From Diphasiastrum complanatum (lineage: Eukaryota > Streptophyta > Lycopodiopsida > Lycopodiales > Lycopodiaceae), in the NCBI GenBank assembly GCA_029204225.1, contig CM055113.1, forward strand, positions 17,460,445 through 17,524,444: a DNA stretch of 64,000 nt, read 5' to 3'. The first letter of the stretch is position 1. Each line of letters begins with the position of its first letter. The position numbers were made by a program, and so were the translations under genes. The notes beneath the pieces are model-generated. The model saw nothing but the letters and a program-made list of their open reading frames with translations. It did no database searches and was not told where the DNA came from. This document shows, piece by piece, positions 1 through 64,000 of the stretch.

Positions 1-2230
1 AGCCAGATGCATGATGGCCTACTCGAAAGCTCCAAGGGCACTGTGGGCCGAAGCAGTAGCTACAGCCACATACATCCAGCACAGAACAGGCAAGTCTAGT
101 GTTCCTCACACGACACCACATGAGCTATGGTGGGTAGAAAGCCCAACCTGTCTCACGTCAGAATCTTTGGCTGTGCAACTTATGCACATATTCCTGATAA
201 GCTTCAAAAGAAGCTTGATGAGAAAGCCAAGCATGGATTACTCGTAGGTTATGACAACAACTTGTCATACTACAAAGTCTACATGCCAAACACGAACACT
301 GTGAAAACAGTGAGAGATGTCAGATTTGATGAGAGCAGGACAATGGCCAATGACAATCCTGTCAGTTACGAAGTTCTGGAGAGACAGTACTATGACCTGC
401 CGCCAATGATAGAGGGAGCATAGTACAAACATGAAAACGAAAATTTTTGAGTCGTCTCCCATTCAAGCGACAAATCTGATGAAGAAAGATTTGAGAGGCA
501 ACCTGTTGTCGCAGTTCTTGTAAACCAAAATGGTTCCGGACCAAACAGAGCAGACAAGGGCAAAGGCATAGCTGTTCCAGGAGGATCTCCCATAAGGTCG
601 ACAAGACCATGAAGAGCGCCAGCAAGATATGTGCCAGGCAGTTCAACTTCCACATCAGAAGAGTTCTGCGGGTTCAGTGGCGAACCATAGACTTTTGAGG
701 AGGTGATTGAAGGTCCAGAAAAGGACAGATGGATCCAAGCCATGAACAAAGAGATGGAGTAAATGAGGAATAACCAGATATGGACGTTGGAGCCATTACC
801 ACATAAGTGCAAGACTGTCAAATGCAAATGGGTCTTCAAGCTTAAATACGGATCAGATGGGAACATCGCGAAATACAAGACAAGACTGGTAGCAAAAGGT
901 TTCTCTCAGAGATATGGTATTGACTACTCTGAAACCTTCTCTCCTGTTGTCAACCATTTGTCCCTACGGTTGTTATTTGCATATGCAGTAGCTTATGACC
1001 TCAAGATCCACATTGTGGATGAGAAGATAGCCTTCTTGCATGGCAAATTAGATGAAGAGGTCTATATGGATCAACTCCCAAGATATGTTTCAAATTCACT
1101 TCCTGACTATGCATGCAGAATGCATAGAAGCATCTACGTTATGAAACAATCAGTTCAACAATGGTACAAAAAGAAAGATCAAGCCCTGAAATCATTAGGA
1201 TTCAGGCCTCTGTTGGCTGATTCCAATGTATATGTCAGAGCTATAGATGGGCAGATCATCATTGTGGCTATGTATGTGGACGATACTCTGATACTTTGTA
1301 GGAGTGAGTAGCTGATTGCTAAAGGAAAGACAGACATCTCGAAACATTTCGAGATCGTGGATCTGGGAGAAGCCAGGTGCTACCTAGGCTTGCAAATTGA
1401 AAGGGACTATGAGGGAGGTAAGTTATACCTTCACCAGTCCAAATACACCCAGAAGATCCTAGAGGACTTTGGGATGCTGAACTGCAAAGGAGTGAACACT
1501 CCAATGCTCGTAGGGATGGTGCTGATGAATGATGACTGTCAGTGAGAGAATAGATGCAGCTCACACCTTACAGGAAGCTGATAGGATCACTGATGTACCT
1601 TGTTGACAATACACGTCCTGATATTGCTTATGTAATATTTAGAATGAGCCAATTCTGTACGAATTCAGGCTCGACACATTGGAAGATTGCAAAACGAATT
1701 TTGCAATATCTTCAATTAACGAGGGATCATGGCTTGTGTTATTGTCATGGTGCAAGTTTCAGGATACTTTCCTACAGCGACGCTAGCTGGGCATCTCTCA
1801 AGGACGACTGTAAAAGCGTCTCAGGAGGATGCACCATCGCATCAGGAGCAGAAGTTCTCTGGGTCAGCAAGAAGCAGACCGTTTTAGCCCAGTCATCCTG
1901 TGAAGCAGAATATGTTGCAGCAGCAAAGATGGCCAATGAAATAATCTGGCTAAGGCAACTCCTGGACGAATTAGACGAAACAAGAAATGAGCCCCTGGTC
2001 TTGTAGATGGACAACACCTCTGCAATACACCTGACGAAAGATCTCGTATTCCATTCCAGAACGGAACACATTGCAATCAAGTACCACTTGATCAAGGATC
2101 TAATTGAGAAGAAGATGTTGCAGACCACCTTCATCAGAACGAGAGACATGGTTGCTGACATCTTCACTAAAGTCGTGGACAAAGGACTCTTTGAGAGACA
2201 AAGGAGCAGTCTTGGGATCGTAAAGCTATC
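1..2230 (+). mobile_element. Ty1/copia fragment: integrase end, reverse transcriptase, RNase H
   Basis: Broken LTR-retrotransposon pol, cut by the window start. In order it shows the end of the integrase and the linker after it (LSHVRIFGCATYAHIP around 150-215, the usual copia 'K.FGC..Y.H.P' block), the reverse transcriptase (CKWVFKLKYGSDG near 820-855, YVDDTLIL near 1275-1300), and RNase H (SYSDASWASLKDD near 1770-1805, SSCEAEYVAAA near 1893-1925, ending in the DIFTKVVDKGLF block near 2158-2190). These blocks and their order are diagnostic of Ty1/copia. Roughly three to five breaks are present, so it is an old, inactive copy. No gag or protease lies inside the window. Confidence 0.93.
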
Positions 2231-3300
2231 ATGCTTTGAGAGGGAGCTGAAGAAACAAAACGTTTCTAATAACCAAGCCTTGCTAGCTTTCAGCCCTCAG
2301 CCCAATGAAGACTTTTGCAAACTCGAAGATCTGGAGACACGAAGCACAAAAAGTTTTGTGAACACGAAAGTCAAAGCAGACGAAGACGAACGGTTCGCAA
2401 ACACAAAGATTCACGAACGAGAATCTTTTGCGGTCCAGTACGAGAGAAGGCAAACAACCAAAACGAAATCAACGATGAAAACGAAACCTTCTCCTGCCCT
2501 CCACACTCCAAAGAGTACCAGCGAGATCATGCAAGTACCTAAAAGTACAGATATCTGATCTGATGGTATGACGTCAACAAATATATTTTAGGTCATGGCT
2601 AATCTGCCACTCTTGCAATTTCTTGATTAGTTGTAGATGCTTAATCACTCTAGTCTCAGATTTACATGGAGCGACCATACTTATTAGATGATACTTGACA
2701 TATAGATCAACCGAATACACATACAATGTAACGTAGTAGTCTGATGCTAGTAAGCAAAAAGGACAAATTACAGACAACAAGTTTGCTTGCGTGCGAGACG
2801 AGCTCTGTGATCAGGATCCATAGAGATCCACCTATCCTCTGGTAAAGCGAGACGATTACTCGTGAGATAACCGCATTTCTCTCACGCCAATGCACTGCGT
2901 GGATTTGCATGCACTGCTTGAAGAAATCAGAGAGAAATCGATATAGATGATTTTTCTTATTGTGTTTGATCTCGAATGCAAATGCTTCTGCTGTTAATTG
3001 TGTGTCTGAGTTCTCTTGTTCATTTTACTTCTACACCTTGGTTGAAACTATGTTGAATGCTGCATTAAATTTATAAACGTAGATCAGCAATGCCTGACTA
3101 CATTATGGAGGATTGTAGGACTGATTCAGCTGGCAGTGTCTAGCGATCACATCTGAACTCCATCCGAATCCAAAGAGGATTGTGGTTCAGTTGCGAGAGG
3201 TTCACGACTGCGAAATCCGAATCGCGATTCTGAACATTCATCAGGTAATCCATCTCATATCAGTGAAGTGTATTGCTCGAAAGGAGAATGTCTAAAACTA
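2231..3300. other. Tail of the copia fragment and gene-free stretch, possible decayed LTR
   Basis: From 2231 to about 2556 the copia frame stays open past RNase H with an A-rich, lysine-rich sequence of no recognised domain. From 2560 to 3300 nothing codes convincingly. A 3' LTR is expected here, but I could not find a convincing polypurine tract or a TG...CA boundary. Confidence 0.4.
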
Positions 3301-3309
3301 TTCATAAAG

Positions 3310-4140
3310 AATTGAGTGTTTATAGTTACTTATGAGTTTACCATTGAAAATGAATCTGAAATCTGAAAGTATATCATCTTGTAGGGCAATAGTTTCCGCT
3401 TGATGTAATTTAGACTCCAATCCTCTTCCACCTCAACACATGTCAAAACTGCATCATTGTATACAATTTCAATATTTTTTTGTTTTAAATGTCCACTGGC
3501 TTCCAAGTCTTGATCGAGTGGCACCCATTTACCTTTATTTTTTTTTCCATCTTTGATAATGGAAGCATAAGTTCAGCATTTGTTTTTTAATTTGATAACA
3601 AAAGCAAATGGAAGACATTTTAATTCTGCATTCTATTTCTCCATCTGATCTTTTGTCTCAGCCTTCATCCATAAGTTCAGATAATAAACTATCTGATAAA
3701 TTTTTGCATACAAACATCATTGGGGTTTTGTGTACATTGACACTTGAAAAGAAATCCACAAATATATTCAAAGAAATAAACCAATTGAATCTGACTGTTT
3801 TTTATCTCGTGCTTATTTTTAATGAATTTTTTACATCATTATATAGCTTGCAATAAAATGATTTTGAAATTGCAGCATCTGGAGCAACCCATTCATCACT
3901 TCCAAAACTAGGTAATGGAATTGGGACTATTTGTCCAAAACCTCCTTTTGTATTAGGAATGTACATTGATTCATAAAATAATATCCCACTATCAGCTAGG
4001 TCTTTTGCAGTTTTACCTCTATATTGCAACTGTCCAATATCAATGTGAATAACATCTAACACACTTGCTAGAGATCCACTAAGCTCCCAATCATTTATGT
4101 TGGATGGATATAAATCTGCAAGAGAAAAATAATCAGATTG
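3310..4140 (-). pseudogene. Decayed second copy of the BAH-like gene of the 7.4-16 kb TIR element
   Basis: Read on the minus strand, this stretch encodes a protein closely related to the one at 14373-15139. Matching blocks are LDVIHIDIGQLQYRG (against LDVIHSDVGKLQYRG) near 4015-4060, SKSFYCKLYNDVKNSLKIST near 3805-3865 (against SKSLRCKLLIDIKNAMKIST), and MPLDQDLEASGH near 3490-3525 (against LPLDQDFELNGH). The acceptor-side sequence DLYPS near 4110-4130 is also shared. Reading is interrupted in several places, so it is a remnant. No terminal inverted repeat like the one at 7429 was seen around it. It shows that the gene exists in at least two diverged copies. Function unknown. Confidence 0.75.
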
Positions 4141-4202
4141 GAAAGTTTACTAATAGATATAATGAATGATAAAAATCAAAGTATTGTAAAATATCAATAC
4201 CA

Positions 4203-4429
4203 CACACACTCTCTCTCTCCTCTTTTTTGTACACCCTAAACACACACCCACACTCTCTCTCTTCCCCCTCTCTCTCAACCCTAACACACCATCTCTATCT
4301 ATCTATCTCTCTCTCCCCCTCCCTCCCTCTACCCCTCTCCATTTTTCTAAACTCTACACACACACACACACACACACACACCCTCCCTCTGCTCCTCGAG
4401 CCATTTGCTATGTCTTCTTTCTCCCTTTT

Positions 4430-4484
<55 letters not shown>

Positions 4485-4487
4485 ACA

Positions 4488-4552
<65 letters not shown>

Positions 4553-4567
4553 TCTCTACTCTCTGTC

Positions 4568-4633
<66 letters not shown>

Positions 4634-4650
4634 CTCCCTATTGACAAAAT
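4203..4650. repeat. Compound CT/CA microsatellite
   Basis: Long runs of (CT)n at about 4433-4478 and 4570-4628 flank a (CA)n run at about 4492-4551, with shorter CT/CA tracts from 4205. Open frames across it give only Leu-Ser, Thr-His or Arg-Glu repeats and are not genes. Confidence 0.97.
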
Positions 4651-5530
4651 TTCCAGCAAGTTCACATGTGTGGAAATGATCCACAAATGTGATTGATCTT
4701 ATTAAGCTTTATGATTAGCACAATAAACTGATTCTAGATTGAATAACAAGATCTAGTACAGAATTTAATGGCTTAACCACAATCTAGCATGCTAAGAATC
4801 AGAGAATGATAGCTTTGATTTTAAGAGAGTAAAAGTACAAGAATTTAGTGTATGAGCATAAGCCTCAACACGAGTTATAGAGAGAAAGAGAGAGATATAT
4901 TCAAGCAAATATTGGTCTAGATCCAAAATGGCATGGAATAGCTTCAAAGCTTGGCTCTTCATCAAAGATTATGAGAATAGCTACACATATTTATGGAGTT
5001 TGAGGTAGCTCGAGGTAAAACCACATCCATCCACCTTTCAATCACATCTAATGTAAAAAACTAGAGTCTAAGTGACATTTGTCACACCTCATGCATGCAT
5101 TTCTATCTACTTTTATCAAATGTCAACTTTCTATCTAGAATTGTACAAATCATCATGCATGTGTCCATTTCACTTTGTGCATGCCTTGCATGTTACTATG
5201 GATCACTTACAATAAATGCATGTGATATGCCACGAGTTTCTACAAGCATATTAATGCCATTTCTAAGTCTACAATCTATATGCAAGTTGTATACTACCAA
5301 CTCGATAGGAGAAACCCATATAGCTCGAGTTCCATCTAGGCCAAATTTGGCATTTACATTATGAAACAACATACTTGCATAGTAAAAAAATTGTAGCAAG
5401 CCTAAAGTCAAGATAGATGATTTTTCATTTTCAACACCTATCTCTCTTCTTGCCTCCACCCAATTTGTTGAACTCCATCCAAAGCATTGATGCCCACCAA
5501 AACCATCGCCAATGTTGGCAAATCTAGTCA
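4651..5530. other. Gene-free stretch
   Basis: AT-rich sequence without a convincing coding region, intron signal or RNA gene. A short GA-rich patch lies near 4880-4895. It may be decayed retroelement DNA, but nothing identifies it. Confidence 0.4.
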
Positions 5531-6186
5531 TGTAGAATATTGTAAATTATGTACATGAGTGGGTCCCACATGTGTGAGGCCATGGAGCCATGTGAGAAAC
5601 CTACCCTAGTGGAGTTAGATCAAGTCTAAAAGGTTGGTCAAGTCAATTTGGTAGTGATTCCTAGTTTGTAAGACATACATCCTAGATTTAAGGTGAAAAC
5701 CAACTAGCCACCTACTTGACATGACTCTAGGAATGAGGCTAGAGTGGCAAATTAGGGCAAGAAAGCCAAGTTAACTTCCTTATTACATGCTGGAAATTCA
5801 CCTAACTCTACAAAGGAAATGACTTTTGCTATGTATACCAACTTTCCATAGTGAGAAGATAGATTATTTTTGGAGGCTCATTGGCAATCTCGAGCAACTA
5901 CACTTTTGTATTGAGTTTTCATGATCCAAATGGAACCAAAGTGATATTGCCCTCATTCTCTATTTGCAGGCTATACAACAGTCTGTTGTTCACATGTGTG
6001 AACTCGTATTTTATCTATGATCAATGTTTGATGATTGTTCTTGCTTGTTATATGTCAAATTTCAAATTGCCATTCTAGATCAATTTCTTGTGTCTAGTTT
6101 TTTAATAGATTGGTTAGCAAGCATCCAATCACTCTTGTGGATATTGTGTAAATTCATTTATGGTCCAAAAGTATAGTACTTTCAGA

Positions 6187-6199
6187 TGGTATCAGAGCC
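6187..6199 (+). other. Retrotransposon primer-binding site
   Basis: TGGTATCAGAGCC matches the 3' end of plant initiator methionine tRNA and sits just after a sequence ending in CA, the expected arrangement at the end of a copia 5' LTR. Confidence 0.85.
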
Positions 6200-6699
6200 A
6201 AGTACAAGATCTTAACCATTGATCAAAGGCAAATCCATATTTAGCAACTTTTGGTGCTAAAAACTATTAATGAGATGGCGAGTTTGAATCCTAACTTTGG
6301 TGATGGGATTCGATTCCAAACTTGGCAGGGATGTGGGCACCTCTGGACCTGAATTTAATGCTCAATATTCATTAGATCCATATAAATGAATTCTATGTGT
6401 TCTTGATGAGAATTTTGGTGCTTATCCTAGGAAAAGCTACCAAGATTGAGTGCCATTGATTAGATTTGATTAGTGTCATGAGATCTAATTAATCTAGGCT
6501 GAAAACAAGTCCTCTAAAAGTGTTTTACAGGTCTTGGAAGTCCATCACAAATTGTAAGGGAGATTTAGTCATTATATTGTCCAAAAATAACCAAGATTTG
6601 ATTGTAGGTTGATTGTAACTCATCTAATCTTCATTTCATCTTTGTGAGGGAGTGCGAGAACTAAGATTATAAGTCCATTGGGTGGGCTAGAAATCAAAT

Positions 6700-6865
6700 T
6701 TGAGTGAATCACTACAAGAGAGAGATTTGTGAATCACTACAAGAGAGAACTTTGTGAGTTTTTAGAATCAATCAAATCAATTTTCTTGTTTGTAAAAATC
6801 ATATTTTAGTGAATCACTACAAGAGATACCTTTGTGAGTTTCTAGAATCAATTTATGCCATTTGG
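6700..6865 (+). repeat. Short tandem repeat in the copia leader
   Basis: The phrase GTGAATCACTACAAGAGA occurs three times with variation, the last two copies followed by TTTGTGAGTTT and TAGAATCAAT. The spacing is uneven. It is probably a local duplication in the retroelement leader. Confidence 0.7.
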
Positions 6866-7142
6866 AAGGTTAGAATGAAGTTACTAATGGTGTTCCAAGA
6901 TGTTTATGAATTCTTGATTGAAGAAGAAGAAGAACCTCTTGGTGCACAAGAGCTGATTAGATACAAGAAAAAAATCTAGACTAGCAACTTTGTGGGATAT
7001 GGTGAGAATAGCAAAGGTTATAGAGTCTTCAATCCCATTACTAATAAATTTATAGTGAGTAGAAATGTTGTTTTTTATGAAGGACATGCTTGGGAAATGG
7101 ATGATAATGCAGTAACCGCTTTTAAATTTACGAATCCATATT

Positions 7143-7428
7143 TGTGAAAAATTGGCAAAAAGCTAGCTTGGCAATTTCATGTCTTTTATGTTTGTGAGTA
7201 CATTTCACATGTGTGGAGCATGTTCCCACATGTGTAAAATAGTTTATCATAGCTTTAGGAGTTTCATAAAGTTTTTATGTCAAGCTTCGTCGTGTAGAGT
7301 TGTGATAGGGCCAAAAATTGGCATAGATGGCAAATTGGCAAAATCCACATGTAATGCCTCTATTGAGCCAAAAGTGAGTCATGATGGAGGAGCCTCAAGT
7401 CCTTCAAGAAGTACAAAAGTACAAGAAG
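7143..7428 (+). mobile_element. Second copia element, left part (LTR start and start of gag)
   Basis: The sequence starts TGTGAAAAATTGG, matching the LTR starts at 48217 (minus strand) and 53865. It contains two CACATGTG palindromes (near 7208 and 7230), as those LTRs do. It then passes to a gag segment, MEEPQVLQEVQKYKK, just before 7428. The match to the gag at 55400-55460 is clear. It lies inside the older copia remnant and continues at 16023 after the inserted TIR element. Broken. Confidence 0.75.
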
Positions 7429-7463
7429 CATTAGAGGAGTTCTCAATATCAAAAAGACCCTTT
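7429..7463 (+). repeat. Left terminal inverted repeat, 35 bp
   Basis: Begins CATTAGAGGAGTTCTC and ends GACCCTTT. It is a perfect reverse complement of 15988-16022. The flank on its left is copia gag. Confidence 0.95.
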
Positions 7464-7940
7464 AAGGAATGCCATGTAGGATATACAAAAATATCAAGAT
7501 AAATAAAATAATATTGTTTATTTGCTTGCTCACACCACTCCCAAGGCCTCCCCAACTCCCAATGATCTAACCACAGTGTCTATAGTCACAGTTAAGAACT
7601 GTTAACAGTTCGCGGTATAACTTAGCTAAATTCAAAAATATTCCCTCCATTGGTTACGAAAAGGGCAATATTTTCACTGGATCTAGAATATGATCACCAT
7701 CCCCAAATTCGAATCAGGAAAAATTGCAAAATGTTTACATATACATTCCTTCCACGAGAATGGAAATATGAGCGCCAACTACCTATTGGAATGAAAAAAT
7801 GAGCGGCATTTCCAAATTTGAATCAAGCATACAAGCATGGAGATTGGATTGATCGTACATAGTATATAATATAATTAAAAGATGAGTATTTTGTTTTGCT
7901 TCATAGAATCTGGTCATAGTACTTTGATGCAACTGATTAC
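7464..7940. other. Left subterminal noncoding region of the TIR element
   Basis: No gene. It contains paired imperfect repeats: CCAAATTCGAATCA near 7702 against CCAAATTTGAATCA near 7811, and GAATGGAAATATGAGCG near 7759 against GAATGAAAAAATGAGCG near 7790. An inverted motif (AGAACTGTTAACAGTTC) lies near 7594-7610. Subterminal repeats of this kind are common transposase-binding regions in DNA transposons (inference here). Confidence 0.5.
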
Positions 7941-7952
7941 TCTATTATTTTT

Positions 7953-9744
7953 TTGATGATGACATTATATCATCTACATGTGGATATCCCTGTTGATTTG
8001 GCACCTTTGCAGAGAAGAGGAGGCAAAGGAGTTCAAATATCTGCTGAAGATCGTCCTCGTTACAAGGCAGAAGGAAAGAAAAACGTGGATTTGTGGACAG
8101 ATGGAACATTATACCCACAAGATCCAAGCACTTTGACGCATCCCACATTCTCTTCAATAACTCATTTAGTTACATGGATATGCAATGGGCATAGTGGATT
8201 ACTAGGATATTGTGAAAGATTGCAAAACCATGGAAAACAACTTTATATGAATGAAGTTCACTTTTTAGAAGGTGAGTTAATTCGGATATCCTCTTATTAA
8301 CAGAGTAGAGATTGTCATCTCCAAAAGACGTTAGAAGAAAATGAACAACTTAAAAAAAATAATGAATCATTACAAATAGCAATCAATATCAAATCAGAAC
8401 TAGAGCAAATGCAATCAATCTTACAGTCTATTCGTATTGAAAACTTACAATTACTGAAGGATGTGGATTTGGTAAAGAAGAAGGCTGAAAGTAAGAAGCG
8501 AAAGCGACAAAGTTGCAAGGATATTCAAACGCTTTCAAAAGGAGGTTATCGAAATAGAAGGATCCGTGCATTCAAGTAACCATATTCTAAATTTTGTAAG
8601 TTTTTCAATGACATTTGGATTTAATTTCAGCTATGGTGATATTCTGTTAACTATCTGTTTTTTTTGCAGATCTGCATTAGTAGCTCCTCGGAATATTAAA
8701 GACAATGTTTCACTAGGAATGTCATTGGGCACAATATTGACTTGCAAATCCACTGAGCGTATCATGATGAACAATAGGATTTCAAATGTAAAGTGTAAAA
8801 TAGCAGAGTCTTTGATGGTGGACATTCAAAATATTTTAGATAAGACTATAGTTCAGGGTGCTTGTGATTTTTCAGGTATTAGTAGGGAAGCATATGCAAC
8901 AATATTTAAACTAATCAGAGAAACTTTTAAGCAAGTTCAAATTAGAAAAGTCCCAATCCCTAGGACATATCACTTGAAGAAAGAGAGGGATACATTAAAC
9001 ATAGGTATGCATAAGATCACTGGAACTCCATTTCATATTGAGGAGGTGTATGAAACTGATGGAAGATCGATATTCTATAATTCATCAAACAATTTATTTG
9101 TTGATCTAAATTACTTGCTGAGATACATCGTCACATTCTATGATATAACCTATGAAAAGGTGAATGGCAAAATAATCGTCAAAATTCAAAAAGATGAAAA
9201 GCTTTCAAGAAAGAATGGGAACATGCCAACTAAGCCAAGCATAGGGGGAGCAAAAGCACGTCGTTTTCTATCAAATCATACTGGTAAGGCTTCTAATATT
9301 CAACACTCAGTCTGGACAGATATTATTGCTGCCACTCAGGACTTCGAGAAAGACGGCAAAACCAGATTACTAAAAGTTGATGTATGGAAAAAGCTTGATA
9401 GTATGATTGCTATTTTAAGAAAAAAAAATACTCTGATATTGATAAGAAAGTTGTCCAAATGACTTGTGTCGAGTTTGTTAATGCAATATCAAAAGCATGG
9501 AGAGAAGATCACATCACTCATTACATGGTTAGTATACAATTTTCAACATGCTTTCAAATTTTCATATATATTTAGATCCAAACATAAGATTAACATTATG
9601 ATTTTGACATATGCAGCACATACTAAGAGATTATACAACATGCATTTCATCGAAATACACAACATGGAGGAACCAATGAAAAACAAAACTACATTTGTCA
9701 ATTGTTTCAATGGTTCTACCGCAGAGTTCAGATTCGACATATAA
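7953..9744 (+). CDS. Unrecognised coiled-coil protein of the TIR element (gene A)
   Basis: I do not recognise this protein. The first exon ends at 8575 before GTAACC and the next starts at 8670 after TTTTTTTTGCAG; the phase is kept across the join (FK then SALVAPRN). The start is uncertain; 7953 is the first ATG of the frame. Visible parts: an N-terminal segment with NVDLWTDGTLYPQDP; a heptad-rich coiled coil about 8330-8460 (LEENEQLKKNNESLQ); a basic nuclear-type stretch KKKAESKKRKR near 8475-8505; then a globular-looking region of about 250 residues (8670-9460) with FSGISREAYATIFKLI and NLFVDLNYLLRYIV. Reading moves to another frame near 9420-9470, and a further small exon may start after ATATGCAG near 9616. 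The frame is interrupted at least twice. As the longest unknown protein of the element it could be the mobility protein, but no catalytic motif supports that. Confidence 0.55.
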
Positions 9745-9924
9745 CAAATTCCACACAATACAACAAGTTTAGAAAAGCATGCAAGTTTATACAGGAAGAG
9801 AAAATTAGATGATTGCTGAGTAGAAGGTCATCATGACATGTTCAGAATTGCTTTGCAAAGTCATTGAACAAGAGAGGAGCAATACCCAATGTAAATGTAT
9901 TGATTGTATTATACAAAGTGTCAA

Positions 9925-10859
9925 CTATTCATCATCAGATCTTGTATCAGATTCTATGGTAGTATTGTCATGAAGAAATTCTCTGCTAGCGTATGCATCT
10001 AATAGATGTGCATTATCCTTATTTCCACTAAGCTCAATATAAGTGGAATACAATGAATAATGGGAGCTCCTTAAAGGAACATTCCCATTAGTAAAGCCTA
10101 AAATGTTCAAAACATAAGATCTTTTGACAAAAATGATCTTATTTTTCTTAACAAATTTATGTCCTCCTAGATAAAATGATAGAGCTTTAACTGCCATTAT
10201 AAGACTCTCCCCGACTGGGCTCAGCTTGGAATGAGCAATACAGATCTCATTCTTCAAGAAATGTCGAAGATAGTGGCCCAGTCCACTGTCCCTCTGGAAC
10301 GAGGATGCGTGTTGTCTGAAACCACCTCGTCTCGCAGCAAAATCATCTATTATGAGAGCATCCTGCAATAGGAAATATGCTAGCAAAAACACATTCAGTG
10401 ATTGAAAACATTCAAATGCAAGGAAGATTAAACACTTACACATTCTTTATCATCAGCATCAACTAGATCATAATGATCAATATAATGACCACGTACTGAA
10501 GTGGAATCATCAGTGAAATGTATTAATGATGGACGAGGGAAGCCCATCTGGGATTGAAATGCCGTGAATTCTTCATCGGATGGTCTGCCTCACCCATCCT
10601 CAGCTATATTTGATAAAGTCTTATTCAGGCATTCTTCACCGGTCATAAGACCCTCCTCATCATCAAAATCAATACCAGCAACAAGGTCATCTGTCTCAAA
10701 ATCTACAAAGTCGGAGAATTCAAAAATTGTGCCGAATAATAAACATAGAACCTCGTCCTCACGATAGTCAAAAAATTTACATAAATCAGCAGTAGTGAAA
10801 TATACATCGTCATTAATATAATATACAGACAAATTGAAAAGACATTTCAAATCCTCCAT
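9925..10859 (-). CDS. Unrecognised acidic protein of the TIR element (gene B)
   Basis: Read on the minus strand from 10859, with an intron at 10439-10363 (donor GTAAGT, acceptor ATTGCAG). The first exon part is very acidic (FEFSDFVDFETDDLV and IDFDDEEGLMTGEE); acidic residues continue to the splice site (DLVDADDKEC). The second exon (10362-9925) carries DDFAARRGGFRQHASS, a basic run GGHKFVKKNKIIFVKR and an acidic C-terminus ending TRSDDE. No family recognised. Acidic proteins beside a histone gene invite the idea of a histone chaperone or binding partner, but that is only inference from context. The frame is interrupted near 10590 and the true start may lie further upstream, possibly joining gene C. 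Confidence 0.5.
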
Positions 10860-10980
10860 AGATTTGGATTCATCATCAGATGTATTTTAGCCAATGAAAG
10901 AATCCTAGAGAACATCAGTATTTAAATCAATGAAGTCACTTTCTTTATCAAGAGTGCCGATAAGAAAGTGACCGATATCG

Positions 10981-11436
10981 CTAATGGCTGACTGAACAGA
11001 GGACAAAAGGAGGGTCAGCAACAGGAACTTCATCATCATCTGAGATCTGAACTAAAAGAAAAAGTACGAAACCACTTTGATATTCAACCAATCGACATTT
11101 CTTGTTGCAATACGGACACAGAGAACTACTTTTGAAAAGATCAAACAATTTGGTGAACATTCTATCTAGTCTATGTCTAAAAGCGGGGAAGAAATGAACA
11201 AGATCAGTATAATGCATGTACTGGAGTTGACCTATGGAGAAAACAGACTTGCTAAGTATATCTCTGAATCTGACATAATGTTCATAAAATACGTTAGAAT
11301 TTGGTTGTGCAGTCCTGAAAACATGTAGATATGGCCTGAATAGACTGTGGAAGTAGTCTAGGTTTTCAGTAATCCCATATTCACTCAGAAATGAACTCAA
11401 GCCTGATTCTCGTGAGGATGATGAAGAAGAGGCCAT
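10981..11436 (-). CDS. Small protein with a CxxC pair (gene C), possibly the first exon of gene B
   Basis: Minus-strand frame starting at the ATG at 11436 (MASSSSSSRESGLSSFL), preferred over the upstream ATG at 11484 because the serine run looks like a natural N-terminus. It is about 150 residues, with aromatic-rich helices (NLDYFHSLFRPYLHVF, MHYTDLVHFFPAFRHRLD) and CPYCNKKC, a possible half zinc-binding site. It shares orientation with gene B 120 bases downstream, so the two may form one spliced gene. It is divergent from the H3 gene across a CACGTG-rich spacer. Function unknown. Confidence 0.5.
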   Translation of the reverse strand: MASSSSSSRESGLSSFLSEYGITENLDYFHSLFRPYLHVFRTAQPNSNVFYEHYVRFRDILSKSVFSIGQLQYMHYTDLVHFFPAFRHRLDRMFTKLFDLFKSSSLCPYCNKKCRLVEYQSGFVLFLLVQISDDDEVPVADPPFVLCSVSH

Positions 11437-11439
11437 GGC

Positions 11440-12250
11440 AGTAGCGTGAATATCGCACTTGTGCACGCAAGAGAACTGAACCAAAACTAACTATCAAAAT
11501 GGTGCAGAAGATGGATATGTACGGCAGACAGATACAGAATATTGCACTTGTGTGCGAGTAGGTATACTTGCAAGCAAACAGACAACAATGAGCACGCACA
11601 AAAGCGATATGTTGCGAATTTCGAGAACGCAAAAGGTAAAAAATATTCGGTTTCCATGCCATTTATACTAATTTTTTGCACGTGTGGTCAATGGACTTAC
11701 GACACGTCTACTTTCAAATAACAAGCGCAGGCACGTGTGAGATGACACCTACACACATGTGAAATGACACCTGAACACGTGTTGCGTGTTTATTCGATTG
11801 CTCATAAACACGTGTCGCTCTGGCATTCGATCGTACAAATCCCACACGTGTAATGTGACAAGGTGACATGTGTCGCTTGCTCATTTGTCCGTACAACTCC
11901 CACACGTGTGACAGGACGTTCTTTCGCACGTGAGAACCCCGATATAAAATCACAAATTTCGATGAATTTTTTTCACTTTTTTTTTTTCGCTCCGCAAATC
12001 GCATTTGTACGCGCCCTTCACAATCGAAATTCCTCCTACTGCCTTCCATGCGCACAGGTCCGATACGTCTGCCTACGTGTCACCTCATATCGCACTTGTG
12101 CATCTTTCCTCAAATCGAATCGTTCTCTCTGATATTCGGCTCGCATAGGTCCGATATACCGTACATTTTGTCCGTACATAGCGGTCCTTTGTGAGTTCTT
12201 TATCATCCCTTCCTTCTCATCCTAACCTTCACGCACAAGTCCGCTATCAC
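11440..12250. promoter_or_regulatory. Bidirectional promoter region with seven CACGTG boxes
   Basis: Between divergent genes C and H3. CACGTG occurs at 11679, 11732, 11776, 11809, 11845, 11903 and 11927, seven times in about 250 bases, often as CACACGTGTG; CACATGTG variants add to it. A second motif, GCACAAGT(G/C)CG(A/C)TAT, appears in both orientations near 11452, 11543, 12088 and 12232. CACGTG is the G-box/ABRE core bound by plant bZIP and bHLH factors (established knowledge), so light, stress or hormone response is plausible (inference). Confidence 0.65.
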
Positions 12251-12263
12251 ATAGTTCACGCCC

Positions 12264-12554
12264 ATGGATAGGAGAAAGCAGACAAGGAGAGACTTCTTCT
12301 CTCTTGGCTCATCCTCATCTCCTACGGTTGCCATCACACCACCTGCTAGACCTAGAACGCGCAACCGCAGCAGGTGGCTCTCTGAGATACGCAAGTATCA
12401 GAGGTCAAAAGCTCTGTTGATCCCAAGAGCTCCATTCTACCGTGCTGTTCGGAACATAACAAGAAATGATCTCGGACAGCACGTTAGATTCACACCGAGT
12501 GCTCTTCAGTGCCTTCAGGAGGCTGCTAAAGATTATATTAGCCTTTTTTTTTGA
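12264..12554 (+). CDS. CENH3-like histone H3 protein of the TIR element, N-terminal part
   Basis: Histone-fold protein that would pack DNA in nucleosomes. The N-terminus MDRRKQTRRDF keeps R, K, Q, T and R at the places they hold in canonical H3 (MARTKQTARKS), so the H3K4 position survives while K9 does not. A basic tail with a serine/proline stretch leads to SRWLSEIRKYQRSKALLIP (alpha-N and start of alpha-1). Then FYRAVRNIT and VRFTPSALQCLQEAAKDYI (loop 1 and alpha-2) follow. The pieces LLIP..F...VR.IT and LQEAA.DY are closer to plant CENH3 than to canonical H3, as far as I recall those families. The start at 12264 is preferred because it gives the H3-like N-terminus. The rest of the fold (alpha-3) lies in an overlapping frame that meets this one in a T-rich tract near 12543. 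Confidence 0.85.
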   Translation: MDRRKQTRRDFFSLGSSSSPTVAITPPARPRTRNRSRWLSEIRKYQRSKALLIPRAPFYRAVRNITRNDLGQHVRFTPSALQCLQEAAKDYISLFF

Positions 12555-13256
12555 GGATTTTTTTTTGCTTGCCATCCATACCAAGAGGGTTACCATAATG
12601 CCCAATGATTTTCAGCTTCTGATGAGAATGAGGGATAGGTACTGTAGGTTACATGTATCTCAACCTACTACTCCTAGACCAACTCCTGTAAATAGGACCC
12701 ATCTTCCTACAAAGCATCCTAGGAAGCAGATAGCCCCTAAGCGTGCTCCTAAGAAAGTGAAGCCTATCCCAGAATCCATTGTAGATAATGCTGTTGTTGA
12801 TAATGCTGTAAATATAGCTACCTCTATTTTGGATACTCCTATAATTGCTGTAGATACTACACATCCACCTCCTCCTCCTCCTCCTCCTCCTCCCAATTTC
12901 TATACATATATAGATTCAGATGATTATCTTAGATTTGAGAAAGACATATCGGATGCTATAGATACAATTGGTACTCCTTTTTGTTTTAGACTAGAAGAAC
13001 TTGATTTTAGTATTAATTATAGAGTTCTAGATTGCCTGGATCTCAAAGACAGACGGGCTTCAATCAGTGATCCTGTGATAGAGTCTGAGCTGACACTCTT
13101 GCAATTTGACATTGCAAGAGATTCATCAAACGAGTTGTTGGTGTTGAGTAACTTTCTGCTCCAAGCCTTCAAGGAGAATAATGACACATTGTCACAGTGT
13201 CTGACAAGTGGATTCACACCAGCAACAAAGTATCTGGTCATTCCTTATCATACCAA
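12466..13256 (+). CDS. CENH3-like protein, end of histone fold plus basic/proline-rich linker
   Basis: The useful part begins near 12555 with EDFFLLAIHTKRVTIMPNDF, matching H3/CENH3 loop 2 and alpha-3 (canonical LCAIHAKRVTIMPKDIQL). A normal H3 ends soon after, but this frame continues for more than 200 residues. It has a lysine/arginine/proline-rich segment (PRKQIAPKRAPKKVKPIP near 12719-12773), a run of ten prolines near 12866-12894, and an acidic region. A region ending KYLVIPYHT follows, which resembles the 'viP.h' strand that precedes the catalytic His in C48 proteases. A donor GTAAGA follows at 13257. The fusion of an H3 fold to a protease-like tail is very unusual. The coding frame has a small number of breaks overall. 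Confidence 0.75.
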
Positions 13257-13363
13257 GTAAGATATATTAAGTGGTTCTTTTTGTTTTATGCATTAACATT
13301 GATATTTTCAATTTAAATAGTTCTCAGAATTGTCGCTAAAGTACTTTCAATCTTATTTTGCAG

Positions 13364-13955
13364 TGACCACTAGAGTTTAAACCTGATCTCTATTAAGAGA
13401 TCTGTAAATAATATCATTAAATGTTCTTGTGTCAAGATGAATTCGACGAGAAATACGCATAAGGATGTAGATATATTCATTCCATATCTAAGTAAATATA
13501 TTCCTACAAACATTCCCCATTCCGTGGACTGGCAGATCGTCAGCTTGGAGGTAAACTCTGTCTTTCTTAATAGCATTTTGAAATCAGTATTCTAATGAAA
13601 TATTTTCAATCTAATTCATTCTGTTTCATAATTGATTTCTTGTGTGCTGAATTATTTTGCAGTCACCCCAGCAAAATGATTCATTCAACTGTGGGTGGTA
13701 CATATTGTACAATGCCAAGTTGTTTTTTGAGTGGTTCATCCTTTAACAAGATGTTGATATTTCTAAGGTAATAAATTCTGTTTATTCTTATTTTGGAATC
13801 ATGATTAGTTTTCTATTCTGGTGATGTTATTGGCCATTACTAATACATGAATGTTCTATTTTGCAGTTTACACTTCCTGAGTACACATCAAGCCAGCTGT
13901 ACAGATTTAGACAAGAAATTATCCTGAGTATACTGGCTAGGGCAAGGCTTTAGCC
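13364..13955 (+). CDS. C48 (ULP1/SENP-like) cysteine-protease domain, three exons continuing the H3 protein
   Basis: Exons 13364-13550, 13663-13767 and 13867-about 13955, each bounded by GT and TTGCAG/TTTTGCAG and in phase with one another and with the exon ending at 13256. The middle exon carries SPQQNDSFNCGWYILYNAK, the Gln-to-Cys catalytic block of C48 peptidases (family pattern PQQ.N..DCG). The first carries DVDIFIPYLSKYIP and HSVDWQIVSLE, matching the 'I..yL...DW' segment before the block, and a His near its start fits the catalytic His. ULP1/SENP enzymes cut SUMO and related modifiers (known). C48-like domains are carried by several plant DNA transposons (known). Joined to a histone fold, the protease could act on chromatin proteins (inference). 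Adenain-type C5 proteases share the fold and are the main alternative. Confidence 0.7.
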
Positions 13956-14372
13956 TTCCGTTATTGATGATGGTGCAAAGGATGATGTAGTTGTACTAAT
14001 TTAAGATCAGAAAAAATATAGATAGCATAGAACAAAAATACATGTATAGACTTCATAGAAAAATATACATTGATATATCAAATGCTGCTCCAGTTTATGA
14101 ATTTGGGAGCACAAAATACATGTATAGATGCCCAACTTGGGCTTTCATTTATTGAATGAAAGGGTGTATACACAGATTTTTACTAAAGTTTATTTGAAAC
14201 TATTGTTCTCCCACAATGGTGATTGTTGTAGGTAGATCTTTGCAGCACGTTATCAGCTCCTATCTTTTTCGCATCTGTGAGATGGCAAATATTAGTGAAT
14301 GTGCAATTGTAAATGATGACATTTTCTAATATTTTGTTCTATTTTGAAATGGCAATAAACATAAAGTACTTA
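13956..14372. other. Convergent spacer between the H3/C48 gene and gene D
   Basis: No clear gene. AT-rich, with a duplicated ACATGTATAGA phrase (near 14040 and 14118). It probably holds the two 3' ends; a last minus-strand exon of gene D may lie near 14190-14280, but this is not supported. Confidence 0.35.
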
Positions 14373-15568
14373 CGAGTATTCCGTTGATGATAAATCTGAA
14401 ATATGTTGGTAGATTGGTTTGTAATAGCATGAGCTCTGTTCTGATAAAATCAAGCTTCCAGTGCTCTTCCACCTCAACCATAGTCAAATATTCCTCATTG
14501 TAGATAATGCTTATCTCCATTTGGTTTGTGTGACCATTTAGTTCAAAGTCTTGATCCAGTGGTAGCCATGTACCTTCAATTTTCTTGTATCTCTGGTAGC
14601 TAAATGTGAGACCGAGCATTTGCTTTTCGATATGATAATGAAAGATCATTGAGGACTTTTTAATCCTGCATTCTATGTCATTATTTGTTTTACTATCCCA
14701 GCCTTGATCCATGAGATCTGACAAAGTCTCATCTGATAAATCCTTGCAAATAAATAAAGTTGGTGTCCTACGAATACTAGCACTCGAGAAAAAATCAACA
14801 AATGTATGCAATGAGATAAACCAACTTAGGTGAACAATTTTGGAGCCTGTGCTTATCTTCATAGCATTTTTAATATCAATAAGTAGCTTGCATCTCAAGG
14901 ATTTAGAAACAATGCTGTCATCACTCTGAAAACTAGGCAATGGAATTGCTTCGAGCTTGCCAAAACCTCCATCTGTTTGTGGCGTATATAAAGATTCATA
15001 AAAATAGATACCACAATCTGCAAGTTCCTTTGGCTTCTTCCTCTATATTGTAGCTTTCCAACATCAGAGTGAATCACGTCTAATATCCCTGCAAGTGATT
15101 GTGCAGGCTCTCATTCACTTATGCATGATGGATATAAATCTGAAAGAAAAAAACAATGGTGAAGCATTTAAATCATAATCTGAAGAGCATCAATAAAGGA
15201 AATCACCTATGATTGTTGTAGAGTGCATATGTTTTGATATACTTACAATTACATTTTTGATGATCATGAGGATTGATATCATGTACTTTGATTTCTGAAT
15301 GCATATATACATGTTGCACTAAGACTTCTGATATCGATTGACCTCTCGGGGTAGTCTTAAACTCCAAAATTTTTACTTTCCAATAAGATTTGTAGGTCAT
15401 TTTTGCTCTTTTCTTTTGTCGAAAATTGCCCTTTGATGATGGATGCAACAATACCCATGAGTTCTTCGTATATTTTGTTGGCTTCCAGTTATCAGCTTCA
15501 TCTTTCTCATTGTAAAGAATCACGGAATCGATTGTAGATCCGGGTCTCTTCGCCATTGCTATTTTCAA
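14373..15568 (-). CDS. Gene D of the TIR element: unrecognised protein, BAH-like first exon
   Basis: Minus strand. Exon 1 runs from ATG 15568 (or 15556) to 15247, where GTAAGT follows; exon 2 starts at 15139 after a pyrimidine tract ending TTTCAG. A second donor (GTAAGT) at 14372 suggests another exon downstream. Exon 1 encodes about 100 residues with NSWVLLHPSS, YKSYWKVKILEF and SEVLVQHVYMHSEI; this order of strands is loosely like a BAH domain (chromatin reader), but the call is weak. Exon 2 carries LDVIHSDVGKLQYRG, SLRCKLLIDIKNAMKIST, HTFVDFFSSAS and LPLDQDFELNGH. A diverged copy of exon 2 lies at 3310-4140, so the protein belongs to a repeated family. The frame is interrupted in this copy. 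Confidence 0.55.
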
Positions 15569-15569
15569 A

Positions 15570-15987
15570 GCTTGGGCGCCAAAAATCTCTCTGATATGTT
15601 ACTTGATTTTAATTTTTCGTATCACATTTAATCTAATGTGAATGCCAACATAGTCATAGTTACTGCGTATACCATATTTTATATAACTGTACATACTATA
15701 TTTCTATAACTGTAACTAGTATAGTTAGAAAATTTCATTATACTAACCAGCATAGTAAAGTAAATTTAACTTGAGATATTGACGTCGGGCAGATTAGCAC
15801 GTGTCGGGCAGGAAGAAGAAACCAATGGGATACGTCCATGCTGCCCGGACAGAAATTTCAAAGTTTTCTATATTGCATTTTTATTTTTTAGTTAATTTGA
15901 ACTACGTTACGTAGATTTCAAATCTGTGCATTTTGATTGGGCCTGGTGACGGTCGAAACTAAAGAAAAAAAATAAAAGTATCTTTAC
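15570..15987. other. Right subterminal noncoding region of the TIR element
   Basis: No gene. GTCGGGCAG occurs twice (near 15785 and 15806) and once inverted (CTGCCCGGAC near 15841). TATAACTGTA is repeated near 15680 and 15705. A CACGTG box lies near 15800. It could hold transposase-binding sites and the promoter of gene D. Confidence 0.45.
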
Positions 15988-16022
15988 AAAGGGTCTTTTT
16001 GATATTGAGAACTCCTCTAATG
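15988..16022 (-). repeat. Right terminal inverted repeat, 35 bp
   Basis: Perfect reverse complement of 7429-7463, ending CTCCTCTAATG. Immediately followed by copia gag sequence AGAGCTAGGATGG. Confidence 0.95.
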
Positions 16023-17062
16023 AGAGCTAGGATGGCTCTCCACTTTATCAAGATGAATCTCTCTAATGAGATTTTGGGAGAGATTGGTGGTTGCAACTCG
16101 GCCAAGCAAGCTTGGGATACTCTCAAAGCTATTTATGAAGCCAAAAATACCTCTAGGCTCCTCACTCTTAGAAATCAAATCTTCCAAAGTTCTGAAAAGA
16201 GTGATGAGAGTGTCGCTAATTATGTGTTGAGAGTGAAAGATACTCATAGGGAGCTTGCTTGCATTGGAGAATCTTTTAATCAAAGTGAGCTAGTCCAAGT
16301 CATACTTAATGGCTTGAGAGATGAGTATGAGAACCTTGTCCAATCCTATGCCATCGAGGAGGAGTCTTTGCAAGGAGTGCTAATGGCTGAAGAATCAAGG
16401 CATGAGAACAAGCTATTAAGGATGGACAAATTATCACTCAATCACAATGGTGAAGACAAAGCTTTATTTGCCAAGCACAAAGAGAGGAGCAAAAAGCAAC
16501 ACCAACACTTCTCTAAGGACAAAGCAAAAGACCAAGATGAAGAGGATGATGATTCCTCTCAATATTCTAATTCAAAGAAGAAGAAAAAAGATGTTAAGTG
16601 CTTCTTTTGTGGCAAGAAAGGCCACTATGCCACCAATTGCTTCGAGAAGAAAAACCAATTCAAGCAAGCCAACATCTCTCATGAGAAAGAAGACTTTATT
16701 GCAAGTGATGGAGAATGCTCACTTATGACATCAAAATTCTCCTCTTCCACCTTCAAGATGGATGACTCTTGGTATATTGATAGTGGAGCATCTTCACATA
16801 TGTGTAGCTCCAAGGATTCTTTTCCAACTATTATGCCTTATGAAGTAATCAAGAAGACCATATATATTGCAAGTGATCAAGAGTGCAAAATTGAAGGAGT
16901 AGGGACTATTCCATTGAAGCTTGCATCATCAAAAGTTCTATCTCTTCAAGAGGCTATTTTTGTTACCAAGATTACAAAGAATCTTATAAGTGTTGGCAAA
17001 TTACTTGATGGTGGCCTTGATGTCAATTTCCATATTGACAATTGTGTGATCAAAGAAGGATG
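16023..17062 (+). mobile_element. Second copia element, right part (gag and protease)
   Basis: Continuation of the gag broken off at 7428. It shows RARMALHFIKMNLSNEI, a CCHC zinc knuckle CFFCGKKGHYATNC near 16600-16640, and the aspartic-protease motif WYIDSGASSHMC near 16770-16805. LISVGKLLDGGLDV follows near 16985-17025. Well preserved for about 1 kb, then sequence similarity stops near 17062, so integrase, RT and RNase H are absent. The element is broken. Confidence 0.93.
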
Positions 17063-17066
17063 GTGA

Positions 17067-18288
17067 GATCCTTGCATAAATCGATATCTTTCTTATTAAC
17101 TAGCTACGCAATTTACATGCGATTGGCACTGACCTAGTCATAGAACTAGAGTGCTATCTGTTCTCTCTTGCATGTTCTCGGACGCTAGTGAGGCAGCCAG
17201 TGCGAGATGAAGGCGAGAGCAGCAGGAAATTTCATATTGAAAAATTCACATACAACACACATCTAGTTTCTATTTTCAAACTTCAAATCAAAACCTTTCA
17301 TTTCAATTTCACATCTACGATTTACATTCTGCCAGAAGCCTTTCTTATTGAACATATTTGTCTTGTATTTCTAATTGTATGAAAAGCAAATTGAAATTGC
17401 AATTAACATAATCTTGTACATATATTGACATAAATATTTAACTTGCCATTGATACAAAGTTCCTATTCTAATTTTTTGAATTAATTTTATAAAGTATCAC
17501 TTTAAAAAATATAGAATGTTATTTATAAATAATAATAGTAAATACCAAATACTAATATATAACTTCGCAACTTTTATTAGTCAACAAATTGGTCTATGAT
17601 TATGTATTCAAGAAAACATGAGATAATAATAATAAGTAGCTACAATATTACTTCTATACTAAAAAAGAAGATAAATGAAAAAGATGCATTTTCTTTATCT
17701 AAGTCTAATATAGTATGCTATACTAGTTTGTTTGCTACTAGAAGAGTATGCGCAAGACAAGCAATGTGTTTGAAGTTGAATAGAAATACGTCTTGACTTA
17801 AGAATTGACAAACTAGTTAAAACAACGATGTAGAAAAAAAATAGCATACGATAATATGATTTGCTGGAGAGCATCAGAAATAAAAAAGAAAATTTTCCAA
17901 AGAAATTTGCACAATTCTCAATATGAAATCAAGGTCTAATAGACTGTAGCAAAAAGCACGACCGAACACACAGAAGACATCAAACCTGGCCACAACAAAA
18001 TGTAGTGTAACACCAGGACCGTCATATATTAATTTGTTTGGTACAAGTGTATAAAAAATTCTAAAGAGTTCTAATGAGCAACATAACTCCAAATGTACTT
18101 AGTTGACAAATATAAACTAATCTATTTACAATCAAAAGTGTCAATCAATTTGCAAACAATTAGAAACAAAGAGCTACAAGACAACTCCATAAATGAAGCC
18201 GCATTGAAAAACCCATTTTGTTGCTAAGTCATCTAGCAAGTGACTGAGTTAAGCGGACACCCTAGTCACCATCGCCTGACATCGTTCG
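17067..18288. other. Gene-free stretch
   Basis: AT-rich DNA with short open frames of no recognisable protein character. I see nothing that can be named. Confidence 0.4.
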
Positions 18289-18306
18289 CCTTAATATATC
18301 ATAAAT

Positions 18307-18361
<55 letters not shown>

Positions 18362-18376
18362 TATGATATATTAAGG
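18289..18376. repeat. AT palindrome around a (TA)n tract
   Basis: Arms of 20 bp (18289-18308, CCTTAATATATCATAAATAA, and 18357-18376) are perfect reverse complements flanking a 48-bp (TA)n core. The DNA could extrude as a hairpin or cruciform. Confidence 0.95.
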
Positions 18377-19545
18377 AGATTTAAATTTAGAAACACATGT
18401 ACATGTGTGTGACATATGTTGCATATGTGGACTTTTCGATTCATGAAAATAAAATAGATTTAATATTAATAAGAAACTAGAATCTTTTTGTTTTCTGGGC
18501 ATTATCTAATGATATAAATGACATCTAAAATGGGATTTTTGAATTTGGATCTATTTCAATTTGACTGATAGAGATACATAAAAATATTGTTGATGTCAAT
18601 TACTAACTCTAATCCTTTGTTCTTCCACATGGTAATTATTCAAATTGGCAAGGATTGATCCTGAAATAAACAAAGATTTTTTGGAAGCTAGCTCGATGGT
18701 TCAAATGATAGAAAGAGACAATTCCTTGGAATACTTGTAATCACTTTGTTTTCGTCAAAAAATGATTATTTATTGTTTTGAAAATTGTCGTACTAAATCT
18801 AAAACCAAGTTAGGAAATTATTCTTTTCATAGACATTTTACAAAAAATCTTTTGAAAGAACACTGAGCAAGCTTTGTAGAGTATTTGAGATGTTTCCACA
18901 ATGTTAATATCTGTTAGAAAAAGTTAGTTGTTGATCAAATGTAAGATGGCAAAAAGAGAGGGGGCGATTTCCTCTCGATTTTATAAACTAGGAACTAGGA
19001 GATTCGCCTTTATCCCAAACGCCAATGCAATATGAAAAATTAAATTTGAAATTGCGATCTACAAATTGCCATGAAACATCCCAAATAGTCTACAAAGCTT
19101 GCAAACTGTTCTTTCAAACAATAATTCTTTACTCTATATTTTTTATAATCCAAATCATGAAAATAGATTTTGTTACTTAGCGTTTGGAATTTAAATTTCC
19201 AAATTCATGGCTACAATTTACGATTGATAATTGATTCATTATCCGAAGTTACTATTTTCAGAAAGTAAACATTGTAAAAATAAAAAATAAAAAGTGTAAA
19301 AAAAAATGTGCAGTTAATTTACGCAAGGGAGGCGCCCTCAGGCTGCCGCACTCGGGCGCCTCAAAACCCAAAAGGTCCCCACCGTGGAACCTTCCCCCTT
19401 CCTTAATTTTTAAATTATCCCTTCATTGCATGAATAGAACTCATCTTTAAATTTGATCAGCCTCCTATTCAGCACTTGATACAAAGGATGTTGACACACA
19501 ATTAACTCTTTCTTAGCTATTGCTTCTTGGAAACAATTTTGTTCA
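18377..19545. other. Gene-free stretch
   Basis: AT-rich, short broken frames only. A brief GC-rich patch near 19320-19390 (GGAGGCGCCC) stands out but forms no recognised feature. Confidence 0.4.
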
Positions 19546-19546
19546 C

Positions 19547-19548
<2 letters not shown>

Positions 19549-19586
<38 letters not shown>

Positions 19587-19607
19587 GTGAGTGAGTGAGT
19601 GAGTGAC
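19549..19607. repeat. (GA)n followed by (GTGA)n microsatellite
   Basis: About 15 GA units pass into six or so GTGA units. Confidence 0.95.
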
Positions 19608-20207
19608 TGACTGATTTGGAAAATGCCGACTGTTAGTCATAACTCCGATCTGTCTTTTTCTGGTTCAATATTCTGCACTGTAGTTTTTATTCTGATGTTG
19701 AAATGCTTTTGATCTGAATTTCGGGTCAGAATTGTGATAATGCTCCTGTCACTGACAATATGATCTACAAAACAATTGTACCTCTTTACTACTTTGTTTT
19801 AACAGGCATGCAAAGCAGACAACAGACAGACCTCATCTCATGCAATTTGTAGCAGAATTCAGACAAAGACAAGATCGTTGCAATCTGCATGCACTAAAAC
19901 ATACAAAATTTGAGATGAAGCCATTAGAACACGCCAGTCCATAAATTCATGAAAATACCTGAAAATTTTTCAGAGTCCTAATCTGAACACTACAAGCTGG
20001 TCGCTGAACTTCGTAGATCTTTTGAAGACAGAGCCACGGAAATCTAACTCCAAACTAATCAGTACTCTGTTTTAAACTAATTGCTACTTTGCTATTTGCT
20101 ACTGTGTTACAAATTCAACTCGAAACTAGTCGTTACTCTAGAAAGAAAAAAGCTACTCTCAAAACTGCTTGCTACTCTTGTTCAGTGTCAGTTCCTTGCC
20201 TGCAAGA

Positions 20208-20403
20208 TGCTACTCAGATCGCATCTGACAGGCAGCTGATCGCTAACCAGATGCAGGTGAAACGATGATGAGAACTGTGGTCTCTAAGACACATCAATCG
20301 CCTTGCAACACACTACTCAGATCGCATCTAACAGCAGTTGATCGCTGATCAGATGCAGATGAAACGATGATGAGAAACTATGATCTCTAAGACACATGAA
20401 TCG
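20208..20403. repeat. Tandem duplication, ~104-bp period
   Basis: Two adjacent imperfect copies, each starting CTACTCAGATCGCATCT and ending CTAAGACACAT(C/G)AATCGC (20208-20299 and 20312-20403). Confidence 0.85.
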
Positions 20404-22239
20404 CTGATACGAGGTCTGAACTCCAATGCTTGCACTACTCGAACTCCAACGATCGCGACCAAAGAGACAGCCTGCAAAACTAATCGCTGGGAAGGAACTT
20501 TTTCCTACTGGCTTGTTTGGTAAGCGCTGAGAAGAACCTTTTTTCTTTCTAAGACAAATCACTGCGTTCACAACTTCAAGAGAGATTGCCCACAAGTTTG
20601 TTGAAAAACCTTTTCACTCCGCTCGATTTTCAGAACCTGATCGCTGAACATGCTGTTCTCATATGTGTACTTCATGTAAACAAGCAGAAACGATCGAACA
20701 CAGAAACTGCGGTTTTGACAGATCTGGACACCTTTTTGTACATCTTGAGCGGATACATGCAGTTAGACAATACTTTTGCATTGCTACTAGTCATGAGAGC
20801 TTTGTGGATGTATACCACGCTACCTTGAGTTGCATAAGCAAGCGCTTGGAGAGCTGAATACGCGAGTTGGAGACACATGCCAATACCTAGCTGAAGCTCA
20901 GGTTCTAACTTTTGTGTCATTCAGTTTACCGATCTAGGCTACATCTAACATCAGAAACACCATACATCATTTTTCTCAGACAGGACCTGAAGGCTTGGGC
21001 AGCATTGATAGAAGCTCCTACAGACAAAGCCGATTCATAGGAAGCAGTCTCATGTGCGGCTAAGCAGTTTTTATGAAGTTTGTCTTAAGGTCTCTGAATG
21101 ATGTCAGCTAATCTCTCCTTGTGGAAGAGAGCTTTGCTCTGAATTAGTTTCTCGCGCAACAGCGACTGGCACCGCAACAAATTGTCCATGCTAATTCATC
21201 CATTAAATCCAGCGAACAAGAGGATAGAGACAGATTCTGTTCCAGTTTGGGCATGCCTTTCAAACCCAACTTATCACTGACAAACCGTTGTATGAGAAAC
21301 ATGAAACGGTAAGGAAATATTTCCATTGCTTAGAAAGCTAAAATCTAGTGTACAAAATCGATCTTGGATGACATCTTAGTTCAAAATCGCATACTAAAAT
21401 GTTAGTTCAAAATTCTTGGATGACATCTTAGTTCAAAATCTTAGTTCATTATGTTGTAGGTTGATGACGGAGAAAAAGACTTGAGTTTAAAAAAAACTAG
21501 TAGTTATTTGTCGGTGACTTTTCAAGGGCGTATTGTCGATAGAATTAGTACAATTCTATATCTTGTTAATAGAACAAAACTATCTTCTCAGGTTGTCAGA
21601 CAAATTCATGGGTGTTTGAAGATTATTAAATATCATATTGTTTTGGAAAATGTGGCTGGAAAATACCTGGAAAATACTAGAAGTTGTGAAATTCTGAGTC
21701 TCTCAGATGCGCGTTGATGCTACCAATCACACAAGTCCACTTGCAAATTACTGCTGCGATCCCTGCAAGTGTAGCTAAAAAACATGCGTAGAGCAGACCT
21801 CCAAACTGATCGCTGATGAGAGAAAGACAGAAACTCTACGTCTGCATAGAATACATCACTAAATGGATCACTGGTCAGAGAGACGAGTTTGGCAAGAAAC
21901 TGATTGTTGATGAAAGACAAACAAAGAAATTTCTGATTTGTTAGTTCGTTGGTTAGACAGATTCCAAATGAGCAAATTTCAGTTTCCACATTCATGGTGC
22001 ATGCAAAAACAACTCCACTTCAACGCTGGTGTGGCAGCAAACTGGTCGATGAGCACATGCACTTCAATGCTGATCTTTTAAATGCAGAGATAGTAGATTG
22101 TTGTGGCAGCAAACTGGATCTCTGGTGTGGCAACAAACTGATCGCTGAGCACATGCACTCAAACGATCATCAAAAACATGAAAAGTTTGCTAGTTTCATG
22201 CAACCATGAGACACAGTACATGCAAAACACAATAATCGC

Positions 22240-22332
22240 TCCTCTGCCAAAACGAGAGACGGAGACGGAGATTTTCAATTTAAAATTCAACGAGAGACAG
22301 AGACGGAGATTTTCAATTTAGAAATTCACATG
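22240..22332. repeat. Short tandem duplication, ~41 bp
   Basis: ACGAGAGACGGAGACGGAG followed by ATTTTCAATTTA is repeated immediately with one or two changes. Confidence 0.85.
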
Positions 22333-22499
22333 TGGGCTTTCTATTTATGATAGATGAAATCATAGCCTTTGATTTTTATAGATACCTACTCTCCAGAAAC
22401 TGCCACGTGGCTCGCTCTCTAAGCAGATAGCTGAAACTTGGCTATAGGACAAAATTGTAAACAAGGATTCGAACCAAGCTCTGTAGACTGAAATGTATA

Positions 22500-23617
22500 C
22501 TTCAAAGCCATTCGACAATCATCTATCATCATCACACTCTATGTGGATGATCCGTTGTTCAGCAACAATATCGAATTGGTAAAAGATACCAAAAGGATGC
22601 TATCTTGAGAATTCAATATAGCAGACTTAGGGAAAGCTCATTATTATCTCGAGATTCAAATCCACAAAGACAAACAAGAAGCTACTCTACTTGACTCAGC
22701 AGAGATATATCTTTAACATCATGTCTAAATTCAATTTTATGAATTGCAAGCTTGTACATTCTCCTTTGGATCCAAGACTTAAGTTATCTAAAGAGCAATG
22801 TCCTCAATCTAAAAAGGAGAAGGATGAAATGAAGAGATATCCATAGCCTATGGATCCAAGACTTAAGTTATCTAAAGAGCAATGTCCTTAATCTGAAAAG
22901 GAGAAAGACGAAATAAAGGGATATCTATATTAGTCAATCGGATCTCTTATGTATGCAATGATCTCCACCAGACCCGATTCTTCATATGTTGTCAATTCTT
23001 TGAGCCAATACATGGCAAATCTTGAAATGATCCTCTAGAAAGCTCTATTTAGAATCATCAGATATGTACGAGCTACTATTGATCTCTAAATCTGCTATGG
23101 AAAGACTGATCCGTCCAACATCCATACATCACTTGAATTTATAGATGCAAATTGGGCAGGCAACATCGACACACACAAGAATCCACTTCTGGATTTGTCT
23201 TCCTGCTCAATAATGATCCGATATCTTGGAATAGTCGAAAGCTGACCTCCATTGCAATGTCTTCAACAGAATCATAGTACATTGCAACTTCTCAGGCTAC
23301 CGAAGAGGCAGTCTGGTTGAGAAACTTATTGTTTAACATTGGTCTCAGACAATCTGCTCCTACAATTATTTAATGCGACAATCAAAGTGCTATTGCATTA
23401 TTGATCGATCCTAGATTTCATTCTACGAGCAAGCACATTGAGATTAAGTACCACTACACCAAGAGCAAAATACTCAACAAGGAGGCAAGTCCGAAATTTT
23501 GCAAAATCCAATACATAACAGCTGACATATTTACAAAAGGATAAAGTCAAATAGCACAAAAGAACTTTGGTGCTATTTTGAATTTGAAAATCAAGACATT
23601 CAAGGATTAAAAGGAGG
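22500..23617 (+). mobile_element. Ty1/copia fragment: RT end and RNase H, with polypurine tract
   Basis: Heavily decayed. Recognisable pieces are LYVDDPLFSNN near 22540-22575, the IGSLMYAMISTRP block near 22940-22980, a KLTSIAMSSTES-like RNase H block near 23240-23270, and the ADIFTKG end near 23520-23540. A polypurine tract AAAAGGAGG at 23609-23617 precedes TGTTGAATTCC, the likely start of the 3' LTR. A local duplication of about 90 bp lies within 22760-22930. Many breaks; old. Confidence 0.85.
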
Positions 23618-25195
23618 TGTTGAATTCCTATCCTCTCCATCCCTAATCTCATAGCCAATCTAGATCCATTCATTTGCTATAAATACTTGTACAGTCACAC
23701 AACCTACTGAAATACAAAGAAATCAATAATAGGTGTCAACACTATCGCGTTGAACCATCCATTTACAATGACTTCACAAAAATCATCATTGGTAACAACA
23801 CACCAAAAAGTCTTATTCTGACATCTAACAACTACATCGAGGATCATACGTCTTAGAGGTAGGAGACCGTGTTCTAATAATCCTTGAGGCTAACAAACCA
23901 AGACGGTTGATTCTAAAATATCAATTTAGATTGATCAAAACCTAAAGGAAACAAAACATAACCCATAACCATAATTAGGTGGCTCAATGGATTCACCATC
24001 ATTGGAACCAAATTACTTAAAACTGTTAACAATACAATTCCTATTCAAAAAAATGAAGATACAACTTACTTTCCAAAACTTTGAAAAATGATAGACAACT
24101 TGTCGATGAAAAGGGAGGTGGCTTCTCATTAGAAAATATATATATACATTTTGCACATCGCAACAAAGACACCACAATTCTAATTGTGAACTATGTATTC
24201 AAACATCTAGTAATCAATCATCATTGAATATCGAGTACTCACATGTTTCTAATGATTTATAAATATTCCATTTTCTTAAAAGGCGATCTATAGCTCAACC
24301 TATGAGACAAACCATTATCTTTGCTCTTCTTCATTGCATTTCATCCAATTTAAAAAAGAGTGTCATAGACAAGAGTTTGCTTTGACGTTTGTGGTTGAGT
24401 GGTGGGCTAGTTTTTTATCCTACATATTAATCTTCAACATTCCAAAGTCAATTACAAAAAAAAACAATCATATCTTTAAAGCCACTTCTACAAAGAATTG
24501 TAACATTGTTGACATCTCTAACAATACTAGTCAATCATAAGTCATATATATTCAATATTCATAAATAGATCCTTCTCTACCAATTCAAAAATGTTGAGGA
24601 CACAGACAGATTCAAAATCATTGTGTACAAAAAAGTAGCCAACAAAAGAGACAACATAATTTTGAAAGCAAAATTCTTGATCCCCACTTGACAAATTACA
24701 ATCGTTCATGTGCAATTCATTGTCAATTGTGTCCCTAAAATGTACCCAACATGCATTGAATAACAGAATGGGTAATTATTTTATGATACTAGGACCTACA
24801 TGAAATTGAATACAAAACTTCAAAATTTCAAAATCAAAACATTGACAACAACCTTTTGAGGAACCCTACATGAATTTGCCACTTATTTGGCAATAAATTT
24901 GGTACATGCATGACGAAGAGCACAATTGTACCAACAAATCTCTCACTTCATGTATATTGTTGCATCCATGTCTTTTGCATAGTTGAAACTCAACCTTGCA
25001 TGCTCTTTCAAATGTTGGTCAATGGTCAAACTCGTATGAGCAATCATACTCAATCCATGGTTCTTCTATAACGTTGCAACCATGTCCTTTGTAGAGCTAC
25101 AATGCATCCCGACATGCCTTTTTAGATAATGGCCAATCATCAAAGTCAGTGTCATGTACTAGCATCAAACATTTAACCACTAAATCATACCAAAA
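23618..25195. other. Probable 3' LTR start and gene-free stretch
   Basis: The sequence after the polypurine tract starts with TGTTGAATTCC as a copia LTR would, but I could not find its end. No coding region is supported to 25195. Confidence 0.4.

Positions 25196-25199
<4 letters not shown>

Positions 25200-25274
<75 letters not shown>
25200..25274. repeat. (CT)n microsatellite
   Basis: About 37 uninterrupted CT units. Confidence 0.98.
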
Positions 25275-25279
<5 letters not shown>

Positions 25280-25678
25280 GTCCAATGATATAATCAAAGA
25301 AAACCACAATCTCAAATGGCAAACCAAAACAGAACGGGTCGTCTTCTTTTTTCTCTCCCTGAAACGTACATGTATTTTTTTTTTATCTGATTTCGATCGT
25401 CCTTTTGGGCTTCATGTGCTAAGCTAGGCCTTGGTTTTTCATGTAGTTTCATCTGATTGTAGGTTTTTGTGAACAAACTAGGCAGAAACTTTAAAATTGC
25501 TGTTGCTGTGCCGCTTTCCCAATTTCTGGGTTCGAGTTATTCTGGAGCAAGAATTAAGTTTGAGTTGATGAATGGAAAGCCTGGATAGTCTTAAATAAGA
25601 ATTGCAAGTCCAAAGATTAAGCTCCTCGGTTCACTTTTTACCTCCTTTAGTAACTGTAAAATTATTCTGCTTTTGAGC

Positions 25679-26115
25679 TTTTTAGCTATGGCTGCTAAGC
25701 TAGTTTCAGTGACTATAGCAGCTGCTGTACTGGTCCTAGAGCAAAATATGCCAGCATTGAGGAAGGAAAGGTTACAGAAGACAAAGCAACTTCGCTTGTT
25801 GAAGGTAAGTCTGCCAAAGGTGAGCAACGAGAGCCTGCTCCAGATATGGAACCCTTCCTCAGCATCAGCTGCTACATGCAAGCAACAGAAAACTGCACCC
25901 CGGAAGATTGTGAAAGCGTCCTCGACATGTGCTGCTGCATGCAAGCAACAAAAGCCTCCCCGGAAGAATGTGAAAGCATCCTCAACACCAGCCGCTGCAC
26001 GCAAGCAACAGCCCAGAAGAATGTAAAAGCCTCATTGACACCAGCTGCTGCAGACAAGCAACCGAAGGCTCCCTGGAGGAATGTAAAAACATCTTCGGAA
26101 GGTCCAGGTAAAAAG
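25679..26115 (+). CDS. Lysine-rich repeat protein fragment encoded by a minisatellite
   Basis: From ATG near 25688 (MAAKLVSVTIAAAVLV) the frame leads into tandem units of about 57-63 bases. They encode variants of CKQQKTAPRKIVKASS, CKQQKPPRKNVKASS and RKQQPRR. The units continue in a second frame to about 26110 (DKQPKAPWRNVKTSS), with GKKKPKEPKAPL after them. The lysine/proline/alanine composition resembles histone H1-like or AT-hook-like tails, but no domain is recognised. It may be a real exon of an unknown gene or a repeat that happens to be open. The reverse strand is also open and is probably a shadow. Confidence 0.35.
25868..26105. repeat. Minisatellite, ~57-63-bp unit, four copies
   Basis: Units share GCAAGCAACAGAAA-like starts, CCCCGGAAGAATGTGAAAGC-like middles and ACC(A)GCTGCTGCA ends, with moderate divergence. 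Confidence 0.85.
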
Positions 26116-26361
26116 AAGCCCAAGGAACCAAAAGCTCCTCTCATCCTCCATATCTGCAGGTAAGCAACAGATGCATCTGCCTCCACAATTTCTCATAATC
26201 AGAATTAACATGTTTTCAATCTTACATTCTTTGAAGAGAGTATGTATACGAAATGGCTTTTCCGATAATTTTGCCATTGCAGATAATTGTGGAGGCAATT
26301 GTAGCTTTGAAGGAAACGGCTCGAGCCAGTATACCACAAAAAAATATAAAAATATAGCTCA

Positions 26362-26432
26362 TTCTGTGCATACGGAACACGCTCTGTTTCATGCGTACGC
26401 AACACGCTCCGTTCCATGCGTATGGAACGGGC
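26362..26432. repeat. Short tandem repeat with 'CATGCGTA(C/T)GGAAC' core
   Basis: Three units of about 26 bases near 26364-26430: GCATACGGAACACGCTCTG, GCGTACGCAACACGCTCCG and GCGTATGGAACGGGC. Confidence 0.85.
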
Positions 26433-26479
26433 ATCTATGTTACATACGCATCCTTACATCAGTTATTAGAAATTGCTAG

Positions 26480-29400
26480 TTGAAAAATGTGTGGCCTAAA
26501 TAAAGGTAATGGGCACTTGAAGGATTAGTTTGCATAGTTTTGCAAGCTTTCACAATAAGTCTCATTCTCTTAGAAACTCTATGGATGCTTCTTGCACCAT
26601 ACCATAAGGCAACAATTCAAATAAGTTTGACATTGTCATAATGGAAATTCTTAAAACGTTTTGCTAAAATTTCAAGCAAAGCAAGGGCAATCGTAATAAG
26701 TTCCTTCCTTATGAAGAGTGAGCTTCATTCAATAAAAATTTCCATAACAAGTTATATTTGAGCATTCATCAAGGATGATTGGATTTGAATTTTAGCTTTT
26801 CATCTAGATTATAGCCCATTGACTCCAAAGAGTCTTCAAAAGGTGCAACATTTGAGTTTCTACCACTTTTTCCGAAGGTGAAGGAAATCATCAAGAACCA
26901 ACCCATACAATGAAGTTTCAACTTTCTCATAAAATGCACGAGAAATTATACTTTTCATTGCTTTTTGCTCTATGCTGGCCCAGCTAAAATGCACCAATAA
27001 AGATAGAAGAAAATTTCCAAGAAGTTGGCCACAATTTCAACAAACATTGTAAATGAAAACTGAAGGTTAGCTAATGCGATAGATATAGTTGTCAATGTTA
27101 GGTGTAGGGAAGCACCCGACATAACTAAGGGGACATGCCATAGTCAAATTTAAAGAGTCCACCCCCAGCATATTGGAACATCAATCTTAACTTGCATAGC
27201 ACTAACCAAATGTTATGACAACTCTAGTCGAGTCAGGCTCTAGTCACATGGCAAAACATATCTCCAAATTAGGTTTCGTACATTTACAACACACCTATTT
27301 CGCCTATTTACATGTCTACTTTTCTATTTCCGTATTTCAACCTATCATTACATTTTCTACAGCCCGAAACTATTTCGCACTGAATTTGCATCTAGTACGA
27401 GCAATTTCCATAGGTCGCATTGAGTACGATTTTGGATGTTGAAGCCTTAACAGTGAGAATAACTAGCCTCTAGGGGTTATTGCTTTTTCTCATTTTCCTT
27501 GCCATCTCTAGCCATCTGCATGCTTATGCGAATACATCACCGATGTAACTAGATTTAATACATTCACCAAATATCTTTTACAACTCCATCTAGACAAAAG
27601 GTTCACAATGCTAAAGACACATAAACAAATGGGTATCTATGTCTAGTTTTTTGATAATTTAGTTATTTAGCTAATTGTTTGACAGCTTCTCTAAGAAGAT
27701 TTCAACAAAAAGTTTTGAAAAGAATCAAATAAAAAAAAATTGTTTTGGGAAGCCTTGACCCTGATTTATTGGTTGCATTCTAAAACATGTTCTAGAACAT
27801 TGGCTGCAGCTATGGTAGGTACCGAAACATGGAGGAATCAGCGCCACTTTTAATCAAAGTCCAACGACAAAACTATTATTTGGTCAAACGGACTGTTAAA
27901 ATCTTGATAGAAACAAGAAGTCAAGTAATCTATGATGTATGTATTGCCTGACTTATTATCTACTTTAGAGATTACATTAAGAGGACTTTCCTTCCTCTCC
28001 AATATCAGGATTCTCCTAGATATGAGTGAATTGGAAAGTTCATTCTCTTACATGTGCAAATCTTTGTACTACGCAGAGATTAAATCAAGAGGACTACCCT
28101 CTCTCTAGATCAAAATTCTGGTTGTCCATGGTGTGGCAGGCTTGTGCTTCTACATCACCACGTTCCCTCCTACTCCTTGCCTATCAAGCTTTGCTTGTTG
28201 ATCATGTCATTGTAGATTCTTGCTAGCAATGATGCTTTCATGTACAATGATGCTTTTGTGTACGCACAAAGTGATTTATTTGTGATAGCTCCTCTTAATT
28301 ATCTCTATGTTTGCAAGATGAGGCTTGATAGACAATGATCTTTCATCTCCAAGTGATCATTTTATTTTTGTGATGCAATTGCGAGGAAGTGAGTCATGTG
28401 GCTACGTAAGATTTTGGTCAACAATGATCTTCTATCTAACATAATCTTGTTGTTCCAAGATGAAACTGATAGGAAGCATGTCATAATCTAAGTATGAATT
28501 ATCACAAGCTCCTCTAAGATGGCACCTTTTGAAGATTGATGGAAATCACTCTAGCTTAATCTAGCGAGCCAAATAAGCCAACTTAAAAATACTATAAGTC
28601 GTTATGTCCTCCAAAATTTCAAAATTCATGAAGACTTTGAAAGGAGAGGACTTTCCCTATAAGAATTGGGTAAGGAGCCAGTCTAAAGAATTTAAGGGCA
28701 CAAGGAGCTACACAAACGCATATACCAAGTACCAAAAAACCCTAGGTTTCACAGACCATAGTTGGAGACATCCACACTAGCCAAAAGAGAGTTCTTCAAC
28801 CGTAACAACTCCACAAATTTGGTGAAGAAGGAATTACTTAACGTTGCCTATAACACCCTATGTTCAAAAATTAGAAAAAATAACCTTTTATCCTTAAGTG
28901 CAGCCTTACATGTACAGAGAATCTTCTAGAAATTGGCTTTCATTTTTGGTAACACTCTTGGCAGAGGGTTGATAAGGTGATTGGGAGTAGAACAATCTTG
29001 TACCAATACATAACCTTCATATAAAGACTCCATATTAAAATGTAAATTAAGCCATATTCCAATGCCCTAAAAACTTTGACTATAAAAAATTTCCAAACTT
29101 TGAAATATATCAAACTTTCAAAAGTTGGAGCCTGTTATTCCCTTCCAAAAATGTTATTTGATGAAACAAGCCCATGCTTGTGCTGCTCATCTAGATATGA
29201 AAATTAAATTATGTCACACAATGATCATAGATGACAGAAGAACTGCTTGACTTCAATAGTCCATTCAAAGTGTGCCATAAAGACATGTCTAAGTTTCCAG
29301 CTCAAAAAATACATTTTGTTGCTTTCAAGAAATTGATCACTCGAGCTGCACAAACTAATCAATCTGTGAAAGAAATTTAGGTAAGAGGATTGAACTTTGA

Positions 29401-29480
29401 GCTATAACATGCAAAAAAAAGAAGCTACAAAATAGTGAAGGCATCCCAGCTAGATCTGATCCTAAATAACTCATATTGTA
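26480..29480. other. Gene-free stretch
   Basis: Three kilobases of AT-rich DNA with only short frames. No retroelement motif, RNA gene or clear splice structure was found. If the gene at 29482-31163 continues downstream (see that entry), its later exons would lie here, but none could be picked out. Confidence 0.4.
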
Positions 29481-29481
29481 C

Positions 29482-31163
29482 TCACTTGTCCTTCGCAGTT
29501 AACTGGGCCCAGGCTCTTGCCCTGGCTGCTCCTTCTTTCCACCGCTTCTTGCGAGCGACTTTAAGCTCTGCTTTTACTGCTTTTTTATTTGCAATCTGTG
29601 TATGAACTTGAATCTGTTGAAGATATCAAAAACATATAAACGGTCAATTTCATTCTCCTACAGGAATTGCTAAGTATCAATTAGCAATACTTGCATAATA
29701 TTGAAGATAAAACTATCGGATAGAAAATGTATGCTATTTCGTAATTGCTTGGCACTTCAGAACAAGGAACCCTAAACCCTAAAACCAATGAGTCATTCAA
29801 TCATCATGTTTTTTAAGTTGCACTTGCTGTGATTTGGCAATTTTCAAGAAAAAACAAGTCGGAAATAAGTATCAGTATCACAGAGTCCAAGAAAAATAGT
29901 CATGTCACAACCTTCGCAAAGGCCTGTCGTTGCGCCATTTTCTTCTTCCGTTTCCTATTTTTAACACTACCCTCGTTTGGTTGAGAGGATGGACATGGTG
30001 CATCAGGTGCTACATCTATGAATGCATATGGACCTACCAAAAACAAGAGCAAAGCAAAGTTAGATGTGAGAAAGTTCTACGGCGAAATTATTCAATGTAA
30101 CCAAGGAGAAGTGGTTCAACGGATTTTGGTTGAAGGTCTCAATCAGCTCTCTTTTAACTCTGCAGTATGGAAACCCACTCATAAGCATTTGCAACTCTGG
30201 TTACATTTTTTTTTTTAAGTAACAGCACTAGACTTGCTCTCAATTGACGTTCATTCAGGATTTCACACAATGAATGTCATTTATCGTCTCCATGAGATAA
30301 ACCCTTGAAATCTATTTTCAAAAACAACAAGTGATCACTCTTTGTAGACAGTTGACATTTCCGCAACATAAAGCCACTATGATAGATTTGTGACTGTGGT
30401 AATACTTATTTTAGCCTATAGAGTCCAGTCGAGTTCGGATGAATTTCAAGAGTTATTAAAATGAGCTCCGAGCTTCTATAGCAAAGTCACTTCAAAAGGT
30501 GATCCTAGTGTGAATTCGCAGTTACTCATCTATTGAAAAAATGAAAACCCTAATCTCTGACTGTAGACTCAAGAAAATAAAACCCAGTTACAGAGCGTTG
30601 GACCTATATTTGTGCTGACAAAGTTCCAATCTGTTCCTGGCCTGTTATTAAACACGCAGATGTTGGCTGAACAAATACTGCATTATGGTCTGTTTCCAAA
30701 TTTTAAAATAGTTCTGTTTTCACTATTTCATTCTAAAGAAAAGCATCGGTTCCAGGCCTGCAGGCCTTTATCAACAATCAAATTAGCTCATGAAGCCAGA
30801 CATTATAGATAGAGAGATTTCGGATCTACCCCGTTGCCACTTCTTGGGCCTCTTTGCAAAATGCTGCACTCTAATGACATTATATGGCGATTTCAAATAT
30901 CCCAATGTCATCCTGCCGTCGTTTGAATGGAAAAGCCCGCCACTTTGCAGCAACCAAGGCCTCAAGGCTGCTCCTGCTGCTGCTGCTGCTGACAAATTAT
31001 CATAAGTTGCACAGAACGAAGAATAAGCTGAAGACGAGCAGCACTGAAGCATCGAAGTGGCATCAACACGCGAACTCGTGATAACCTTTAAACGGTTTGG
31101 GTTGGAAGGGCATCCAAGTCCCTTCCCAAGAAACGCTACTGCGCTTCGCCATGCCCTGCCCAT
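29482..31163 (-). CDS. Host gene, three exons, basic protein with a mitochondrial-type presequence
   Basis: Minus strand. Exon 1 is 31163-30830, exon 2 is 30033-29912 and exon 3 is 29613-29482. Donors are GTAGAT and GTTGTG, acceptors are TTGGTAG and TCAACAG. Phase is kept at both joins, giving about 195 residues. The N-terminus MGRAWRSAVAFLGKGLG is rich in Arg, Ser and Ala and lacks acidic residues, typical of mitochondrial import signals; it is chosen over the upstream ATG at 31262 for that reason. Exon 1 ends in VQHFAKRPKKWQR. Exon 2 carries SSQPNEGSVKNRKRKKKMAQ. Exon 3 is helical and basic (KAVKAELKVARKKRWKEG, RARAWAQLTAKDK). No family is named with confidence; a mitochondrial ribosome or RNA-linked protein is a guess from charge and telomere boxes. 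The last codons (ACAAGTGAGTAC) could also be a splice donor, so the gene may run on. It is the best-preserved gene in the window. Confidence 0.75.
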
Positions 31164-31379
31164 CTCTATATCTCTCTGTCTTCCCTTCTCTCTCACTTTC
31201 TGGCTAGCCCCCGGTTCCCCGGTTCTCTCTCTCTTGTTGGAGCTGTTGGCTACAATAGCCATGTGGCATATTGTGAACGCTACATGTGCATTAAAATTGA
31301 GGGCTAAGATTAAATAAACATTTGTAATAGGTGATATGTGTATCTCTCTCTCTCAACTCACATTATTGCTATTTTATGT

Positions 31380-31413
31380 CCCTAAACCCTAAAAACATTA
31401 ACCCTAACCCTAG
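31380..31413 (-). promoter_or_regulatory. Telomere-box cluster upstream of the host gene
   Basis: CCCTAAACCCTAAAAA at 31380-31395 and AACCCTAACCCTAG at 31400-31413 lie about 220 bases upstream of the ATG at 31163. Telo-boxes (AAACCCTAA) are known in plant promoters of ribosomal-protein and translation genes. A similar motif, ACCCTAAACCCTAAAACC, lies in intron 2 near 29769. Confidence 0.6.
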
Positions 31414-31439
31414 AACCCCATTGCCAAAGCTTGCCCGCT

Positions 31440-31459
31440 CTACCCTCTTCTCTTCTCTT

Positions 31460-31531
<72 letters not shown>

Positions 31532-31745
31532 ACCCCGCTCACCTCCCATCTCTCTCAACACACACATAGTCTCCCTCTCTACACCCATTGCCTCTCTCTC
31601 CACCATCGATGTTGCAGCCATCCCGCCATAGCTCGCACTCTCGCCCCCCTCCCTCTCTCTTTCTCTATCCAACACGTCACATGATCTCCATTGTCGTCTC
31701 CTCCCATCCACAACAGCGCCCTCTCAAAACCTCTCTCTCCAATGG

Positions 31746-31776
<31 letters not shown>

Positions 31777-31796
31777 ACCATCGCAGTCTCTCTATA

Positions 31797-31845
<49 letters not shown>
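31440..31845. repeat. CT and CA microsatellites
   Basis: (TCTTC)n passing to (CT)n from about 31443 to 31507, (CA)n at 31507-31533, then CT-rich sequence and another (CT)n at about 31798-31843. Open frames across them are low-complexity and not genes. Confidence 0.95.
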
Positions 31846-31846
<1 letters not shown>

Positions 31847-32298
31847 AAAGTTCTCTTTCTCGAACTTTTTAAAAGCACGTTTCTTTTTGTAAAATCAATG
31901 GGTTTGCCCTTCAACCAAACTTCAACTGCACTTCAAATATGATTTAGGGTAGACGTGGACCAATGAAAAGCTCCGAATCGCGTTTTCTCCATAACTGCTG
32001 ACATTCTTGCTATTTTTCCTCTAAAACCTACAAAAACCCTACAATAAAAAAAACAGTGCCTCTCTCTCTTTATCATGATACAAGCCTCTCCTTTTCTCTC
32101 TTGCCCTTTTATACCTTTCTCTTTCTAGAAACTTCTCTTTCCATGAATTTCTAAAGTCACATGTTCTCTCTAGAAATTTCTAAATGCACATGTCATTTTC
32201 AAGCATTTCAAATGCACTTCAAATGCCCTTCAAATAAATTTTAGGGCAAATGTGGACCAATGAGGATAGACAAAACCCTTTTTGTATATCATTGCCCA

Positions 32299-32299
<1 letters not shown>

Positions 32300-32380
<81 letters not shown>
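32300..32380. repeat. (CT)n microsatellite
   Basis: About 39 CT units. Confidence 0.98.
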
Positions 32381-32382
<2 letters not shown>

Positions 32383-33500
32383 GCATCATCCCATGTTGAC
32401 ATCATTCAAAAAACTAGAATAGTGGCAAGGAGCAAGAGCATGTCTTCTCAAAAGGACAACAAGTCGTCGATTGCAAATGGAAATACATTTATGGCTGCTT
32501 GAGGTTCTACCCTCCGCAACTATTATTCTATTCTTGCTTCTTCTTGTTCCTCACAAACGCTGCCTATTCCCTCATGATTTCCTCTCCTACATTCTTCTTT
32601 CTTCGAGATTCAGGCTCACATCGCTCAATCGCAGCTTCGTTCCTACTGTTGTTGCCAGGTCTTTGGTTGTGGTTGCTGAGACTAAGAAAGCAGTGGTTGT
32701 ATTGAAGGGGAAGCTCTTTTGTGGAGGGCATCGTATATCTGACATAGGAAGATGATGGTAATATGCCCTATTTATAATGAATGCTTATGTTGGCTACAAT
32801 GTCTTTTCATGCTTTTCATGTTAATTAGATCTATGTTGTCATTTTTACTTCTTGTCTAATGTGCAGGATGCGCTGCTAAGGATCACCAAATCTGCATTTC
32901 ACTCACTTCAATTCACACTTGGCTTAATGTTTGTAGTATGTGCTCAAATTATCGAAGAAATCGATCTGCTTATGAGCATTAGTGTGCAAATAAGTAGCAT
33001 CGGGAATGGTCCCTCTTTGCTTGATAGGTATTTCCTTTAGGAAGATTAGTCATGTGTGTATTCTCCTAAAACTAACGCATTTCTCATCTTTATGAGAGTT
33101 CATAAAAAATGTAAGGACAGGAGAATACAGGAAGCTTACGCAATTAGATACATGTATTATTCTTAATCTTATTGGATTTTTCTTTGGAATTGTTGCATAG
33201 ATTTTAATGACATTTTATCATTCTTATCTAGATGTCGTCTTCTAATCTAACTTGCAACACCTTGTTAGTAAATAAGTGGTTGCATGTAAAGCTTGAGTTG
33301 CTTGCATGTCTTTTGAATCTTTTATGAGATTACCAATTCCTGAATACAAATTATATGTCTGGTTGAGTATAATCCTTATACATTATGGGGCTCTTTTCTG
33401 TAACAATAACTTTTATTAGCCCTACAGTTAACCTGCTATGTACTAGATAAGAAAGACACTTTTGCATGACAAAAATGGATCATCGTTAGAAAATGTCTCT
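32381..33500. other. Gene-free stretch
   Basis: Short plus-strand frames occur (for example after a possible acceptor TGTGCAG at 32867), but none forms a supported gene. A sequence CACTTCAAATGCCCTTCAAAT near 32214 echoes 31908-31940; this is a small local repeat before the CT tract. Confidence 0.4.
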
Positions 33501-33503
33501 ACC

Positions 33504-33507
<4 letters not shown>

Positions 33508-33590
<83 letters not shown>

Positions 33591-33605
33591 CCTCCCTCCC
33601 TCCCT

Positions 33606-33700
<95 letters not shown>
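33508..33700. repeat. Compound (CT)n-(CCCT)n-(CT)n-(CA)n microsatellite
   Basis: (CT)n at about 33508-33586, CCCT units to about 33610, (CT)n to 33660, and (CA)n at 33661-33700. Confidence 0.97.
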
Positions 33701-33701
<1 letters not shown>

Positions 33702-33864
33702 GAAGTCAACAATGGTCTGTTCCGTATCTCCATCGCTCCAGCACTCTGCTGCCTCCAACCAGTGGACAGACAACCTAGCTCCGTGTCTCCATCACTCTAG
33801 CTCCAACGCTCTGTTGCCTCCATGGACCTCCAGTCAGTGGACATGGAAAAATGAGCCTGCCGCG

Positions 33865-34669
33865 AAATCTCAACACTGTCACATTTTTGTGACAATGTCG
33901 CCTGTGGCTGTTTTAGTTCATTTCTGCAAAAGTGACAGTTCTAGTTCATTTATGCAGACAGACTGTTTACGGCCAATTTCCACTGCTTATCAGCAATCAA
34001 TGACAAGGGACCAAATGAGTGCCAACGGACACCAGCCAACTGGAAATCGCAATTGATGACCTAATTGCTTAGTATATATAGCTATTCATATTCATACATC
34101 ACTCAAGTATCAAGAAGAAGTTCTGAAGCGACGCATCAACATTGTGAATTGTGAAGGGGCTGAGTGTTATTACACGACGCTTCCTACGCTCTTATCAAGC
34201 AGATCATTCACAATCAGAAAGTATTGTAGTTAGCTCTCTATCAAGCTTTCAAGCTTGAACTCTCTTGAGCATTCTAGCTCAGTCTTTTAGAGATTTATTT
34301 TAGAGTTGCTATTGCGCTACTGCTTATTAACATAGCTGCTTATTATCAGAGTGCGCGGTTTCTATCCGCTATTGTCTTGCGCTCATTAGCATCTGATTTG
34401 TTTTCTGAATCGATACTATCTTCTTATTGCGCTCAGTATATGTCAGAATGCATGCATCTCTGTATTGTTTTTGTAACTGATAGAAATTGTCTGAGAATTC
34501 AATATTTCATATTTGGCTACGTAATCACTTAGTATCTAGCGATTTCAAAGTTAGTTGCTAAAGATTGAACATGATTTCCATTACTACTGCTTTGTTCAAT
34601 TTTTGCTAGGCGTAGTCATGCTTGGAAGTAGGGAGTTTCCGCTGCAATTTATCTATCCTATTTTTGACA
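33865..34669 (+). repeat. 5' LTR (partial) of the 33.9-39.1 kb copia element
   Basis: About 805 bases matching 38268-39084, ending in TTTTTGACA directly before TGGTATCAGAGC. Shared phrases include CTGTTTACGGCCAATTTCCA and GGAAGTAGGGAGTTTCCGCT. Confidence 0.88.
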
Positions 34670-34681
34670 TGGTATCAGAGC
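34670..34681 (+). other. Retrotransposon primer-binding site
   Basis: TGGTATCAGAGC directly after the LTR end, complementary to initiator-Met tRNA. Confidence 0.88.
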
Positions 34682-37600
34682 ATTATATCATGGTATCATA
34701 GTATACCTACATGATATCAAAGCTTTGATTCTTCTTCAGAACCTAATACTATCTCAATATAAGAAAGAAAGCTCTAATACTTGATATCTTTCATGATATC
34801 AAATTGATATCAAACTCTTCAGTTCCTTTTAACCTTTCAGTATCAGAGAATTGATTTCTTGTTGTTGGCATTACTACATCTTAGCGTCATCGATACAATC
34901 GACAGACTAAGTTCCAGATGGATTCTCAAAGTAAAGCTGGTCTTATTGCAGACAAGCTGAATGAATCCAATTATCATTTGTGGAAATTCAAGATGAAGAC
35001 CTTGCTAATCGCCAATGAGTTATGGGATGTTGTTACAGGTATAGAAGTAAAACCTAAAGACGACACAAAGTGGAAATCAAAGGATGGTAAAGCTTACACG
35101 CTTATTATCCTCAATATATCAGATACACAAATTGGACACATAGTTGAAGCTAGAACGTCAAAAGACGTTTGGGACATCCTGAACTCAGTATATGACGTGA
35201 GGGATGTAACTACTAAGTTACATCTACAAAGAAAATTCTTCACATTCAAGATGTTTGTTGGTGATTCACTTCAAAGTCACATTAACCAGTTTAAGAATCT
35301 CTTGCAATAGATGGCCATTGTCGGATCAGTCATAGACGATCAAGACACAATTATGACATTGCTTTCAAGCTTGCTCTCTGCATATGAGAACTGGGTGATG
35401 ATCATATATACACCCTCAGATTTAACTCTTACTAGAGTTATCACTATGTTGTTGCAAGAAGACAATAGAAGAAGTCAAGACACTCTGTCTACTTTCTCCT
35501 CTCATGTTCTATATGTCAACAAAGGCTCTAAGTGACAGAAGCAAAAAATCTCCAAGAAGGCTGCAAAGAATCAGAAACAGACTCAAAGTCAATCATCAGA
35601 TCCATAGTTGAAGAACAAGATGTTTTGCAGGTATTGCAAGCGCAATAACCATGAGATCAAGGATTGCCTAATTCTCCAAACGAAGAACGCAGCCAAGCAG
35701 CTTGATCAACAAGCAAACATCACATGCGACACTTACGAAGTGCTTCTGGCCTGAAGATGTTTCAATAGGAACCTATATTCAGAACAGATTTCCTACTAAA
35801 GGTCTCTCAGACAAAACACCATTCGAAGTTTGGACAGGTACCAAACCTTCTTTATCAAATTTACGAGTTTTTGGATGTATTGCTTTTGCGCAGATACCTC
35901 GTGATCTCAAAAAGAAGCTCGACTTCCAGAGTATCAAATGTGTTTTCATCAGCTACACTACTTCAGATCAAGCTTACAAGTTGTTTGATCCCATCGAGTC
36001 GAAGATATTCACTAGTCGGGATGTCATCTTCATCGAAGATCAGTTTCAAGACCTCAAGGGAAAAGACAATCCCCATGTAGCCAACCTTTCAGATTCTCTT
36101 GACACATTGCACTTTCCAGTTCCTCAGTCGACTACTCCCATTGAAGGTCCAAGCTCTTCTACTTTTGACAATCAACGACAAATCAGAAGATGATGATGTT
36201 GCAGTTCAGCAACTATAGTATCATGAAAATAATCAACTTCCTCTATTACCCAGAAGATCATCAAGGACTAGCAGACCACCTGAGAGGTATATCAATGTGT
36301 CTGCAACCTATCTTGTTCAAGAACTGATGTCTGTCCAAGAGGCGCTTAGTCAGCCTGATTCAAATCTCTAGAAAGAAGCTATGGATAAAGAGTATTCATC
36401 TCTTATCAAAAACTAGACATGGACAATTGTCGAATTACCTGCCAGTAGAAACATAGTTGATTGCAAATGGATTTTCAATACAATGCAAATGGAAGCATCA
36501 ACAGGAGAAAAGCACAACTTGTCGCCAAAGGATTTTCTCAGACATACAACGTCGATTACATTGAGACCTTCAGTCCAGTAGTCAAGCATTCTACTATTTG
36601 ACTTTTGCTATCATTTGCCGCTGCAGCAGATTTGGAAATACATCAAATGGATGTACATACAACATATCTCAATGGAGTTATCGAAGAAGACATTTACATG
36701 GTGCAACCCCAAGGTTATATTATCGAGGTGTGTGTAAATTCCATAAGGCACTTTATGGCTTGAATCAATCTGCTCGAGCATGGTTTCAAAGGATCAGTAC
36801 TTTCCTTATTGATCACGGCTACACACTAGCTCTTCAGATTCAAATGTTTACTTGAAAGCAGTGCAACAGTCTTTTATCATTATCACTTTATACGTAAATG
36901 ATACATTGCTTTTCAGCAGTAGTACCGATGATAAAAGAGGCCAAGACAATGCTATCTTCATTCAACATGATCGATCTGGGTGAAGCTCATTTCTGCCTTG
37001 GTATACAAATCCACAGAGACAAAAAACAGAAGTAGGTTTACATTACACAACAGAGGTACATCTACAACATGTTAGTCAGATATAATCTAATCAATTGCAA
37101 GTTAGCTCTCTCACCAATGGAACCAGGAATCAAATTGTCAAAGGACCAGTGTCCCCAAACAATTCATGAGAAGCAGCAGATGTGTGAGTATCCTTACCAT
37201 TCTATTATAGGATCTCTTATGTATGCCATGATCTGTACCAGGCCAGACATAGCTTTTGCAATCAGCTCTCTCAATCAGTTTATGACTAATCCTGGTGTAA
37301 CACATTGGAAGGCTCTTATTAGAGTCATGAGATATCTTCGAGCTACTATGGACTTTTGCATTTGTTATGGAGCAGTCAACAATGACAAACTCAATTTACT
37401 CAATTGTTACACACATGCAAGTTGGGCAAAAGATGTAGACACTCGTAAATCCACTTCCAAATTTACATTCTTCCTCAATAATGGCCTGATTTCTTGGAAA
37501 AGTCGCAAGCAATCTTCGGTAGCTCTATCTTCCACTGAATCAGAGTATATCGCAGCCTCTCAAGCTACAAAGGAAAAAATTTGGTTGAGAAACTTACTCT

Positions 37601-37891
37601 CAGATATCGGTCTGAATCAATATGTTCCAACGACATTATTTTGTGATAATCAAAGTTCCATTGCTTTATCAGCCAACTCTAGATTTCATTTTAGGAGTAA
37701 GCACACTGAACTAAAGTATCATTTCGTCAGAAGCAAAGTTCTCAATGAAGAGGCCAGATTGTAGTACTGTAGAATGCAAGATATGACAGCAGATATTTTT
37801 ACCAAAGCATTAAGTTTGGAAGCACATAGAAGATTATGTGTAGGACTAAGTTTGAAGGTCAAGGCATTCAAGAATTCAGATTAAGACGGAG

Positions 37892-39084
37892 TGCTGGATT
37901 ATTTTCCTTCTTACCAATCGACTAATTGGTTTTAATCTTCATCCATTGTTTATCCAGTTTCGTGGATTTTCCCATGTCTTTTTACAGTCTGTAGAATTAC
38001 AAGTGTTTTTACACAGTCTTTAGAAATACATGGAGTTTGAAACAGTGTCGCATTTTTCACCTGTTAAGAATCCCTTGTAAAAATGCAGTGTCGCCTTTTT
38101 TGCATTTTTTGCCTGACAAGAATCACGAGTAAAAATGTAGTGTCGCATTTTTTGCTTTTTCAAAAGTGCCTCAAATGTTAAGGAAATGACTCTGGTAAAG
38201 TGTGGGGCAATCCTAAATCAAATTTAAGGGCACCTTTGGATTTTTCGCATTTTTTGCAAAATCTCGACACTGTCGCATTTTTGTGACAGTTTAGCTCATT
38301 TTTGCATAAGTGATATTTCTAGTTCATTTATGCAGATAGACTGTTTACGGCCAATTTCCACCGCTTATCAGCAATCAATGACAAAGAACCATCGGATGAA
38401 TGCCAGCGGACACCAGCAAACTGGCAATCACAATTGATGACCTGATTGCTCAATATATATATAGCTGTTCATATTCATACATCAATCAGGTATCAAGAAG
38501 AAGTTCTGAAGTGACGCATCAACATTGTGAATTGTGAAGGAACTGAGTGTTACTACATGACGCTTCTTGCGCTCTTATCAAGCAGATCATTCATAATTAG
38601 AAAGTATTGTAGTTAGCTCTCTATCAAGCTATCAAACTTGAACTCTCTTGAGTATTCTAGCTCAGTATTTTAGAGATTTATTTTAGAGTTGCTATTGTGT
38701 TATTGCTTATTAGCATATTATTTATTATTATCAGACTTATTCTCAGTTACTCAGAGACAACTTAGAGTGCGTGGTTTCTATCCGCTATTGTCTTGCGCTC
38801 ATTAGCATCTGATTTGTTTTTTTGAATCAATACTATCTCTTATTGTGTTCAATACATGTCAGAATGCATGCATCTCTATATTGCTTTTCATATGATAGAA
38901 ATTGTCCGAGAATTCAATACTTCATGTTTGGCTACGTAATCACTTAGCATCTAGCGATTTCAAAGTTAGTTGCTAAAGATTGAATGTGATTTCCATCACT
39001 ACTACTTTGTTCAATTTTTGATAGGCGTAGTCATGCTTGGAAGTAGGGAGTTTCCGCTACAATTTATCTATCCCATTTCCGATA
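37892..39084 (+). repeat. 3' LTR of the 33.9-39.1 kb copia element
   Basis: Starts TGCTGGATTATTTTCC after the purine-rich AAGACGGAG. Its first third holds local repeats of the phrase AGTGTCGCATTTTT with ~63-base spacing (38045-38160). From 38268 it matches the 5' LTR. Confidence 0.85.
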
Positions 39085-40945
39085 GGAAGGAGTTATACGA
39101 ATCTCAATCCAATTGTCTCGTATTTAAGAAATTTCTAAAAAGTAGAGGTTTAAAGGAAAAGAGAGATAAATTTAAGGGCCTCCAGATTTTGTAAATAATG
39201 AGATACCATTTGGGATCAATCTATATCTCATAATTTTCCAAAATACTCAAACAAAAAGCCACTGGATTTCTCTGTTAGTAATCCCATTACAACAATCACT
39301 AACCATCGGTCTACTGATCATTCTCGCACAAGAAATCTCCTTTGGAATCACGGATGTCCCATATCACCAGCTCTTCCTCCAAAAATTCTCTGCTTACCCA
39401 AAAAGTCAAAAAGACTATTTGGCTATCCTATATCCAGATATAGGATCAAAATCACAACCAATTTAGGAGATACTTCTAGCCATTGAATTCTCTCATGTCC
39501 CTTAAGCGTTCCTCAAAGAATACCACTCTGCATTGTACCCAGGCATGGACGAGATGTATCGTTCAAGTACTGTTGAAATGTCGCAAGTGTATTCACAGAA
39601 CCAAAAGGAACATTTACAATCTCAATCTAACCGAATACCATATTGTCCTAGATATCCAATATCTATTTCAAAATCAATAAAAAGAGCTTAATTCTTTTAC
39701 AAATTAGAATTTCTCTTGGTTGTCTCAATCATTATAGAAAAACACTCTATAATGTCTCAAAAAAAAATCCAGATTATTAGATTCCTATATGGAACACCTT
39801 TCATCTGCTTTCACTTGCAAGATCCAAATCCAATTTCAAAACAGAGATGGTTCCATAAGTGGACTATATGACCGCCAATGCTAAATTCCCAATTGTATTC
39901 TCACTTGCTATCACTAATAATTCAGGATTTGAAGTCGATAAACAAGATTGACCAGCTCGGTCAACCAATCAACTACCCCTCAGGCTTCATCTCTTTCCTC
40001 CCTTCCAAATATGGTTAAGATTGAAAGCCTCAAATTTGGCAAGGAAAAAGACCAATTTGGAATCAGTAGTGCCTTTAACTACTAATCAACCAGACAGTTT
40101 GATTGTGCAATATTTAATCGTTGCACTCAATTACTGGCAAATTCTCTTATGGATCAGCATAGAAACTGTTCCAATAAGATTTGCATTATTCTTGGTCTTT
40201 ATTGATCCCAAAAAACAAGAAATGCTTCCATTAGTTGACAGATTCCAAAATCTTCAACTAAAAGTGAAAGGTACTATGACTTACCAACCTGATTGATTTT
40301 AATTCAGTAAGTTCATTCACTTGCCAAGCACAAAATCCAAGGTATAGGAGAGCGAACCTGTAGGATCTTGCAGTTGTCCCTGCGAACCAGAAGCCAAGCC
40401 AATCTTTCCGAAATGTCAAAGGTTATTCAAACTTGAACAAAAAGTTTTAACCCATAACCCCATTTCTTTTAACCATTGAAATTAAAAGAAACAATAACTA
40501 ACGAATTTGAACAAATTCAGAACATCCATGGCTCTTCCAAAACTTTACTTAGCCGGGATTTTCAAATTCTATTCGATATGGACCTAGACTATGAAAATCG
40601 ATCTAAAGCATCGACTTGGCAGTTTCACAGTTACCATCACATTCCGAAAGGATTCCAAAACATCCGGCATGCAGTGATTTCTAAAAAAATCAAATTTTTA
40701 CGTAAATTGCCTTGTAGCTGGGAAATCAGCTTTTTGAACTAGAGATTTCAAAAACAGCTTCATGCATGAAATTGTCTCTGATCAATCTACTGAACATCCA
40801 TCCAACATGCATCCAAGCATGCAAATAGGTCTATCCATACATTTCCATCAACAGAAAGGCACTTAACTAAGCTGTATGCATGCATGCATACACCCGATCC
40901 TCCATCTACTACAACAGCTTCTTCTCCGAAGAGTTTGTGCTTGAT
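39085..40945. other. Gene-free stretch
   Basis: AT-rich; a few short plus-strand frames (for example 40021-40296) have no recognisable motif. A TGCATGCATGCATA palindromic patch lies near 40875. Nothing can be named. Confidence 0.4.
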
Positions 40946-40949
40946 AGAA

Positions 40950-42955
40950 AGAGTTATGGTTCTTCGAAAGGTATGTCCGGCAACCAATCTGACAAGACAC
41001 CCTTTGCTTGAGGTGCAAGTCGAAGGAAATCTCCAATAGAGATGTTCATTCTGCTGAATAAGATGCTCGTCAGCAGTTCCGTCCTTTGAGCTTCAGGTTC
41101 TACCATATGGAATGGTTCTTCTTGATGGTGTAGTCGCATGTTCACATCTGATCTATGTGGTGAATCTTGCGGTGCGGTCGCTTGTTGATCCCTTTTTGGT
41201 GTAGTGTCTTGAGGGGCTGTCGGTTGTTGTGCAGCTTGAGCAGCTTCGTCGACCTGAGCTTCTTGTATCCAATGCTTGATCTTTTGATATCGTCTTTGTT
41301 CATCCTTCACATTCGGATAAGGTAATCCCACTCCTCCTGATGTTGAAGGTTGATCAGTTGGCATTGATACAGAGTGTGGTGATGATGGAACTACCTCCTT
41401 GTGCTTTTGTGCTTGCGTAATAGCTAACATTGGAATGTTAGGATAGGGTGGTCTCCTTGGTACAGTTGAGTGTGGAGTTGTGCTTGTGCCTGATTGCAAT
41501 CCAATTTAATGGCACGCTAGTGTTGGCTCTCAATGGACAATTCTTGTAGCAGTGTCCATATCCACACTCACGACATAAGGGCGTATAAATTCCTTTGTTT
41601 GGACATTCGACAATCCTATGTCCTTCTCCACATCCATAACATCCATATAATATGCCCCCTTGGCATTGTGGTTGTGCAGCGTATGTGGCATAATACTAAT
41701 TAATAGCAAGATCGACGAAAGGTTCATCATGTCCATACCATTGTTGCATTTCCTATTGGAAAAATGTTTCAGCTTCCGCTGCCGTGAGATTCACCTGGGC
41801 TGCTTGTGGATTATTTGGCCCTAGTATTGTTGGTAGTGCCATTTTTTGTTGTTGAGGGTCTGGTCCAAGCCTTGGTGTTGCGTTAGGTGCTCCTTGATGG
41901 AAGCATAAGAGGTCTAGGATTGAGCTCTCTTTTGGAGTATGATCTGTGGGTTGTAGGGGCAATACACAATGTCATGCGAGGATGCATTGCATAGATGACA
42001 ATATTTGCGCATCAGCTTCAAATTCTGCTTCAATATCAGACACTCGTTGGAAGTGTGATTCTGAGTACAAATGGGACACCAAACATTGTCTTGTCGAGGA
42101 TACTGCTGTTGATAAGAATTTGGTTGTGGTGTTGCATTATTCTGAAGAGCCTTTAGTTTTTAATCAAATTGGGTTGTGTGCTGCTCCATCTACTGCCTGT
42201 GTAACTTCGTGATCTATTCCATCAGTGATTTGTTGGACAAGCTCATAGAGGCTGAGGCCGATGCAATTGAAGGAGTCGAAACATGAAGAGTTGTAGTTCT
42301 TGGTATAGAATCATCATTTGATCCTTCATCTTCTTCTCTCATTGCGTCTTCCATAGCTTCGTGCAATGTGGCATATTGCTCCCGTCTTTTCAGCTCTCAT
42401 TGGATGCTTCTAGGTAGTCCCACTAAGAACCACATAATGACTGCATGATTAGAGTAAGCTCTGCATTACACTCGGATCTCAAGTGTTTGATCCATTCGAT
42501 GTAGTGTCTGACCCTTTTTCTTTTTCCCATCTTGATTTTGCTAAGCAAGAGGAATGGATCTTCAAAGAACTTACGTGGCTTGAATCTGGTGATCGAAGTT
42601 GCTTTTACCACTTCCCAGTATGTTCATTCTTGTGCCATCTGATTGAAAAACTAGTCTAAAGCTGCTCCTATCAGAGACATTGGAAGCAACTTCAGCTTTT
42701 CTACCAGGGTGGTTTCACCGTAGATCTCGCATGCTTGCCCATAGATTTGCAAGAATCTAATAGGATCGGTGGATCCATCAAATTTGGGCAATTCCAATCT
42801 GAGAGATCTTCTGATTGCTTGGAGAGGTACCACTAGCATAGGAATATCTTGATCCATTGGATTTGGCTGATTTGGTCGGATCTCTTCCGTTGTTGCTTGA
42901 CGTAGTTCTCGATTCTCTATAAGTAGTATTCTATCGGATTTTAATCTCATTCACT
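40950..42955 (-). mobile_element. Ty3/gypsy gag fragment
   Basis: Minus strand. Starting near 42950 it shows the retrotransposon-gag segment SLRLELPKFDGSTDPIRFL and LVEKLKLLPMSLIGAALD, diagnostic of Ty3/gypsy gag capsid regions. Glutamine/proline-rich sequence follows. Cysteine motifs of the zinc-knuckle type (GCYGCGEGHRIVECP and CRECGYGHCYKNCP) lie near 41535-41650. The C-terminal part (41499-40954) is proline/glutamine-rich. No protease, RT or integrase follows, so this is a truncated relic with several breaks. Confidence 0.85.
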
Positions 42956-43384
42956 GTGCAGATTTAATATAGAGTAGAAGATTTTGATAATAGTGGATAT
43001 GAGTGGATCTTGTTCGAGTGGTGATCAGTGATTGATGTTATGAACGGGCGAAAGGAACACGATAACAAATTTTACTAGACGACAATTGAAATGATTATTG
43101 AGAGAGATGGATGGATGGTGACATAGATTTGAATGGAGTTGATTACACAAAAAATGGATGTTGTAACAACACAGTTGGTAATAGTGGTGAGTGACAAATG
43201 GCCACAATAGTGCCGGGTCAGGTGGGCCCCCAGTACTAAACGGTATGACTTGTATAAGATTGAACAGATATATCGCAAGTCGTCACTAGTAGTTTCAACA
43301 AAAAGAATTTGGATTTTTTTTTCAAATTTTCTTAACAGGAACCTTCGCCTGACTGATATATGATTTAGGGAGCTTGGCAAGGGT
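42956..43384. other. Gene-free stretch upstream of the gypsy gag
   Basis: Possibly leader of the gypsy relic; no primer-binding site was recognised. No gene. Confidence 0.35.
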
Positions 43385-43915
43385 TCTTGTTGGCGAAGGA
43401 TGGTTCAGCGAGGGTTCTGAAAGCAATTTGGGGGCGATTAGCACTGGGAACCTTCGCGACTATTCTTTTGATGGAGACTAATCTTCGCTGACTTGTAGAG
43501 AAGTACAAATTGATGATCAAAGGGCTAGCGAGGGTTAGGCAAAGATTCTCATTGGTGAGAGATAGTCAGAAGGTAATTTGGCACTTTTGAGCACTGAGAA
43601 CGTTCATCGAACTAGTAATTGGTACTACTAACCTTCGTTGACTTCACAGATACTACAAAACAATGTTTTATGACTATTCTGAGTTTGATGAAGATTGATG
43701 ATACACAGGCGAGGCTTTATGAAGGTTGGTGAAGGTTCAAAAGACTTAGATTTTACTCTGAGCACTTGAAATATTTGCCTGACCACTTTTTCTCAATATT
43801 TATGGTCGCCGACTTCACCGATGCTAGAAAATATGGAAAAGTAGCTACTGGCAAATTGGCGAAGGTTGGCAGTATGTACTTTTGTAGATATTGAAGTTGG
43901 CGAGGGTTCTAATGG
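43385..43915. repeat. Degenerate tandem repeat, ~150-170-bp period
   Basis: Recurrent phrases: AGCACTGGGAACC near 43440 and AGCACTGAGAACG near 43592; CGCTGACTTGTAGAG near 43488, CGTTGACTTCACAGATA near 43637 and CGCCGACTTCACCGATG near 43807; GCGAGGGTT / GCGAAGGTT throughout. At least three worn units. It directly abuts the end of the copia element at 43916. Confidence 0.6.
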
Positions 43916-46900
43916 CAAATTCCTATTTTTAGTCCATAAAGACTCTTCTTCAAGAGACACACCTTGTCTTCTTCTCCATCTTTGATGAAGCCCTCGGGTT
44001 GGCACATGTAGATTTCCTCTTCCAAGAATCCATTCAAGAAAGCATTTGTCACATCAAGTTGTAAGAGCTCCCATTTGAAAGAAGTCGCAAGACATATGAT
44101 TAATCTAATGGTCACAAGCTTTGCAGTAGGTGCAAAGGTTTCATCATAATCTATGACTTTGACTTACAAAAAACCTTTTGCTACAAGTCTAGCTTTGTAC
44201 TTATGAATGGAACCATCTTGATTATATTTCAATCTATCTATCCATTTACAAGTAAGAGGCTTCTTTCCATAAGGTAAATTAACAAGTTTCCAAGTTTGAT
44301 TTTCCAACAATGCATCAAACTCTACTTGCATAGCTTTCCTCCAATATTAAGACTTATTTGCTTCCTCAAAACTAGTTGGTTCTTCAAGCATAGTAGTCAA
44401 GAAAGTATAAGAGTTGAGTAGTTGAGAATCTTCCCTTTGCTCCCCTTTGTCACTATAAGTGAGCCTTGATGGCTCAATCTTTGTCCTTGTTGATCTTCTT
44501 GGCACCCTTGGACTTGGAGTAGGTTCCACTTGGTCTTCATCTTCATGAAGCTCCTCCTCGGCCATAGCATGATCTTTGAAAAGTTGAGTGTTGTTGGAAG
44601 TCACCTTTCCTTTGGCTTGAAGAGATTCACCAAAAAGTACATCTCTACTAGCAACAACTTTTTTTGTAATAGGATTATATATCCTATAAGCTTTCTTACT
44701 TTCACTATAACCAACAAAGATGCCTTTGAAAGAAGTCGCATCTTCCTTTTTCCTTGTTTCTAAAGGAATATGTACATAACAAGTACATCCAAAAACTTTC
44801 AAATCACTAAGATTTGGCTTTTTGCCAAACAATACTTCATAAGGTGTAAGTCCTTTAATGGCACTATTAGTCATTCTATTACAAACAAAGTTTGCACATA
44901 AAATAGCTTCTCCCCAAAATGAAATAGGAAGAGATGCATCTAATCTCATAGCTTTAGCACACTCACATAGTGTCCTATTCTTTCTCTCAACTACTCCATT
45001 TTGTTGTGGAGTATATGTACAAGTAAACTCTCTCTTTATGCCATTAGTTTCATAAAACTCTTTCATCCTATTGGAGATGTACTCCCCTGCATTATCACTT
45101 CTTAATACTTTCAAGCTAATATTAAGTTGCTTTTCCACAAGTGTTTTGAACTTTACAAAGGACTCAAAAATTCCACTTTTCTTAGACAAGAGATAAACCC
45201 AAGAGTATCTTGATTTATCATCAATAAAAGTGACATACATAAGAGCTCCACCATTTGATTCATGTGAAAATGAATGAACATCCGAGTGTATAAGGTCAAG
45301 AGGAGAGTTAGATCTTATCAAAGATCTCTTGAAAGGAAGCTTATGAGATTTGGAGAGTCCACAAGCTTCACAAAGCTTGCCACACTTGGATATGGTTTTG
45401 GGAAGTCCTCTTGCTAGCTCCTTTGTCACCATGGTCTCCATATCTTTGTAGTTAGGATGGCCTAACCTTTTGTGCCATAATTCCACTTGAGTGAGCTCCT
45501 CCCTTGCCATGTTCACACTTCCAACCATCACATTAGCATCCAATTTGAATAACCTCCCTTGCTTGAAACCACTAGCAATACATTTTCCATTTTTCAAGAT
45601 AGAACATGCTCCATGCTTGAAATGTACATCTAATCCACTATCCATAAGTTGTCCTACACTCAACAAGTTCTTTGTAATTGAAGGTACATAAGGAACATTG
45701 TCTAGATCTACTTTTTTAGATGATCCTAGACATAAAGGAATGGATACAACACCTACAATCTCACATTCTTGATCACTTGCAGTGAAGATAAATCTCTTAG
45801 AACTATTGTAAGAAAGTAGATTAGAAAAGTAGTCTTTTTGGTGAGTCATGTGAGAGCTTGCCCCACTACCAATCCACCAAGTGTCTTGATTAGATGTTTG
45901 TGGTGAGGATACCATCAAAGATAGATTGCCTTCTTCCTCCTCCTTAAGCACAAGATTGCCTTGATTGTCCTTCTCTTGGGCATTCTTCTTCTTGTAGCAC
46001 TCAGATGCAAAATGTCCCTTTTTTCCACAAAAAAAACATTTTAGCTTCTTCTTGTCCTTCTTGCTCTTGCCTTTAGAACTTGATGCTCCATCTTTGTTCT
46101 CCATCTCCATGTCTTGAGTCTTCTTGGATGGAAACTTCTTCTTCTTGCCTTTCAAAGAAAAGTTAGCTTTTTCATCACCATCATTCAAAGATAAGGAACT
46201 CATCCTACTTTTGATATGAAACATTCTACTCTCCTCACTAACAAGCACACTTTGAAGTTTTTCAATACTAGAAAGTGAATCTTGAATAGCAAAGGTTTGA
46301 ACAATATTGGAATAATCATCTCCTAATCCATCCAAAATGATTTGAACTAATTCATCATCTTTGATTTTATCATCTATAGAAGACAACTCCTTATTCAAAC
46401 ATTTGATCCTAAAGACATAATTTTGGGCACTTTCAATACTTCCTTTCATGCTTTGAAGGATTTGATTCCTAAGCATGAGTATCCTTGAAGTGTTCTTGGA
46501 TCCATAAATGGCTTTAATGAATCCCATGCCTCTTTGGATGTGGTACAAGATGAGATTTCTTTCAAAAGTTCATTACTTACATTTATTTTTATGCAATGTG
46601 ATGCAACTCTACATCTCTTTTTGTACTTAACAAACTCAACTCCTCCTTGAGGTTCTACTTCCACCTCAAGTACTATTTCATAAAGATCATGAAGTACAAG
46701 CAAAGACTCCATTTGAACTATCCAAGTAGCATAATTAGTGGATGTAAGTCTTTCACTAGCTTCAAGCAAAAGACCACCCATTGATGCCATTTTTTAATGT
46801 GAAAAAGCACTAGAAACTCTTATGGTTTCTCTAAGAGATCTGAACCTAAGGTCTTCTAGCAATTTAGAAAGCTTATAGACCCAATCCTATCACTCATGAA

Positions 46901-47381
46901 CCAATCTAGAATGATGGGAATTTAGATTTTAGTCTCAAAACTTGCAAAATCACTCCTTAATCTATGATTTTTAGCAATTTCTCTCTTCAACCTCAACATA
47001 CACTCAAAAAATCAGAGAAGATCAATTAGTGCACCTAATTCAAGCTTCAATTTAAATTTTTTTGGCTGATCTAATCCAAGAACTATTCAAAGGATTAGAT
47101 TTACTATAGAAAATGCTTGATTTTGCACCAAAAATCACTCAAATTGGGTATGTGAGTCAAATTCTACAAATTTTTGAAATTTCTTAGTCAAAACCGGAGT
47201 TGTACAGCCTGACACTTGTGAAAAGGGTTCCTACAGCCCACAACAAGATCTGGACCAAAATTTTTGAGGATAGTTATCAAATCCAACTCGCTACACAAAA
47301 TTTGACTAGTTTTCAAAAAACTGCTAATTTTGGCTTTGATTTGGATTAACCCTATCAATTTCAACAAAACCTCTTGTACTA

Positions 47382-47394
47382 GGCTCTGATACCA
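47382..47394 (-). other. Retrotransposon primer-binding site
   Basis: Minus-strand TGGTATCAGAGCC at the inner end of the LTR, complementary to initiator-Met tRNA. Confidence 0.88.
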
Positions 47395-48217
47395 TGTGCA
47401 AAAAGTACAAAAAGGACCAAGAGTGGATCCTAATCTGATCCTCAAGAGGGATTGGTTGTCAGATTACTTGATCTATTAATCTACTTGAGATTAAGATCAA
47501 TCTAGATCAATTCTAGACACAAAATCCTAACAAGAACAATTATTAATTGAAGGTAGGTGTACTTTCTGGTTTCACACATGTGAAACACTGTCTGAGTATG
47601 GACTCCAACCTGAAAATCAAGTACACATTGATAGAACCTCAAAACAATCAAAACAAATGTAGACAAATGGAGAGAATCACTCAAAATTGCTTCCAAAACC
47701 AAGATTGGTGTCTCACATTGATTATGGCCAAATAAGCCTCTATATATACACTTTTGGAGCTCGAGGTACTGATCATGCATCAGATCTCACACATGTGAGG
47801 ATGCCTTGTCACCATCATGCAATTTGACACTTGGATCAAAACTTTCCATTTTGGGCATTTTTGGTCTATTTTCCTACTATATGGAGATCTTCATGGAAAT
47901 CTTCTAGAAGCAAAAACTCGCCTACTTTAGTTATTTCCACATGTGTGAGCTATCCTGTACACATGGGATGTGTCACCTATTCAAAATATTTGGCTCATGC
48001 AATCATTAGATTGGTGCCATGTGTCATATCTCTAGAAAAACTAGTTTTTGGCCATTTTAGCCACTAGAACTTGAATTAAATCATATGTACAGCATATATG
48101 ATTATGTTACATAAAAAGTACACTAGTTTCACACATGGGAATAGGCTCCACACATGTGTGTCTATCCTATATACAAGATTTTTGGCCTCTACCAAGCTTA
48201 TTTTTGCATTTTTCACA
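47395..48217 (-). repeat. 5' LTR of the 43.9-48.2 kb copia element
   Basis: Minus-strand start TGTGAAAAATGC at 48217; end TTTTTGCACA before the primer-binding site. It contains CACATGTG palindromes near 47566, 47786, 47939 and 48153. The start matches the LTRs at 7143 and 53865. Confidence 0.8.
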
Positions 48218-49340
48218 CATACTCCGAATCTGAAAATCCAAAAAGATTAGATGATGATTCCTCATACAATATGCCAAAATATTGAGTTCCAATGATGTAC
48301 CTCAAAACTTGTTTTCCTAGCTTCCAATGCTCCTCACTAGGATCTTGCATGAATTGACTCAATCTTCCAGCACAATAGCTTAGATCTGGTCTAGTAATGG
48401 TTAGATAGACGAGTGAACCAATTAGCTTCTTATAGAGAGTAATGTCCTTGAAGGATCTTTCACTACCTCTTATAGTTAGCTTTACATGAGACTCCATAGG
48501 TGTATAACAAGCTTTTGCATCTACCATATGAGATCTTTCTAGAATAGAATTAGCATACTTCTCTTGAAAAATGAAAGTAGATTGAGAAGATCTAATCACT
48601 TCTATTCCTAAAATGTGATGCGAGTTATCAAGATCATGCACCTCAAATTCCTTCTTAAGAGCAATCTTGATATCCTCCACATCTTGATTATTTCCACCAC
48701 TCAAGATGATATCATCCACATAGATTAGCAAGATGGTAACATCATTTCCAGCAAACCTATAATAAAGTGAATGATCATACTCACTCATAACAAAGCCTTG
48801 AGAGAGTAAAAAAGTGTTGATCTTAGCATACCAACTCCTTGGTGCTTGTTTAAGACCATACAAACTCTTTTGTAGTAGACACACATGATTTGGCTTTGTA
48901 GAGAAAATGTAGCTCTCCGGTTGCTCCATGTACGCTTCCTCCTAAAGGTCACCATTCAAAAAGCATTTGTAATGTCCAATTGCCATAGATCCCATCCATA
49001 AAGAGTAGCAAGTGAGATGATGACTCGAATGCTTACCATCTTTGCCATGTGTGCAAAGGTCTCATCATAGTCAATCCCTTGTTCTTGAGCATATCCTTTT
49101 GCCACTAACCTTGCCTTGTACTTGTTGATAGACCCATCTTGGTTTGTCTTCTCACACTAAGCGATTTTTGGTAATAGATGTAATGAACAAAACATCCTCC
49201 AAATGAACATTCCTATTTGTAGAGAGAGAATTAAGAATTGTGCCATTCCCTTTGATTGCACACTGACCATCATTGGTCGTGTAGATCACCCTCTTGTCAT
49301 CTCCATATGCCAACAAAGAAGTGAAATCCTCTCTTCCCAC
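48218..49340 (-). mobile_element. Ty1/copia fragment: protease scrap, RT, start of RNase H
   Basis: Minus strand. A protease-region scrap (VIYTTNDGQCAIKGNGTI near 49230-49285) lies next to RT sequence (CLLQKSLYGLKQAPRSWY near 48830-48885, LLIYVDDIILSGG near 48700-48740, LGSLVYL-type block near 48400-48450). It ends at the RNase H motif GFSDSEYV, where the LTR of the neighbouring copia starts at 48217. It is the older host of that insertion. Broken and incomplete. Confidence 0.9.
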
Positions 49341-50870
49341 GAGTTACATCCTTTTATAACAGGTCCAAAACCTAAATTGCCACTTGGTTTCCCTCCAATA
49401 TAAAAAACCCTACTATTTTTAGGACTAGATTCAATGTACCCTACATTCAAATTTGAATCTACTCAAATTCAACTTCTACATTTCCCACACTTTCAAAAAG
49501 TGTTTATTCAGATACTTTTAGACTAATATAACTCTGAAAAGTCAACCTCTAAGTCTAATATGAAAATTGTGAATTTCACACGTGTGGAGTGTCCACCACA
49601 TGTGATTGTGATCTCCTAAGATGTGTGGATGCACAATGATCAAGATTAGATTGAGATTCAAGATCTATCTTACTCTCAATGGCAAAAACACACTACTACA
49701 TGCATTAACTCACTTTCAAAGTACATACACACATGTGGGAAGTACTTCAAAATAAAACCAAGTAAAATAAAGCTCCTCTCCTCGCCTCGGGTAGAGAGAG
49801 AATACTACCAATAGCTCTCGGGTAGAGAGAGAAAACTAGAAAAGCACTTAGACTCAAAATTCACCTGATCTCCAAATTGCATCATTCAGGGTGAGAAGTA
49901 CAATGACACAATGCTCAAACATGATTGGACCACACTTTTGCCACCTCTTAATCCTATTGGACCATTGATGCATTCATCTCTTGATTCTATTGGACCATTC
50001 ATGGTTCCACCTCTAAATCCTATTGGACCATTCATGGTTCCACCTCTAAATTCTATTGGACCTCTTGAACTTCATTAAACAAAAGCATTACACTTGTCCA
50101 CTATCCATTTAGCTTGAGTTTTGCCTCCTACACTACTTTGGCTCAATAGTGGCATTACATGTGGAATTGGACAATTTGCCATATATGCCAAATTTGACCC
50201 TATCAACATCCTACACCAAGATGCTTGATATAAAAAAGTATAAGACCCCTATAACTAAACATAGATAACCTTTTGCATTTCTCACATAAATTGGCCTCAA
50301 TTGCCAAATATAGAAATGTAGCAAATATGACTAAACTAGTTGAGTTTCTCACATTTAGCTCCATCTAATCTACCAGATCATCCATTCAGGGAAATGGATA
50401 TTTATTCTTAACACATTCGGAATCATGCATCTTTCTTCGCTTTCAAAAGAACATGAGCACCCCAAGGTGATTACCTATGCAGTATATAACCCATCTTAAG
50501 ATAAATTTCAATTTAATTTGTAATATTTATCTCTTTTTTTTGAGAAAACTAATCTGGTTATCTATAGATTGGGTGACTACTTGGAATTAACCCAATCTTG
50601 TGGTCGACCGACCTAGAAGGTGGTACCTACCGTGAGATAATTCAGTTAAACAACATCTTCAGTTCATCTATGATCACACTTGTATGCCTATTTGTAGCCT
50701 CTTGCCCTATTGAATGCTCTTACACAAGCTTACCAACTTATGGAAGTTTCTAGATCTCTTCCAAACCCTAGATCTAACATGACTAGATTCAATGCATCTC
50801 TACTAACCAATTAGAGTAGGTCCAAATTCAACCATATCAACTTGCCTAAGTTGCTAAAAATAATAAATCT
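49330..50870. other. Copia LTR-like sequence and short tandem repeats
   Basis: Bases 49335-49390 match 57468-57522 on the same strand (shared TTACATCCTTTTATAACAGG), and CACACGTGTGG (49577) and CACATGTGGG (49731) resemble the copia LTR palindromes. Probably a decayed LTR. No gene to 50870. Confidence 0.45.
49940..50065. repeat. Short tandem repeat, ~33-bp unit
   Basis: About four variant units of the phrase CCTATTGGACCATTCATGG followed by TTCCACCTCTAAAT. Confidence 0.9.
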
Positions 50871-52490
50871 ACTATTCTTAGGCCTTATTAATTTTAAAAA
50901 GTCTTTCTCTAAGTTGAAAATGCATCCATCGAGAGCACAAAAGTGCACCAATAGGAGGATTTAGCTTAGTAGCAATGAAAGGATATGAAGCAGTAGGAAG
51001 GAGCTGCGAAGTGACCAAGGCAAAAAAAGCAACAACAAGTGAAGGAAAATAAGTAGATGGAGGGGAGATTGAGAGAGGGGAAGCAAGACAAGGGAGGAGA
51101 TGAACAGGGCGACAAGCGAGGCGAAAAAGGCACGACACCCAAGGAGGGTAGCAAGAGGCCATCGCCACCCCCCCTCGCGCGTGGGAGAGAGATGATGGTG
51201 GGAGCAGTGGGGTAGGAGCCGCCATAGCTATCTACCTCCATCACGACTTCCTAAAAGTGGTTTTTGAGTTGGAAATTTTAGAAGTCCAACATTTTTGAAA
51301 AGCCACAAGCTTGAGAACTTAGAAAGGGATTTTGGATTTAAATTTGGGTAAGGTTTTCCAAATTTATTGCAGGGAAATAAAGGATATACCCATAAAATGC
51401 TGCATGGTGGAAGGCGAAGGCGAAGGAGAGGAGAGCAGTTTGCCACGAAATCAATAAAGGTCAACGAGAAATCATATGTCATTGTCACCTTGAGTCACGC
51501 TTTCTGATTTGTGTTAGGGACTACTACTCGTATTACATCTCTCGTCTCAAATTTGTAGCAAGTAGATAGCACGTGAATAGATTTACAACAAAGCCGGATC
51601 TTTAGAGACTCAAACTCGAAAGGCATGAATAATGCTGTTATTGTTACTGCAGCAGCTGACTTTAAGAATCCAGCGATGGAGCACGAAGCGCACGCTACAC
51701 TCGCAATCGAATTCCCAGAAGGACAAGCGGGCTAGTGTAGCTGTCAAATAAGTAAGCAAGCAAGCAAGAAAGACAGTATGGCATATATGTCATGGGAATG
51801 GTGATGGTACAGGCAACCACCTAGCTATACACGCTTCAAACATGAAAACAGTCACTCCAAACTCCTCCTCCTAACTTGTGACGGAAAGTGAGAGTGTGCT
51901 ATGTGGTGTGTGTGTGTATGCAACGTTTGAAGGAACGTGCTGAGCAAGCTGCAGGCACCCTTTTGCAGCGGTTTCCTCCACAGGGCTGGGGCCTGCCCTG
52001 CTTTTGTCATTTTGTCAGTCTTGACGTTCGTTTAAGAAAGGGACGGAACTTGGGAGCCCTTATTAAAAATGCCTTAAATTGATCCATTTCCATACTTAAC
52101 AAATGAATTAGGATTCATTAAAAATGTGTCCAAGATCAATCCAATCTAGAAAAAATTTGAACTCCCTACGTAGTTTTTATCTTCAAATTCTTTGCCTGCT
52201 TGGGAAACTCTTATACTCATATTTCCTAGTTAGAGACGTGGTCCCAATTCCCAAAGATATAAGAAATAGAGAATTTCCTAGATGAATCTAACTAATTACA
52301 TTTAAAAAAAAAAACACCGTAACACCTATAAAATACATAATATGAATCATAATTTTTTTTATGAAATATAATAAATAGCACAAAACACACAAACACAAAC
52401 ACACACTCACAATATAATTTGTAGCATATAAATAGTCAAATACATATAGCACTACAATATAATAAATGTCATATAATTAATCAAGTACAT
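50871..52490. other. Gene-free stretch
   Basis: Two overlapping minus-strand frames at 50878-51244 are proline/serine/leucine-rich and have no recognised domain or splice context; I do not call a gene. The GC-richer patch at 51050-51250 differs from its surroundings. Nothing else supported. Confidence 0.35.
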
Positions 52491-52497
52491 TCCTTCC

Positions 52498-52508
52498 ACA
52501 CACACACA

Positions 52509-52546
<38 letters not shown>
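52498..52546. repeat. (CA)n microsatellite
   Basis: Interrupted CA run of about 24 units. Confidence 0.95.
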
Positions 52547-52547
<1 letters not shown>

Positions 52548-53224
52548 CACTCGTGAGTTGGAGAAGATTTCCCTCAAGGATCCAACCACACTTAGCTAGA
52601 TGTCTTACTTGTAACATTTTGCCAACCATATTGATTATTCATTGTTTTAAAGTTACAATTGACATTACTATCTAACGTTGGACTGTACTTTACCTTCTAT
52701 TGCCTTGTCCTTTACTAAGTAATTACAACATGTACTAGACAGATTGATTGCTTCGACAAGTTTCAGGTACTTGATATTCTAGAAAAAGGGCTTACCTATA
52801 TCATGATCATAAGACTTAATGACTTCTTCTCATGTAGTCATATGACTTTTGGAGTATTATATATGTTGGCAATTAGTGTCGTAAACTAGTTCAAAACTTA
52901 TATGTGATATATTATTTTCCTTTTTTGATCGTTTATCTTTGTTCTAGGATGCTATTAAGAAATCTTAAGATGTATTTAATAGCATCGATTATGATAGTGT
53001 GAATATCCTTTGACTTGCTTGGATCTGAATACTTGTCACCCAAAAAAATTAATTTTCATAGGGAGATAGATTTGAAACTAAGCCCCATTGGAGCTTGTCT
53101 TTACACCATTTTTTTTTACACAAGTAACCTATGTTTCTTCATGTGCACAACATGTATAACCACATCAGGTATACCAATTGCATCACCAAGTGTGGTTATC
53201 TTATTATGTGGGATGGTTGGTGGG

Positions 53225-53226
<2 letters not shown>
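52547..53226. other. Gene-free stretch
   Basis: AT-rich sequence without a supportable coding region or RNA gene. Confidence 0.4.
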
Positions 53227-53227
<1 letters not shown>

Positions 53228-53307
<80 letters not shown>

Positions 53308-53332
53308 GCACGCACGCACGTGCACACACACA
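53228..53332. repeat. (CA)n microsatellite with CACG units
   Basis: About 38 CA units from 53228, then GCACGCAC-type units near 53303-53322, then CA again. Confidence 0.97.
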
Positions 53333-53738
53333 TTACCATTTTGCATTACAGTAACTTTTCTAAACTGCAACCAAATCTAAGTTTAAATTCAATGAAGCCA
53401 AATTCTAATTTATGGAGACAAGTGTCTTTTGAGAATGATTCACTTACTCTCTTCAAAATTTTATAAAATGCTTCACAGAATGAGAAGTTACAATAATCCA
53501 ACATATGGATAAATACTTCATTCTAGGCCTTGGCATATTGCGAGTTTCTTTCTTGCCATGATTTAACAAAAAGATAGCATATGGTGTGCTATATTTCTTA
53601 TGACACTACTTGAATGCTTATTATTAAAAATTTTGGTCTGGTACATAGTTAAAAATCCCATAATGGAATCCCAAACTAAGAAAAAATTAAAATCAATTTT
53701 TTTTTGTAGACTCCAAAGATAGCATGTCGACAACATAG

Positions 53739-53739
<1 letters not shown>

Positions 53740-53782
<43 letters not shown>
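53740..53782. repeat. (TA)n microsatellite
   Basis: About 21 TA units. Confidence 0.97.
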
Positions 53783-53785
<3 letters not shown>

Positions 53786-53864
53786 TCCACAAAAATATGA
53801 TATAATATCTTAAAAGTGGATATTGTACATGACAATGATGGTTTGATACTTGAATTGCCACATA

Positions 53865-54528
53865 TGTGAAAAATAGAAAAAGTTATCTATGTTCAGTTAG
53901 GGGCCGCTATATTGACTTTTTTTTTTGTGTCATTACACATGTTAGTAGGTGATTAGGCCAATTTTGGCATTAGAGGTAAGTCGAGCAAGTACACATGCCA
54001 CATGATGATTAGGCCAAATCCAAAAGTAAGTTAGGCACTTGACACATGTCATGATGGTAGAGGGCTAGTGACACTTCCTATGTGTTGTATTTAGATCATG
54101 TGACCAATATCAAGTTAGAGATCCATGAAATTGGTCCAATCAAGTTTGAGGGTCAATATGTCACTAAGCCAATCATCTCAATTTCTACTTTAATGTGTCC
54201 TAGATCAATTCTATTTAAGTTTTTGGAGTAATGAGATTTCTACACTATTTTGGAAAATCTCGATCTTCTCTCTGTACTCGAGTTTTGGATGGCTGATTCT
54301 CTCTCTATCGGAGAGGAAGTCATTTTCATGATTAGTTTTTTCATAATTAGGTCTCCACACGTGTGATTGTACTTGTATGAATGATTTATGCATGATTTTT
54401 AGTGCTCTTGCCTTAGATTTATGGAACAGATCTTGGTTTTCAATCTATGTGTGATCTATGTGCAATCACCACATCTTAGGAGATCAAAATCACATTCTTT
54501 GGCATTCCCACACTTGTGAAATTCAGCA
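53865..54528 (+). repeat. 5' LTR of the 53.9-kb copia element
   Basis: Starts TGTGAAAAATAG and ends GAAATTCAGCA before the primer-binding site. It contains CACGTGTG near 54358. Start shared with 7143 and 48217. Confidence 0.75.
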
Positions 54529-54541
54529 TGGTATCAGATTC
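54529..54541 (+). other. Retrotransposon primer-binding site (slightly diverged)
   Basis: TGGTATCAGATTC matches the initiator-Met type over its first ten bases and directly follows the LTR end. Confidence 0.75.
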
Positions 54542-55691
54542 TACCTAAGATATCCATGCATACATCAAGAGTGATGAAAAATTTGCCTTGAAATCAAGAT
54601 CTAGAGAGTGTAGTTTTATCTCTAGGGCTATTAAGGGGATTTTAGGTTCAAAATGGATCAAAAGCATATTGGATTGATCCATGCCAGGTACTGTACAGAA
54701 TGTACTGCTTAGGAACATGTGAGATCACCAAAATTTGAATGGTTGGTGTTTCTCCAAGGTAGATTCAAATCGAGTGCTTGACAGCTTGTTGGAAAGCTAA
54801 TGAAGGTAGTTTCTAGTGCAATTGATTTCATGTCAATTGAATGTGTCTTGAGTAGGTTATAGGCTCTCAAAGTGAGGTGGGTAGGGCACCCAACCTGGTT
54901 GGACACATAAAATTTAGGCTCTTGTTTGATCCAAAATTTCAAGAAAAAGCTTGCCAATCTCATCTATTTGGGATCTAGACAATTTTTTGAGGTCATAGCC
55001 ACATAGTTTCATGCAATTCATTTGTATTTTGGTCATTTGTGGATGTTTTGAGTGATTTACATGTGCTTGAGTCAAGTTGACCCAAATTTTGTCCTTGCTT
55101 CATCTTTGGATGAGAGTTTGATCTAGTTTGAGAGAGATTGGTAGAGCTAGTGAGATTGATCTCATACCTAGTTGCAAGATCTCAAATTGGAGTTGGTAGG
55201 ATACCATTATTGAATCCTTTATTGAGAGAGAGAGCAACACTTTTTGATTCATTGCAAGTCAAGTTCTCAAGGGAAGATGGCCTCCATAGGTTCCCTTTTG
55301 TTGGAGCATGGTGAGAGATTGAACACCTCCAATTATGCCATTTGGAAGGTGAGGATAGAGTCCATTTTGGTACTCCAAGATGTGATGGAGATTATGCTAG
55401 GACCTGAGGAGGAGCCTCAAGCACTCCAAGAGGTCCAGAAGTACAAGAAGAGGGCAAGGATGGCCCTACATATTACCAAAATGAATGTTTCCAATGAAGT
55501 ATTGAGGGAGATTGGTCATGCACCTCAGCCAAGGAGGCTTGGGACACATTGAAATCCATCTATGAGGCAAGGAACACATCAAGTTTGCTCACATTGAGGA
55601 ATCAAATCTTTCAAAGCTTCAAAAGGAGCGATGAGAGTGCCTCAAATTATGTTTTGAGATCAAAGATCTTCATAGAGAGCTTGCTTGTATA

Positions 55692-56117
55692 TAGGGTTTT
55701 CATATTGACATAATTACTCTATTTTTTCATGAAAATAACTTTATTGTTGACATAATTACGTGAAAAAGCTTATTAACGTCAACAAAAAGTGACCTTTTGG
55801 TGATGTTTGGACCGGTTTGGCCTGTGGATTAGTCCACCGGGCTCAACAAAAAGCCCACCGGGCCCGCCATGATGCGTCCTCTAATATAGCCCAAGTCATG
55901 AAGAAAAACATCAAGAACGGCACAAATAATCCCAGCGGGCTCCTTTCTCAAGCCCGGTGGGTCCCACCAGGGCCTCTTTGTAAAGCACGACGGGTAACCT
56001 ATTTGGTAGGTTTTGGCCGGTGGAACGTAAACACGAACGTTATTAACGTTCCAGGGCACCAAAAATAACTCCTAAGATTTTCAAATTTCACATTATGTAA
56101 TTACGTTTTTGAAAACC
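55692..56117. mobile_element. Nonautonomous DNA transposon (MITE), 426 bp, in copia gag
   Basis: A 12-bp direct repeat CTTGCTTGTATA flanks it (55680-55691 and 56118-56129), and the gag reading continues directly after it. The ends carry an inverted GGTTTTCA (left near 55695, right as TGAAAACC at 56111-56118). Inner parts are imperfectly inverted: TTATTAACGT near 55769 against GTTATTAACG near 56038, and ACCGG/CCGGT pairs around GC-rich phrases (CCACCGGGC near 55832, GCCCGGTGGG near 55953). The target duplication of 9-12 bp suggests a Mutator-like (MULE) relative (inference). No coding capacity. Confidence 0.8.
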
Positions 56118-56840
56118 TTGCTTGTATAGGAGACCACCTCAATCCAAGAGAGCTAGTGCAAGTGATCCTAAATGGGTTGAAGGAAGAATTTGACAACCTT
56201 GTTCAATCTTATGCAATCAAGGAGGAGCTTCCAACCTTGGATGAACTACAAGGACTTCTCATTTTCGAGAAGTGTAGGAAAGAGAACAAGCTATGTGGAT
56301 CAATCAACTTTCCTTGAAGAATGATGGAGAGGTGAATGCATACTTCACAAAGGACAAGCCAAGAGGAAGGGGCAAAGAGCATCATCAACATTGGGCATTT
56401 TTCTTCTAATTGTTTCAAGAAGAAAGAGTTCCTCAAGCAAACTAATCTTCCTAAAGAGAGTGAAGGTATGTACTCTTCTTCTAGATTTAAAGATAGAAAT
56501 GTGTGGTGGATACATAGTTGATCTAGTTTTCACATGACTAGTTCAAGAAAATCTTTTACTCATCTTGCACCTTACAATGGTTCTCGAAAGTTTATTTTCT
56601 TTCCTATTGATGGTGAATGCAAGATAGACGGAATTGGTAGTGTACCAATTGGTGTTGAATCCACTATGATTCTTGAAGATGTCATTATGCCTAATCTCAC
56701 TATGAATCTCATAAGTGTTGGCAAGATGTTAGATGATGGTTTTCAAAGCAAGTGGTTGTGTCATCAAATGTATGTTCTTAGATTTTGTAAGAGCAAGTAT
56801 GAGATAACTTCTCATAGTGTGAAAAATCTCGTTTTGTAAA

Positions 56841-57622
56841 CTTCTCTTGAGATTAAGTGAATCATACACAAAGGACACTTACATCCTTGAGCAATTTTGT
56901 AGCCTCAATAAGATCAAGATAGTTGTTGATTTCAAGATTAGATCTATCATGGAAAAAGTTCATAGTATGTGGACTAGTCAAGCTAGAGTGCAAAATCTTG
57001 ACAATCAACCTTTTTGCCTATCTTGTGATATTGATCTTCATGGTAATTATGAGGCATAGAGGCCTCAAATTCCCATCATGGTGTAGCCATTTTAAAAGGG
57101 GAGGAGCTTTCAAATCAAATGCCTTCTTCAATCATGGAAGGAATCATGAAAGTTTTCAGATCGATTAAGATCCAAACCCACAAAATGGTCTTTGGTTAGA
57201 AAGACAACAATTCACCAATATTGAAAAACGATCATCTACACTATGAATGAGATGCAAACACTAATAGATCTTGATCAAACATGAACCAAAACATAAATTA
57301 AAGTTTTTGTACGTACAAAACTAGTAAGTTGTTGTATTTCACACGTGTGGATCTGAAAATTCTACACACAAAATTGCAAGATATCACAAGTATAGTGCAC
57401 CAATGGATAGTAGAACCCAAGAGAACCATGTATAAGCATGAATGAGATAAGAGAGAGAGAATTGTATCTCTTCCCACGGGTTACATCCTTTTATAACAGG
57501 TCCAAACCTAAATTCACACTTTGCTTAGGTCAAGTCATTTGTAACTGTCATCATAAGTTATCTGTCAGAGATCAAACGACCAAACTGGGTCTTACAGTAG
57601 CTGACTCAGAGTTAGTGATCAT

Positions 57623-57667
<45 letters not shown>

Positions 57668-58216
57668 GAACGTTAGCAATTGTCTTGAATCTGTAAGTAG
57701 GATGACGCGCTTATCAGCGCAATTGTATTGTGATCTAATCGTTGTATTTACAACTTATTATACATATTCGCTATTGTTCTATATTCTTTCTGCATTCTTG
57801 TTGAATGATAACTCTCACTCCTCTTACACAAACACTATTATTAGATAATTGTATGGCTGTCTCCGATGCCTAAATTGATTCTACATTCTCTTCATACCAA
57901 GTTATCAGTACTAGAGGATTGCATGGCAGTCTCAGATGCCTAATCATCTTCGCAATCTCTTGTTTACGACAGTCTAAGACTCCTAGAGAAAGAAAATCCC
58001 AATTCTTTCAACTCCTACAATGAGAAACAATACACAATCCAAGGCTAAGTTTTGACAATTAAACACCAAGAAACCGAAATTTCTATAACTGGGTGTTAGT
58101 AACTTGTATTTCTAGAGTTGTTCTACAAAAGCGATTTCAATCCCACAGTACCTACTGCAAAGTCGCTAGCATATGTTTCGACCACAAATGGCTGATTGGG
58201 GCGACAACCTTTTGAA
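56841..58216. other. Decayed copia-like sequence, (TA)n and gene-free DNA
   Basis: Bases 57468-57522 repeat 49335-49390, and CACACGTGTGG at 57341 resembles copia LTR palindromes, so part of this is probably LTR. (TA)n lies at 57628-57664. A worn tandem pair (TTGTATGGCTGTCTCCGATG near 57849 and TTGCATGGCAGTCTCAGATG near 57917) follows. No gene is supported. Confidence 0.45.
57628..57664. repeat. (TA)n microsatellite
   Basis: About 18 TA units. Confidence 0.96.
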
Positions 58217-58905
58217 ATAAAATAAATATGACTTGGGCCTTGGAATTAAAATAAAACTAGAGGCCCAATGTCATTTTTAAACTTAGAGATCACTTTTTGG
58301 AGTTGGGTCCAAATTGGGACTCACATGAATCTTGTGATTTCTAATGTACTTTACCTTGGATCAAGTTGGGTCCAAGATGAATGGATAGGATCATTGTGAA
58401 TATTAGCCAATAGGATTGAGGGGCAAGGGCCTTCCCCATTTTATAAAAAGACACCATTTGTACACTATTTTTCATGCTTAATGAGAAGGAGAAAATTCTA
58501 CCATTTTTGGAAGAGAAGCATCCTCATTTGCTATTCACTACTTGCTAATGCTCTTGATTGTGGTTTCCATTGCTTTCTATTTTCATGTTTATTGTTTGCC
58601 ATAGTGAATGCTTTTCCATTAGCAAGCATAAGGAGCATTTGAGCTAACCTCCACCCTCACTCTCTATCTCTCTCTCTTTCTCTCTTCTCTTCTAAATTTC
58701 TTCTTTTCTATCCCTTCCCTTCACCCAAATCATGATGAATGTTAGTGTGGAGGAGTAGAGTTAAAGGACAGTAGTGTTAGTGGTGAGTAGAGTTAAGGGA
58801 GAAAGTAGGAAACTAACTAAAAGTAGCATCTATGCATAGTTAGGTACCTATCTAGTGATCAAACCCTTGTTGACAGGCGGGAGGGCTATACTACGCGAGA
58901 TCTTC
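58217..58905 (+). repeat. ~690-bp direct repeat, copy 1 (probable LTR)
   Basis: Nearly the same sequence recurs at 60022-60708 in the same orientation. Landmarks: GACTTGGGCCTTG, AGAGGCCCAATGTCATTTT, CCCCATTTTATAAAAAG with a TATA box at 58442, and TTGACAGGCGG at the end. The TATA box suggests a promoter reading to the right. The length and TATA box fit an LTR, but no primer-binding site was recognised after it. Confidence 0.85.
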
Positions 58906-59279
58906 GACCCTACATTTGCTCTTGCAACCTATAGCCATCGTGAGGGAGTGAGGGACTGGAACCTGTCTTGTGTGCTTTTTGTGTCCCTGTTCTTTCTTGA
59001 TTCAGCTTTAGAGCTCTCTCTCTGGAAGATTTGCGACTGAGAGCTCTCTCTCTCTCTCTCTCTATGATGGCCGCGCTATGTATTGCAAGGAGGGAGCCGG
59101 CCCTAATCTTATTTTTTTAAAAAAAATAGGGTTTATTTTTTGAGAGGCCTTTTGTTTTTATTAAAACCTTATGGTTTGGGCAGCATGAGCTTGGTGGTTA
59201 AAGGAAGTTTGATGCATAGTGGGTGGTCGACAATTCAAAGAATTGGGTGACTATCTACATCAATGCTAGTACATGCCTA

Positions 59280-59862
59280 TTAATCAAGGCTTGGAGAGAA
59301 TTTTGGACATTTGGTAACTTTGAGCCAGGTTTCTCCAAGGAATGCAGCTCGGTAATATACATGAGCGACTGGCAGCTGATCTTCGACTTTGTCGGAAGCT
59401 AGTGCCTTATTAGGATCAAAGAATATTGTGGGAAGAAAATCATCCCATTTAGTTTTGATCCCCATCAGGTGTTCTAAGTCCCGGGCGTAAGTGGCTGCCG
59501 CGCGGACTGTGGGATCAGGGCAATTGATATACTGGTTTTCGAACGTGGTGAGAGCCCTTCTGGCGTCTACATCCGTCGTCCACCCATATTGCGATGGTAT
59601 GATCGGCCAATTAAAATTGTGAAGTGTGATCTTGTCCAGAGGGGTGTCGCATTCCGCCCATTTGGATCTTCGTGTACATGGCAGGAAGTGCGCGTTCACC
59701 CGTAATTGTTGTGGACTTGTCACGTAGGCCCTGATGGCCGCCAGGTCTCTTTCGAATAACTGCTGACGCCACTCTGGTTGTGGTTGGAGGGCAGGTAACG
59801 CTTGCAGTTCTTTGCCCTTGATGATTGTCTGAGCAGAAAACGATATCTGCCAACCGCCTCAA
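59280..59862 (-). mobile_element. Retroelement-like coding scrap between the two direct repeats
   Basis: Minus-strand frames encode a protein piece with LRVNAHFLPCTRRSKW, ITLHNFNWPIIPSQYGW and VAHVYYRAAFLGETWLK. No domain is recognised. GC content and codon use differ from the surrounding AT-rich DNA and resemble the piece at 60686-62752. Probably part of the same broken element. Confidence 0.45.
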
Positions 59863-60021
59863 GATGACTCGTGGGGATACTTTGATAAAAATTCATTGAT
59901 TATTGGGGGTATTCCCAACAAAGTGTAATTAAATAAAATCCTCCAATAAAATGTGTTGCGAGGGCATGACATCCTGCGTGTATAAGCCGATGGCCCAATG
60001 AGCACGCAATTGAAGTTGTAA

Positions 60022-60708
60022 ATAAATATACTTGACTTGGGCCTTGTAATTAAATAAAACTAGAGGCCCAATGTCATTTTAAACTTAGAGATCACTTTTT
60101 AGAGTTGGGTCCAAATTGGGACTCACATGAATCTTGTGATTTCTAATGTACTTTTTGTGGACCCTTGGATCAAGTTGGGTCCAAGATGAATGGATAGGAT
60201 CATTGTGAATATTAGCCAATAGGATTGAGGGGCAAGGGCCTTCCCCATTTTATAAAAAGGCACCATTTGTACACTATTTTCATGCTTAATGAGAAGGAGA
60301 AAACTCTACCATTTTTGGAAGAGAAGCATCCTCATTTGCTATTCACTACTTGCTATTGCTCTTGGTTGTGTTTTCTATTGCTTTCTATTTCCATGTTTTA
60401 TTATTTTCCATAGTGAATGTTTTTGCATTAGCAAGCATAAGGAGCATTTGAGCTAACCTCCACCCTCACTCTCTTTCTCTTCTCTTCTCAATCTCTTCTT
60501 CTTCATCCCTTCCCTTCAACCAAAACTATGATGAATGTTAGTGTAGAGGAGTAGAGTTAAAGAGGAGTAGTATAGTGGTGAGTAGAGTTAAGGGAGAAAG
60601 TAGGAAATTAACTGAAAGTAGCATCTATGCATAGTTAGACACCTATCTAGTGATTTAACCTTTGTTGACAGGCGGAAGGGCCATACTATGAAAGATCCTC
60701 GACACTAC
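60022..60708 (+). repeat. ~690-bp direct repeat, copy 2 (probable LTR)
   Basis: Partner of 58217-58905, with few differences over most of the length, so the duplication is younger than most repeats in the window. TATA box at 60251. Confidence 0.85.
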
Positions 60709-62752
60709 ATTGATTTTCTCCTCCACGGACTTTGGTCTTCGGAAGGCCCGACAGGTAGATATCGTGCGCGACCCTCTGGAAGATGTGCCTAGTCTCGCGT
60801 CTCCGTTTGTCTTTGATCTTGGCCTTCGAACCCTTGATTTGGTTGAAATCCCCCTGCTGCCTGCTGGCTCTGATCTTGGCTAGTGCTAGCCTGTGTAGCG
60901 CCAAAATTAGGTGGTGGTGGAACTACCACGGGGGTGGGCTGGGCCTTCATATCCATGACTTTTTGGTAGGCCTTGAGGGCTTGCTTGGCCTGGACGAGCT
61001 CATGCATTGCGCTTGTTCGATATTTGTTGAACTCTACCTGGTAGCTGTTTAGGGTTTGGCTATAAACCTACACTTGACGCTGTAGAAGATTCATCTCTGA
61101 TTGAGAAAGCGGCCTTGAGTCCGGTGCAAGTTGAGCTAACCAGACGAGCTTTTCGTCTTGTAGGGCTTTGACCTCCGTCCCTAGGCACGTATTTTCTGCT
61201 TCCAAAAGGGTAAGTTGCGTCTGGATGGGGGCAAGCTGTTGGGACACTTCAGCTTGAAGCTCCCGCACCTTCGTGGAGGCCTCAGTCAGCGCGTTGGAAA
61301 GGCTTTGGATATATTTGTTGAGGCCCTCCTCCTTCTGCTACAACTTGGCAATCTCTTGGTGCCCTGCTTGTTCGTGTTGTTGAGCCAAAATCAGCTCTTG
61401 CTGCAGCTTGGTGAGGTATGCTCGAAGCTGTGTACTATTTGTCGCCAAGTGTAGTACCCTGCTTTCCAAAATAGCTTTGGCCGCTACCGCATCCAGGATG
61501 TATTTTCCTAGAGTTTGGTACGCCGTCGTTAGGTCCGTGGGAGCAGCCGGTACACTGGCACTAGCAGGGGCTTGTGTTGTATCGGCCCCGACGACTGGTG
61601 GAATCTCGTCGTCATTATCTTCTATCAGGTTCTCATTGGACCTGATGCCATCTGGGGCAGTAGGATCAGTCCGATCTGGCTATGGTACAAACATTGTCTG
61701 GACAAATGCGTCATCAAGCAACAGTTGGTTGCCCTCGGCAACATTTGTTGGCGAAGCAGGTGGGGTTCTTGAAATAAATGTGGAAACAGGGGTGAGGACG
61801 GTTTGTCTGAACGAGAGGATGGGAGGAACAGAGGGAAATTGGAGGGTGGTGTGGAGTATGGAAGAATGTGAGGATGGAGCAAAAAGTGTCTGGCGTAGGG
61901 GTGAAAAATTGATAACTTGCATCCATGCCAGAGTGTTGGGGGACAGTTGTGAATCAGAAGGATTGAATGGAATGGAAGCAACGGTGGCGGTAGGAGTGAT
62001 GGAAGATGCGATGGTGATGGATGGAGTAGTGGACACTGGAAGAGAAGTAGGAGTGGTATCAACAGAAGAAACGAGGATGGAGACAGAAACAAATGTGGAT
62101 GGAACAAGAAGAGAGGTAGCGACAACATAAATCGGAGTGGGGGGTTGCATGGAAGAAGAAGTGGCAGTTGTTGATGGAGTGGTTAGTGCGGTAGTGGAGG
62201 TGCATCTTTGGTAGCAGGTGGAGATGTGGATGTAGAGGCAGCGCTACGCATTCGTTTGCTGGCCGTTGTATTAATAACTACAGGCTGGGATGCTTGAGAT
62301 GGTGGATAAAGGTTAGTATGTGGCACAAGGGTAGACAAAAGGAATGAGAATTGGAAACCGTGCACTTTCGCCTCGAGAAGTGCGTAGGCAAAGTTACACA
62401 ATAGGGGACCTGCTGCGATACGGTCACGGTTGTTGGGTTTAATGGAAAGGGTTAGTTCACGAAGGAGGAAGCTATGCCAGTTGTATGGCACAACGGAGGG
62501 GTTAGGGAATTTTAGAAAGTATTCCACTATCTGACTCAGCAGCTTAGACTAGATTCTGTCCTTGCGAAATGTTGAAATGACTAGAAAGTTATTCAACAAA
62601 TGCACAGCTGCCTGTATGACGGGTTCCGTGATAGCTTCTATCAGGTAACCATTGTTAGTCTGTATGGGAATTTCGGGTGTAGTTTGGGTGACGAAAGGTT
62701 CGATCAAACCTTTGACGTAGCGATGGGAGATGGGTTGACGATCACCAGACAT
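60686..62752 (-). mobile_element. Gag-like polyprotein relic: threonine/proline-rich, coiled coil, glutamine-rich
   Basis: One minus-strand frame family runs from about 62752 (MSGDRQPISHRYVKGLIEPF) to the end of the direct repeat. In order it has a globular N-terminal part, a Thr/Ser/Pro-rich stretch (62150-61680), a long coiled coil (about 61500-60950, with LQAEVSQQLAPIQTQLTLLE), a QAKQALKAYQKVMDMK helix and a Pro/Gln/Gly-rich tail near 60800-60930. No enzyme domain is seen. This layout is typical of gag-like proteins of unusual LTR elements, but the family is not recognised. Broken, with about four to six breaks. It is inserted just upstream of the copia RT at 62770. The plus-strand frames over it are shadows. 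Confidence 0.5.
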
Positions 62753-62769
62753 AATGCCCCGCCAAAGAA

Positions 62770-64000
62770 TGTACAATAGGCTCTCAATACCAAGGAGTGG
62801 TATGATGCCATGAAGCAAGAGTATGATGCATTGATCACCAACAATACTTGGGAGTTTGTGGATCCACCATCCAACAAGCATGTGATTGGTTGCAAGTGGG
62901 TATTTCGAATCAAACACAATTATGATGGCACAATCAACAAGTTCAAGGCAAGATTATGTGCCAAAGGATTTGCTCAAATCCATGGCCTTGACTATGAGGA
63001 GACCTTTGCACTTGTTGCAAAGATGGTGACAATAAGAATTCTTATTTTTCCTTGTTTTTTCAAATGGAAGGTGTTCCAATTAGATGTATCCAATGCTTTT
63101 TTAAATGGTTATCTTGAGGAGGAGATTTATATGGAACAACCTCAAGGATTCATCAAGAATGAGTCCAAAGTGTGCTTGCTCTTCAAAACTCTTTATGGAC
63201 TAAAGCAAGCACCAAGATCATGGTATTCAAGACTCAACACTTTTCTTATCTCACTAGGATTTGTTCTTAGTGACTATGATCCTTCCATGTATTTAAAGCT
63301 TGTTGATAATATTTTTGTCATTCTTCTAATCTATGTTGATGACATTATTCTTTGTGGAAGTTGTATCAAGCTAATTAAAGAAACTAAGCTAGCACATGGA
63401 AATGAGTTTATAATGCAAGATCTAGGAGAGATTCATTACATTCTAGGCCTAGAGATTGACTTTCATGAAGATTATGTTTCTATATGTCAATCTAGATATG
63501 CTCATTCTATGTTGAAAAAATTCCATATGGAAAATTCTAAGAGCATAGATACTCCAATGGAGCAAATTGTGAAAGATCCTAATAAAGGTGATGAAAGATC
63601 CTTCAAGGACATCACACTTTTTAGGAGCCTTATAGGCTCCTTAATTTGGCTTACGATTACTAGGCCCGATTTGAGTTTTTGTGTTCACAGATTGAGTCAA
63701 TATTTGCAAGATCCTAAGATCCATCATTGGAAGATGGCCAAGAGGATTCTTAGATACATATCTTCATCTTGTGATTATGGTCTACTTTATAAAAGTGAAG
63801 ATTTATCCATTGTTGGCTACTCGGATTTGGACATTGCAAGTGATAAGATGGATCGAAAGTCTATTAGTGCATACACTATATTTCTTGGAGGCAATCTAAT
63901 ATCTTGGCTTTCCAAAAAGCAAGATACTATATCTCTTTCTTCATGTGAGGCTGAGTACAAAGCACTCACCACAACTACCAAAGAGGTGCTTTGAATCAAG
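62770..64000 (+). mobile_element. Ty1/copia reverse transcriptase and RNase H, running off the window
   Basis: Long well-kept frame. It shows EWYDAMKQEYDALITNNTW, CKWVFRIKHNYDG near 62893-62930, KARLCAKGFAQIHGLDYEET, FQLDVSNAFLNGYLEEEIYM near 63075-63135, LYGLKQAPRSWYSRL near 63190-63235, LLIYVDDIILCGS near 63325-63365, SLIGSLIWLTITRPDLSF near 63625-63680, and RNase H VGYSDLDIA and SLSSCEAEYKALTTT near 63810-63975. The order and motifs are copia. RT and RNase H look nearly whole here; the element is cut by the window end and its front is separated or missing. Confidence 0.95.

Follow-up and report, generated by a model that had tools for sequence, protein, structure and literature searches.

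A histone H3 fold joined to a C48/Ulp1-type domain in a decayed mobile DNA element of Diphasiastrum complanatum

The window, the whole 64-kb stretch of Diphasiastrum complanatum DNA analysed here, contains a decayed mobile DNA element of 8,594 bp (7429-16022), which is bounded by perfect 35-bp terminal inverted repeats (TIRs) and inserted into a copia gag. The left repeat (7429-7463, plus strand, outer end 7429) and the right repeat (15988-16022, minus strand, outer end 16022) are 100% complementary in an inverted-repeat search. They form the sole exact inverted repeat of at least 25 nt in the window when simple sequence, defined as having at most six different dinucleotides, is excluded. Between these ends lie pieces of four genes (A to D), the third of which combines a histone H3 fold with a C48/Ulp1-type domain.

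The left repeat abuts exactly on a 43-base piece of copia gag (7386-7428, plus strand; 86% identity with 55408-55450), and the same gag resumes beyond the right repeat (16023-17066, plus strand). The two flanks were joined and aligned with an uninterrupted stretch of gag at 55408-55690, which is an empty site by paralogy and not the one originally hit. The alignment spans 285 columns, 218 of them identical, and its two gap positions both lie away from the junction. The element therefore comprises 7429-16022 and shows no visible target-site duplication at 7428/16023, the relative fitting there with 0 bp. The insertion site reads AAGAAG|AGAGCT. A target duplication hidden within the terminal repeats was also considered and is ruled out by the end letters. 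The earlier note had merely asserted a mobile-element setting, which is borne out by the TIRs, the copia gag flanks, and the junction alignment; the bounds of the element, its perfect 35-bp TIRs, the absence of a visible target-site duplication, and the insertion into gag are new. The combination of perfect TIRs and broken genes suggests either a late move of the copy with outside help or a fast decay of its genes.

The left flank (6750-7428) is a patchwork of gag-like (6848-6973) and pol-like (6989-7084) sequence, followed by a stretch at 7272-7372 that resembles 50236-50137 and by the gag piece at 7386-7428.

Gene A (plus strand, 7920-9462) is represented by the stop-to-stop frames 7920-8300, 8301-8579, and 8476-9462. 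Gene B (minus strand) runs from an ATG at 11436-11434 (MASSSSSS) down to 9925. Gene D (minus strand, 14326-15556) begins with an open frame at 15556-15206 (MAKRPG..) and continues in a part (15110-14326) that, compared with a second copy of the gene, has an in-frame stop and a change of frame; this second copy lies at a separate, decayed place (3327-4133, minus strand; 68% DNA identity). None of the pieces of genes A, B, and D that were scanned has a match at the curated cut-off (best E values: Pfam, 0.015; PHROGs, 0.016; NCBIfam, 0.021), and neither of two pieces, one each from genes A and D, has a match in the PDB at E 1. No transposase was recognised in these pieces with Pfam, PHROGs, or NCBIfam; in a decayed copy such as this, the gene may be missing. 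Polintons/Mavericks are marked by polymerase, integrase, and capsid genes, and no such families were recognised with Pfam or PHROGs in the pieces scanned, which cover part of the element's frames. Scans for RNA families and tRNAs gave no matches.

The two copies of gene D share 53-58% protein identity and differ at 49 of 201, 41 of 200, and 101 of 201 sites at codon positions 1, 2, and 3, respectively. This is the pattern of a constrained protein and shows that the element family was protein-coding. Constraint is seen in gene D only, and the fusion in gene C is seen as one broken copy; a second copy of gene C was not found elsewhere in the 64 kb. The gene D copy at 3327-4133 has stops of its own and adjoins long CT/CA simple repeats (approximately 4200-4640). 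Between 14326-15110 and 3327-4133, a Trp codon stands opposite a stop once in each direction, the pattern expected from decay through cytosine deamination.

Gene C (12264-13950, plus strand), read through its breaks, gives one protein in which a full H3 fold is followed by a C48/Ulp1 domain. The spliced read-through, with X at the breaks, has 457 residues and matches the Pfam families Histone (3.2e-23, residues 28-124) and Peptidase_C48 (3.8e-6, residues 320-431, profile positions 81-197 of 217), both above the curated cut-off. The C48 match (27.3 bits; cut-off, 20.7) reaches this level in the spliced read-through sequence only. The gene opens with an ATG at 12264 and a 38-residue N-terminal tail (12264-12377), followed in frame 1 by the H3 fold from alpha-N to alpha-2 (12378-12551). 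This frame-1 piece (12264-12551, 96 residues; Pfam Histone, E 9.4e-16; PDB matches to H3 and CENP-A) ends at a TGA stop (12552-12554), with a run of T at the boundary of the two histone frames. Frame 2 then encodes the last part of alpha-2, followed by loop 2 and alpha-3 (12553-12645), in one open frame with a basic, proline-rich linker and the start of the C48 match (12646-13256). On their own, the frame-2 piece (12541-13254; Pfam Histone, E 2.2e-4) and the exon piece 13663-13743 (Peptidase_C48, E 0.011) remain under the curated cut-offs.

The remainder of the C48 domain is distributed over three further exons. Intron 1 (13257-13363; GTAAGA...TATTTTGCAG) precedes an exon with the putative catalytic His (13364-13550), which is interrupted beside this residue by an in-frame TAG (13371-13373). 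Intron 2 (13551-13662) is followed by the exon that encodes PQQNDSFNCGW, the Gln/Cys block (13663-13767), with an in-frame TAA at 13744-13746, and intron 3 (13768-13866) by the last exon (13867-13953), whose TAG at 13951-13953 is possibly the true stop. The peptides quoted in the earlier note are present where it placed them, and the three introns that it named have GT/AG ends and compatible phases. By contrast, its description of the gene as all in phase does not hold, with the histone split over two frames at 12552 and stops in the C48 exons at 13371 and 13744. Three copies of the 10-mer TATTTTGCAG are present in the 64 kb (both strands), each at a gene C acceptor (13354, 13653, and 13857), and another stretch of 23 nt recurs at equal spacing in introns 1 and 2. 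Because of these common ends and the stretch common to introns 1 and 2, the introns may have arisen by duplication.

The joining of an H3 fold and a C48 remnant in one gene, which the earlier note had claimed, is nevertheless upheld, with both Pfam domains in the read-through and a single frame across the joint. This open frame (12553-13254, 234 codons) contains the end of alpha-2, alpha-3, and the linker and extends to KYLVIPYHT, where the C48 match begins. The joint is thus independent of splicing. No H3-C48 fusion was found among the literature matches listed. Searches of collections poor in plants gave no confirmed relative among viral_contigs, using pieces of the four genes, and no relative among prokaryote contigs.

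The read-through histone part has the H3 fold over its whole extent. A PDB search with the read-through histone matched 175 sequences, of which the best 60 are all named H3, H3-like, cnp1, or "histone domain-containing". The best match is the plant H3.1 in 8kcb (73.8 bits), followed by fission-yeast Cnp1 (9lrv, 72.5 bits); with the frame-1 piece alone, Cnp1 comes slightly first (44 vs 41.3 bits). The fold is whole from alpha-N to alpha-3 at about 50% identity, as in canonical plant H3 and centromeric H3 (8kcb, 9lrv), but gene C differs from both in a tail with one Lys, in a P at the place of H3 R63, and in its C-terminal linker and C48 domain. The tail starts with MDRRKQTRRD, in which five of the nine residues after Met equal those of H3 (ARTKQTARK), a level reached by 68 of 200,000 tail shuffles. 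The other basic residues of the tail are Arg; because its sole Lys sits at the H3 K4 place, K9 and K27 are without an equivalent in the tail. When the histone part is predicted with AlphaFold2 from the single sequence, the helices come in an H3-like order, but at a mean pLDDT of 45.6 and a pTM of 0.27 the model is unusable as evidence.

The C48 part has weak PDB matches to Ulp2 (5lnb, E 0.025), Ulp1 (1euv, E 0.033), and SENP8 (E 0.12). The PQQ and NCG blocks line up in all three alignments, and so do the oxyanion Gln and the catalytic Cys. The His of gene C aligns with that of Ulp1 only; the alignment with Ulp2 begins after the Ulp2 His. At the place of the catalytic Asp, the low-confidence alignments give Lys against Ulp1 (17 residues past the His) and Asn against Ulp2 (the Asp of FDSLR). 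Because this place reads Lys or Asn, the domain is perhaps not a protease. In the copy at 12264-13953, it would not be made whole, because stops interrupt it, one of them following the His.

Between the divergently oriented genes B and C lies a region (11437-12263) with seven CACGTG sites and a 44-nt direct repeat. The palindrome CACGTG is a common plant G-box. Seven of its 14 occurrences in the whole window lie at 11434-12263, where 500 first-order Markov simulations gave a mean of 0.52 and a maximum of 3. The cluster and the 44-nt repeat are possible self-recognition sites or G-box promoter elements. VANC anti-silencing proteins are described as binding repeated short motifs in the non-coding DNA of their own VANDAL elements and as inducing a loss of methylation there (PMC5735166). 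By analogy, the CACGTG sites near gene C are putative protein-binding sites.

Gene C apparently encoded a chimera in which a basic linker connects a divergent H3 to a C48/Ulp1-type domain, and we tentatively favour, as the most likely among several explanations, that it served as an accessory anti-silencing protein of the element. An intact protein would enter or sit on the element's nucleosomes via its H3 fold, and a tail without counterparts of K9 and K27 would be unable to carry silencing methylation. The C48 part would remove SUMO from local silencing factors or, if catalytically dead, bind SUMO on them. The element would thus stay transcribable. The earlier note had proposed interference with centromeric or sumoylated chromatin; its second half is possible for intact relatives, but its first has no independent support. 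That gene C is a single gene is argued by the 234-codon frame across the joint and the three matching introns. The codon-position pattern of gene D, the single Lys of the tail at the K4 place, and the CACGTG cluster upstream of gene C also favour the anti-silencing reading; against it stand the single, broken copy of the fusion, the Lys or Asn at the Asp place, and the commonness of CACGTG as a plant G-box.

The anti-silencing function is proposed by analogy with the VANC proteins of VANDAL elements and not by descent; the comparison is limited to analogy because the pieces scanned gave no recognisable transposase. Eraser and anti-silencing proteins are known from other transposons: fungal transposons carry TET/JBP dioxygenases (PMC12730594), and the Kaonashi (KIU) genes of plants, which belong to non-TIR VANDAL/MULE elements that escape silencing, encode VANC proteins with an Ulp1 domain, whose role there is given as unknown in PMC13317346. 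Like KIU and VANDAL elements (PMC13317346, PMC5735166), the present element is a plant DNA element with accessory genes, a C48/Ulp1 domain, and short repeated motifs in non-coding DNA. It differs from them in its perfect 35-bp TIRs, in the absence of an 8-11-bp target-site duplication and of a recognised MULE transposase, and in having histone H3 as the partner of the C48 domain. A duplication of 8-11 bp is the rule for MULEs, although some MULE groups have none (PMC6446971).

An alternative is that gene C is a captured passenger, in which a fragment of a host H3 gene was joined to the element's C48 gene and is perhaps transcribed but functionless and decaying. The fusion is present as a single, broken copy, and the H3 exon region has a G+C content of 49% (12000-12499), whereas every other 500-base step across 7500-15999 has 32-42%. 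Moreover, plant transposons commonly capture pieces of host genes (PMC13317346). However, a neutral passenger would gather breaks, yet at about 50% identity the fold is whole from alpha-N to alpha-3 and a frame of 234 codons is open over the joint, which makes such an origin unlikely.

Alternatively, a decayed H3 gene might lie beside a separate C48 gene, with an accidental open frame between them. The frame break falls within the histone, and the C48 match leaves profile positions 1-80 uncovered, so that only about a dozen C48 residues share the uninterrupted frame of alpha-3. Against this stands the length of the frame, for which a rough estimate from base composition, made without shuffles, gives a chance of approximately 7e-7 for 234 open codons, and the fact that it continues without loss of phase into exons whose splice sites match. 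Two independent genes are distinctly unlikely.

Still less probable is a histone part derived from CENH3 that would be directed to centromeres or disrupt them, with the C48 part acting on sumoylated kinetochore proteins. Signs of CENH3 are real in the gene C histone (the P of LIP, the A after LIP, and the T of IT in LIP.A.F and IT), LIP and IT being common to it and the plant CENH3s compared, but they are offset by H3-like signs (RF, IMP, and ED). SUMO and ULP1d act on KNL2, the loader of CENH3, in Arabidopsis (PMC12903445). The affinity to CENH3 over canonical H3 that the earlier note had favoured is not supported. Identity to reference sequences is at least as high for canonical H3 (Arabidopsis H3.1, 49/96; H3.3, 48/96) and for Cnp1 (51/93) as for plant CENH3 (maize, 47/97; Arabidopsis, 43/97), with human CENP-A at 41/95 and yeast H3 at 41/96, and the start of the tail is H3-like. 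In a tree of eight rows, gene C has an end branch of 1.99 and no well-supported partner and falls outside the pair of plant CENH3s (98/94); the tree is a weak test, with four of its five inner branches unresolved, a long query branch, and only two plant CENH3s. A centromeric origin was rejected on the whole-domain identities and the tree position.

It is highly improbable that 7429-16022 derives from a linear virus or plasmid that integrated and whose histone part packs DNA: its terminal inverted repeats without a target-site duplication would fit, and some DNA viruses carry histones (PMC9145170), but it contains introns, its four genes have no confirmed relative in viral_contigs in searches with their pieces, and the pieces scanned gave no recognisable family of polymerases or capsid proteins.

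The favoured reading, in which the chimera is an accessory anti-silencing protein, can be set against other mobile elements that share single traits with the present one. Ginger1 elements have TIRs of similar size (44-270 bp) and an Ulp1 domain in an element protein, but there this domain forms the C-terminal end of a Gypsy-integrase-like transposase, in the animal genomes tabulated in PMC2836005, and none such was recognised here. The Cryptons of oomycetes likewise carry a C48 domain; they have a tyrosine recombinase and no TIRs (PMC3212892), whereas the present element has TIRs and no recognised recombinase. Spy elements (PHIS) also make no target-site duplication, but they insert within AAATTT and have one DDE transposase (PMC4482050), whereas here the site is AAGAAG|AGAGCT and no such transposase was recognised.

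Possible, if somewhat doubtful, is the broader proposal that the locus represents an undescribed family of plant DNA transposons with perfect short TIRs, no target-site duplication, and an H3 variant of its own joined to a SUMO-directed domain, that is, a nucleosome component whose tail would be unable to carry K9/K27 silencing marks. If true, the element would follow a different strategy, in which it provides a nucleosome part of its own and does not edit the marks of the host, and it would be a natural tool to test the need for H3K9 methylation and SUMO in plant transposon silencing. The Ulp1 domain of KIU elements raises the same question. It is unusual to see the fusion, its host element, and the lack of a target duplication in combination; the broken copy limits inference.

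Elsewhere in the window, the minus strand contains an uninterrupted copia frame of 740 codons (44347-46569), which is gag-to-integrase-like, and a separate reverse-transcriptase-like frame is present at 48213-48941. The copia genes and the style of the introns are both plant-like. Reassigned stop codons were considered and rejected, as the 740-codon copia frame reads in the standard code.
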